Below are positions 1-64,000 of a stretch of 64,000 bases of DNA, one piece after another. The translations under genes and the position numbers were made by a program. The stretch is taken from positions 62,975,176-63,039,175 of the forward strand of contig CM049316.1 in the NCBI GenBank assembly GCA_026874595.1, written 5' to 3'. The number at the start of each line of letters is the position of its first letter. The first letter of the stretch is position 1. The notes beneath the pieces were generated by a model. The model searched no databases, was not told the DNA's origin, and saw only the letters and a program-made list of their open reading frames with translations. This DNA is from Sipunculus nudus (lineage: Eukaryota > Annelida > Sipuncula > Golfingiida > Sipunculidae).

Positions 1-1187
1 TTCCCCAAATTTAAGCCTTGTAAAATCAGTCATATATTGAAAATTTAGCACAAACAGAAAATGAAAGAAGAAATACAAATTTTGAAATGGATAGTTTCGT
101 ACTAGAGGAACCTAAGTAGGTCTGCCAACAAACGTGTTTTAATCAAATATGGATACAGAAATAAACTCATCAACCCCTAAAGCCTTCTAATTACTACGGC
201 GGGGGGGGGGGAGGCTTAATGAAACTAGTATTACAATATCCAAGCCAGGCAGCAGAGGAGTGAAGACTAAGGCACAGCGCACCAAAAATAGGAAAGGCCA
301 ATATGATCGTATTGATTGATGTGACATGATGAAAGTATGTGACAGATTCCAGCTCACCCACTTGGCTGGCAGCCATACATGGTGTGAGAACACTGAAGCA
401 CAATTCCTCATTCCTGTTGCTGTTGGCTTGACCGTTAGTTTTACAGTGTAAACCAGGTATTTAAGTTACTGGTGTATGGTTCAGGATAGTATAGTTTATG
501 CTGAATATATTGAGAGTATTGTGACATATTAATATGTTCATTATTATTTGAAGTTATAATCAGACTGCTTTATCAGCCCCTCTTGTAGTCATAGCAGAAA
601 CAAATGTCAGTTTTAATATTTTCTTGTTAATGAAGTATTGGTGTTTGTACCATATTTTTTGGCAGTGTGCATAACATATTGCATAAACCCAAATTTTCAA
701 TTCATAATCTTTCAGTAAGGATACAAACAGGGAGTAAAAAGAATGATTCTCTATATACATAATGCTTTGTTTCAATAAACTGACACAAGATGGCACTGAG
801 AATCACAAGTGGTATTACTGTAAACAATAATAATATTTTAGATTTTCCAATTACACCCACCTCTTTCATACCTTCAACAAGTAACGGCTCAAGTTATTCA
901 ATATTTTTACATATATGGACAACTTAAGTGTTACAAACTCCTAGGAGGCTGGAAATACGGACCTTCAAGTTATTAAAACATGTCAGTTGTACTGGAAATT
1001 GTACCATGCTCTTTTTTCCAGTAAGGCAAGATGCTCCATACCTGACTCATGAACCTTCAATCAATGGTGTTTATGTATAAACTTTAACTCTTTTACATGG
1101 TTTGTAAAATAGGTGAAACAAGCAAATTTGTGGAATTTATGTCCTCTTCTTCCGCCTCTTGTTGTCCCCCTTTTAAACCTTCTCAAT

Positions 1188-1289
1188 GTTTTAGTATTTA
1201 TTTTCACCTGAAGATGCCTCCACATGTCATAATGCCTGTGTTTTAGTTTTCATTGTCCCCTGAAGATGTCTCCACAGGTCATAATATAT
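1188..1289. repeat. Imperfect 51-bp tandem duplication
   Basis: TGTTTTAG at 1,188 and again at 1,239 begins two diverged copies, each with CCTGAAGATG, then TCCACA, then GTCATAAT. It is an old tandem duplication with no coding sense. Confidence 0.65.
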
Positions 1290-1819
1290 TTGTGAACTGG
1301 AAACAAAAGGGAATTTTTTTGTTTGTTTTGGAGCTGGTGACAATAACTAATGCTAGGAACTCTCCATGGTACAGACAGTAGCATTCAGACTTTCATGCTG
1401 GATCCAGGAAAGTGAACTGACAGCAAATAATCAGTTGGAGACCTGCAGCACAACCAATCATCATAAAGTTAATTCATCATGTAAATGTGATAAAAACTCA
1501 TAAATAATTCTACCACGACACAAAGTAACAGGAGAAGTAAGTAATGATGAAACCTGATATAGATAATACCCCTTTACATATGTAACAAACCAGGTAAAGT
1601 CTCTCTGTTGGGACATATTTAAGCAAAACTATATAGATATTTTGGTCACATGCAAGCAGTGACACTGGTAATGAAGACAGTATTGGTGTCTTGCATGATA
1701 ACAAATACAAGGCTGTCTAGTCCTGTGGGAGGCCAGATCCGTTTGAAAAATCCTAATTTGGCTATGGCACACTTGAGATGTCTGGTAGAGCTAATGAGGT
1801 CTACACAGACACAGAGGCA

Positions 1820-1980
1820 ATGCAGCTCTAAAAGTGATCATAACTCACAAAGCTAAGTATGACAATGTAACACCACTTCTCAGGCACCTACAATGGCTTC
1901 CCATGGTGAAAAAAGATCAGCTTTGTTTTCAGCCTACAGGCAGCAGGTCCTCATAGCTCTGGCATTTAAACTTGCCCATA
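1820..1980 (+). pseudogene. LINE reverse-transcriptase relic (CR1/L2-like C-terminal end)
   Basis: In the frame of 1,855-1,932 the sequence reads KYDNVTPLLRHLQWLPM, preceded by ITHKA. This matches the common KxDHVTPLLRxLHWLPV motif just after the reverse-transcriptase domain of CR1/L2-type LINEs. Stops and frame loss lie on both sides, so it is an old fragment. The family is assigned from the motif only. Confidence 0.55.
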
Positions 1981-2753
1981 AAATGAAATGGTTCAATATG
2001 CTGACAATGGTCCACAGAGTCGTTTCTAGACTACTTTGATAATACCACTTGATTCGTTCATTAAGAATATTCAAAATATTTTGGCTTCCCATATGTTCAA
2101 AGGAAAGCTCTCACAGTTACAAAACAAAATTTATATATCATAGGTACACTGACACTGTTATACATCAACAACATGTACATGTTATTGTGTGATGTAAATC
2201 TTGAAAATAAATTATTTATTAAACCTTACTGACATTTGCTTTAAATTTTTCCTTCAATTACAGATTTATAGTGAACACTGATATTGCAATGAGACATCAA
2301 ACAATATATAAATATATATTATTATTTTTGCTTGCTTCAAGAGCTCTTATGATGATCATTAAAACCTTTGATTGCATGTAAAAGGTGGACCATGAATTAA
2401 CTTATTCTGTCTGCAGACCTGTTAATGGCAATGCATAACATTTTCAGACATTTCAGAATACAGACTAGCCATGACAACATGACACTCAGGCCTTCGGAAA
2501 AAAACTGATAGGGCCTGGAGTCATGATGGCAGTCACAACAGAACGCCCATTCTAAGGGTCGGATCAAAATATTTGCTGTCTGGTATTATTTGGCATCACA
2601 GGCTTATATAGTCGTATTATATGTGCTAAATATCGAAGAAAAAATGTTGTTACACAAAAACAATTACAATTATTACCTCCTTTCATCACTGTGGCACCGA
2701 TTCACGTGAAGCGGTTCTTCTCATTCAAAACTAAATGTGTCATGGCGCGGTCG

Positions 2754-4787
2754 TGTATGTAAACTTGGAAGTCGGAAGCCGGAAGCCGGAAACCAACGAA
2801 AGCAGTTTAAAGCATATACAAAATGCTAACGCTTCAATACCGTTTTGTTTTTTCCCCGATAGAATAAGATCTTTTTTTATCATTCTGTGAAGAATAATAG
2901 TTATCCATTGTTTAATCTGAACGTTATGGAAGATTTTGTGCTCGGAAGCCATCTCGGAAGTTAGTCAGAAGTGCTTGGATGTTATCCAATGTGTATAACT
3001 CGGAAGTCACAGAGACGCACTGTGCCCAAAATGCAGTTTCATTATAATTATAGTTGCATGCATATATTAAAATTGCTTATGCATGATTCTGCTTTTAATG
3101 GGTGTATAATGCAATACATGATACATAATCGGAAAACTATAAGTTCTAATTTTTTTTTATTTGTAAATTTAATATATATCTCTATATATATATATATCGT
3201 CCGTGTTATTATCGAGTAAAGTGTGATAACGGAAACTCTTCCTATCTCATTATACTAGTATATATTTGGATGCTCTCTCAGTGGAGTAAATCACCAATTT
3301 ATGAATTGGAAAGTAATAAATATAATAATGACATTGCTAGGGAATAAAAAAAAAATCTGGAAAAGAAATGAAAATTAAGAGATATTACGTCTGAACGGGC
3401 TTGCGCCCTCTATGGATGCACCACTGAATAATAAATATGGTATAATTAACCCTTGTACGGCATTAAAATACAGTTATAAATTACGATGTCAATCAAAATA
3501 AAATATAGTAATATATTTTCCATACGTTGAACAAATATGAAAATTCAATATATCCCATAAGGTCATCGCTCGAACAAACATACATGTATCATATGCAAAA
3601 CGAAATGTCTTTCAATATGTTAGAGTTCAACGATATTTTAAAAAAATGTTACATTTATATCTTAGAAAAGGGATACAACAGTCCAGATAATATATAACAT
3701 ACTGATACATGTATTATTATAAAATCTGATCGATTTACGAATTTAAGCAAATATTTTTTAAAACTAAAATTAATTCTTTTTCAAGTTTTTGACTCTTTCT
3801 TTCAAACTTTATCAGTCTCGATATTTATATTATATTAATTTCACTCCTAATGTTTCAACATCACATTTCAACTTCAAATATATGGATATTTATTAATATA
3901 TTAAAGTATGTTTGCAACTGATTGCATGATAAGGGCATATAACCAGAATGTGCACCCTTCAACTTCATATTACTGTACGATTACAAGGATCTCGATAAGA
4001 AAGTACAATTTTGTTTATATAATATATATATAAATGCAACCGGACCATGAAATGTAAAATATAATTTGGCATAAAAAAGTATTACATAAGAGATAAGAGT
4101 CTAAGAGATTTATAATACTGATGAATTTTTTTTGGTCAATGGAAGAGGAAAATGTTTTTCAATTTATACATTAAAAATAAAATATTTTGTTCGAAACAAC
4201 TTGTAAAAACATTAACTGGACGGTTTTTTGGTTCTGTCAAATTTTTTTTTAATCTCTATGATATTATCAGGGTGATTTTTATAGGGGCACATGTATAAAA
4301 TATTATCAAAACCTTTATTTTTTTCATGTTTCCATCAACATAAAATGCGGTAACAGGGTAAAATATTGATGAGTTAAAATAATCTTGTTTTACAAAATGA
4401 AATAAAATATCAATATAATATATTATTTAAAAAAAACAGCATCATGAATGTTACAAAACAGATTGAATTTATGAAAAATACATGATACTGAAGAAACTGA
4501 AAATGCTTGACACGTTTGCTGACGATATGATGACCAGTGCATTTGCCATTACTGGCTTCCGAGTTTTACACATTTGGACCATAACCGGGCATTTCCGAGC
4601 AAAAAATCGTCATTAACTTCGGATGGATAACTTTGATTATTTTACATGATGATAGAAAAGACCTTATTCTATCAAATAAAAATAAAAAAGGTACTTTCCA
4701 TTGATGTAGTAGCATTTTAATTATGCTTCGATCAATGCTTTAAAAAAGTCCTTGCTTCCGACTTCGGACTTCCGAGTTTTACACATA
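2754..4787. mobile_element. 2.0-kb foldback element with ~250-bp inverted arms
   Basis: The left arm (2,754 to about 3,008) and right arm (about 4,549 to 4,787) are inverted copies of each other. In the same relative order both contain an outer TGTGTAAAACTCGGAAG-type motif, TTTAAAGCAT, GATAGAATAAG, GTTATCCAT, TTTTGTGCTCGGAA, and an inner second copy of the GTGTAAAACTCGGAAG motif. The roughly 1.5-kb centre is extremely AT-rich and has no ORF of note. This is the layout of a non-autonomous foldback or long-TIR DNA element. No clear target duplication was found. The superfamily is unknown. Confidence 0.75.
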
Positions 4788-5620
4788 GCCGTTTGGAAAT
4801 CCCCTACCGGAAGTTATGATTCTCCCGCTGACAGACGTGGAGACGAGTTTTTCGAGTAAAACCAGCCTCAGAATTAAAAACTGCTGCACGTTTACACGTA
4901 AGTCAACCGTGGATGTAATAATTATTATTTTCCCCAACAGAATAACGTCACTTTATGTCTTAACTCAGGAAAATGACAGTTCGAGAAGTGGATGAAAATG
5001 AAAAAGTAGTGTCAGAAATGGCGTGCACATCTGCACATACTAGAATTGATGCGAACCCAATAGCTTGTACTGTCACCCCATCGTCTTCAGTTCATCTAAA
5101 TCGACGTTTGGGGTGACAAGCTGTCGCTAAATACAGACTTGCTGTCTCAGTGCATCCAACTGGTAGTTATTTTTTTCACTTTCCTTCCAGAGCATAGGTA
5201 TCCAAGGCTCAGACAGACCTTTTACTTTCAAGTCACACAAATTCCACACACATAACACTAAAGCTGGCATTCCTGGGTAGGTTGTCATGTGCAACAAAGG
5301 AGATAATTTATTCTTTCTTGACTACTTTATTGTTTACAAAACAGTGTTTAAGGCACTTGAGCCAAAAACAATGGTTCTCATGAACAAAAGCTGTGATCTA
5401 GATGCCAATGAAAGAAGTTCCTGTTTGATGGATGCCCTTAGCAGGAACAGACAAGAAATACAAAGGGACTATACTCATGGCCTTTTTGCATCTATTTGAG
5501 CCATAATCTATTCTGTAGGAGTTAATGTCGTCCTTCTGAAATGATTATGTCTGCAAAAAAGACCAGACTGGCTTATAAATGGGTTGGGACTGGGATTTTC
5601 TTTAGGATAAGAGTTTTGCC

Positions 5621-6330
5621 TGCAGATGGCATTGACAGTGATATGAGGCTGAAGATTATACTGTGACAGAAGATGACGGGTGACTGTTTCTTCCTCTATG
5701 TTTGACATTTACTTATGGGAAAACACCCATGTGTCATACCAGTTAACAAAGACATACCACAGAAGTTCTCTGTGGTTATGGAAAGACTACTCATGTGCCT
5801 ACTGTTCAGTTTGATCCTAAAAACAAAGGTCAAGGACAAAGTCAAAGGAAAAATTCATAGCTGCATTACTGCATTGCTATTTTTATATATTAAGAACAGT
5901 TTTAAAATTAACCAACACAATAGTGCATTCAACATAAAAATTCAACACAAAATAATAACTCAATAAATGAATCCCAAATAATATTCTAAGTACGAGTCTA
6001 CATAACCACGCTCACGGCTAAAGTGACTTATTTAAAAGACACCGACATCTCTGCAAGTCAATACATGTTAACAGGTCTTCACTGCAAAGTATACAACTTT
6101 GTTCCTAGTTCCTACCACAAATGTCATGCTTGAATAGGTCCAGTATTCCTTTAATCAATTACTTGGATCATTATTGCTGTCACGGAGCAGGGGTGCATTA
6201 GCCATTAAAACAGCTTCTGTGAGATGGATGATCACCTGGACATCATGAAGGTTATATTAAATGTCATCAATCATAATTATGGCCTGTTCTCAGTGCAGCT
6301 TGATCATTGTCCTCATAAAAATCATTGATA
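5621..6330. repeat. Copy A of a diverged ~700-bp direct duplication
   Basis: It shares with copy B (6,806-7,505), in the same order, GCAGATGGCATT, ACCAGTTAACAA/GCAGTTAACAA, CTCTGTGGTTAT, CAGTTTGA, AAGGTCAAGG, GGTCTTCA, ATTGCTGTCA, GTGCATTA and AAAAATCATTGAT. The copies differ by many substitutions and indels. No reading frame is shared, so this is not a gene pair. Confidence 0.72.
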
Positions 6331-6508
6331 GCCTACTCCCTTTTTATAAGAAAAGAGCCATATCTCACAAAAATAAGCAGAATGACATACACATGAGTGG
6401 AGACTAATATTTTGAGGGATCAAGTTCCCTGACAAGCACTTCTTTTAGGACAGTCCCTAGCCTGATGGAAGTACCTTCTACTGAAGCTGGATGAACGGAA
6501 AGTAGTTT

Positions 6509-6574
6509 AGAAGACTTTTATAATAAAAACACATGGCTCTAAGAGCCATGTGTTTTTTATTATAAAAGTCTTCT
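6509..6574. repeat. Near-perfect 66-bp palindrome
   Basis: The left arm 6,509-6,540 and right arm 6,542-6,574 are reverse complements, apart from one extra T in the right arm and one central base. The centre is GGCTCTAAGAGCC. Transcribed on either strand it would fold into a hairpin of about 32 bp with almost no loop. It touches the 3' end of the SINE that follows. Confidence 0.95.
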
Positions 6575-6770
6575 GGATTTCACCTTTTTAGGTACTGGGG
6601 CTAGGAATAATCTAGATGTCCTAACCTGTTGTTAATACATTAAATTGATTCTCACAGATTTTATTGAGATTTCACAATTTTTTCCTTCTGAGGCTCTGGC
6701 AGTGACCAAACCAGGACCTTCCAACTATGAACTACCTTAAACACTTTGCTACGTCCAGGATGTAGCAGAC
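6571..6770 (-). mobile_element. tRNA-derived SINE, copy 1 (diverged)
   Basis: Read on the minus strand it matches the SINE at 30,608-30,808 along its body: TGAAATCTC, then AACAACAGGTT, then GATTATTCCTA, then AAATCCAGAA at the end. The tRNA-like head is decayed (CCTGGTTTGGTCACTG in place of a B box). Confidence 0.65.
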
Positions 6771-6805
6771 TGAGCTTTTTTTGTAACCTTGAGCCTCTTG
6801 CTTGC

Positions 6806-7505
6806 TTGCAGATGGCATTCTCTGCTGAATGAGAATGATGGTTTTCACATTAACATGGATGATGTGTGACTATATCTCTCCTTGTGTACAACACGTATGT
6901 GTCAAAGCAGTTAACAATAAAATATCAGAGCAATCCTCTGTGGTTATATAATGACTGCACCATGTGACTTTTGCTCAGTTTGACCTGAGAGTGAAAGGTC
7001 AAGGTTAAAGTCAAGGTCAGGAGTAACCACAAAGTTATGCATGACCTCAGTGATCCAGCTGCGTATCTTAGCAAGACATTGATAACCACAGAACACGATG
7101 GACTGCAATTAAAATTCTTGAACTCTACCAAAGTACACTATGATTCACTTAAAGTGACAGTTATGTAATAACCTTGATTGTAAATAACCAAATACATGAA
7201 AAAGGTCACAGTAAATCACATTTACAGTTCTCCTAATGAAGTCATGTTTGTAGGTCTTCAGTGCAAACAATTCAACAGCGAACCAATCACATTTAAACCA
7301 CTGTGAGAACAGGTGGCGTAGCTTCCCTGAAACAACAACTTCATTACTGCTGTCATGGAACGCTGGTGCATTACCCATTTAAACAGATTCTGAGGCAGGG
7401 GGATAATGACCTAAAGAACTTGAAGGTTGAAATTAAACAGCATCGTTCATCATCACAACATGCACTGAGTGCAGCCCAATCTTCCTCCTCGTAAAAATCA
7501 TTGAT
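6806..7505. repeat. Copy B of the ~700-bp direct duplication
   Basis: Direct partner of 5,621-6,330, about 475 bp downstream, with a palindrome and a SINE between the two. A short stretch resembling part of it (ACTTAAAGT..ACAGTT, then AGTAAAT..CATTTAC) recurs at about 9,512-9,590. Direct repeats around a short centre could also be the remains of an LTR-type miniature retroelement. Divergence prevents a choice. Confidence 0.7.
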
Positions 7506-9400
7506 CTCACGCAGGACAATATTTGCACTGGAGTCTGCTGGTCCTAGCATTTGCTACTGATATCCTACAAGCCATCGGTAACACTTTTGGCCCCAAACAG
7601 CTTAGTGTGAAAAAATCAAAACGTCCACATGGGACGGAGTCTTTTTAGCAGCCGCCCTTTTGAGATTTCCCCGGAGATGAAAATGTGGGACACCCCGCAC
7701 GAGGACAAATCAGTCAGTGTGACATCATCTACCAGAAAAGCAAGCCTGTCATCATTACAGTGGCTATGTAGTAAAACCCTGCTGAAGCCAGAACCAACAG
7801 GCAAGACTGCAAAACTGTGGTTTTCCCTGCAGATTAATTAAGATATTTAAAAAAAAAAAATACTTGGTATCAATTAAATATTGTATATATATGTCATAGA
7901 CTTTGAAAGTACAAGCTAAATGTATAATAGGAATGTATATAATATAAATTCCTTCAAGAACTAAATATATAAAGAGTGCAAGTTCATACAAATCTTATGC
8001 AGGAAAACATGGCAGTGACAGCAACTTATACAAGGAAGAAAGCACCCTGACATAGAAGCCATATTTAATTATATTTACTATGTTTGTGAAAATACATTCT
8101 TATATCAGTCCAAAGATTTCTTCAGGTTTGATAATACAATCATAAAGCCATTTTGATTGCTATTATTTGTATGGTATATGTTAAAGTAAGGTCTCTATGA
8201 TAACAGTTACCCAATCTACCAGACTTGGTGCACAACACAAAGTCTGTTCTGTAACTAGTGTAATTGAAGCTATTTAAAACAGACCTACCCAAAATATGGG
8301 TAATGAAAAATGAATCAGCTGTAAAAATAAAGGGTACTGTACCAAGATATAAAATATAATGTTCAGATAGATAAAGAGAAAAATAGAAAACAGGACTAAA
8401 TATGAAATTAACTGAGCTGACATAATTTTGATACTAAATACTGTATAACTTTGCTATTTCTGGCCCATAAAAGCACAAATAATGTTGTAATAACTTGCTG
8501 GAGCAGATATTGACTAAATACATGTATTTAATACTGAGAGTCCAAAACCTCAATTTATTGACTACACAGGCCGGTAACAGATTAATTTAAGAACAGTTAT
8601 ATTTGTCTTGATATATTAATAATGCGACCAGGCAGCGTGCCAGGCAAGGCAGAATTGGTTCTTATAAACAACCACAGTGTCGTTTCAAGGTTGAACGTAA
8701 GTGGGAGACAGTGGGTAAAATAGTGCGGTTTTAAAATTTTGCACCCGGTAGCCTCAAACAACATTCGGGAGGCAGAGCTAAAATGAAGAGGTAATGAAAA
8801 TCACAGTATGAGGATAGTATTTCACAGGACATGTGTCTGTTATTAAACTAGTCCCATTACAAGACAAAGTGTATGCACCCAGATCTTATTTCAGAACTTA
8901 AGACAATTGCTTGACAGACTGCATAAGGCTGCTCCCTAGTGTATTGCCCCCTGAGAGAAGACATTCAAATAATCTAATGATCTAAATATAAACTCACAAT
9001 ATCCCAAAATGCCTTGCAAGCAACACAAGGTCATGTGACAAAAGCCTGTTCCTTAATTATATGGCCTGGCTCTTACTAGTGATCCTCATTTCAGCAGCCG
9101 TTTTTATTCAAGATTTATAATTCTCCCATAGTCAATTTCTAGTACAAGTATGCTACAGAATTAGTGCATGTTAGAATGCTAGTAATATTATAACTTTAAT
9201 CAAAAGCAAATGATTAGAGAAAAGAGTAACACTTTAGGTAAGGGTGTGAGTTCAATTATTATTTGATCAGATGAACATACATCAACAGCACAGTACAGTT
9301 TTATTCTCAAATGTCATCCTGCATTTAATGTGCCATTAAGCTTCTTTATGATGTAGAGTACAGCATCAGTTGTTATAGTACTTCAACAGTGAATATTGAG

Positions 9401-9496
9401 AACTTTTGCTCAATATTTCTTTACATATTGCTCAACAGTCTTTATTCCAACTTTTGCTCAATATTTCTTTACATATTGCTCAACAGTCTTTATTCC
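9401..9496. repeat. Perfect 48-bp tandem duplication
   Basis: The unit at 9,401-9,448 (starts AACTTTTGCTCAATATTTCT) is repeated without mismatch at 9,449-9,496. Identity of the copies implies a recent event, or a collapse or expansion during assembly. Confidence 0.95.
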
Positions 9497-9589
9497 GAAC
9501 TGCACAAATGACACACTTAAAGTCACAGTTTTGTTTGGCAAGCCTTTAGTGTGTATGCACAGTAAGACCATAGTAAATAACATTTACTG

Positions 9590-9880
9590 TGGATGGAGCA
9601 TGATGGTGTAATGTCTATGGGCTAAGATATTGGGTCCACATCCCAGCTGAACCATCTGCCACCCTAAGACCCCTGGTCATGGTCTTCAACACAAGGGTGT
9701 ATCCTCTCCACCCAGAAGTTAATGGGTGCTGGTCATGGGTGACAGGCAAATGTAACAGGAGTGACCTCCTAGCAGACTGGTGCCTGTTATTATTATTAGA
9801 ACAGGAATGAAAACTGTGAAGTTTGATGAGACTGACATCAGTGATGTTAAACCACTCTGTTCTCATAATTACCCCTTGGC
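9590..9880 (+). repeat. Possible tRNA-like SINE relic
   Basis: TGGAGCATGATGG at 9,593 and GGGTCCACATCCC about 37 bp later look like degenerate A and B boxes, followed by a body of about 240 bp with a TTATTATTATTAG tract. Only one copy was seen here, so the assignment is weak. Confidence 0.3.
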
Positions 9881-12800
9881 CAGTCAATGATGGTAATCAT
9901 TACTAAAAAACCTGAACTATGGTTCATTCTGGAGCTGAAAATCCAGGCTTATCATACAAACTGCCTTCAAAGGACCATCAATTTATTGTCACTTCCTGCT
10001 ATAGGAGGCTGCATCTCAGACTGTAGCCAAGGCCTGCTGTAACAGTAACACAGAATGGATCATCAATGGTTTACAGCAGTGGTCTATTTGAACCAATAAA
10101 ACTCCAGCGGTTACTCCTATGGGTGTTGTCATGCCTCTTCACTTAATCTGCCAAGATCAATCGGACCATTAGTTTAAGCCACTGATCTCCTGTTAAGTCA
10201 AGTACTTGCTGAAATCTGCCACTGACAGCTTTGAGTTCACACTTCTCTTGGAGCTGGATTGTCCATGGGGCCTTGACCTCTGAAACATGAGGCTGATTTT
10301 GTCTCACAGGGGTTGATGGTGGACTGTGTCAGCAAATGACTAAAATATTTGGTGAATATGATTCATGACTCCCGTCCAGCACTATTTATCACAACAAGAA
10401 TATTACATGTTAATTAAACTGGGAAAAGTAGGCTGGACATCAGCCGGAATGGGAGGGGGGGAGGGGGACAAGTTTTCCACGTGCAAATTTGACTGATGGG
10501 CTTTGTTAATTGACATAGGCCAGCTTAAATGGCCAACATCATTTCTGATAGATGGCACTGCAATAAACCTTTGAATTATGATGTCAATTTACTCAGAACT
10601 TATCAGAAATATTAAATTGCTCCCCCCCCCCCCCACTTTAAAACACATTTAGCATCATTTTCAACACTTTAACTAGTTTAACACTAAAAACCAGCATTTC
10701 TGGGACATGGCCACAGAGGTTTTGTATGTAGACAGTATCATGATGTTCTCTCTATAGAAGAAGCTGCTACTGATACTATTCTATCTCTCTAAATATGTAT
10801 TTAAATCTCGACTGCTTATTAATTACCATAGAAGATGTTCTTTTCTGACTGAAGCAGCCTGGGATACATTTATTTTTAAATCCTAAATAAGTGATTAGTA
10901 CATTGCTTTTATGATCTGCCACAGCAGATTTTGCATCAAATTTGTTACAGCTGCCTGGAACAAATTCACCTTATATTTGAACCAAAATACATATAACATA
11001 TTGAGACCTGTGAATATCATCATGGTTATATTTTTTTTAGGCCAGATACACTTTGCATGAATGAGCTATTTTTCCCCTCAAGATAAAATTTTTCAAAAGT
11101 AAATCTAAGTATACTGTCAATATGAGGAAATCAGCAGAAAGTATATACCCATAAAGGCTATATTTGGGTCAACAAACACCTTATCTCACCATATAAAATA
11201 CTTGAATAACAGACAGTGTGAGGTTAAATGGCTAAGAGATAGCCTAAGACAGTGTTTGAACCAAGTGTGGTATTTATCTTTTAATTTAACATAAGAAGGA
11301 CATGAGAAAATATCCTGCATGGAGGAAACCAACAACACAAGAACATTAAAAGATTTTATAACTGTTGTCTCACAGTATGTTAAGAGTACTGCAGTGCTCA
11401 ATCAAGTAATTGCCCTGAAGTGCAGGGGATATAGAACCATCCATATTAATCTGCCATATCCATCACACAGCGGGCCAATAGCTCAGGTAGTTGACCCAGT
11501 GATGCAGATGGCAAATGTATGGCAATCTCTGCACCTCACAAACTGGGAGTCAACGGTGCTAAAAATAGGACCTAAATTAATGAATAGGAGTCCAGAGATG
11601 TGGGGTCAAATGGTCAGGGGTTTGTGTGATGTGTATAATTGGACAAATGCAATAGGTATCATGTGCCTGTGTTAACTTTTGATAATATTATATGGACATC
11701 TGTGGGGTTATGGCAATGACTAAGAGATTACAAAGTAGAAATATTTTGAAAATATGATAACAAATATCACGACGACTTAATTATAATATAGTAGAAGCTC
11801 TATCTCCAATAAGCTTTATGAATGATATCCAAGTCATTTTTTCCCAAATTTCTGCCAATAATTTAGGCAGCATAATAACTCAGTACTGAGAAGCTATAAA
11901 TTAGAACATTTTTTATGTGTTGTTTATCATATTTTATGTGATTTCTATTAATAATATGAATGCTGGTAGAAATTCAAACAAACATACATCTCATTTTTTT
12001 TAAAATTCCCACCAAACAAAATCATACCAGGGAAAACAAAGTGGGAAGCATAGTTTTTCTTTCTTTTCTTTCCGCATCAATGAGCAATTGACAGTTGTGG
12101 AAATGCCAACAGCAGATATGACTGCAAATGTACATAGCACTGATAGCAATGGGAAAAGATCTGTTGCTTCTATCTGGACCTGGATACACATGTACGTCCC
12201 ACCCCCAGTACGTTCTAGTACATCACCCGCTACGAGATCTGAACTCAAGCGGTTACTCTACACATGCACCACAGAACAACACACATGTATATCCTGAGAG
12301 ACGTTAGCCCCGACCACAGGGTTTTACTGGAAATGTAACACACATAACAGAAAGCATGTGATGTGAGGGTTCGCCATCCCCCTTCATCCTCCGCATCCCT
12401 GGTTGCCCTGGTCAGTGATGAATGGCAAAGGGAGCCTGACTGGGTGAGCATACTGGTAGCAATTTGAAAACAAGCCCTGAGGAAATCCTCCAGTGCTGGC
12501 AGGCACTCTGCCCAGATAAAACAGCAGTTATTGACTGTAATAACAGCCCTCAGTGTTAGAGGGCAGGGGGCCCTGTAGTGAATCTCTATACCAAGGGGAT
12601 AATGAGGAACCAACCAGGGCAGCTGTTGTTGGAATAAGTGTATAAGATCCTGAATAGCTTAACTCAATAGTACATGTTATAGGTTTTTATTAATGACCAT
12701 GTTATGTAATTTTATATATACAGTATATCAGAAATTGATACTGGTCCTGAGACTGATATTACAAATTTATTAAGCACTTCAGTGGGAAGGGGCAGAAGGG

Positions 12801-14486
12801 TAATGTTTAAAGTAACAGATGGGGCACCTGCTATCAAGGGTGAATATCCTACAATCCATATTTTGATACACTTCTTGGTTCATTAAGTATATAAAATAGA
12901 TATTTAATTTTCAGATAAATAATCTAAAGTAAAAACCTATTTTCAACCCCTGTTTATGGGGACCCTACAATGCTGACCTGGTTAAACTGTTCTCCCATGC
13001 AAAAAGACCTATTGGAAATGACCTATTACAGAATGTCCTAGTATTGAATATCTGAATCTGAAAAGTTCATGAACAACATATTCTATTTTGTTATTAGGGT
13101 AGCTGTTATCAAAGTAAGTGTGCAATATCAAATACAACTTGATACTGCATTTTATAACACGCAGTGATGTTATGTTACAAAACCACAGAGGACATATGAA
13201 ACATGAGCTTTCAAAATAAACACTTCAATGATGCATTTAAGACATCACTATTTAAAAGTCCTGCCTGGAATTAATGTTGTAAATCAATGTAACCCATGAC
13301 ATCATGGATATCATGATATTACTAAGTACTTAACAAGACATTCAGTAGATCACAAGCCTTGCCTGCCAGTCTCCACAAAGACCCAATCAGACATGTATAG
13401 GACCTTCATATGTAGGACTTGGAGCATATCCAGACCAAGCAAGACACAACAAGCCAGTCCTGAGTTGCTGTAAGCACAAGCCTTGGCCTTGGCTGATGAA
13501 CTTATGAATGGACAGGAAGACTTGTTTGTAATCCCCTGTGTCTCTCTGTGTTTACTATCTACAGGTCAAACACTAAAATATGACCACAGACCCTGCAGAA
13601 CAGGTTCTTCAGCAATAAATATACCCCTGGGAACCAGCTGTATGGTCTGTCAAAATCTGACCATGTGGTGATGAAGACAAACTGAGCTTTGCCTGGGACT
13701 TGGGCCAGTCTGAACAGCACTGGACTCAGGTACTGATGGCATTTTGTTAAAATTCCATTAGACACACAGGTGAAATTATAAACTATTTGACAGCATCAGA
13801 GATTCACTGAAATTTACATCTGACAACAGGAAATGATAACTGGTTTGGCTATAACAATAAATTGATCACAATGTTATATACAAAGGTTGTTTTTGTAATG
13901 ATTAATTAATTAAGACGGTGATTTTTTTTCTTCATGATCAACCAGTTACATTTTTTTGCAGTCATCAATCATGATTTTATAGCCAATTCCAAACACTAAT
14001 ACTTTCTCAAACATTTGTACTTTCTTTCACAAAATCCTATGGATTATGGCATGCCATAATTCTATGTTTAAACAGACTGGGCAGCTAACAGAAATACACC
14101 TACCGGTATCTATATTCATACATAAGCTAAAAAGCACTATTTGAGCACTGTCATATATTAAATGCAAAGAGTGGACTCATCACAAATGCTCACTCATATG
14201 TTCAATAAGGAGTCAGCAGTTCCACTGACCATTGTGCCATTACTCGGGCAAACAAGTTCATTTAACCAATCACACTTGGCCAAGATTTTATCAACAGGAT
14301 TTCCCTCTGTCAGGAACAGTTCCTCCAATGACCTCCATCTGTGATTTGATATTCTATTAACGAACCTGTTGCTGTGCCTCAACTTAAATTATCCTGACAG
14401 CACGAATGACCATCACAATTCAAGCATGAATAGTTGACAACAGTTCCCTCCAAGGGGAATATCACCAGAAACAGGGTTAGTTGTAT

Positions 14487-14538
14487 AATTCTAAGCAATT
14501 ATGCTGAGAGGAAATTCTAAGCAATTACGCTGAGAGGA
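14487..14538. repeat. 26-bp tandem duplication
   Basis: AATTCTAAGCAATTATGCTG at 14,487 recurs at 14,513 with one difference (ATGC/ACGC). Confidence 0.9.
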
Positions 14539-16576
14539 AGCACACTACAGAATGGGTTGTATTAAAACTATATAAGTAAGTACACTCGATGAAAATATAT
14601 CTCTACATCTCCATTCATTGCATGTTCAATTCTATCGGGATGGCAACAAAACTGGGACAATGTTTATTTACACAGGAAGCATCAACACAAGGTTGTCTGG
14701 GTATATATAATAGTACAAAAGAGTCAGCAAAAAGCTACTGACTTGAAACTCTGCAGGTGACATTGAACCATCAAATACATTGTGTACACTGAATGAACAA
14801 ACGCAGCACAAGCGAAACACTGTGGCTAGTGAGAGACACACCTATACGTATCACTGAAAACACTATATCCACTGAAATACTCGACAGAAAAAAAGTTATA
14901 TCAGAATAAAACAGAGGTCCACAGGTCTGTCTAATCTGTTGAATCTAACCACCAAATATTTATTAGTAATTAGTTATTGATGATTTTAATGAATCAAATA
15001 GAAATAAATTATTTACAAGAGGGTACAGGTACCAATATATTGTCAAACATGAATATCCTATAAGCAACGCAGTCATAACATGTTCTGAAATACAGACATA
15101 TGCACTGAAACCATTGTGCAGTAAATTTATGACTGCACATACAGGTATAAAATAACAGTTATAATGGTCTGTTCTACATGTATACTGGTAGCAAGCCAAG
15201 CTATCATGATTTGACTTGTGCTATGCATGTTATTGGGTTTATATATGAATGACTATACCTAAGGTCTGTGCAATGCAACAAAGTGTGATACAAATTTATT
15301 AGAGGGACTACCAGCAATACAGTCTTACATGATTATACTGTAGAATTAACAGTACACACATCTGTTCACCCGTGTAGCTATAATTATATTGATCTCAGTT
15401 ACAGGTAAGAAATAACAGTAATAATTGGTATAGTCTGGACAGACAGGTGTACAGATAGAAAGACAGGTGTGAACATGCTCTTCCATACAGAACTCAACAA
15501 GACACCTGGTCTATACATCCTCACCGGGCAGACAAATGGCCATTATGAACAAGACAAGTGTCTCTATGAATTCTTGAATAATTCATGAATGAGGAAGACC
15601 TTTAAGACAAACACTTCTCCAGTATCATGCAGTAGGCCCCATTTGGACAATGGAGAGCTAATGCATCAATTCCTTGAGTAAATGAATGCTGACCGCTGGG
15701 GTCACCACAAGCAGGTGAGCACCTCCCGATGCCTTGGGAGGGGTGTGAAGGCAAAGACATTGTGATCAGTCACCTATGATACATCAGAAGTCACCTGAGC
15801 CAGGAGCTATTCCCATTTGCTTGGACTTATGGTAATCAGGATTATCTATCAAGCATATATTCTCCAGAAATGTTCAAGCAATTGCCCTAATTTTTCCACT
15901 GAAGCTTGGTTTTAGGCTTTTAGGGCAGTAGGGATACATTTATTTTGAGATATTATGGTGATACTCACAATACATTACATTGTGACACTTATATGGTATA
16001 TTTATAAATAAGTTATATCAATGCAACAGTTCAGAATCCAAACCAATGTTCTTGCTTCATCAAAGATGATAGACAAACTTCCTGTCAAAGATTTTATTTC
16101 CCAGCTGTAAATCTAATTTTCAAATTTAAGCCAATCAGGAGCCAGTTAACAAATTTTTTACCAATAAGATTTCACATAACATGACATTACATTTAAGTGG
16201 ATGATGAAATATTGGAAATGTATTAATTCTGAGACATTTGATGATACCCACAGAATATCTGACTGTGATATGCATTATATATTCTACATCCAAGAACATT
16301 AAGCATATTGATATTATGCTGCCATTGCACTGGGAACACTGGATATACAGGTCTATAATGCGCGAACAGTGCTAACTTAATATAATATTGTCTTTTCTAT
16401 GCACCATGTGATTTTGACCAAGAGAATCACATGACCGAGGTACTCATGTGGTCAGAGACGTAGATGTGATTGGTTGCTGACTGTACCTCCGAACGACGCG
16501 AATCAACTGGACCAGAAAAAAAAGTGACGGCGACTGGTGCCCACTCTGGTGAGTCGTGTCGTTTTCATGCATAAAC

Positions 16577-16653
16577 GTTGCGATGCGACTCAACTCAACT
16601 AAACAGTTTTTGACCTGTTGAGTTGAGTCAGGTCGCAATGTGTATGCCGGCCT
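16577..16653. mobile_element. Right end of a Harbinger-like MITE (partial)
   Basis: The end ATGCCGGCCT is followed by TAA. Inside is an inverted repeat of about 23 bp (arms containing GACTCAACTCAAC and GTTGAGTTGAGTC) around a 17-bp spacer. The left terminus was not found, so the element is truncated or diverged. Confidence 0.4.
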
Positions 16654-19600
16654 TAAGTGAGGTGCGAAGCTGTGTAAAGGTCTGAGGTGGTCACCTCCAC
16701 CCAGTTCTCAGTTAAACCTGTCTACATAGTATACTGTTCTGTATTCTATGACATATGAAGTAGGTTTCTCTCAAGTGTATAATGATATCATAAAGTGTAT
16801 GACATACTGATCCAGGCGCAAAACTGAACAGGATTTGCATCCGCTTATGCATTGTTAATCCTGTCTACAGGCACTGTACCATATCCTGTGGTATAGGTAA
16901 AAAGGCTCTTTGTGTCAAAAGTGTATAATGATATCATAACAAAATGTAAAACTCCAGAGAAGCAACAATTAGCATTTATTGTGGTGAACCACACTCCAGC
17001 ATTTTCCAGAGGTTGTCAAGTGTACAAGGTTTTATCCATGCAGAAACAACAGTAATTTATTATTCTAACTAAAGCAGACCATGCAAAGCCATTTGATACT
17101 CCGGAGCATTCATAATGAGAGACCACTGACACACCAGCTGACATCTGATCTTTCATATCTGCACATGTACCACCTATAAGAAAACTTGCTACAGTTGCAA
17201 AACATAATCATTACATGTGTGCCAACAGTCTTGGCACAGAAAAATATCATTTTCAGGAACATGTAAGAGGTAATGAACACTACCACTCGCCTGTTATAAT
17301 AATATATGGAGTTGCTTATAATTCCAGTTCTCTGATTAAAGCTGACAGCTTTAAACCAGCAATACCATGAAACAGAAACTGCCAAATGAAACAGTACTCT
17401 CCAATTCTGGAAACTGCAGGTGATAACAAGCATGATGGGTGGCTCACCCTTCACCAAGTTTATTTGTGAATATACTGACCAATTTTGTACAGGAAGGTAT
17501 GTATCAGCTGTTTGTTGTTCAGGTAGACATGAAAACTGAAGCTATGAAAATGGGATCCTCTGTTCAGTTGGATGCCATTCACTTTAAGTTTCACTCGCTA
17601 TACATTTTAAGTCATTACAAAAGTAAAGGCTTTAACATTGAAAATTGCAATGAACATAAATAATGGTTGCTATAATTATGAAGTTGTGTATTTATTGATG
17701 ACATACATCATTTAAGCCATGGTATCACTGGGCAGGCATTGTTGGTGGGTTGATGATGCATGGTCATTTGTATGAGAGGCTGTCCAGCCTGCATCATGGG
17801 TATAATGAGGATCCTACAACAAGTTTCAAGATGTTTATTGAGTTATAACACCTGTGACCATCCATCAGTGTTCATTTACATATAGCTTCAACCTGAACAG
17901 CATCCAGCTGGTAGGACAGTGTCTCTCTGGACAGCATCCATGTGGACAGGGTCTATCTGGACAGCAACTATCTGAGATGACACCCTGTGAGCAATTCTGG
18001 ATAACCACAAATGCTTCATAACAAAAGCAGTCCGATACAAATGATTGTATTCCTTGAAAAAGAAAACTGGATGAAATATTTCCCTATGCTTAACGCCTTC
18101 CTTAACAGATGTATTCCTACATTTTACTCTCATTTCTTTATCTGTCATTGATCTGCTGTCCTCCTGTCTCTTCCTGCTACTCAGTACTCACTGACCAACA
18201 TAATGTCCAAATCTGATTTTTTTTACATGGAGATGGTTGACAAAATATAAAGTCATAGTTTACAAAGACCATAGGGAAACATTAACTAACAACAAATCAG
18301 TCTCAGTTCCTGCTTCTGCTGCACAACACAAAACAATATTTTTGTGGTTACCCAAGAGCCAAATGAGAAACTAATTAATTAGGAAAGCAGTCTCAGACCA
18401 GCCTTGGCATACTAACGAACAGATCAACACCAGGATCATTACAATATTCATATAATGAAAAAATTGCTCACTACACTTCATGCCGATACAGATTTCTTCC
18501 ACAGCACTGATGTGTTACAAGGTCAGAGTAGGACATTTTGGCTGACATTATTAATCCCAGGACATTATGGCCTAAGGTTTTGGTCATCATCAGCTAGGTC
18601 TCCTCTAGTGGAAATTTAATTAAGACACATGTGAGTGACAATTTAAATCAGATACACTTTGGTGGACAATTTGCCAAACAGACATTTTGGCCCTGAAGTT
18701 CAGGCAACATGCTTCCATCCACGTTTAATACTTGGTAGAATTAGATGGTCCTGCCTAATCATATTTAAATGCTTTATTTCTACATATGACCATAAAAATT
18801 TTGATACTCATGGCCAGAGCATCTCAGGTAAAAAAGTCTGGTGCAAGAATATAAAACATTCAAACACTGGTAATAAATATATTGGTGACAGTGACTGAAA
18901 ATGGACTCAATTAAAGAATGATGGATGTACAGATGTGAACCATGTTATTATTATACCCTTGGTGAATGAGACACGCAAGTATTTTTCCAGGGATTCTCAA
19001 ATTAAAAATTTAAACAGTTAAGTTACTTTTCATTTCTATTCAAGTCAGAAGAACTGGTGAAATTTTTTAAACAACAGTGAGTAATCCTCGTAGAGGCATG
19101 CAGGCACATTCAGAGACCTTTTGACACCTGTGGTGTTAAAATTGGCAATTACCATATACTGTTATGCCCCTGTTATAAAAGAAATCCTGGCCATGGCCAA
19201 TTCAGCCTGGAATTTTGAGCTCAGACATTCATCAATCAAACAGAGTGACTAGTCTGGTAAATCACCTCCTACAGCACCCACTGAATATTACTCGTTAGGT
19301 TCCATAACTGTTTGAAATACCACGTCCCAGGGTAGCTGACGGTGAAGTAAGGACATTGACATTCTACATGAATTACTTATTTCCACAATATTCTTTCAAA
19401 TGTATTTATAAGTAGTTTTGAGTGATAGCGATATTAACAGGAGGATGTGGTGGTAAGATTAAGTGCAGGTCATAAGATGCCCGCTAAAGCAAGTAATCAT
19501 ATTAAACACTGGTAGACAGTATTTAAAGAAAACTGTCTGAACAGAGCTTGAAAATATGAGCTACCTCCCTACTGGCACAAAATTAATGGCCTTGATACTT

Positions 19601-20383
19601 CATACTGGTTAAAGACACAGAATGCCTGAACAAAATTACAGCATGCTAATGTAAATCTGAGCACAGTTTATGCATATGAAAGTTTTTTAGGACATACACA
19701 AATCAAATTTTCAATAAATATATATGGACAATGTTTGATTTAAAATTATGAAAACTAATGTTCATTTAAATGAAACAACCATACTATTGCATCTTACAGA
19801 GTTTGCTGATATCTGGTATCTCATCTTGGCCTGTGTAAATTTCACCAGCTGGCTTCACTCCCCGCCTTAAATCATAACCAACTAAAATTTAAACCCCTGC
19901 TTTTATAAAACTCCAACATGGAGACACTGAGAGATAAACACTCAAATAAATCAAATTGAATCAATAGGTTGTGTGACGCCAGAACTCTGCAGAAAGAAAC
20001 AGTGGCAGCAGAAACAACAGCCTCAAAAAGCCGTAATAGCTGGACAATGCACCTACTAGACATAGTGGCGACATAAAGCAACTAGTCTACTCTTAGGATA
20101 CAATAAAAAAGTCAATATAAGACCAGCAAGGACTTTGATTAGACCAACAACTCCCAAGTCCACAGAGACCCCCAGATAAACTTGATTACCTGCAGAAAGC
20201 TTCCAGCTCAAGACATGGGAAGCCTAATAATGAGACCTGGAACCAAGCAGTCCTGAGGAGGAACCTGATTTTTTTGTGTGTGGGTGTGAAGTGAAAAATA
20301 GCAAAATAGTCTGCAATAGGGCTGTAATGATCAATTATCTCATGTTATGAAGCATATCCTGATACCCCGCTCCCTATACAATA

Positions 20384-20546
20384 CAGTGGAACCTGTCTGA
20401 AAGACCACCTGTCTATAAAGACCACCCTTGGGTGGAACAAAAGCATGCACAATGGTTATAACTGACCTGTCTAATAAGATCACCTGTGAATTTAAGACCA
20501 TTTTCGGCAAGTCCCATGGATGGTCTCATAATACAGGTCTGCACTG
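20384..20546. mobile_element. Short pogo/Tigger-like MITE
   Basis: It begins CAGTGGAACCTGTCTGAAAG after TA. The right end, GGTCTCATAATACAGGTCTGCACTG, is a diverged inverted copy. Internal runs of GACCACCTGT fit the CAGTxRAACCTGT family seen in many invertebrates. There is no coding capacity. Confidence 0.7.
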
Positions 20547-22492
20547 AATATACCATTAATATAAAGATGTATTTAATGTGGTACTACAACTGTTTGAGAA
20601 GGCCTTTCATCACCCCCGCTATATTTTACCTTTAATAGGGTTTGACTGATTATTGATTAACCTTAATCCCTGGACAAACGTAACTAAATCAAATCAGCCT
20701 CTACCACCAGCATGCATGCAGCTTGCTCAGGAGACCATCAGCTGTGGACTACATCTGTCACAGCTGTCATAGACCAGATCTAGGCCTTTGTCACCACATT
20801 TTTTATAAGTTCAACATCCCCAGTCACTTCCACAAATGATATAACACAGGTCATATTTCAGGTGTAACAGTAGGTCACAGACAAATCCTGACCCAATATT
20901 TGTAATTGAGGAATAAACAAAATTTGCTGGTTTCAACTGTTTATTACTGCTTAACTTGAGCCTGCCAGAAAAAAACTTAAATTTGGCTGAACACACCAGT
21001 TCAGGTCACATGGATAGTTTGAAGCACAGACCTAAACTATGTATTTTTTTTTAACAGTTTCCCATATTGTATAAACATTTAATATTTTAATATTCTTGCG
21101 TCTGTTGCAAGTATTTATGACATAATGAATTGTGCCTCTGGAACAGATTTAGAAACTGATAGAATTCAAGATAATTACAATCAGGCCAGCCAAAGGGGTA
21201 GATTAAGATTCTAATATGGGTTGGCCAAGTTTCCATTCTGGGAACATCAGATTTCAATCCTTGTAGATTCAGATTCTCACCTGGGCTGGCCAGACCAGAT
21301 TTTAATCATTAACCTTTTTCTGTTTACAAGTTCACTTTAGCATGAACTGTTTACAGGGTCACTAAACCACTTAAAATTCCCTATAATAGGGCTAGATTTC
21401 CTCATGTTAAACATGTTGTATATTTAATTTTATGTTTCAAAGATTCCTCAATAACCTTAAGCAAATTTTCTCCGTATGAACTGTTAAAAATCTGGCAAAG
21501 ATACATCAAAAGCTGAAAAAGATATTGCCTGTAATGTAATTGATGTAATGTAAATGTGAAATAACAAATGTGTCAACGTTTGTTGGAAATCTAAAATAAA
21601 AGTTAACAGGAAAGGGTTAGTCATCACCAAAAGATTGTAATCTGTACTCAGTTTCCAGTATAATAAGTGCTAAATGGTTAGTCACCCTGAAAACTACTGT
21701 AATTCAATTCAAATCAGATGATCTGTTTTTGAAATCTCCTCAGGGGGTGGTCTTAAAACAACATAAGTGATTTATATCAAAAGTGCAGGTTTTGCATGGG
21801 CTACAGGAGACTTGCAAATAGATTTGGTCTATGTGCTCTAGCACCACGTCCACTTGGCCAGTGTCTGCTGCTGGGCTGTCTGGATCCTGCTTATCACAAA
21901 TCAGAACAGTAAGCTCCCGTCAGTAAGATTAAAGTCATGGTCAAGTGGTGTGGTGAAGCTGTCAGAAAATTGATAGACTATTGATTAATGAACAGGTGTA
22001 ATATACAGTAGGTTAAATCCTCCAGTGTATTGATGTCAATTTGTCAAATTAGGCTAAATTTAAACATCTGGGCTCAAATTAATCCGCCACATTGAATTTG
22101 AGACCAATATCTTTGTATTTGTGCTTATGAGGCCATCATTCATGTAGGAGTAATCAAAACTGGCCTTAAACTGAAGTGCCTCATGAAGCATATCTAAATG
22201 TTTTACTAAATTGTATTGCTCAAATTGTTTGAAGCCAACATTGTTCCAGTAACTCAAGACTGAGTTTGGAGGTACATGTATATCAGAATTCAGTGAGGTA
22301 GGTAATGTATACAGAGGTGCAGTTGCCTAAAACAGTGTTCAGGGTTTTCAATTTTAAACATTTTTCCAGATAGGTATCCTGCACTGGGTGTTAACAGTAT
22401 GCAACAAAAATAAAATATATTTGACATAATGATTTGGGTCATTTGGATTCAGTTTATTTGAGAAATACATCTTACTATAAATTATCTGAATA

Positions 22493-22869
22493 CAGTAGAG
22501 CGCTGTTTATCCAAAAGTTCAGTGGACAGGTTTTGTTCCAATAAATAGTAATTCGGATAAACGATTCAGCATAATTCACAATGACTGTCAAATTACCACC
22601 GAGCACCGGACTTTACCAGATACTGACAGACATGAATTACAGTAGCTAGTCCAAAATAAACTTTGACGAAAGCATTTGTGCTAGGGTTTCCATCCATTAA
22701 ACCAATTTATTATGTTAAATATAAATTATAATTATAGCTTTTGTAAGTTTATTTTTTAAATTACGAATAAATAGTCAAAATGTTAGTTCTAATTTTTAAA
22801 TTTCAGATAAACAGCATTTGGATAAACAGTGTTTGGATAAACAGTGTTTGGATAAATGATGCTCTACTG
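22493..22869. mobile_element. 377-bp pogo/Tigger-like MITE with TA target duplication
   Basis: The termini CAGTAGAGCGCTGTTTATCC and (inverted) CAGTAGAGCATCATTTATCC agree at 16 of 20 positions, with TA on both sides (22,491-22,492 and 22,870-22,871). TTTGGATAAACAG repeats next to the right end look like duplicated subterminal binding sites. The centre has no ORF. Confidence 0.85.
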
Positions 22870-23689
22870 TACAGTGTACTGAGTAATGAGTTCCTGGCCC
22901 AGAAGTTACAAAATGTGCCCTGGGAGAGAGGGTGGCCAGTCTTCTGACCTGAAAGGCAGACTTAGGGGTATCACTGTAACTTAGCAGGCTGCCAGTCAAT
23001 TGAGCTAAGTTGTAGGTAGTACGATTGTGCCACTTGAGTAATACAGTAATACCCTGCACATGTGTGAAAGATATCCTGTACTGGGTGTTTACAGTACACA
23101 GAGTAGAATTAAGCAAGACAGATGGATACAATGTGCAGGGTGTGCTGGGCCTCTGTAACCCCTTTATGAGTTATGTGACACCACTGTTGTAACAGTCAGG
23201 TATATGATACAAACGGTGCAGTGTTCTGCCTCTTTAAACATGCAATTTTAAGTCTGTTTTATCTTCATGCAGTGAGGTGCTCCCACCATTGTAATAATGA
23301 TAAGGTACTTGATACAACCATTATTTACTGTCTCACTGTAACATTATATAACATGCAAACCGGTACATCTGTTCAGTCTCCAAGCCATGGGGTGCCACTA
23401 CCAGCTGTCACAACTGACAGCAATACTTATCTTCTTATCTACTTATAAATCTTATCCATCTTGAAGTACAGTAAATGAAGTAAATTTCATCCAGCCATAA
23501 CAAATTCAGTACTAACTTTACCTCCATTTTGTTATGGTTTGATCTGGTGCTCTTACTCAACAAAGGAAAATTAGGATAAAAAATGTGAAGAATAATCTAG
23601 CTTTGATATGGACTGCAAGTTATTTATTGTGGATGAATGATTGTGGCCATGGTGGGGGTACCCTCATGTTTGTGGTTGTGGTGACACTG

Positions 23690-23781
23690 ATGGTATTGCT
23701 GATGATGATTAGGATGATGGTGATGATAGCAGTGATGGTTATGGCATCAGTGGTGGTGATCATGGTGGTACTATTGCAGTG
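23690..23781. repeat. Imperfect (GAT/GGT) trinucleotide tract
   Basis: A run of TGATGATG, TGGTGATGAT and GTGGTGATCATGGTGG type triplets. It gives short repetitive ORFs with no homology. Confidence 0.7.
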
Positions 23782-23999
23782 ATGTAGATCTCAAGTCTGG
23801 ACACAAGTCTACTTTTCTAGGGACTCTGACTCCAACTTGGACTTGAAGGTTCTGGACTCAAATTTGTTTTCAAAGAGGCTGGATGATCTGGATTTGTAAA
23901 AAAAATACACATTTTCACAGTCCATTAGAATCCTTAAAATAGTTGCAATTCTTTTATGCAAGAGATTATAATAATATTTTTTTTTGGGGGGGGGGGTTA

Positions 24000-24050
24000 A
24001 AGAAGTAATATCCATATTCATTTGTAAAGAAGTAATATCCATATCCATGG
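24000..24050. repeat. Short tandem duplication of AAAGAAGTAATATCCATAT
   Basis: Two copies about 27 bp apart, next to a poly-G run at about 23,984-23,996. Confidence 0.8.
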
Positions 24051-25850
24051 ATAAAATTAATTAATATGTACAAATCTGTGAAATATTGTCCAAGGAAAAC
24101 TTCCTTAAAAAGACTCAATTTACTTTTGAACATGTGACTAATGTAGTTTATCAGAGGTTTTTTAATATGTAATTCATGAATCTGCAATATGCTAAGCTGC
24201 ACCTAAAATCATTTATAAGCTTATATCATCAGATCTATGTAATGTATGGTTCTCTGGCACTGGAGGCCAAAGCCACACATGTAGTTAGTCCAATAATGAC
24301 ACTGGTACCCCTAGCTGAGCATTATAACAAGTGGATGGCATATTTTTGGCCTACATGATGTATGAGCAGTCAGAGAACAGTAGACAGCCTGGGGTCTCTC
24401 ATATGGCACAGCATGTGATGTTAGTTGTGTAACTTGGCAGGTAAATAAGACTAACATTATCAGATCAAGACTGATCTGGGGTATAAATGCAAGATACTAG
24501 TTTAAGTACACATAGATATCACAAAGCTCTGAATGCAATGTGACATAACACTGAACTTTGGTCAAAAAGGCTCAGTGGCGGATATACATCCGTGTGGGTC
24601 TGGAAACGGTAACGCACAATGTAAGCCAATGCTGGGTACACAGTGATGTATATTGTGTGAATAACCCACAAGTACAAATCCCTGGTATAGTTACCGGGTA
24701 CTTTAAAATTGTGACAAATCACCACCACCACTGATGGTTTAGTCAGTATAATAAATCCTGGTACTCCTAGCCTGATTCTAAATTCTGGCGCCAACTGAAT
24801 AAAGGATGGGCATTTTTTTTGGCGTGCCCTTATTGCAGGATGAAGAGGTTCTTCATGTTTCTAAATGTATTTCATACATTATATATATCACAAATCTGAG
24901 TTTTTCATGATGCTCATAATATATTTTAGATGCAGTAAAAAGCGTGTCTAGACCCAGTATGGGACACTGGAATATATCTATCAGCGGATGTATCTACAAA
25001 CAATATAGTATAAGTTCAGTTTAAGTGACCTGCCGATGGTTGGCTACCTCACTGGTGGTCAGTCCAAATTTTCTCTTGCATTATCTAGACAGTTGAGAAT
25101 CACTTAAATATAACACAATATGAAAGGAATAAGTGAGATGAACAAAGCTTAAACAAGGTTTGTCATCTGCACTGCAGTTTTTCCATAGAATTTATAAATA
25201 GTTCTTCAATTGAAATAAAACTGAATTTGATAATCTAAACAATTTATAGCCTCCTATGCATGGACACTCCCTGATGCGCTTATCAATACCTTATTACCAT
25301 TAATATCATTAATATCATTATCATTCATGCTTTATCATTCACAGGAAATGGCGTAAAAATTATCAAGCAAGGCAGAATTAATGAGGTACACCGTCACTAT
25401 AAACAAAGAGTTTTAGTGGTTATAACTTAGATACCAGGCTTCACAGATTACAAACTGGCCACAGAGCAAATGTTTAACTGATTGGTAAGCAAGCTGTGGT
25501 ATGAAGAATTGAGAAATTTGTTGTGGTTTACTATTTCTATATCTGAAGGAAGAATTAAAGCCACAAATTAAAGAAACAAAGACATTTGCAAAAGAAAATG
25601 ACAGGGCATTCCTGAGTAACAGAGTTCACATAATGTATAATACAGTCATGCCTTGTTGCTACAACTAGCAAATGAGGTCAACATGACCTAATTTAAGTAA
25701 GATATACAGGTCTGCCCTAGTGGTTAAATCTGTTACAACCAAGATGTATTTGTGCTGCTCTTACAAAAGAAAGAAGATCTAAGTTTTGCCATTTAACTCT
25801 AAATGTACTGAAAGCATTTACTCTTTTCCCTTTGACCAAACATATTCATG

Positions 25851-25915
25851 TGATAAAGAGCTCAGTTCTGACAAAACACATGAAAATTTCAGGTGATAAA
25901 GAGCTCAGTTCTTGT
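25851..25915. repeat. Two copies of GTGATAAAGAGCTCAGTTCT about 42 bp apart
   Basis: The 20-bp words at about 25,851 and 25,893 are identical. The spacer between them is partly similar to the sequence after the second copy. Confidence 0.8.
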
Positions 25916-26718
25916 GTATATTCATGAAAACAGATAGCACAGTCAGCCTGCAGGTCTATACAACATGAGAGACGCTGGCAGCTGTATAATCTTAAGTGGG
26001 CCACACAATCTTATGTTCTACTGGAAAGAAATAAGCCACTTGTGAATATCATCTGCTTTGTCAACATGTGTGATGCCATATGTTTACCACAGTTTTCATA
26101 AACACATACACCACTGTATTCTCAAACTGTACAACATGATGGTCAATGGTATAATGCCAGATTGATGGGCTAATGATAGCATCCATGATGATTTAACAGA
26201 ATGGTAGCTATAGCTAGTACTCCATTATCAGCTCATTTGCCTTTCCAAAGGCAGGCAGTTTTTTTCTAATGAATGTTAATGAATTCCAAATTTGTCTCTG
26301 AGATAGCACAACAGACAGTTGATAACAGGGTGACAAGATCTAATGTACTGCATTATTCTGCCGACTCTTTCTTGAGGCAAGGAAAAGTATGCAAAATATG
26401 CTCTTAATGGTTCACTCTAAGAAGTAAACACAGAGGAAAGCTGTAATTAAGGACTTCTTTCCAGTAACTCATCACGGAAATGCAATCATCCGGACTGAAT
26501 ATTAAATGTCCAATAAGACCTTTGCTTCAGTACAGTATGTTATAAATTTATAGTTAGAGTAAATATGCTTTATACCTACACAAATGACCAAAGTACATGC
26601 AACTAATTATTTATGTTCAATACAGACTCCAGGCCAACCATCTTTCAAGTCTGCAATTCCTCAGTTTTAGATCAGAGCTTCCATGGGTAAGATCAAAGTG
26701 ACAAAATCTTAGCAGTAA

Positions 26719-27113
26719 AGCTGTGTTTCCATGCATCCGTAAAAATAGTATCGGCAAAAGACGTATGTACGCTCCATAGTGAGCAGTCCGCAAAAACTTT
26801 CCATAAGTACGTACATTTTTCTTGCGGATACCCTTTCGCGTGCCTCTTTTGAAACTGCAAGGATGACAGCCAGGAAGAAGTTCAATATGTCTCATATCCC
26901 CTGGCGTTGGGGCACTGTTGGGAAATGTAGGCATTTTTGCCATCCGCAAAACGGATGAATAGGTCACCAATCTGTTTCGATGAGGTCTGTTTTTGGGGAT
27001 ATGTATGGGGAGCACGTTAAAATGTACACATGGAAACAGTTCATCTTAAAAAGAGGGATATGATTTTTTGTGTACGAGACGTACAAGATTTACGGATACA
27101 TGGAAACATAGCT
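26719..27113. mobile_element. 395-bp PIF/Harbinger-like MITE
   Basis: The termini AGCTGTGTTTCCATGCATCC and (inverted) AGCTATGTTTCCATGTATCC differ at two of 20 positions. Flanks are TAA (left) and TTA (right), which fits the TWA target of PIF/Harbinger elements after mutation. The inside is CpG-richer than the host sequence and contains a 132-codon ORF on the minus strand that matches no transposase I know. Confidence 0.78.
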
Positions 27114-28368
27114 TTATTCGGAATTAATCACTGTAAAACTTGCAAAACAGTTCTCTGCCTCAGCTATTTCAAAAAGTATTATTGATACATTGTGGTACTA
27201 TTATGTTTGCTTTGGAAGTGATTTTCATCCACATGTTCTTAAAGCTCCTGAAGTCAATACAAAATGACTATTAAACCAGTCTTCATATCTGGTAATATCT
27301 AACTCAGTAGTTTTTTTTAGAAACCTCAGAATAAAATAATATGTGATTATATGTGAAAGTTTATCATACCTCCAAGTTCTTGAATTAAAATTTAAGCTAG
27401 GTAATGAAGATACAGCTGGACATAACACTAAAATCAAATCTGACTAATTATATGAGGTGCATAAGGATGTTTTTTACCATAATTTATTATTAACATCAGT
27501 CTGCACAGAATCACTTTTGATAAATACAGTACTATACAGCACATAAATACAGAATTTCATGCAGTCACAACCATTATGTACACTAAACAGAATTAAAAGT
27601 TTACAATTAGTGCAAATTGCCAGAACTTCTGCAAGGTTTCAATATGGTGGTTCACAATGTCAAAAGGGCTGGAGCATCGATGGTTCAAATGTGTGTCACT
27701 GTCAACAATTACTGTTGTTTTTCATAATGAAAACTAAAAAAATTTTGGCCTGTAGCTCCCACAAATAAGACCACAGTCACACACAGAGAGTGATCAGGGA
27801 GGGCTCTTCACAAAGTGATCTAAATGGTAAATACTACATCAGATGTTTGTAGTCAGAGCCATTACAAAACGTGCCCTATTACTTCTCACACAAAGACTGT
27901 GCTGGACTATCTACTGAGCTAAAAATAGCTCCAGAATTGTAACACAAATATATGCACATGCTATCCTTGTTTGAGCTCATATGGACTGACCCTGTCCTCT
28001 CACAACCCCCTGTTGACATGACCACCAATGTATAATGATCCACTTTATATGTGCCATACTTCAGATGCAGGTGTCTTTCAAATACAAATTCATGACTAGA
28101 ATTTCACATTTTTCTGTTTTTACTGTTACCACTATTTATATTTCATTTTTTTTAACTGACAAAATAAGAAACTGCAAGGTAATTTATTGAGAGGGATAAA
28201 AATATGAGGTAACGTAATATTTATTTTTAACTCTCACAAATAAATAATTTCACAAAAATATTACCAATGCAAATTCAGTTCATAATTTGCATAGTTTAGT
28301 GTAAACTATTGAAACAACTGGAAAGTTTATAAGGACAGGAGTGTATTCACGAAAGACCTCACTTCACT

Positions 28369-28431
28369 GACAAAATGAAATTAGTCACTGACAAAATGAA
28401 ATTAGTCAACGACAAAATGAAATTAGTCAAC
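28369..28431. repeat. Three tandem copies of a 21-bp unit
   Basis: GACAAAATGAAATTAGTCAC and near-identical copies at a 21-bp period. The in-frame reading (DKMKLVN) is only a product of the repeat. Confidence 0.93.
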
Positions 28432-28644
28432 AGCAGCGAGTGCCAAACTATGAGGGCCACATGTGTGCAGCCTTCAAATTTATGCCCTTGTGGGGCTATA
28501 TCAATTGTCCAGTTCCAGACTCCTATCACAGTATACAGACTTGTGGAACTACCTTGTAAAATGAGATTTCAAGGTCAGGTTGTAAACAGAAATGGATGAT
28601 AGCATGCATGGAGACCTATATTATATAAGGTCTTTTAATAAATA

Positions 28645-28815
28645 CAGTAAAATCTCTATTTAGGTACCATATCAAAATAATGACAACTTGTTCATGGTTC
28701 CTTTCCTTTTTTGTTTTTAGGCATAATAATATAACACCTCACTCAGACGACCACCTCGGAAATGTGACTACTTTATAAAGGTCTGATTGGCGGTTGTTAT
28801 TTCTCAGTTTTACTG
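28645..28815. mobile_element. 171-bp pogo-like MITE with TA target duplication
   Basis: The terminus CAGTAAAATCTC and its inverted partner CAGTAAAACTGAG are flanked by TA on both sides. The inside includes CAGACGACCACCTCGG, like the GACCACC motif of the 20.4-kb copy. Confidence 0.75.
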
Positions 28816-29150
28816 TATGTCAACTTAAATTTCAAATGAACAAAAAATTTTTTGTGTGTGAAAATAACTTTATTATTCAGTAAAGGTAGTTTTTGTTGAA
28901 TGTGACCTGACAGAGACCTTACAGATGTTCTAAGCGGTCCTTGGGGAGAAAAGTTTGCCCACTTCTGGTCTACAACCAAGTTGCTGCACCAAAGTGCTGG
29001 GATGAAGGCATACTTGACTTCAGAGTAATTGGCCACAATATTAAGTACATTGACCTGGGCAGCATCATAAAAAAGGTACAGGTATTGTTCCTTAACTGGC
29101 TTGTTACAGGGGGTTCACCCTGAGGTTAAAACCCACTTAATAAAACTTAC

Positions 29151-29224
29151 CTCTTGTGTTGGTCGCCATGTCTGCCACGCGCTGGAACGCTTCCAAGAAA
29201 GCCCCTGTGGCCTGTATTGTGGCC
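29151..29224 (-). CDS. MTSS1-like: MTSS-type I-BAR protein, exon 3
   Basis: This 74-nt internal exon has a TTATTACAG acceptor (29,225 upward) and a GTAAGT donor at 29,150 downward. It starts in phase 2 (its first G completes the Arg codon of exon 2), has 24 full codons, and ends in phase 1 with G. The peptide includes AFLEAFQRVADMATNTR, almost identical to the AFLDAFQKVADMATNTR stretch of vertebrate MTSS1. This is the most diagnostic segment in the window. The next exon should begin by completing a Gly codon and encode a TREIG-like motif and a CMRHRSIE-like motif. I searched the rest of the window on the minus strand by eye for the Cys-Met-Arg-His codons and found nothing, so the gene continues beyond the left edge or the exon has diverged. 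Confidence 0.92.
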
Positions 29225-30027
29225 CTGTAATAAAATGAAAGGTATTAGTCAGGAGCAATATTACAGCTTGGAATTTATAAATCTTTACCGGTATACATAA
29301 ATGACATGCAGCCTACACGGGTGAAAAATATATGGTTATGACAAATGGAGGATTTAGATACGTATCTGGAGAGGTGCTATCCTGCAGGAAAATATCTTAT
29401 ATTAACAGTGAATGGAATAATAAAGTAACACTCATACATGTTGAAATTGTATTATTATATGATATACTATATATAAATCCTTTACTTAATCATAGAACTT
29501 TGTTGGACTGAAACCATGTTATTTCTATAATATCGCATATTTTTTTGGGAGGGACCAACCAGTCAACCACAGAAAGTTTCTGTGATATTTCCTCATTTTA
29601 AGGTTATTAATAAAATAAAATAAACAATCTTTGCAGTATAAAGCAGGTACAAATATTAGCAAATCCAAGTTATTACTGAAACCTTACTCTGAGCTATCAT
29701 TTGGACATGAGCCCTTTATAATAACCTGCACAAATATGTGTGCAGACCAGAAGCGGATCCAGGGGAGGGGTCCAGGGGGTCCGGACCCCCCTTTTTCAGC
29801 TACTGCAACCCTTTTCAAAGGTTTCAGACCAATTTTTGTAGCCTGGACCCCTTTTCCGGACCTGGGGACCCTTTTTTCAGGTTTTTCACAAGTCCACCTG
29901 AGTTGGACCCCTCCTTTTCCTAAATTCTGGATCCGCCCCTGCAGATTGTTCTAGTCAACAGTCAGTCTTATTCAACAAATTTACTTTACAAACTGATATT
30001 TAGTTCATTTATATTTATCAACCTCAC
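29225..30027 (-). other. MTSS1-like: Intron 2 of the MTSS-like gene
   Basis: This 803-bp intron is bounded by GTGAGG (donor, minus strand) and TTACAG (acceptor). It carries a 194-bp TIR element (29,748-29,941) with a near-perfect 5-bp target duplication. The rest is AT-rich with no visible structure. Confidence 0.85.
29748..29941. mobile_element. 194-bp CAGGGGCGGATCC-type MITE, copy 1
   Basis: The left end CAGAAGCGGATCCAG and right end CTGGATCCGCCCCTG form an inverted repeat with two mismatches. The flanks CAGAC and CAGAT are a 5-bp target duplication with one change. The body repeats GTCCGGACC-like and TGGACCC words. It lies in intron 2 of the MTSS-like gene and is homologous to 62,306-62,511. 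Confidence 0.85.
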
Positions 30028-30089
30028 CTTAATGCTGTGTGTAGTTTGGCTGACTTTCCAAGGAAATCCTCCCATACTGGGGAGCTTTG
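30028..30089 (-). CDS. MTSS1-like: MTSS-type I-BAR protein, exon 2
   Basis: This 62-nt internal exon lies between a TTTTTCAG acceptor (CT at 30,090-30,091 on the plus strand) and a GTGAGG donor ending at 30,027. It enters in phase 0 after the last Lys codon of exon 1 and leaves in phase 2 with AG, completed by the G of exon 3 to give Arg. The 20 full codons contain SSPVWEDFLGKSAKLHTAL, which lines up with the SYPVWEDFINKAGKLQSQL region of the vertebrate MTSS1 IMD, in helix 1 of the I-BAR fold. VWEDF and the K-x-x-KL spacing are kept. The short length explains why no ORF is visible. Splice phases on both sides agree with the neighbours, which is strong evidence that this is a true exon. Confidence 0.9.
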
Positions 30090-30607
30090 CTGAAAAACAG
30101 GAAATACAGAAACTGTAAACATATCTGACTTGAGTTGTCTTCACATATCATACATTTTGTAATATACTTAAAAGATCTGCTAATACAAAAGTCTCAGCTC
30201 ATACATTAAATCAGAGTCAAACACAAATAAAAACACTCTATATCAACCATTTACTTTCTCTTGGGCCTTAGCCAAACATACACAGTGGGGATTTACTCAT
30301 TCTGAATCCAGTCAGAGTTGTGTGTTTGCATGCATGCTGACATGATTATTCAAAAGGTTTTAAACAGTTTTTGAAGAATCTGTCACCATGTTTGTTTGTG
30401 GAAGGAGAAGCGCGTACTGTTAAAGCCTTAGAAAACAGAGTTGTTGTTCCTCAGCTTAATACCAGAGATGCTCACCAAAATAACAGTAACAAGTTTATAG
30501 TCCTAAATATTAAAAAGTTATTTTTAAAGGATAGGTCCATGGCCTGTTGGTGACCCTATCTAATGAATGAGGATTAAGGTATCCATATGATAAGAAGGAC
30601 ATGTTAT

Positions 30608-30808
30608 TTTTAAGCTTTCTGGATTTTAGGTTTTGTATGCACAGGGTTAGGAATAATCCAGAAGTCACAACCTGTTGTTAAGACAGAGTGAATCTCTGAG
30701 GTTCGATAACGAGATTTCACCATTATGCCACTGAGGCAAGGACAGGGTTTGAACCAGGGACCTTGAGCTCTGTAATCTACGGCCTTGACCATGCACTCGG
30801 TTATGTCC
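30608..30808 (-). mobile_element. tRNA-derived SINE, copy 2
   Basis: On the minus strand the 5' end is tRNA-like, with an A-box-like ACCGAGTGCATGGTC and a B box GGTTCAAACCC (plus strand 30,745-30,755). These are the internal promoter sites of RNA polymerase III. The body shares AACAACAGGTTGTGA and GGATTATTCCTAACCCTG with copy 1, ending in AAAATCCAGAAAGC. I do not know the family name. Confidence 0.75.
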
Positions 30809-30933
30809 TACCCCCTGAATATTAAAAAGTTACCTGTATTACTATATCCAGGTATTACTTCTATTGTGTTATCTATAGATCAATACAGACCTGAGTGTTT
30901 GATCTGCACATGACTGATGGTTCTTTACAGTTA

Positions 30934-31170
30934 CCTCTGCTGAGGTTATGTTTTTATCTCTGTTTGTTTGTTGGTTGATTTGTTGGCAAGATCAGGCAAA
31001 AACTACTGAACCAACTTCAAAAGCATCATTATGCAGAGGTAGGTGGTCCATGGACCAGGGCAGGTCTATCTAAAGTTATATGTTGTGGCATGGAATTTGG
31101 ATATAATTATTAGGGCATACCCTGTGGGATTTGTTTTCCCTTGGTGGAGGTATGCACTTTACTGAGTGCT
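30934..31170. mobile_element. Widespread GGAGGTTATG...GGAGGTATGC repeat
   Basis: It starts TTACCTCTGCTGAGGTTATG, followed by a GTTTGTTTGTTGG tract and AAAACTACTGAACCAACTTC, and ends GGTGGAGGTATGCACTTTAC then GAGTGC. I recognise this arrangement as a non-coding repeat common in many marine animals. Class uncertain. Confidence 0.65.
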
Positions 31171-31292
31171 ATTCAACTTTCCTATTAAATGGGTAGTCTG
31201 GTATGCAGCTGATGACCAAAAGAGACCAGAAACCCCGAATTTTTCAGGTGCAAGAAGACTTCACTTCAGAAACTCTGAATGGTGAATGAAAA

Positions 31293-32135
31293 TGGTATCC
31301 ACACTTGGTTTGCATCTTAAATGGATAACACTAAACCGGTTTACTTTAGTCTCAAAGTAGTGTGCTTGGTATCTACATTGTAGTTTGCTTGAAAATTGGT
31401 TTATTCAACACAGTGTGAGTTTGCTATCCGCTCTGGGGTCATAATCTGATTCAGCTCTACAAGCACTCTCTTGTGCAATGCAATCTGGGGCAGCATGAAG
31501 GTTAGCGGTCAAAGCTGTTTGCTGAAACTGGACTCAGTTATGCCGATGACGAAAAACTTGTTAAAAACTTGCATATTCGAGGAAACCCGGTTAAACGGTC
31601 CAAATGGCCGAAATCGCAAGTACAAGGGCTATGGGTCTCGAAGCAGTGTCGTTCACAGGAGCGAGTTTGGCTCTCTAATGACATGGCTGGGTTTCTGCTG
31701 CTGGGATCGGTGGAGGGAATGTGGGTTGCTTCTGGCTTTGTGGCTGCGGATGCTGTAGCTTTCTAAAAATGACAACGGATCGAGATGGATGGTGGCACCC
31801 TCTACGGCTCCCTGCTTGGCTTGGCACTGCGACTGTTGGCTTGGAGAACATGCTTAAGGAGTGACAGGGCTAAGGTCTTGACCGCAGCAACCTGTAGGGC
31901 TGCTCGATGAGGGTATACTTCTTTTGGCTTGACTGGACTCATTTTGACTAGAAGGGGACTTGCCTTAACGCACTTGAAACCACTTTACTGTAAACAGTGT
32001 ACTAGATTAAAGTAAACTAGACTACTGTAGCCCACCCTTCATGCAGACTACAGTAAACCAAAGCAGATTAGTGAGCCAGTTTGGACAGAATAAACCGATT
32101 CACGATCCACATTAATTGCAAGTGTAGATACAGCC
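31293..32135. mobile_element. Putative 843-bp TIR element
   Basis: The left end TGGTATCCACACTTGGTTTG and the inverted right end GGCTGTATCTACACTTGCAA are similar. Further in, ACCGGTTTACTTTAGTC on the left mirrors the right arm (TCGGTTTATTCTGTC read inverted). The centre is GC-richer than the flanks and contains only short ORFs. Boundaries are approximate. Confidence 0.5.
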
Positions 32136-35100
32136 AAACATGTTGACAGCCACAAATGAGTCATGTGCAGCCAGATGACCAGAATGATACAAAGATGACA
32201 CCAGGGATGGTTATCTCTACAATTCAGCACATTTTGACAGCAAAGCCAGACAGGGCCTTTTGATACATGATGCTAGATGACCCACCAGGAATTATAGCAG
32301 ACCCATTATCCCTAACTCTGAACACTGGGCACACACCATGAGTTATCACAATTACCATGAGCGAAGGCCTTTCCAGCCTCTGTTATGCATATATTAATAC
32401 CTAAAGTTGGTGAGTTTTACATTTCAGGTAGGGATGGGCTGATGATCGAATATAACTGACAATCAGTTGCGAAATGTCCATTGACTGATCTTGCAGTGCC
32501 ATAACTGATTGCAATTTTTTGCACAAAACTTAGGCTTTTTGATGAGGATATGTGTGCTTTTATACAGATTATGCAAGCAGACTAGAGAAAAGTCTATGTT
32601 TACTAAAAAACTTAATTTTTATTTTAACAATTAACACTTGTAAATGTTTTGTAAAATAATGAAAATTAGCATATGATCCTATGATCTCTCAGGATACTTG
32701 TATTACATAATCAGTATCTAACACTTAGTGCTTCTGTTTCAAGTTTACTTATTCTTTTTCTCATGGCATGCACATGCCCATGAGTTTTCAGCTTAATAGT
32801 GTTGCATCTGAATTCCTATATCCTATAGATGAAGGATCACAATGAAGGATCCCCCTATGGCATTATGAACAAGAAAATGTGTAATACATGTACAAGGTTA
32901 CTCTGGTGATGCATGACAGCTGATATATGATACATGAAATTGATGTTATATCAAATTGCTGTATACAATATTTATTTTCCACTTCTTTTCCACTCCTGAC
33001 TAAACTATGTGTTAAGTTATTGTTTAAGGCCCAACACTGGTGGAACAACTCTGGACCACAATTCCCTTTAATTCCTTATATGAATATTACCGAAAAACCT
33101 ATATACTTTGTTTTTTATCAGATTTCAATTTATTTGCAAATCAAATCCTTCATTTCACAATCAACATGTCACATGATTCACGATTTGTTTTGTATTCAGC
33201 TTCCCAGCATTTTCACTTACACAAATTGAGGATTAAATACTAGAAACCATGTCATGGTGATATATTAGACAAATGAGATTTCATCATATTTCATATTGCC
33301 ATAACAGAAAATGATGAGTGTAACCCTTGCAAGGTGTATCCTAATAATATGTAATTGAGTCTTTCAATTTTGTCACTTTTGGCAACATTTCATCATTTAC
33401 AACATGCAACCTAGGATTTAATAGGCAGTGTTCCGCTTTGATATTCAAAACCCACGAATGCCCAAAGGTTATGCACACCCCACTCTGACAGGAAATCTAT
33501 TACCTGTATTTACAATAAGACTTAATGACAAAATGCATGCATTTCAAATGGTGCATGCGCTGCATTGCACAGCATAAAAGATCATAGCAGTTCTCAACTC
33601 TCTTGTCTGACGGTAGTGCTGGCAACTATCCATGATACCAAGTTACAAGTATCTAAAAGGTCATAATGCTCAGTTGAAGACATTACAGGTGTCTACTTGT
33701 TAAAAGCATACATACAGCACCAGTGGTTTTGTGTTGTGGCAGTGACCTGATTTCATATCAGCTGATCATGTATATATTTATACATACAAATATAACATAC
33801 TTAAGTATTTATAAACACAAAAGCACTCGATAGCATTAATAGTTACATTGCCTATCAATGTGATACCAAATGTTTTTGTCTATCTTTTTACAACAATTGT
33901 TCACAATGAAGAGTCTACCTCCATCAAGAAAGGTTCATGGTAGCCACAGTATCAGTACTGAAGTCCTGAATAAATTACTGTAAGATCTATTTTTGGAAAT
34001 TAAAATTTTTCTTTTTAACAATAGTTCTCTGGACTGGTATCGGGACTGTTGGCATGATTTCCGCCAGCATTTTACACAAAATAAATAAAGATATTAGTTT
34101 ATCATTATCATACCCTATATAGCACATTGTACTGAGTCTAGGGGCTGCTAACTGATTATAAATTTAAATTTACATTGTCAGCTCACTGCACACATCAACT
34201 GGTGGTTTCATTCAGCATGAAAACATTTTGCGAGATCTAAATATTTTAGCAGCTAGTTCAATTAAACCTTCTGCCTGCAGCTCATCAAAACTAAGTATAT
34301 TCTGCCTACAGAGATAATATCAACAATGAGTCTAATCAAATGATGTAAAGTTTCAAGATTTAGTGTCAGTGCAACCAACGATTGCACCAACAACCTAATA
34401 TAATTTGCAGATGATGGCGTGGTCATCCTCTAAGTGTTTCTCCAACTTCTACTTTAAAGATATAGGTCTCATGCCCACGAAACTTTCAGCAGATAAATTT
34501 TCACCCTGGGACTATCCTTGGAGAACTTTCTTGTAGTGCTGGTATTTCCTTCCCCTCATTAAATGCTGACCTTGCACGAATTTTGAAACCACTACATGGT
34601 TAAGCTAACCTTTAGTGTACTGACTAAAAAGCTGATGTTACAAGTCATAAGTCGGAATTAAGGGTATACTGCTAGTATGATTCTATGAATATTTCAACAG
34701 TACAATCCTGTATACATGTTTGCTGAAACAGAGGTCAGTGTGAAATTTCATATTCAAATTAATGGAAATGAAATATAATAATATTTATGAGGTCAAAATA
34801 GAATTATTTGAAAAATGTCACATTTTTTGGTAACATAGGTCTACCTGTGTTAACATACAAAGCAAGGAGATACATGCTAATTTACATAAAATTCAGGTCA
34901 CAGTGGCCTACTTTTTGTTTACGTTTTGCATGAGAACTATCCCAAAGGTATCTGAAGGCTGTACCAGCTGTAAGTAGCATCAATTGTTCATGAATATCAG
35001 CATGATGCAGATGTAAACAGACAACCAACAGCATCTGAGTATCACTATCAGTACCGGTATCAGAACATACCCAAGATGTAAACAACTGATCCCAAATACT

Positions 35101-37892
35101 TAAAGACAACTGTGTATTAAAAAGAAAACAATCAGCTCAGACACTGAACAGGAAAGGGTGGTCCATGTGATAGATCTTCCTTAGTGACCTGATACATCAC
35201 ACGAACACTACATTATCAAAATTCAGCATCAAAAACAGCCAGGGAATGCCGTATAATGCAGACTAAACTATTCATGCAGGAAAGTAGAATACCCCCGTTA
35301 TTTGCCACGCAAATGATGATCAGCACATCTGTTAAAATCATGTCCTGGGGATGGAAGTAAACAGATCCAGTGTGAAAGCATTTCCCATTTGTCAGGGAAG
35401 ATGACAAAAAGCATGGGAGGTGTAAACAACAGCATGTTCATGGGAGACACGGATGCTACAAAACATGCACATTTATCATGGGCCTCTGTGAATTATCAGT
35501 GAGAGCATCATGTATAAGCCACTTTCACCCCTTTTACAAACAAAACTGTTTACAAACATATTTATCAGAGTGGATTGGTCAAATCTGTTTCAAACCATAT
35601 AGTGCATTCACACAGGCATCTAGCCCCAATGCACAAGGTGTACATTTCACATATGGAACAAAGTAACAACATGCTACACATGCGGATAATTCAATTTCCA
35701 TGGAAACAGTTTGAAACCAACTCATGAGCTGGATTCAAACCATTTTAGGTAGAAACGGTTTGAAAACCATTGGGATACCCCTGAAAAAAGTGAAAGTACA
35801 TATATCTCTATGGATAATTGTACTAAAAAAATAAATTTGAATATATTATTAATAGTCTTCACATTTTTAAACAGCTACTACCAGTATTAATTAGAGGATT
35901 CTTTTCATATATTTGTCCAATTAGATTCTCTTTCAAGTTTCAGTAAGCCAGTATGTCACAAAGTTACATGTGACCACATGAGCACCTAATACCGAAGAAC
36001 ACAATTTGCAAAGTCATCTGGTTCATTCAGAGACACCCAATTATGCGCATCATACAAGTCTTCTCATGTCCCTATAGGTGACCTCATCACCGGCAACCCT
36101 GCTCCAGACCAGTGCTTGCTAACTAGTTGTAATGTAAAGGCCTGCCCTGTAAATTCAAGCTATCCTGATCTCTTGGGTCAATCAGATATTGGCTAAAACC
36201 TGTCACTGTTCAATAAAATTCTACATCTTCTAGAGAAATGGTAATATTTTTAGTTTCAGTGTGCTTTACAAGATTAATATTCTGATGTACATGTTCAAAA
36301 CATCTTTTAAGGAACATGGGAGATAAAATATGCAACCAAAGTTGCCAATGTGTGCCAAAACTGAGTGCAGAAAAAGTACTGGCGACTGATAAATTTTTTT
36401 GTCTGTCATCTCATGGCATGCAATGTACAGTTTGCTAGTTTTATCTCCAAAACATGTTAAACAGAACTTGTAAAGCACTCAAAATCTGACAGATTGTAGA
36501 TGAATTTTTCCCAAGGATAAAATTGTCAACACCCTTGACTCTATAAACAATCACATAATCAGTTAAGGGTGTCACATCGAAATATCTGGTCCCACTGCGT
36601 TCTGGCGACAATGTTTCACCAAATACTGGAAAAATCACAAGGGCTGTACCAGCACACTGGAGCACATGTTGATTTAACATGTGGCATAAACCATGACTGT
36701 TGATTTCAGTGAAAGTGTCCACCCACTGCTGGGAATAACATGTGATGTGTCTTGATACTGTATTAATATAGTAAAACGCTGAATGTCAAAAATGTATCAT
36801 TTTAAATGCCTTCATAATAAAGATAATTCATTTTACTGTCATAAATATACTACAGGTATATATATACAACCTTCTATCATGAAAGTAATTTGGACATATA
36901 TATATATTTATTTAACTATTTTACTATTAAATCAGCCAAATTCCTAATTCAGAGTTCCATTTATTCATTTGAACTCAATGAATGTGATTACAAACAGTAT
37001 CTATCAGCTAACAGTCCACTAAGGCATCCAGACACCATACTAACAAATAGATCACTTTATCATGTCATAAATCAATTATATCTTGATGGAGTACTATTTT
37101 GCCACTGACTATAAAATTTACTGATATGAGCTCAGCCAAATGGTTAAGTGGTCTTTTTATACTTTTCACTGTAACATTATAACAACAAACTAATAATAAA
37201 AGAGTAAATGTCCCCACATTTTAGTGAAGAACAACCCACAGATTCACTAACTGATCAATATGAACATGAAACTTGGTATTTTGTCATTTTCATACTGCTC
37301 TAATATGGTTAACTAAGCCAAAAAAAAAGTGTTATTTAGCCGATAAAACAAAATTAACATGTACCCAAGACAAAAGGGTTAACATGTTCATTTCTCAGAA
37401 GTGACTCCATGCAGATATTGCAGGGCTTTTAGTAACATGGGAGTAAGCGTCTGTGACGCTAAAAATCTAACTCGGTCGCATGGTTCTGAGGGTCCAAGCG
37501 CCCAACCAGACCCACAAAAATTCTGGCTGTTGGACTGACAGAATCAAAGGTTTTCCTTTGTAGACATAAAAGACAACACAAATATCAACACTTCAAAATT
37601 TGACACAGATCCCATTGGGACGAGCCATATTAATTGAAATGTGACACACTAAACTATGGCCTGAGCTTCCCGGCCTCTTCACTTCTTCTTCCTATTGAAA
37701 GCTTTGTATTGCTGTGCTATCAGTATCACTGAGCTATATAAAATATGAGCTCTTACAGGAAAAGGTAGATGCGGCTTACAACCACTAACTGTCTCTCACA
37801 TGTTTCAGACAAAATTAACTAATTTATGAATCTCATATTTGAATACAACAAATTTGGATGGTGTGTTTTTTAAAGTTACTTATTATGACATG

Positions 37893-38463
37893 TATATGTC
37901 AAAGACGAGATTGAAATCCAAGCAAATTTTAAATTTGCCTAGACGAGATTGTGATTGTGTTCTTGCCTAGGCAAGATTGTAATTGTGATCTGGTTTAGAT
38001 GGATTTTAAACTCGCCTAGACAAGATCACAATTGCAATCTTGCCTAGGTGAGATTAAAATCCATCATGGAGCAGGTTAGGAATTTTATCTCGCCTGGATT
38101 TCAAACTCGTCTATGTCAACTAAAATGCATAATATATTAGGAAATCAGACCAGATCACTATTTTAATCTAACCTAGGCAGATTTTAAACTCGCCTAAGTG
38201 ATATCAGGCGGATTTTAAACTCGCCTGGATGATACCAGACAGATTTTAAACTCACCTAGGCGAGATTAAAATCCTGGCCTGCTCCATGATGGAATTTAAT
38301 CTTGCCTAGGCGAGACTGCGATTGTTATCTTGTCTAGGCGAGTTTAAAATTCTTCTAGGCGTGATCACAAATGCAATCTCGCCTAAGCAAGATCACAATT
38401 GCACGATTTCTTGTCTAACCAAATTTAAATCTGCCTGGATTTCAATCTTGTCTCTTACATATA
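37893..38463. mobile_element. 571-bp GCCTAGGC foldback element (compact copy)
   Basis: The ends are TATATGTCAAAGACGAGATT and, inverted, TATATGTAAGAGACAAGATT. Both arms are arrays of CGCCTAGGCG-type palindromes joined by AGATTAAAATCC, ATTTTAAACTCGCC and GATCACAATTGCAATC words. The right half matches the right arm of the 42.5-44.6 kb element in order, and the left half matches its left arm, so it is an internally deleted relative. There is no ORF. Confidence 0.85.
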
Positions 38464-39304
38464 AATATAAAACTGCTGATACATAACTGGGTGAAATTCC
38501 AGGCACTGTTCTGTCATTCAGTGACAACAAAATATAAGCTCTGGGTGGCTACATTTTACTACAGGAAAAAGTAAAACCTTTGATGTGATGATATTTTTCC
38601 TGAAGTGCTCAAAAACAAGTGACCAATGGGTCATGACATTCCGTTATCTAGCATGACATTAAAGACTATCAATCACAACAGGAATTTTATCATCGGAAAA
38701 AACAAACTGAGATTAACTTCAGATATATCATCTTGACCTTTGAGAGTATGGAAGAAAAACTGGTGTGTCAAATTTGTAGAAAAAAATATATATATATATG
38801 CAGTGCTTCAAAAGTTATAATGGTCATAATAATCCTAGATATCTGCAGACCAAACTAGAAGATCAAGGTCAAAGTCACCATTTTTCAAGCACATATGAGA
38901 ACTTTGTTAAAACAACTTGTGTATTACATTTTAGGGGGAAAATCTGTAGTACTTACTTAAAAAGTTATGGTGTTCAAAAGAAATCCTATTTATTTCTGTA
39001 GGTTAGACCTTATAATTCAAGGTCAAGGTTATCAGTTTTTAAAGTAACAGATCTGCAATTGATACTGTGTGGAAAAATCTGTAATTAAATTTGAAGAAAA
39101 AATATTCACTACTTCACACTTTTGAAGAGTTCAAAAGCAGGTTCTTGCTTTATAGTTCACAAAAGATAGGTCATTGAGACCTATGGGTTTCCAATGAGAT
39201 TTTTAAAGCCCTCCCCCCCCCCCTTGTATGTGAAGTGTGAAGTTAGAAGATTCTAGGTTTTATGGTTAACATTTGTGCCCTGCTAACTGATGGTCAGACA
39301 GTTG

Positions 39305-42300
39305 CAAGGTTGGCAAGTTTTATGGCAGGAAGGTTTTAACCATAGGTTATAACCTGGTTAAAACTGCCCCGTCTAAAACAGGTTTTAGGCAGATTTTAGG
39401 CACCAAAGGTGACTAAACCCTATTTTTTTTAAATTTATGACTTATAGATCCACAATACTACAAAAATGGTTGGGGAGATGCAGTAACAAGGCTTAGTTGG
39501 GCTTCTGGAAGGTTTCAGATATTCATAATGCAGGATTTCCTGTTGACTGGGATCATGCAGTCTTCAAAGAGCCAGTATAGGTTTCTGAGCATGAGACTAT
39601 GTTTGTTTTGCATATGGTTTCATAGGCCAAGTCAATGTCTTAATCAGGACCCTTTGGTTTTCTTGATGAGTGTCTTGCTACCTGGGATGATGTAATAGAG
39701 CCTGAGTAAGGCTGGGTATCAGATTACTGATTACTATTAGGGTGATGGGGTCATAAGACCCAATGGTCATAAATCCTACAGTCCTGCTGTTTCCAAGTAG
39801 ATGTTCACATGAGCTTTCATACATCACTAGGATGATGCAATCACAGCCTGAAAACTTTTCTTGAGTCAAACGTTTTACTGACTGAGTGTAGAAGACAGGG
39901 CTGATGACTATGAAATGTAGGTTTCTCAGACTTTTAGATAGTACACAGCCAAAAGTAATTGTGAATAATCTGGGATTTGCAACATATTCACTGCAATATA
40001 TTTTTTAATTTTTCAGTTTGTACTAATTCAAGTGTTTCACAAGGGTTCCATTTTCACAATCTCACCATGCAGTTACCTTCACAGAGCATATCCATCATTA
40101 TATGGACAATAGATATGTGCACACAATCTTAAAATTTCTTAAAGGGATGATGGAGGGGAATAAACAACTAGTGAAAATTCTTATTTGTCATAAGATTTAT
40201 TAACAGATATCATATTTTCAATTTTTGGCTAACATAAATGTTATAACTTATAAAATCAATCTTTAGCTTTATGCCATTTGAAGCTACAGGCATACAGAAA
40301 ATACAGAACATACATGATATGTTAGCATGATGATTATTCATCAGTGTAGCTGGAATAACTTTTTAATTTAGGAAAAACTTCTTTTGTGTATATCACAAAA
40401 TTTAATCCTTCATGATCATAAAGCTAACTAGAATACGGGTAGTCGACAAGCACTACGTGTATCCGCCAAAATCAGAGAAGGACGGGTGAAGTAAGGCATT
40501 GATTGAGTGGCAAGGGGATATAGAGTTACATGTGTTAAATATTAGAATGGATCTCTGCCACATAAACATGATTGTAGGTGGCGCCACCTGTTATTTGAAT
40601 GAGAAACTATCCAAGATATATACACATGCAAAATTTCATGTGGAAAAGTCAAACCACTGCAGAGATATGAGTAATTTTATCCTACAGCAGACAAACAGAT
40701 TGAAGCTGTGCATAAAAGGCTGCAGGTGGCGCCACCATTTTTGTTCATGTTATAAAGCTATCCAAGGGCTACATTTGTGTAAAATTTTTTTCCTGATTGG
40801 TCAAACGGTTCCCGAGATATGAGCTTGGATGTTTGCAGCATAAACGTGAATGTAGGTGGCGCCACCTGTCATAAAATCAAGAAAGCTATCTAGGATGTAT
40901 ACACATGCCGAATTTTAGGTGAATTAGTCAAACCACTGCAGAGATATGAGTGATTTTAACCCCAGGCAGATTAACAAATGGACACTGTGCAAACATGGTT
41001 GCAGGTGGCGCCACCTTTTGTTGTGTATGTTATAAAGCTATCCCAGGGCTACATTTGTGTAAAAAATTTTTCCAGATCGGTCAAACGGTTCCTGAGATAT
41101 ATGGATTTATGTGTGGAGTGTTAACGTGAATGTAGGTGGCGCCACCTGTCATTAAATCAAGAAAGCTATCTAGGATGTATATGCATGCTGATTTTTAGGT
41201 GAATTAGTCAAACCACTGCAGAGATATGAGTGATTTTAACCCCGGGCGAACAAATGGACACTGTGCAAACATGGTTGCAGGTGGCGCCACCTTTTGTTGT
41301 GTATGTAATAAAGCTATCCCAGGGCTACATTTGTGTAAAATTTTTTTCCGGATCAGTCAAACGGTTCCCGAGATATATGGGATTATGTGTGGAGCGTTAA
41401 CGTGAATGTAGGTGGCGCCACCTGTCACAAAATCGAGGAAGCTATCTAGGATGTATATGCATGCCGAATTTAAGGTGAATTAGTCAAATCACTGCAGAGA
41501 TATGAGTGATTTTAACCCCAGGCAGATGAACAGATGGACACTGTGCAAACATGGTTGCAGGTGGTGCCACCTTTTGTTGTGTATGTTATAAAGCTTTCCC
41601 AGGGCTACATTTGTGTAAAAAATTTTTTCCGGATCGGTCAAACGGTTCCTGAGATATATGGGGTTTATGTGTGGAAACAGACTCACAAACGGACGCTGGG
41701 CAGAGACGAAAGGTCAGAGGTCAAGGTCACTTGGTTAGGCACTAGTTCACATGTGACCTGATAATTTGTGTAAGTTTCGGAAAAATCTGTCCAGTAGTCT
41801 CAGAGGAGTTCTCCGGAAACGAACGCGGCAGCGGCGGCGGAACCCGGTCAAAAACATAGTATCCGCAAAACTTCGTTTTGGCGGATACAATTACAGTATC
41901 TGGTTATAAGCTTACACTAAGTCACAGTATGGTCATTGTTTTATTGACAATAATTGCATGCAGAGGTGGGAGACCTTTGAACATGATTTGAGGATACAAG
42001 CTAAAACTGATATAGAGAACTGTGTTAATATGGACAACCTGAACTAGTGTTGTTTTCATTTGTTACTTTTATAATGGTTAAATCTGTTATATTTGAATAA
42101 AGTGTTCCTCAAGTGCTGTATTATTTTAGCATATTTCTTTAATGCATTTACCTGTGTAACAATGAAATAATTTTATGCTAGTCGTATGTGAGGAAATCTA
42201 ACTTCAAAGGTTTTAGGCAGTTAAAGGCAGTTTTAGGCAGGTTATAACCTATTTTAGGCAGTTAAAGGCAGGTTTTAGGCTCTGCCCTGCCGAAAACAGG

Positions 42301-42327
42301 TTTTAGGTGGCCTAAACCCCAACCCTG
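39305..42327. mobile_element. 3.0-kb hAT-like element with perfect 8-bp target duplication
   Basis: The ends CAAGGTTGG (left) and CAGGGTTGG (inverted right) are flanked by GACAGTTG on both sides (39,297-39,304 and 42,328-42,335). The 8-bp duplication and the CARGGTTGG terminus fit the hAT superfamily. Subterminal repeats of TTTTAGGCAG and GGTTATAACC occur near both ends (39,340-39,405 and 42,205-42,305) and are candidate transposase sites. There is no BED or hAT transposase frame, so it is non-autonomous. A 1.43-kb second element is nested at 40,459-41,888. Without it the element is about 1.6 kb. Confidence 0.85.
40459..41888. mobile_element. 1.43-kb GTATCCGCC element with ~278-bp internal repeats
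   Basis: A 13-bp inverted terminus, GTATCCGCCAAAA, lies at both ends. The inside is about four copies of a 276-280 bp unit. Each unit has two palindromes of the AGGTGGCGCCACCT type, at 40,576, 40,724, 40,854, 41,003, 41,134, 41,279, 41,410 and 41,559 (the last mutated). TCAAACGGTT followed by GAGATAT recurs in every unit, a motif seen in many mollusc repeats. The right end is CpG-rich (GCGGCAGCGGCGGCGG). No target duplication was found and no ORF spans it. Confidence 0.85.
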
Positions 42328-43032
42328 GACAGTTGGATGGAAGGATGACTGACAAAGGCCCATTAGCCCATTAATATAGCTAAGCATGAGAGTCAGTCGA
42401 GCTAAAAAAAATACTAACAGTTTGTGACTTAATGTCTGGAAGGGTACATAATATATATGTCAGAGACGAGATTGAAATCCAGGCGGATTTTAAATTCGCC
42501 TAGACGAGATTGCGATTGTGATCTCGCCTAGGCGATATTGCGTTTGTGATCTCGGCTAGACGGATTTTAAACTCGCCTAGACGAGATCACAATCGCAATC
42601 TCGCCTAGGCGAGATTAAAATCCATCATGGAGCAGGCCAGGATTTTAATCTCGCCTAGGCGAGATTAAAATCTGTCTAGTGTCATCCAGGCGAGTTTAAA
42701 ATCTGCCTGATATCACTTAGGCGAGTTTAAAATCTGCCTAGGCGAGATTATAATAGTGATCTGATCTAATTTCCTAATAAATTATGCATTGTAATTGACG
42801 TATGAAAGATGTTTTCAGTCAGATTTTCAATATCTAACACTGAATGGTTATATGTATAGTTCACAGGTAATATATTTATTAATATGTACAGAATATTATA
42901 TTATTAATGTAATAATTAACATTAATTTTTTTATTTTATATTTTTATTTATAAACTAGGTAATAAGAAACTTACATTGGTATTGTATATGGCATATTTAA
43001 ATGATATATGATGTTTGCTGCTGCTGATTATT

Positions 43033-43100
43033 GTATCCCCAGACAAAGTTGGGGGATACTATGTTTTCATACCGGTCCCGCCGCCGCTGCCACCGCATAT
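43033..43100 (-). mobile_element. End fragment of the GTATCCGCC element family
   Basis: GTATCCCC, then GGGGGATACTATGTTTT, then CCGCCGCCGCTGCC is the inverted form of the 3' end of the 40,459-41,888 element (GGCAGCGGCGGCGG, then AAAACATAGTATCC). It is nested inside the foldback element. Confidence 0.7.
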
Positions 43101-43751
43101 AAATCTTGTTTACATAATAATTTTGTTGTCAATATTAATTTGAAGGGAAACTGGTAATAGTAATATTAGTAATGTAGTATTTTAAAAAGACAAAAGGAGA
43201 CATAGCTCATTTATTATTTATCAATATAATTCAATGCATGTTCACATGCATAAATGATCTATTGATCTATGAATCTAGAAATCATATCTTTTCTGATATG
43301 ATATAATACTGTCCAAAAAAAGGCAGTTATCTTGTAACACAGTCTACATAAATACTGAAGCTTCACAAAATCCCTCACAAAACATTAAAAAAAAAGATCA
43401 GAAGAATATTATATACATTAGAAGTAAAGACTAAATAAGACAAAGAAATATTCACATGCATACATCTGTGTATCAACTTTTACCTATTCTCATATGATGT
43501 TTAATTACCTGAAAAAAAAGGACTGTGTATCAAAGTCCATCATAAATACTGATACCCTGCATATTTTGTACTATAAGTGTACATGTTTTGACTGTTGAGT
43601 GTTGAATATCTGGGTGAAAAGAAACATTTGAACCAGATCAACCAACTAATTTGTTCTGTCTGTCCTGTAAGAATTATCAAATATGATGATTGTTTATGTT
43701 AATGTGTAATATACTCTTTAAACAGTGAAGTAATATCTATCTAGACTAATT

Positions 43752-43779
43752 TATCTATCTGTCTATCTATCTATCTATG
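43752..43779. repeat. (TCTA)n microsatellite
   Basis: About seven tetranucleotide units with one TCTG variant. Confidence 0.9.
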
Positions 43780-46256
43780 ATTGATTCAATATGCAAGTGG
43801 ATGACTTTTTTCCCTCAGATTTGTTCTTCATAATATCTCAAAAGTGTGCCTCAATATACCTCTTGTTACTCGCTTGTCATATTTTAAATACAATTACAAA
43901 TTATTTTTTTGCAAAAAAATAACAAGTGATATTTACAATCCCAAGGTTGTTAAGAAAACTGGGAAAAAATAAAGATTAATTAATGTTTAGCATATAATTG
44001 GTATGGTATGGATGCTGTAGACAACATGAAACACATCAAAGGCGCAAGTAATAATCAAATAACTATTTCATAATTCTATTTCCAAAATTAATGTTAATTA
44101 TTACATGAATAATTATTAAATTACTGTAAAAAAGTTAATTATTACACTAATACTATAATATTCTGTAAATATTAATAAATATATTACCAGTGAACTATAT
44201 ATAACCATTCAGTGTTAAAATATTGAAAATCTGACTGAAAACATCTTTCATATGTCAATTACCATGCATAATATATTAGAAATTTAGGTTAGATCACTAT
44301 TTTAATCTGGCCTAGGCAGATTTTAAACTCGCCTAAGTGATATCAGGCAGATTTTAAACTCACCTGGATGTTACCAGACAGATTTTAATCTCGCCTAGGC
44401 CAGATTAAAATCCTGGCCTGCTCCATGATGGATTTTAATCCCGCCTAGGCCAGATTGCGCTTGTGATCTCGCCTAGGCGAGTTTAAAATCCGTCTAGGCG
44501 AGATCACAATTGCAATCTCGCCTAGGCGAGATCACAATCGCAATCTCGTCTAGGCGAATTTAAAATCCGCCTGGATTTCAATGTCGTCTCTGACATATAT
44601 ATCAACTAGCTGAGGCATAAATGATTTAACTGAAAATAAAACAAACTGTTCAACTACTTTCAGACAGGAATTCCTTGTTAATAAACATATTTATGACTGC
44701 ACTTTTTTGCTGAAATATGGTTAGAAATCTAGTTAATCTTCAGCAGCAGTATTAATTAAAATATTATGTACACTTTAAAATTTGTTCAGGACTACTACAT
44801 GAATCAATAAGCTTGACTTCCACAGTAATAATTCAACAGAAGAGTCAAGGTTCTTTCCCGAAAAAAGTTCCAATTTTATGGGTTTTATGGTTTTTCCCCA
44901 GACAGTCTCTCTGACCATAAGTCTATGAAAAGCTACCGTGGTAACCAAGCCTGACAGCCAAATCACTAGCTGCCAGCAAGATGGTAGCCAACAGTGGCGT
45001 TAAGCGCAATTTAACAGACCAGAAAGCATCTTGCTGATGATCTTGGCTAAAAATTACACTGAACCATTTTTTCCTCAAGTTCAGTTGTTTGCAAGGATAA
45101 TTATTTTCTTAAGATTTCTCTTATTGAGATTTATTATAATTAAATCATTTAGTATTTATGCTGATTCAGATTAGAAAGTTTGCAGAAAATGTTTCTAACT
45201 GTAAATTATAAACCATATACATAAAATTCTTAAATAATTCAGGGCCTATCTGAAGATATATCTGGAACATACATTAAAAACATTCCATATTATGGGCAAA
45301 CAATAATCATTTTAACTAGAAACATTGCAACTAGTCCATCTATCCCTTGTAACTTGAAGAGAATGAATTGTGATCATCAAGATTTGCACTAAGCATTAAA
45401 GTTTACATTTTTATACTGTAAAAATGTGCATTTATACTTGTGTCCATACTGAAATGATAAACATTGGTATTATCTGATCATAAGACCTCTATAGTATACA
45501 AAACACTGGCATTTCTACCAAAAGATTTATTGCAGTATTTAGTTCAGCATAGCTATACTACAGCCAACCACAACTGGATGATTTACTGGATGGGGCACTC
45601 AAAAATGAGAACACGCCACAGGGTCACACAAGGAGCCAATTTTCCGGGAACACCCTGTAATCTAGACATATTTGTAGGTTTTTAGGAAATAACCCCTTTT
45701 TTTCATGACCAAAGTCAACGTCAGTATTCTACTATTGTCTAACCAACTATTTCTGTGTGTGGGCCTGGCAACTATGGCACTTCCTCTTAATGAACATGTT
45801 TCAATAGTCGGATATATATGAACATTATATGCAGGCTCGATCTGCAGTTCTGCACATGTGACTGCTATGTTTGCTATATTTAGCATGGGTGGTGCAGCCC
45901 AAACTATGACACAGCTGATAAGGCAGTTAAATGATTGTATTTACACAACATATAGAGATAAGACTTAATCATGAGACAGTTACTTATAAACCGCTATACC
46001 TTATGTACTATTTAACCTTCTCACCTGCATGTTGCATAATAATCATAATTGACATATTATAAGAGTGGCCAGCTTACTGTACAGAACAAGAGTTCTGAGA
46101 CTTACCTAGTATAAGAATATAGCAGGTTAATTTTGGCCATGGTAAAGTATAGATAAATTAAACTGCACAATTTTAAAGAATGAAATTACTTTTATCTCTG
46201 TTCATGACAGTATATAATTTCTTTATTTGAATTGACATAAGTTGAGATTAAATTAT

Positions 46257-46318
46257 ATCTTCACTTATGCTTTTTGACCACATTATAATCTTCACTTATG
46301 CTTTTTGACCACATTATA
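46257..46318. repeat. Perfect 31-bp tandem duplication
   Basis: ATCTTCACTTATGCTTTTTG and the following 11 bases occur twice at a 31-bp period (46,257 and 46,288). Confidence 0.95.
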
Positions 46319-46739
46319 CTAACTATTTTACTAACCATTACTACCACTCATACAAACCGCACAAAAGGTCACCCAGCAATGTCTGATTATATGCAGATAA
46401 TGGTTTTGATAAACATGATACACTTTCATATTGTGGTTGAGAATTATGGCTTTCAGTGTACATACTACTCTGTTATTACTTTTAAAAGACAAGAAAAGGC
46501 AAATCAATAATGCAGGGATCTAAATCGGCCTGCAGATTATTCATATATATAAAAGAATCTACATTTCATGGTTTTTTTTCTAAATACTGAAACAGGTGCT
46601 GACAGAAACAAGGAAGGGTGGAGGACTCCCGCCTCCTTTAATCACGGACCATGCCACAAGTACTCACTCCCTCTAATGTACATACCTCCATGGTTTAATA
46701 CTTTCAGTGATGTAACACTGGATCTGTATATATGTCTAA

Positions 46740-47331
46740 AGCCCAAAACACACCAACACGCGTGTGTCAAGCATCACACGTCAAATCCGTAAAAAGTCGC
46801 TCCACTCTATTTATCAATGACAAAACAGACTAAAGCGGGCATTACATGCGTTTCAAGCGTCAGCGATCGCTCCTGGAGCGATCACTGACTTGTGACACGC
46901 GGCAAGCGCACGGATTCCTGATAATGACATAACTTAAGAGAGGGTTTCCATCCTCAGCACTGACATTCTATATTAAACTGCGGGTAAAACGTTTGTTATA
47001 ATTCATTGAACTATAATTATTGATTTGTATCTTGATAGAAAACATGCAACAAATCAACAAAAATATATAATTATTGTTAAAAATATTAGTGACTAAGTTC
47101 TATCATATTTAGAACATGTTTGGTCACAACAGATACATATTTACATGTATACAATTAACCCAATGCTGATTATCAAAATTACTATTTTTACAAAGAAAAA
47201 CAAAAAATTCAATAAGTGCTTGGTTAATACCATCCAATCTGATGCGTGTCATGCATGTTTTAGCTGCGTTAGAGTGTTTTGAATTTGTCGCGAGCCGCAT
47301 GCGTGATGTGCGTGTTAGTCTGTTTTGGGCT
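46740..47331. mobile_element. 592-bp PIF/Harbinger-like MITE with TAA target duplication
   Basis: The termini AGCCCAAAACACACCAACAC and (inverted) AGCCCAAAACAGACTAACAC are nearly identical, with TAA directly outside both ends. The inside holds CpG-rich palindromic patches such as GCGATCGCTCC and GGAGCGATC near 46,865. There is no transposase frame. Confidence 0.85.
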
Positions 47332-50136
47332 TAAACCAACAAGATAGAAATTCTGATAAAATTTTATTTAATTATTCTGCACAGCTGTTCACCACAGACA
47401 CTTGCACTGGGAGTGACCAATTATTAATAGTAGTTTAACACCTCACAACACTTAAGAAACATGTTCTGCTTAATTTATGTAATTATCACACTTCCTGCTG
47501 ATTAAAGCCGACAGTGAGAACCTGAAGTTTCCTCCCACGATTTCCACAAATTATGAGATCAGACTAACTTAATAGGAATTACAGATGCTGAACAGGTGCA
47601 GTCTGGTCAAGAGTGTCAACATGATAAGATACAGACCAACAATTCCAGTGGTTACAGCATGACGTTTATCTGCCACACATCAGTGAGGGGTAGGGTTCAA
47701 TCAAGTACAAATACTTTAAGATTATCTACAGTACTAATTGTACATTAGTGCTTACTCTCTTTGACATGAGGACATTAAGTACAATTCTATAAAATTTAAC
47801 TAAGAGCACTTATCAAATGAACAGGTTATAGGAAGAATATTCAAATTCTGTTTTTACATATTATATGATACATATAAATGTGTATTGTTTTATTCTCAAG
47901 GAATCAAGGATAGGAACATGGGTCATACTGTAAAAGCATTGCCTAACTAGAGTTAAGTCAAACTAAAGTATGTGAGTTTTACCAGATCACTGCATAGGAT
48001 TTAACTAGAGTATTTAGCTCTATCACAGTAGTGATTTTCAAGGTTTACTGTTAGTAATTAAAACAAAATTCCTGACTCCCTGTCAGCATGGATCATGCTT
48101 AATGATTCAAGTTTTAACAATCTGAATTTAAAATTTTCTTTTCATAAAAATCAAAATTAATAAGGCTTTACAAGAACATTTCAAAAGAAGTATGCAGTTG
48201 GAACTATAAACCCAAATGCCTAACTAAAGAAATTAGATAAACATAAAAGTTTTAATACATATTTATATTTAAATCTGACCAATTTCTCTGGCTAAAATTG
48301 AACCAGGCATCATAGAGATTTAATGGCAAAATAAATATGTAATATAAACCTCTGATCACAGTTTTGTCAAACGAATCTAATTAAATTTCTCATGAAAAGG
48401 TACATGTACATATGAAAAAAGTTACAAATTTTACAGCTTAATAAATTAATAATTAATGAATTCATTGTAATTTCTTCTCCATTACTCTCCTAAGAGCCAA
48501 TTTACAAATGGAATCGTTATAACTCTAATTAGTTTGTCTGTCACAGTCTATCCCTGACCATAACCATTTATTTAAGCTAATCAGTCCTGGAGTCCTTAAA
48601 TGATGGCATTGGTGGAAAACACAAGTTTGTCTTTATCCTGTGTCATATCTGAAACTACTGGTATATAAAATTTCATCAATTAAATCTTATCTACAGGGTT
48701 CCAAGGCAAACTAACCAGTACAGATTAACTAATAGAACTGATCTGGTTGATCAATGATAAAAAAAAAACTACAGCTCGGTCTCAAAAGTCAGAATGAAAG
48801 CCTGTTTGCCAGTAACAGAATTTAGAAAAACAGTGCCCCTTCTCTCTCAAAATAATAAAGCATTTGAAGACTTAACCTAAAAAAAAAAAGAGTAACTTAA
48901 TTTAGTAGTCCTGGTGATGGAGGAGGCTCCTGGTGCCAGTGACTAAGATGTCTTTTAATATCAGCTTTAAACCTTAGCTTATCCAGCTAGACCTAACTCC
49001 ATACACTGACATCCAAAATACTAAATAGTTCCAACATCTCAGAGTTTCCCAATGACTGCCAAATATATCATGATAAAAAGCAGTAGGCTTTGTTTGCCTG
49101 ACAATGAGTCACTTGGTTCTCTCAAGACTTATGACAAAAGGGATTGGTCCAAAACTTAATAAATGGTACCGGTATGCAACCAAGCCAAATTTCATTTAAT
49201 TTTTACAACTGGGTTCATGGAATCTTCAAAATAAAATGTTTATTTTGACTGAGGCAAAATCAGTCAATGAGAACAATTCCTGACATATAATTTTTAGTTG
49301 AAAACAGAACATTGTAATGTTAAAAAAAATTGAAATATATGAATACATGCAATCAGTATTATGAAACAACATATACATGTGAGTTTTCAGGGGTTATAAA
49401 ATAAAAATCATCTTGAAAAATAATGAATGCTGCAGTTTCTGAATTAAATCAGTTTTTACCAATTGTCTGGTAAGTCAATGAATGATGGATAGATATATAA
49501 AAAAAAACTGTAATAATGTAGCATGGACAACTCATAACAGTTCAACCATTTTATCTTATTTATAAACAAATAGTAATTCACTGCCCTATATAATTAAGGA
49601 ATATAACTTGAATAAAGAGATCTATATCAGGATAACTTCAAGTTTTGTGATATTTTTTTTTAGTTTTTAAAATGATAACTTGAGAAAATGGGCACATATT
49701 CCAGAATGCAGCTGCTTTTGGACATTAAATTTTAAATTATTTTTGATGACTTTTATTTTTTCCAACATTAAAAGCTTGTATGAGCCATTTTCATCCTAAA
49801 AATTATAATATGGCCTGAATCAAAACATTATAACCCCATTTATCAACCAACATACAATTTGTTTCAAAATAATATTACTAAATAATGTGTCAACATGATA
49901 ACATCAAAAGCCACTGATGGACTAAACTATCAGTATACAAACATCAGTTATCATAATTCCAGCCACAGATAGAGCAGGGAGATTAACTTTTGTAAATAGG
50001 CTGTCACGTGTTTGGTAAACACTGGTTTTGCTGATGCTCATTATCTTTTATATATAAGTGTTTTGTAAACATTAATTTGCTAAGTAATTTTTGTAAACAA
50101 ACATGAGTTGCATTATTCATTCTGAGAATAAAAAGT

Positions 50137-50365
50137 ACTTTAAAGGGGCCTATGAATTCTGATATCTGATGTGTATTACCATTAAGTAAAGATAATCCCT
50201 TTAATCTTTTATAAAAATATACCAGAAAACCCCAATTCCACCCCACACAGATTGTTCTTTTTATATAAATATATGTTTATAACATGTAGGGGGCTACCAA
50301 ACAATTCAAACATATTCATTCAACAAGGACACCTGGTGGCAAGTTTGTAGCCAAAGTTTGGCAAT
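50137..50365 (+). repeat. Unclassified dispersed repeat, copy 1
   Basis: It shares with 55,023-55,230 the ordered words GATATCTGA, CCATTAAGTAAAGAT, TGTTTATAACATG, a G run, and AAGGACA followed by GGCAA. It lies in intron 1. Confidence 0.6.
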
Positions 50366-51639
50366 ATGCGAGAGCAGGTGTCACATTTTTTAAATTTGGA
50401 GCTGGATGCACAATGTGATAAAAAAGCTCTCATTGGTCTGATTACGATTCTTTGCTCTTTGTAAATCCTGGTGGTCAACCCAGACAACCTTGTTATACAA
50501 AGCAGTGGTTTCACGAAAAAGAGATCTGAGATGACTGCAGTGTTTATCTCTGCGGTAGGAGTGTACATGTACATGTTCCATTTGTTCATATATACATGTA
50601 GAGATGAAGTTCTTGAAGCAAGGAACAACTGATTACGATTAGGCATGTTGTTTGAAACTGTTAAGTTATTGGCATTAAGGTACATGCTCTTTCAGGGGGC
50701 GTCTAGCATTCATAAATTATTCTCTTGACAGCGACAGTGGGTCGGTCAGCCTAGTGCAAAATGTTTCGTCCAGGAGAATAATTTAATGATCTGAAAAGAT
50801 CACCAGTTCAAGAGCTAAACACAGTGCTCCAATATTATAGGGCAAGGGCACAAACACAACATTTCTAAGGTCAGTTTATGCAGGTAACTTATTTACAGTT
50901 ATGCAATGGTTTCACTGAAAGAAATGATACTTGATAGACTGTGTGACTGACTGTATGTAACTAATGTAAGTGGGGGGTGTCCTTCACGATCCTGTTTTAA
51001 GATGTATACAGCATTAATAATCAATGATGCATATTTTTTCTCATGTAAGTTTTGACTTTTTACCCAATTTAACTTATTGATGTAACTGACAGATATAATA
51101 TTCATCTTGTTACAAGTTGTTTGGGACTGAGCACAAGCATAGCTCATTAGTTGCTCTTTCCCTGAAAGGCTGTATGTTTCATAAAGTAAACATAACCAAA
51201 CAATTGAGAATGAAAACTAATAACTTCCGATTAGCATCTGATGATTTTATGACTTGAAAATGGTTAGATAATGTTTCCAATTCCAAAACTATGTGCCACA
51301 AGTGTACAAAATTAGAGAAACCACAACTGACAGGAGAATGACAGATGACACTTTTGATATGGCAATATGTCACAAATAAATTTATTGTGAACAATTAAAG
51401 CAAAGGTGAATATTTCACATGAATATGGATAAAAAAGCCATTCAGAAGCAATTCCTTAATGGCCTTTTTATCTTAAAATTTTTTATACTTGTAACTTGCC
51501 AAGTACCATGTCTGAAACCACAATAAGGTCTGTAAGTGTAAGCTTAACACATGGCAAAGGCCTAAACATCAATCATGATTTTTTTTTTTTTGCATTAACA
51601 ATCACCTGTGAAGCGGGCTGTACTTTTCTTTTTTCATGT

Positions 51640-51663
51640 GGGGGGGTGGGGGGCGGGCGGGGG
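51640..51663 (+). other. G-quadruplex-forming motif
   Basis: Four G runs of at least 3 separated by single bases (7 G, T, 6 G, C, 3 G, C, 5 G). This fits the canonical G4 pattern with very short loops. It lies about 400 bp downstream of exon 1, in intron 1, on the non-template strand complement. Confidence 0.85.
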
Positions 51664-52059
51664 TAATTAATAACAAAATCAGACAACACTTACAAAAGTG
51701 ACAAAATGTTTTGGACATAGGGAGCGCAGTCATGACAACATATGATATGCCAATGGGCCTGTATAGTGCGATCAAATACAATCTTGGCCAGTGGAAGAGC
51801 CTGTGTTTACTAATCTTGAGTTGAACTCAGGCAAGTCAGTCAGACTTTTGTCTAATTGAGTAGTAATTCATCATATGGCCCAACAAGGATTGTTTTGGTT
51901 AACAGCATGAATCTAGCAAATTAATCACGTTATAAATCAGTGGCAATTGCAGAGAATATTAATATCCGCGATTTTTGTGTAGTAGTGACCGGGGCACTCT
52001 CATCAACAAAGGCGCCATGCAGTCTCAAACACCTAACGATCAATATCATAGTGCCTTAC

Positions 52060-52131
52060 CTTCATTTCTTGGATAATCTGCTGAAAGAGACCTCCCAGGG
52101 CCCCGCATTCTTTGTCTATAGTGGTCTCCAT
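52060..52131 (-). CDS. MTSS1-like: MTSS-type I-BAR protein, exon 1 (start codon, IMD N-terminus)
   Basis: This is the first coding exon of a missing-in-metastasis (MTSS1/MTSS2) homologue, a cytoplasmic I-BAR protein that binds PI(4,5)P2 membranes and actin and promotes protrusions. It has 24 codons from ATG (A at 52,131 on the minus strand) to a GTAAGG donor at 52,059, and ends in phase 0. The peptide contains KECGALGGLFQ, which closely matches the start of the MTSS IMD domain (KECSALGGLFQ in vertebrates, from memory), followed by an amphipathic QQIIQEMK stretch. The start context AACAATGG is good (A at -3, G at +4). BAIAP2/IRSp53 starts differently, so the MTSS branch is preferred over other I-BAR proteins. 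A 22-kb intron follows. Family assignment rests on three exons that join in frame. Confidence 0.9.
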
Positions 52132-52560
52132 TGTTTTTCCTTAATTAGATCCAATGAAGCACTAATCAAAACATGGGGAATTTGTATATTCCAACATTCA
52201 GTTTTGTTTCGGCTGAAGTCAGGCCCTCAAACACACGGGTCCAACAGCCGTGCCGCTGTCAAGTTGCAAGTCGTCATGCATTCGGCGGCTAATACATTTC
52301 CCAGCGATATCTCAATCGAAAAATATCCCGATCACTGCAAAATAAAGCTGGCGTATTCCTCCCCTATGTAACTTATTATCCTGAATGCATCCGGTTGGTT
52401 ATCTTGCTGAATAATATCCGAAAGCTCCACATTGTCGTCCAAGAGCCAACGAAGGCAGACGAAAATGGATGCAGCCGTGACCCCTGAACCACGTGACAAA
52501 AACACAAAACGTCATTGGATGATTGTCCAATCAGCAAGCGCATGTGCGTTGAGGCACCAT
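52132..52560 (-). promoter_or_regulatory. Putative 5' UTR and proximal promoter of the MTSS-like gene
   Basis: Upstream of the ATG on the minus strand there is a CpG-richer stretch than the surrounding introns. Visible sites are an E-box CACGTG (52,490-52,495), a CRE-like ACGTCA directly overlapping a reversed CCAAT (52,509-52,518), a second CCAAT in the other orientation (52,527-52,531), and an NRF1-like GCGCATGTGCG (52,538-52,548). Their clustering in 60 bp is typical of a TATA-less animal promoter. The transcription start is not visible. The function is inferred from position and motif content. Confidence 0.5.
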
Positions 52561-52599
52561 GTGGGTAATTTTATCTACAAAAACAACAAATGTACGGGG

Positions 52600-53300
52600 A
52601 GTGGCGAGGAGTGGCCCGTACTGGCCACAGCCCGACTTATATAAATATCAATATATCCTGTTGTACAAACTGACGCCCACTGATATAGCGGTCCTGACAA
52701 ATAATCGAATGGGTCCTCCAAGTCATTTCTATGAATCACTGTCACAATCTGTGCCTATTAGCTGGTCCTTTTTGCCACAAAGACCTTGAATTGCGGTTTT
52801 CGCTTACAGAACCTCACGACCTGTCTCCGCAAAGAGAGATTTGGAAAGTCGCTGCATGGATCTATGTTTTGCACCATAGGCCCTATAATAAGATACTTCG
52901 GACTCATTATTGAATTATGTCCCAAGGCTACGCGTAATATTTTTTTCAAGTCTCTACAAATTTATATCCGTAAAATTAAATAAAATTGTAAGAGTCAGTT
53001 TTTTTTTTAATTTGACTATCTATCAAAGGCCTAACCCCTAACCCCCTTTATAATATAGATACACCAGTTCATTGATTATTTTGGCCAGCAAAACATGGAA
53101 GTTTTATACTTATATAACCATATCAGTTTTCTTGTAGTTGTACTCTTTATAATAAGATTATCATTTCTAAAAGACAAAGGATCCTGTCAGAGTCCCTTTT
53201 TTAGGTGGACGTGCTCTAAAGGACTGCTCATTCACACATCAATTTCCTATTTATTTATTTTTGTTTATTGAACTTTCCCCACATGATCCTAGCAACAAAT
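52600..53300. other. Upstream flank, no gene seen
   Basis: AT-rich sequence upstream of the promoter. CTTATATAAATA near 52,637 looks like a TATA box on the plus strand, but no downstream exon supports it. Confidence 0.4.
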
Positions 53301-53328
53301 AACAGACATACTGTGAAATAAAGGTGGG

Positions 53329-53330
<2 letters not shown>

Positions 53331-53405
<75 letters not shown>
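53331..53405. repeat. (TA)n microsatellite
   Basis: About 37 TA units with one TACA interruption. Confidence 0.97.
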
Positions 53406-53406
<1 letters not shown>

Positions 53407-53830
53407 CGAATGTTTTCAGGTTCGTAGCCATTACAATCTTCGCATTATCAACGTCGTTATTATCTTTGAGATTATCGCATTGGGGCAGCTGAACAGGATA
53501 ATTTAGACAATGCCGCCAGGTGTCACAACGCGTACTTTAGGAGGGACCAGCTTTCTAAAAAAAAGTCGAGCTTATTGGACTGAGTGAATCCGCGAAAAAG
53601 AGGGTACCCGCACTTGCAGAAGAATTTATGAGCATTGTTTTTACGGATGATTTTATAGAACTTTCTCCTCATATTGTTTACTACTTGTGATAAGTAAAAA
53701 TAATCACAGTTTGTATATGACTGTTCAATGCATAATGTGTGCATGAATATGTTGTACATGTACATGAAACCTGATATAATACAATAAACATGTGCTTGCA
53801 GCTGTTTGTTGTCATTATTTATCATCCCTC

Positions 53831-53925
53831 AGTTATCAACCAAGGTCAACCTGCCTAATAAGGAGACCTCACTATTAAGGACAAAATGATTGAGTCCCTT
53901 GACTGTCCGCCTTAGACAGGTTTCA

Positions 53926-53928
<3 letters not shown>
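53831..53928. mobile_element. ~98-bp pogo-like MITE next to a TA microsatellite
   Basis: The right end GACAGGTTTCACTG is the inverted form of CAGTGAAACCTGTC. The left part, with CAACCTGCCTAATAAGGAGACC, is the diverged other end. The right TA duplication merges with the (TA)n tract starting at 53,929. Confidence 0.6.

Positions 53929-54006
<78 letters not shown>
53929..54006. repeat. (TA)n microsatellite
   Basis: About 39 TA units starting at the TA target duplication of the adjacent MITE. Confidence 0.97.
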
Positions 54007-54163
54007 GCACTGAAATGAAATAACATTTTCATATGCCATATTGCTTTTGGAGTAAATGAAGGGATAATAAAAGATATATTCATAAATTTTTAATTATATG
54101 TATAAATAAAAACAGAAATAGTATTGTTGAATAATGTTATTTATATGGATCCTCCTAAATTTG

Positions 54164-54166
<3 letters not shown>

Positions 54167-54211
<45 letters not shown>
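54167..54211. repeat. (GA)n microsatellite
   Basis: About 22 GA units. Confidence 0.97.
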
Positions 54212-54213
<2 letters not shown>

Positions 54214-54639
54214 GCACTTGATCAAAATCCAGATTCGAAATTTCGCATAATTTCAAAGAGTAAGTAGGCCAATACCGATTACCAATACGGAGGGTTACTC
54301 AAAGTGATCGGACTGGGAATAAGCGGATCGATGTTCTGTATGTGTAAACTCCGCAGTTGTATATCTGACCCCGTACATACCTTATAATATTGTGTATGGG
54401 TGGTCATTGGATAAGGATACTGAGACCTTGTGACAAATCCAAACAACGCAAATGAAACAAAAAGCAAGTTGCACCAACCCTATGGTAACAGTATGAGCCA
54501 TGGCGGTTAGTTAGATAAACAGTTCATGTTTATCGTAAAGAGGGGACCGAGTACGACACTGCCATGCTGCGACGACAATAAATTTTGTAGTAATAAAACC
54601 TGTAAGCTATATAAGGTTAGTGTGCATGGTTGACGACAT

Positions 54640-54975
54640 ATCTGCAAGAATAACGTTTCGCGATTTTCGCTTTTTTTTGTTTCTTTTGTCTTTTTTTTTT
54701 CGCGATCTTACCATATATAAGCTTAAATAACCTACAAACAGAGTATTACATATTATTATATGAATATTAAATTACATATACAATATGAAATTATATTGAA
54801 TAATATATGCGTACAAACAAACGTACTAAATATCTTATTGACCGTCACCCAATCATTTAAATCTTTCACCTTTCAACTTGCCTTCGATCATAGGGCCTCT
54901 TATTCGCGAAGTTTTATTTTCACGACAATTTCCCTTTCGCGAATATCGCGAATTTGAAGCCCCGCGAACAAAAAG
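54640..54975. repeat. TTCGCGA-rich region
   Basis: TTTCGCGATTTTCGC at 54,656, CGCGATCTTACC near 54,700, and TTCGCGAAGTTTTATTTTC with TTTCGCGAATATCGCGAATT near 54,903-54,955. Clusters of CGCGAA inverted words are a feature of dispersed repeats in several marine invertebrates. No clean element ends were found. Confidence 0.4.
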
Positions 54976-55022
54976 ACAACCACATTATACTGGTACGCGT
55001 ACTACGATGAGACTATACGTAT

Positions 55023-55230
55023 CACAGGGGTCCATTTCCGATATCTGACATCCATTAAGTAAAGATATTTTCCTGCAACTTTCATGAGAATAAGCCGAAA
55101 AAGCTATTTCCATGGTACACAGGCTGTCTGTTTTTTTAATTTCGACGTGTTTATAACATGGGGGGGGGGGCAAATGGCCGCCCAGTCGTAACCCAAACAC
55201 ACCCAATAAGGACAACTGTCGGCAAATCAA
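55023..55230 (+). repeat. Unclassified dispersed repeat, copy 2
   Basis: Partner of 50,137-50,365. It runs directly into the 55,200-55,490 repeat, so the two may be parts of one larger element. Confidence 0.6.
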
Positions 55231-55490
55231 ACAATTCCTTAGTGTGCATGGGACGGCCAGGACTACTTAGTCTAAATTAACTGTCAACTTTAAAATCAGA
55301 ATTTTTTACATTTCAAAGAGAATGCTCCTGTTTACATTGTACTTGCGTATGCTTAAAAAATAACTATATTTTCCTCTTCACTACATTTATACCTACACCA
55401 CTGCTGTGTTTAGAAGCCCCTGTGTATTGTGGGAGGCAGATTTTGAAGCCCACAATTCCTAACCAGCAGAGTCGTACACTTGTGAGTCCG
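55200..55490 (+). repeat. Three-copy unclassified repeat, copy 1
   Basis: Shared ordered words with the copies at 59.0 and 59.6 kb: GGCCAGGACTACT, TTTAAAATCA, TTTCAA, GTTTACATT, GTATGCTTA, CTACATTTATACCTACACC, AAGCCCC and ATTGTGGG, then GAGATTTTGAAGCCCACA-like. Confidence 0.7.
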
Positions 55491-56516
55491 TCTCAGCTAG
55501 TGCAATATGGCTCAAGGCTGTTAAGAGAGGATCCAGAAAGAGAGAAACTGAAATTATTTCAGAGACATTGTTAAACCGACAAGCCCGCCCCACGGCGGTA
55601 CAATAACGGAGGTACAACATTTTTGTAATAGTGTTCACTATTTTGTGATCAATAATTCACATTGACATAGATTTGCCTTCCTCAATCTATTCCCGATAAC
55701 ATGTCACTGCTACAAATAAAAGAATGCACTGTTCCAGCTTTGTGGCTTTGTAGGGCATCAAAGGGCTATGTTTAATAACTATAGGCAAAGGGGCTGATGA
55801 ATATCAGTATGAAATAGCAAGTAATAGGGACCGTGAAAGGCATAATCAAATTGATCTCTGGTCCAAGCACCAGTTCACACCTGATGGTGTCTTTTAGATT
55901 AGCCTTTACTTCATCAGTCAGATCTCCTAACAAGATCAAGTCTGTACATATCCGTTAGCAAACGATTTTCGTTTTATGTGATCTAATCCTCAAAGAATAA
56001 CAGGTGACCCTTCTGTCATGACACTCGGCATTAAGCATATTGCTTATACTTAAAATTAAATCGGTGCCTATGTACAACTGAAGAACTAAGTGACCGATGG
56101 GTTAACTCTTTGTATTGCAGAACAGGGCATATGAAAGAAAAGGCAAAACTAGGCCGGTGAATGCCATCAATGTATGATCAAACTGAAGAGCACATGTATT
56201 CACATTTTGTAGAGTATATCCCTATTTCGATATATTGTGGCTGTGCCTACTTGCGTTGAAGATAAAGTGCGCACGTACAACACATATAATTAACCGGCCA
56301 GTATACACTGAGTTAATTCCCCAGGCTCATGCCAGCCCGGTTCCCGTGCAATCGTAACGCAATACCCCATTATAAAATCGACAAGCATCACGATTGGTGT
56401 AACGTCACTGTACTGAATTTCTCACCGCCTTGGAATTAAAACGACAAAGGTCACGGGCGGTGTGACGTCATTGTGCTTTAAGATTCCCCTCTCTTGAAAA
56501 TCAAAGTTTGACTTTA

Positions 56517-56863
56517 AGCCGCGCGTCCACTTGTACGGATGCGGTGCGTGTGCAGTGCGGATACCTATGTGGATATTTTGTGCGTGTGTGTCCATTAGAT
56601 ACGTTTTTCAGTGCGTTTTTAGGTCTTTTACTCTCTTTCACCTCTACAAAATGGCACTTTTCGCATGCGTTTCCGCATGCGTTTCCGTAGGCCCCCCCCC
56701 CCCTACCCGCGGCTACATGGTCGGGTTTTCAAAAAACGTATCCGTTTCCGCACGCCGCACGCACTCCGCACCGCATAAGTGGACACACTCCTTCTTTATT
56801 CCATATGCGCGATTTAAAACGCGTCCGCATCCGAATCCGTACCGCATAAGCGGACACGCAGCT
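56517..56863. mobile_element. 347-bp PIF/Harbinger-like MITE with TTA target duplication
   Basis: The termini AGCCGCGCGTCCACTTGTAC and (inverted) AGCTGCGTGTCCGCTTATGC are flanked by TTA on both sides. It is very CpG-rich, with GCATGCGTTTCCG twice in tandem near 56,662-56,688 and a poly-C run. Being so rich in CpG it could be mistaken for a CpG island. Confidence 0.85.
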
Positions 56864-56869
56864 TTATAC

Positions 56870-59020
56870 GTGTGAAGATGCCGGGGCGAGCACGCTGTTG
56901 AAGTCAAGTTGGGTGTGTTGATAACGTTTGTGACCGTTTAGTAAAACATATTATAAACCTGCTTGTTGGGTATTGCCCTCAAGCCAATATGAAGGCAATA
57001 CGGAACAAGTCGGTCAATAACATTTGAATATTACACCCCTCTCTTATAGTTTTGATTATGCACATTATTACATTCTTGGCCTTTAGCAAGAAGCCTGGCG
57101 ATGAAAGCCAGTAAATCTCACCAAAACAAGCAGCGGTTAAGCAACAATATAAAGGTAACTGCATAAGGATTGTGTTAAATGCCTTAGGTGCCCGTTTTCG
57201 ATATATGACTAATCCTGCCACTCGTCCCGCCACTCTTAATTCATCGCAAGGACAAGAAAAAAATGCTAGATATTATCCAGTCTTAACGGGCTTCTGGATC
57301 ACGTTTTCTATTTCTGAAAGCTAATGAAAAGACTAAAGTGATCTATGCATTTACCTTTTAAGCAACTCTGTTAATAGTTTCCATTTGGCAGCAACCGAAG
57401 AGAAGATAAACCCGCCAGATACAGATAAGAACCAGACATGGCAAGCTGCTACAAAATGAAGCAGATAAGTTAACAACCGGTACTTAGCCATTGATAATAA
57501 AATTCGACAACCCTTTGAGAAAACACACCTGTATTCAGAAGTTAAAATGGACTAACTATATATTTATTCCTTGTTCCAGTATCTCTACCGTATGGTTCCA
57601 ATCGCTTCAACAGATGTCAGCACGGTCGAGTTCAACAAAAAATAATGTATGGGAATAAAAATAATAATTAACAATAATAAATAAAATAATAGCACTCTTA
57701 CTTCGCATTAATTAGCCAACATTCTGGATCACCAGAATATTACCAGGATTCCGATCAAATTTCAGTACCTGATGTGTAAGCACAGGAAACATATTAATCA
57801 AATTTAAGCCAAGAAAATGTGTGCCACAGATCACCATGCAAATCGATGGTTGCATCACAGGTCAGCTCTGCCAGCAAAACCAAGGGCAGCTCCAATTAGG
57901 TCACATTCTACCACGAGTGCGTCGTACGCTTATTTAACTATGGGCAGTTTCAAGAGAATACAGGTATCCGCCGAACAGAGGCATGGATAAAGTGAGGGAT
58001 GAAATTTTTTGCATCAGAGATGCCTAAGTATCCCGAGACGCACGGATGTACGAAATCGCACGGATTGCAAAACCAAAACACCGGAGATGGTTTCGGTTTC
58101 GCTAAAACAGTCAAATCGATAATTATGGGCATACTGTCATGATGGCGGCACTGGGCCAACGCAGTGAAATTTTGTTAATTATTAATTAATTGATCGTGTG
58201 AGGCCTGTTAGAGTTAAATCAGCAATGATTGATTTTTAAACAGTCTTTCGGATGCGTTTTGAAATCAATATATCCCATTTAGCCCTGTTTAGCTGAAGAT
58301 GAGATGCTCCAATCCTGAACGGGGATATGTTGTATAGGACAGAGAAACGGACTATTTTCATTATAATGGCTATTTTATTTTGCTAGTTACAATTTATAAT
58401 GCTCTTACAAGGTCTCAAAATTTCGTAAAATCTCTAACTTTTGATAATATTTTCATCATTAATTCATTTAATTATATTAAATAATATACTGTTTTTTTTA
58501 TTATTTGTCTACTTATAAAAATAAGGGGAATCCATATATACAGAATCGGTTTTCCTGTAACCGAAACTGGTTTCGTATTTTTAGAGCGGGGCCTAAATAT
58601 ATACAATTGCAAAAGCGCAAAGGGGAAATCCCTTTTGTTTATAATTACAATAACCTACTAAGCATAGTGGTCGGCCTGTATATATGATAATTTTTTCATA
58701 AATGACAAAATGGTCGTTACTGGACAATAATCCAGCAGCCCATTTATGAAAAAAATATAAGTTGATTAAATATTCGACCAAAACATGTGAAAGCTTTTGC
58801 ATTCCTTTTCCCTTTTTCGGTTTTCTTTCAGGATCTGCAAATGCTGCATTAGTTTAACCTTTCAAGCTGGAAGTGTCCTATATTTGTCAAATATGAGTCC
58901 GTCATCTAATAAAAAAAATATGGGAGCCGGGGCTAACAACTCCTTACAAACCCATCCATGCCCGGTCGCCCCGTTTTCTCGCATCTCAGACATCCAGACA
59001 CCCATGCAGAGGTCGTTTCT
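56870..59020. other. Intergenic stretch, no gene supported
   Basis: It contains only short ORFs. The minus-strand frame at 57,950-58,159 lies just after a GCCGCCATCATG context and is CpG-richer than its surroundings, but its peptide has no known motif. Confidence 0.4.
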
Positions 59021-59029
59021 ACTCAAAAC

Positions 59030-59335
59030 TGACCTCTTCCAGCTGGGCACTGTCGGACAGCCAGGACTACTGGTTTCAATTGTCATACTTCAAAATCAAT
59101 ATTTGTTATATTTCAAGGAAACACCTTTTGTTTACATTTTACATGCGCAGGCTTGCAAAATATTACTTATCCCGTGAAGTCTATACCACAAATACACCAA
59201 TGTTTATGTAATTTTCCTGGAAACAATTCTTATCCAACGTGGTTAAACGGACCACTTTACCCGCTTAACTACATTAATACCTACGCCGCGTGTGGCTGCA
59301 TTGTGGGCCGTAGGATTCAAAGCTTAGGAAACCCT
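59030..59335 (+). repeat. Three-copy unclassified repeat, copy 2
   Basis: It contains CAGCCAGGACTACT, TTCAAAATCAATATTTGTT, TTGTTTACATTTTACATGCG, AAAATATTACTTATCCCGTG, ACATTAATACCTACGCCGCG and GCATTGTGGG in the same order as the other copies. It is closest to copy 3 in the middle segment. Confidence 0.7.
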
Positions 59336-59619
59336 TAAAGGTATACCATGAGAGTCATACTCTGCCCAGGGTGGATCTGCCTCTGCTTACAGTAAATTTA
59401 CAAAACCCTTCCCATGTGATGCAGGTGTACATAACAATAGGCCAACTAAGATGAGCATTACCGACTTCACACCTTTCGCTGAGAGACGTTAGGTATCGTC
59501 TGCCAACATGTACCTGCATGGAAAGTTTATCTTAATCTTATCCATCAATTGGCAGTATGAAGAGCAACAGATGACCGATGCCAAGAATGCATCCTTCTAC
59601 CAGATTTCGATTCTTCTCA

Positions 59620-59935
59620 AAACGCACCTTTTCCAATAAGACAGTGTGCGACGGCATGGACAACTTGTCTTTAAAATCAAAATTTGTTTATTTTCAAGGA
59701 CACATTTTGTAAATTTCATATGTGTATGCTTATACAAAATATTACTTGTTCCGTGAAGTCCATACAACATGTTTATGTAATTTGTATTGAAATTCTTCTT
59801 TGAAACAGACTACATTATCCTTTTTACACTACATTTATACCTACACCTCTGGTGTATTAAGAAGCCCCGGTGCATTGTGGGTAGGAGATTTTGAAAGCCC
59901 ACATGCCCCAACCAGCAAAGTCGTACCCTGGCGAT
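59620..59935 (+). repeat. Three-copy unclassified repeat, copy 3
   Basis: It contains AAAATATTACTTGTTCCGTG, GAAGTCCATAC, ACATTTATACCTACACCTCT, AAGCCCCGGTGCATTGTGGG and AAAGCCCACA. The copies lie on the same strand within 5 kb. Confidence 0.7.
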
Positions 59936-62300
59936 TACGATTCTGCGCAGTGTGGTCAAGAATGGTGCTATAAGGTGCAACTCTCATTGCTATTTTAGAG
60001 TCCATACCTGTGCTTATTTTAGTCTGTGTTTTTTTTTTTTTTCTCTTGGTAACAGTTTTCTTTTTCTTATTGTAATGGAAAGGTAACAGCAATCTGCCAC
60101 GCAAACTTCGATATTGTAACTTCCGTTGATTTAAAATGGGTCTGCAAGTCTTTATCCATGGCTAATTAGAAGATGAAATAAAAACAACGGAATAATAGGA
60201 ATAAATGAAATAAAATTGGCTTCTAAAAAAAAATGGCGGAAAAAGAAACTTTTGTTTTCACAAAGATTTTACTTTAAATGGCCACCAGACGTCACCAGTA
60301 ATCACTTCCATTAACTGGGCGTTTATGTTTATTTAATAACTGAATCCAAATGCAGGAAATATATTTTGGAGACTGGTATTCCATGGGATAATTAAAGAGA
60401 GGTTACATATAATACTTTATGAACCAATCATTACGGTAGGATAAAATACATTTAGGTAATACCAGCATATACAAGTCCACTGTGACTGGATCATCAGAAA
60501 TTCCCTCTACATTGTCTAAACGGCATACAATGCTTTAATTGCATATCATCTTTATCATTTGGTTCCGTCCATTCTGAACCAAAAGTCAATGCCACCAACA
60601 GGCCATACATGCACCTATCCATGAAAAAACCGTCACTGATACTGACAGATGCACCTTCTCTCGTGCCAGCTGTGTTCGTCTGTTTCCGGGACTGGAGGAT
60701 AAACAGACAACGGAGAGCGCGCATGGTTACACCCTCCAGGGGGCTCACGGTATCGGCTTCCTTCACGCTTCCCCTCCCACATCTGTTCCTGCTTCTTTTT
60801 CAAAAGTCCAGTCCTGCAGTGTCAGCACAAGTCCGCAGCACATCCTGAAATACAATAGTAACGGACTGTTGCAGTGCTGTAGATACCGGTAATCTGCCCT
60901 TACTGCCTTATATATTATCTGTGTTATCTGTGCCGGGTTAAAGCCCTTGTCTTGGAGACCTTAGGCTACCATGATAGATCTTTCCCATGTCACTGGCGCC
61001 ACCTGTCGGCGATGACACACACCGAGTATTCGAGTCCGTCATATTGACAAAAAGACCATCTTTTCAGATTTCAAATGATAAATAATACTTTATATGTTAA
61101 GTTGATGGTCCTATCGGAGTCTCTGGTTGTATTTGGTTTTATTCTTTTACCTTTTACCAGTGTTACACAAATGCCCTACCCCGGGCATTCGTGTAACACA
61201 AAAAAATCGAAATACTGACTTACTGGTCCAAAACACTGCAGGCGATTATGATGCGCATCGCGCAAGTCCGTGGAAAATGTCTATCTATAGCATCTGATCA
61301 CGAGAAACAGAATGGCGTCCTAAACTTCGTTTGTTCCATGAAACTATTCTTTGCATTTATATGAGATTATGTATAGATTAATAATTTTTAATTTAATTAT
61401 ATTAAACTAAGGGATTAGTGAAAGTCGTTCATACAAAAGATGCACATTTTTGTTTAAACAAATCAACAATCTATATAAAATTGACGGTGGTTGCAATGGA
61501 CTTTTGCCACGAAATTCCTCTGTGACCACGCCTGGGAAATGAACGTTTTTGGTTTTGAACTGTCGGGAATGTTGCAAGGTATGTCCAAAGGGTGTAATTT
61601 TATCTTAATTCTTCATAAATCAAGAGATATTTCAAATCAGTTTTCGGTGGGGCTATTGCAGCGCCATCTGTCAGCAACTACGAAAGGCTAAAAGCAGTTG
61701 TTACTGGCTACGCCACCGTTTTCCGACCAGAAGGCTCCGGCGCAAGCTGTGCAAGACAAAGAAGAAAGGTTCCAGATGAGGTTTTCCCAGTTTTGCTATG
61801 ATTACATTATACCATATTTATATAGCACTCCTTTCACTCAAATACTGTTCAAGAGTACTTTAAAATGTGCATTTCTTATATAGTAGACAAATTTTATATA
61901 GGTGATTGTTAAAAAACCAATTACACAGTGGCTAAATTTTATGCAGTATAAACCGATTAAACATTAATTAAATATAACGCAAATTTCAAAGTCTATATAG
62001 GTGATGTCTTTCCATTTTCTGAGACTCGGTTGAGTCAGACATATCAAAATGTTCAGTTATTCCAACTAGCACAATTTGATTCTGTTTAAAAATGATGTAA
62101 TAGGTAGGCTCTGAAATAATATTTGTCTTATATATTACTTATCAATTTAAAAATTATCCTTTGGCATGTTATTACTATGGCCTGTGGAATAAAATGTTCA
62201 AATGTGACTGATGTATTGTTTTGTCTTATTATAATAAAGGTTTATTATAATAATCCCATAGGTTGTCACGGAAAACAGTTGACAACCCTGTTGACAACCC
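59936..62300. other. Intergenic stretch with weak exon-like patches
   Basis: Apart from the 60.5-60.85 kb patch, a TATA-like CTATATAAAATT at 61,472 precedes a frame (61,491 onward) that reaches GCAAGGTATGT, a possible donor at 61,580. The peptide is not recognised. GGCGCCACCTGTC at about 60,996 resembles the palindrome of the 40.5-kb element, perhaps by chance. Confidence 0.3.
60494..60850 (-). other. Exon-like GC-richer stretch, possible unidentified exon
   Basis: On the minus strand a TATTTCAG acceptor lies just upstream of 60,845. It is followed by about 350 bp of higher GC content with a 90-codon frame (60,494-60,766) ending in a stop. The peptide contains no motif I recognise, and its start codon lies after in-frame stops. 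It could be a 5' UTR exon of the MTSS-like gene, an exon of another gene, or chance. Confidence 0.2.
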
Positions 62301-62305
62301 TAGAG

Positions 62306-62511
62306 CAGAAGCGGATCCGGGGGGGGGGGGGGTCCAGGGGGTCCAGGACCCCCACTTTTTCATCAGAAACAACGTTTTATTAAGGGCTTCAGACAAAATT
62401 TTGCCGCCTGGACCCCCCCCCCTTTTTCAGACCTGAGGACCTTTTTTTAGGGTTTTCATTTGTCCTCCTGGGTTGGACTCCCCCTTCTCCTAAATCCTGG
62501 ATCCGCCCCTG
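62306..62511. mobile_element. 206-bp CAGGGGCGGATCC-type MITE, copy 2
   Basis: Same ends and body order as copy 1, with longer G and C runs. A perfect 5-bp duplication TAGAG lies at 62,301-62,305 and 62,512-62,516. The host site before insertion was a near-palindrome of TTGACAACCC and GGGTTGTCAA. Confidence 0.9.
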
Positions 62512-63800
62512 TAGAGGGTTGTCAATTTGAAATTTTGACGACCTGGGTTATTGTTTTAGGCACATCCATTTGACAACCCCAAAGTTGTCTATTTGACTAC
62601 CCTATACCTTTAACATTATAATGTTAAAATAGTTTAGCCAGTCTACTTTTTATTCTGGCGTATTTTTGGAGAAATTAAACTGGTCTTCAAGTGCAAAATA
62701 ATAAATGGATTGGAAAAGCTAGTTTATATGCAATAAAGTATAGTTACTGAGGAACTGGGCCTTTCACATAGGAAGATTGAGGAAGCTCTCATAAATGTGT
62801 TCCTGGAAAATCGATTTGTGTAACCACGTTATTATGGCCGATTTTATCGTTCATAAAGTTAAGAATTAATGATAAATTTAATGTTAAAGGTGATAAAATC
62901 CTCCATTTTGAGGACTCGGCCCATATCTAGAGCCGGGTCTGTAATGAGTGTGATCGTAAGGTTGTAATGACATACGTTGCAATATTTTCTAAAATTCATT
63001 TCGGGGGGGGGGGGGGGGGGGGTTCATTGAGCTACTGTAATTAGTGTTTTATTTGTAAACTCACAATAAAACACATGTACTGGTCAATCAAGAAAAATAA
63101 TCTGCACTTTCATTTCTGATCGTGGTCACCTGTTTATATAATCAACGTATAGAATTAAATAACTGTATTTATATATTTATGTGTGTGTGTGTGCTCAGAT
63201 ACCGGACCTAATTAATTCAAGGTTATGGCCACTTATACCCCTGATCAAGCTCATGACTCTAAATGTTAACTTCATGTCCGCAAGGCCCCTTTAATGTTAA
63301 AAAATATTGTTTTAATGCTAATATTAATTAAACACTTCCTTTATTTTGTTTTACATACAGAATTTAATTATATTGATTCATATGTCGTGTAGATAATGTT
63401 ATGGTAACAAGTTGAAGTATTCTGTAATAATCGTTTGTATATATAATTTGAATTTTGTATTACTTTATTTCATATCAGTGATCTATGTTTATGATGCTCT
63501 GACTGTCAATGTCCCTTAGTTATTCAGACTAAATACTGTAGTTGGTTGAAGCCAGGAATCAGGGTCCCTGTGTTTATCATAGGGTGATGACAGGGTCTAC
63601 GTCATTTTCTTAATTAAACACGCGAGGATAACGTTATAGCCCTTGATAATGAAACTGCCATACTGCGCAATGCCCGATGCGGGCGCCATCTTTTGCCGAA
63701 TGTAATCACCACCAATAACATCATTGTTTCAGCTCGCTTATGCTTGGTACCATATGTCGTGGTCATATTGTTAAGATAATAGTCGTGAAAAACATGTGAA
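62512..63800. other. Intergenic stretch, no gene supported
   Basis: TTGACAACCC-type words recur at about 62,270-62,600. Otherwise it is AT-rich sequence with a (GT)n tract at about 63,181-63,192 and a poly-G run. Confidence 0.4.
63003..63022. repeat. Poly-G run
   Basis: About 19-20 G in a row. Similar runs or C runs lie at about 200, 10,621, 23,985, 39,211, 55,160, 56,692 and 62,318. Their length is likely to be unreliable in the assembly. Confidence 0.9.
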
Positions 63801-63839
63801 AATGGACTTTGACAGATACTTAGCGGACGATGGTCACGT
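63801..63839 (+). other. Possible first coding exon at the right edge (MDFDRYLADDGH)
   Basis: An ATG with AAAATGG context at 63,801 opens 12-13 codons up to a possible GTATGA donor at 63,837. About 100 bp upstream, near 63,687, GGCGCCATCTTTTGCC contains a reversed YY1-type AAGATGGCG site, common at animal transcription starts. The peptide MDFDRYLADDGH is not one I can place in a family. If real, the gene would run rightwards out of the window, divergent from the MTSS-like gene. Confidence 0.25.
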
Positions 63840-64000
63840 ATGATATGTGGTCCCTTTGCCTAGGATTTAATTAACATTTAATAGTGAAACTGTCCATGCA
63901 AGGGGCAAACGATCGTGAACAGTATTTGGTTGCTTGATTCGAGGGTAGCATAAACCAGGGCTCACTGTACAATGGCGCCGGGCCCGATCTGTGCACAAAA

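Follow-up and report, generated by a model that had tools for sequence, protein, structure and literature searches.

An element of 2138 bp with inverted, palindrome-rich arms in the genome of Sipunculus nudus is best read as a non-autonomous transposon of the Ginger2 type, in which the palindromes arrayed in each arm would offer several docking sites to a transposase provided in trans; we put the probability of this reading at about three in four. The element lies in a stretch of 64,000 nucleotides (hereafter the window) on contig C11. The foldback is real and mobile, and its mobility as well as its family type are well supported by copies, ends and flanks. Taken by itself, the membership in the Ginger2 type is very probable, and the docking role predicted for the array stands at roughly even odds.

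Self-comparison of the window aligned two inverted arms of 383 nt (42451-42833 and 44220-44602), which are 94% complementary and are continued inwards by a weaker stretch (42851-42943 and 44111-44203, 84%). Moreover, the window contains 14 matches to the motif CGCCTAGGCG with no more than one mismatch, 12 of which lie inside the element, compared to an expectation of 0.12, and none of 100 shuffles reached 14. Hence, the foldback with inverted-copy arms made of palindromes that was described in an earlier note on this DNA is confirmed. The coordinates proposed there, 42454-44599, locate the element but take in the 4-bp target duplication on either side; the element itself spans 42458-44595. The spacing of 40-80 bp proposed for the palindromes had to be corrected. 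Read from the letters, the left arm consists of imperfect palindromes set head-to-tail with lengths of 21, 28, 28, 21, 28, 50 and 21 nt, followed by two 21-nt units behind 10-nt spacers, i.e. unit boundaries are 21, 28 or 50 nt apart, plus the two spacers, and the CCTAGG motif is the junction between two palindromic units. The absence of a transposase from the centre, also noted earlier, agrees with the lack of any ORF of at least 110 aa in 42944-44110. The parts of the element, whose copies are called family A, are the following:

37897-38459, no strand: second family A copy in the window, 563 bp, lacking the centre, with TATA at 37893-37896 and 38460-38463
42454-42457, no strand: left target-site duplication TATA (letters and flank comparison of copies)
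42458-44595, no strand: non-coding family A foldback element, 2138 bp, TGTCA...TGACA (ends set by 42 copies; 22-nt end 533 times in the genome)
42458-42480, plus strand: left terminal 23 nt, TGTCAGAGACGAGATTGAAATCC (letters and family alignment)
42481-42606, plus strand: left array of five units ordered alike in families A to D (letters and gapless alignment), with units of 21 (42481-42501), 28 (42502-42529), 28 (42530-42557), 21 (42558-42578) and 28 nt (42579-42606)
42607-42739, plus strand: remainder of the left array, with a 50-nt unit (42607-42656), 21-nt units (42657-42677, 42688-42708, 42719-42739) and two 10-nt spacers
42740-42943, plus strand: AT-rich inner left arm (partner 44111-44313), in which the two arms agree less than in the array
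42944-44110, no strand: non-coding centre, without match to the non-family-A loci compared
43033-43105, no strand: insert of about 73 bp, present only in the window copy among the copies aligned, 78% like 41827-41891
44314-44595, minus strand: right array and terminal 23 nt, mirror of 42458-42739 (arm pairing and letters)
44596-44599, no strand: right target-site duplication TATA (letters and flank comparison of copies)

Directly left of the element, at 42210-42330, there are short repeats (TTTTAGGCAG / TTAAAGGCAG) with a 10-nt spacing.

The genome (1.43 Gb) was searched for further copies. With a 501-nt query from the left arm 1327 candidates were obtained, and the best 40 of them, which were scored, showed 94-97% identity over at least approximately 475 bases (self excepted). 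The exact 22-nt family A end occurs at 533 places, 269 on the plus and 264 on the minus strand, and the reversed control at none. Flanks were compared for 42 of 43 family A loci, the right end of L007 being unreadable. Identical 4-bp flanks surround TGTCA...TGACA in 38 of these 42 copies (unmatched in L003, L009, L015 and L032), and the target reads RTATAY in 33 of the 38. ATATAT sites, at which the duplication length is often ambiguous, account for 22 of the 38 matching copies; among lengths of 1-8 bp tested, the flanks of L028 (TACA), L033 (GATA) and L039 (CATA) match at 4 bp alone, and those of L014 (CATA) at 4 and 8 bp. Furthermore, if the flanks of L024, L041 and L058 are joined and a single TATA is retained, they match across the junction in unoccupied copies of a host repeat, which represent related empty sites; the match for L024 is found in the window itself at 40524-40720 (91% over 197 nt) and that for L041 at 40834-40967 (87% over 134 nt).

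Thus, the mobile family with shared ends and a TA or AT duplication that had been considered exists in many copies with fixed ends and a target duplication, but the latter comprises 4 bp, mostly TATA, instead of 2 bp. One or two copies without shared ends, named beforehand as the sign of a local inverted duplication, are clearly not what the genome contains. For such a duplication in place of a mobile element we found no supporting point, and it is refuted by the 533 exact ends, the 4-bp duplications and the related empty sites, which leaves it a practically negligible probability. Among 27 full-length family A copies, 21 diverge from the consensus by at most 2.2% and the others by 3.2-7.5%, with 4.0% for the window copy; since the loci were picked for good ends or high similarity, these ages are skewed to young copies. 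Left arms are closer to other left arms (0.966) than to right arms (0.951), and pairing the two arms of one copy gives no higher similarity (0.953), which argues that family A elements spread as ready-made units.

The window segment 40418-41893 is itself a repeat (array 40565-41675) with four copies of a 280-bp unit and resembles a satellite-carrying mobile element. Its relatives occur as inserts in L018, L019 and L021 and as targets of L024, L041 and L058.

The flanks of L004, L013 and L037 contain further elements whose ends are of the kind seen in family A. When such ends were sought beyond family A with a pattern, 712 places matched, with no match for the reversed control; the 100 places listed among these 712 belong mainly to family B (TGTCGAGGCCCAGATTAGAATC) and family C (TGTCACAGGCGAAATTAGAATC), together with a few variants of A, and exact family C ends number 126. 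Matching 4-bp flanks are present in 15 of 18 family B and C copies, counted at those of 20 loci with one readable end per side (L046 and L065 hold more than one element each and were left out); L061 (CATA) and L062 (TACA) match at 4 bp only. In L046, L037, L013 and L004, elements of families A, B and C adjoin in one TA-rich stretch, as is expected if the target is shared.

One family C copy, L059, measures 5122 bp with both ends exact (flanks CATA/TATA); on one of its strands there are reading frames of 454, 170 and 133 aa. The 133-aa frame matches the Pfam domain Integrase_H2C2 with 26.2 bits (cut-off 25.5), and the two core frames joined end to end match the prototype foamy virus integrase over residues 24-227 (E 9e-11), although this joined query stays below the Pfam cut-offs (24.9 versus 25.5 for H2C2, 20.3 versus 32.6 for rve). 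A second coding family C copy, L067, is 92% identical to L059 over 4 kb. A genome search with the L059 protein, in which the best 150 of 2689 candidates were scored, yielded further groups. The family D loci L068, L069, L070, L072 and L076 have ends TGTCATGGTTGAAATTCAAATC and transposases that are about 58-64% identical; the 293-aa frame of L069 clears both Pfam cut-offs (35.8 versus 25.5 for H2C2, 35.1 versus 32.6 for rve). Their flanks, judged by eye, are TATA/TATA in L069, L070 and L072 and TATA/CATA in L068, and the left side of L076 is without TATA. The coding loci L073, L075 and L077 have other ends, and their arms also look like palindrome arrays by eye. No ends were found within the stretches fetched for L071 and L074, and the coding copies examined were all interrupted, with no intact one among them.

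These features point to Ginger2, which is described in the sections of PMC2836005 consulted as having TGTNR termini, a 4-bp duplication, an RTATAY target and a transposase with an H2C2 zinc finger and a DDE core lacking GPY/F and YPYY. The earlier note knew of no named family with this repeat unit. The absence of a fitting type is not supported, since ends, duplication and target agree with the published Ginger2 and coding siblings exist. Both family A ends read TGTCA, and the 4-bp duplication (38/42) and the RTATAY target (33/38) are those of Ginger2. The H2C2 and DDE transposase is absent from the non-coding family A and present in the siblings C and D, which have an alike end design. In L059, an interrupted copy, a search for the motif strings in one frame, that of 454 aa, gave neither GPY/F nor YPYY. 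The element differs from the published Ginger2 in that Table 2 of PMC2836005 gives terminal inverted repeats of 45-297 bp, compared to arms of at least 383 nt built of palindromic units here, and in that family A is non-coding. The terms palindrom-, tandem repeat, direct repeat, foldback and hairpin are absent from the text of that paper. Ginger elements with palindrome-array ends are not described in the titles and abstract openings of the open-licence papers that literature searches listed, although a consensus may exist in Repbase or Dfam; for bivalves, the part of PMC10294476 consulted reports 98 Ginger elements.

Several other types of transposon share part of these features. Ginger1 is similar in its TGTNR termini, 4-bp duplication and integrase-like transposase, but is described with a CCGG/CCGT target and a GPY/F motif in PMC2836005 as far as consulted, whereas the family A targets are mainly TATA and GPY/F was not seen in the one L059 frame; the target speaks against Ginger1. 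Galileo and other Foldback-like elements of Drosophila also have long, internally repetitive ends, and for Galileo several transposase binding sites have been shown in the ends; however, in the part of PMC3688188 consulted it is assigned a P-superfamily transposase with a THAP domain. Here the Pfam scans of sibling frames gave integrase domains and no THAP, against an origin in the P superfamily, and the palindromic units keep a fixed order across families. Finally, another superfamily could move the element, either as a Mutator-like foldback of TA microsatellites or as a Tc1/mariner type with TA duplication. Many family A copies indeed sit in (TA)n, and MuTAnT of Medicago, a foldback too, has modular ends and inserts into TA microsatellites (PMC4486113, consulted in part). 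Yet MuTAnT is described there with a mudrA-like transposase and a 9-bp duplication, and the ITm group with a duplicated TA (PMC10045372, in the part consulted), compared to 4 bp here: of all lengths tested from 1 to 8 bp, 4 bp alone fits the flanks of L028, L033 and L039, and these three as well as L014 match at 4 but not at 2 bp. Together with the integrase-type transposase of the coding siblings, this makes a different superfamily highly improbable.

The end-pattern searches and the loci examined gave no coding copy with family A ends. This counts against the reading as a Ginger2-type element served in trans, as do the interrupted state of the coding copies examined, the joined L059 query below the Pfam cut-offs, the four of 42 copies with unmatched flanks and the CATA/TATA flanks of L059. 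Patterns for an autonomous partner with family A ends and a different interior yielded either nothing or matches at chance level (43 versus 48 for reversed controls). Five of these 43 otherwise background matches, on contigs C4, C10, C12 and C16, have TATATGTCAGAGTGACC in common and perhaps represent another repeat family with a similar start. The pairing of family A ends covered part of the genome, namely the 100 of the 533 places that were listed. The longest frame in seven long family A end pairs (L016-L022) comprises 134 aa, and the end pairs L020 and L022 contain further inserts. A 2.6-kb repeat (91-94% between loci) is inserted in the family A copies L016, L017 and L018, at an identical point in L016 and L018 and at a different one in L017.

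Large inserts between family B ends (L043) or family C ends (L044, L058, L060) contain no frame above 139 aa, and a Pfam scan of seven ORFs taken from L043, L044 and L018 returned a single hit, below threshold. With a relaxed end pattern 19 places were found versus 3 for controls, nearly all of them one-letter variants of A, B and C. A genome search with Integrase_H2C2 (6033 candidates, best 150 scored) led to four loci that resemble Gypsy-type retroelements by eye and were set aside. The candidate coding partner was reached through family C ends. Judged from its ends, which share the unit boundaries and 78% identity with those of A, family C appears to be the best candidate partner of family A.

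For 149 nt, the ends of all four families (31 rows) can be aligned gaplessly in the order 23 + 21 + 28 + 28 + 21 + 28, although their consensus sequences are only 54-78% identical. The unit boundaries resemble CGCCT|AGGCG in A and C, read GGGCC|AGCCC or GGACC|GGCCC in B and resemble CCCCC|AGGGG in D. The rows were drawn from the arms kept for alignment (65/80 in A, 10/14 in B, 18/31 in C, 7/8 in D), arms with gaps or more than 15% from the consensus being dropped. In the hairpin structure of five units, 83.3% of 1674 cells pair, compared to 20-52% if the structure is slid by 1-3 positions. Changes on both sides of a pair affect 185 cells (at most 81 in slid structures; mean 75 in shuffles, 0/500 as high), and the covariation score is 0.351 (at most 0.131 slid; 0.180 shuffled, 0/500 as high). 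On the other hand, the 26 pairs with changes on both sides do not exceed the shuffles (25.2; 209/500) and the 57 pair types are below them (63.2). When just the four consensus sequences are compared, both sides have changed somewhere in 26 of 54 pairs, versus 1-10 in 14 slides. The register is weaker in family D, with 0.74 paired versus 0.62-0.67 when slid by one. A blind segmentation into palindromes beat all 60 mononucleotide shuffles in each of seven arms, but the same borders were not recovered, since dyads lie at the centres of units as well as at their borders; the unit order is hence based on the gapless alignment and a reading of the letters. In family F the unit lengths are 22-28-28-21-28 (right end of L077) and in family E about 20-50-28-28, judged by eye (E and F comprise L073, L075 and L077).

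Within the docking reading, a transposase from a coding sibling would act in trans on the family A ends, cut at TGTCA/TGACA and join the ends to target positions 4 bp apart, like retroviral integrases do. Each palindromic unit would be a two-fold symmetric site to which a transposase dimer binds; the repetition of such sites may allow several subunits to load per end, and family specificity would reside in the letters of the units, drifting in concert, with spacing and symmetry kept. The long repetitive ends of Galileo with their several transposase sites provide a precedent, and the reason for very long, internally repetitive ends was raised there as an open question (PMC3688188, consulted in part). 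More tentatively, each end in this Ginger2-like lineage could be a fixed-order array of symmetric sites of 23-21-28-28-21-28 nt, whose letters drift together with the transposase; the array would then act as a family recognition code for the assembly of a multi-subunit synaptic complex, and cross-mobilisation would be barred unless codes match, as the CGCCT|AGGCG shared by A and C may allow.

Relatives of the retrovirus-integrase-like enzyme are generally regarded as needing no more than short ends. Foldback ends are tied here to such an enzyme, and at least four families of one lineage, in which the layout is kept and the letters differ, allow spacing and symmetry to be told apart from sequence, as in a natural experiment. 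This comparison also predicts which families would be able to mobilise one another's copies.

The main and live rival to docking, which we consider rather unlikely, accepts the Ginger2 type but denies that the palindromes are binding sites: hairpin-prone DNA would expand and homogenise by slippage, template switching or conversion, leaving symmetry and concerted change as by-products. The units of one family do change in concert, 28-nt units being more alike within a family (0.88 in whichever orientation fits better, 0.81 if compared forward) than the same unit is between families (0.63). Since the families are few and their units change together, the number of independent events is small, and homogenisation could explain the covariation. 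However, free expansion is not expected to keep the order 21-28-28-21-28 that A, B, C and D have in common, and the similarity of arms within copies (0.953) versus between copies (0.951) does not support recent conversion between arms. In coding family D copies (L068, L070, L076) the arms are 95-97% identical over the first 149 nt and 56-58% over 150-300, i.e. the array is kept, although L072 has 95% over 150-300 too. The left and right arms of the family A consensus are identical at 149/149 positions, then 98% over 150-305, and in the AT-rich inner part 94% over 306-400 and 81% over 401-480; single family A copies deviate by 1.8-2.6% from the consensus in every arm region. Because agreement between arms falls beyond the first 149 nt, it is the array, rather than the remaining arm, that mobile lineages keep.

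Alternatively, the array could act as RNA, with read-through transcripts forming hairpins that feed or escape small-RNA silencing. Folded as single-stranded DNA, the left array reaches -89.7 kcal/mol versus a mean of -36.8 in 100 shuffles (z -12.8), and paired letters change together, both in favour of this alternative; its units mostly pair with other units and not each with itself. Cruciform extrusion and a hairpin transcript may occur in the element. Nevertheless, no Rfam family matched within the window and conservation peaks at the very ends, where transposases act, which renders an RNA role improbable.

Short forms add to the picture on the side of homogenisation, as some have only two units per end. 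A 144-bp form of family C with 72 nt per end is present on contigs C1:85383528, C3:15400814 and C3:67998688, and in family A a 523-bp form occurs at two loci in addition to the 563-bp form in the window. Given 72 nt per end at three places, the long array may not be needed; 72 nt per end may suffice if these forms moved as such, the alternative being recurrent internal deletion.

As a separate observation, L014 (contig C1:76775300-76779500) holds two family A copies of about 790 bp in head-to-tail order; their left arm is long and their right end is shortened to about 38 bp. A 2-nt CA joins the termini of the copies, and the outer flanks read CATACATA on both sides.
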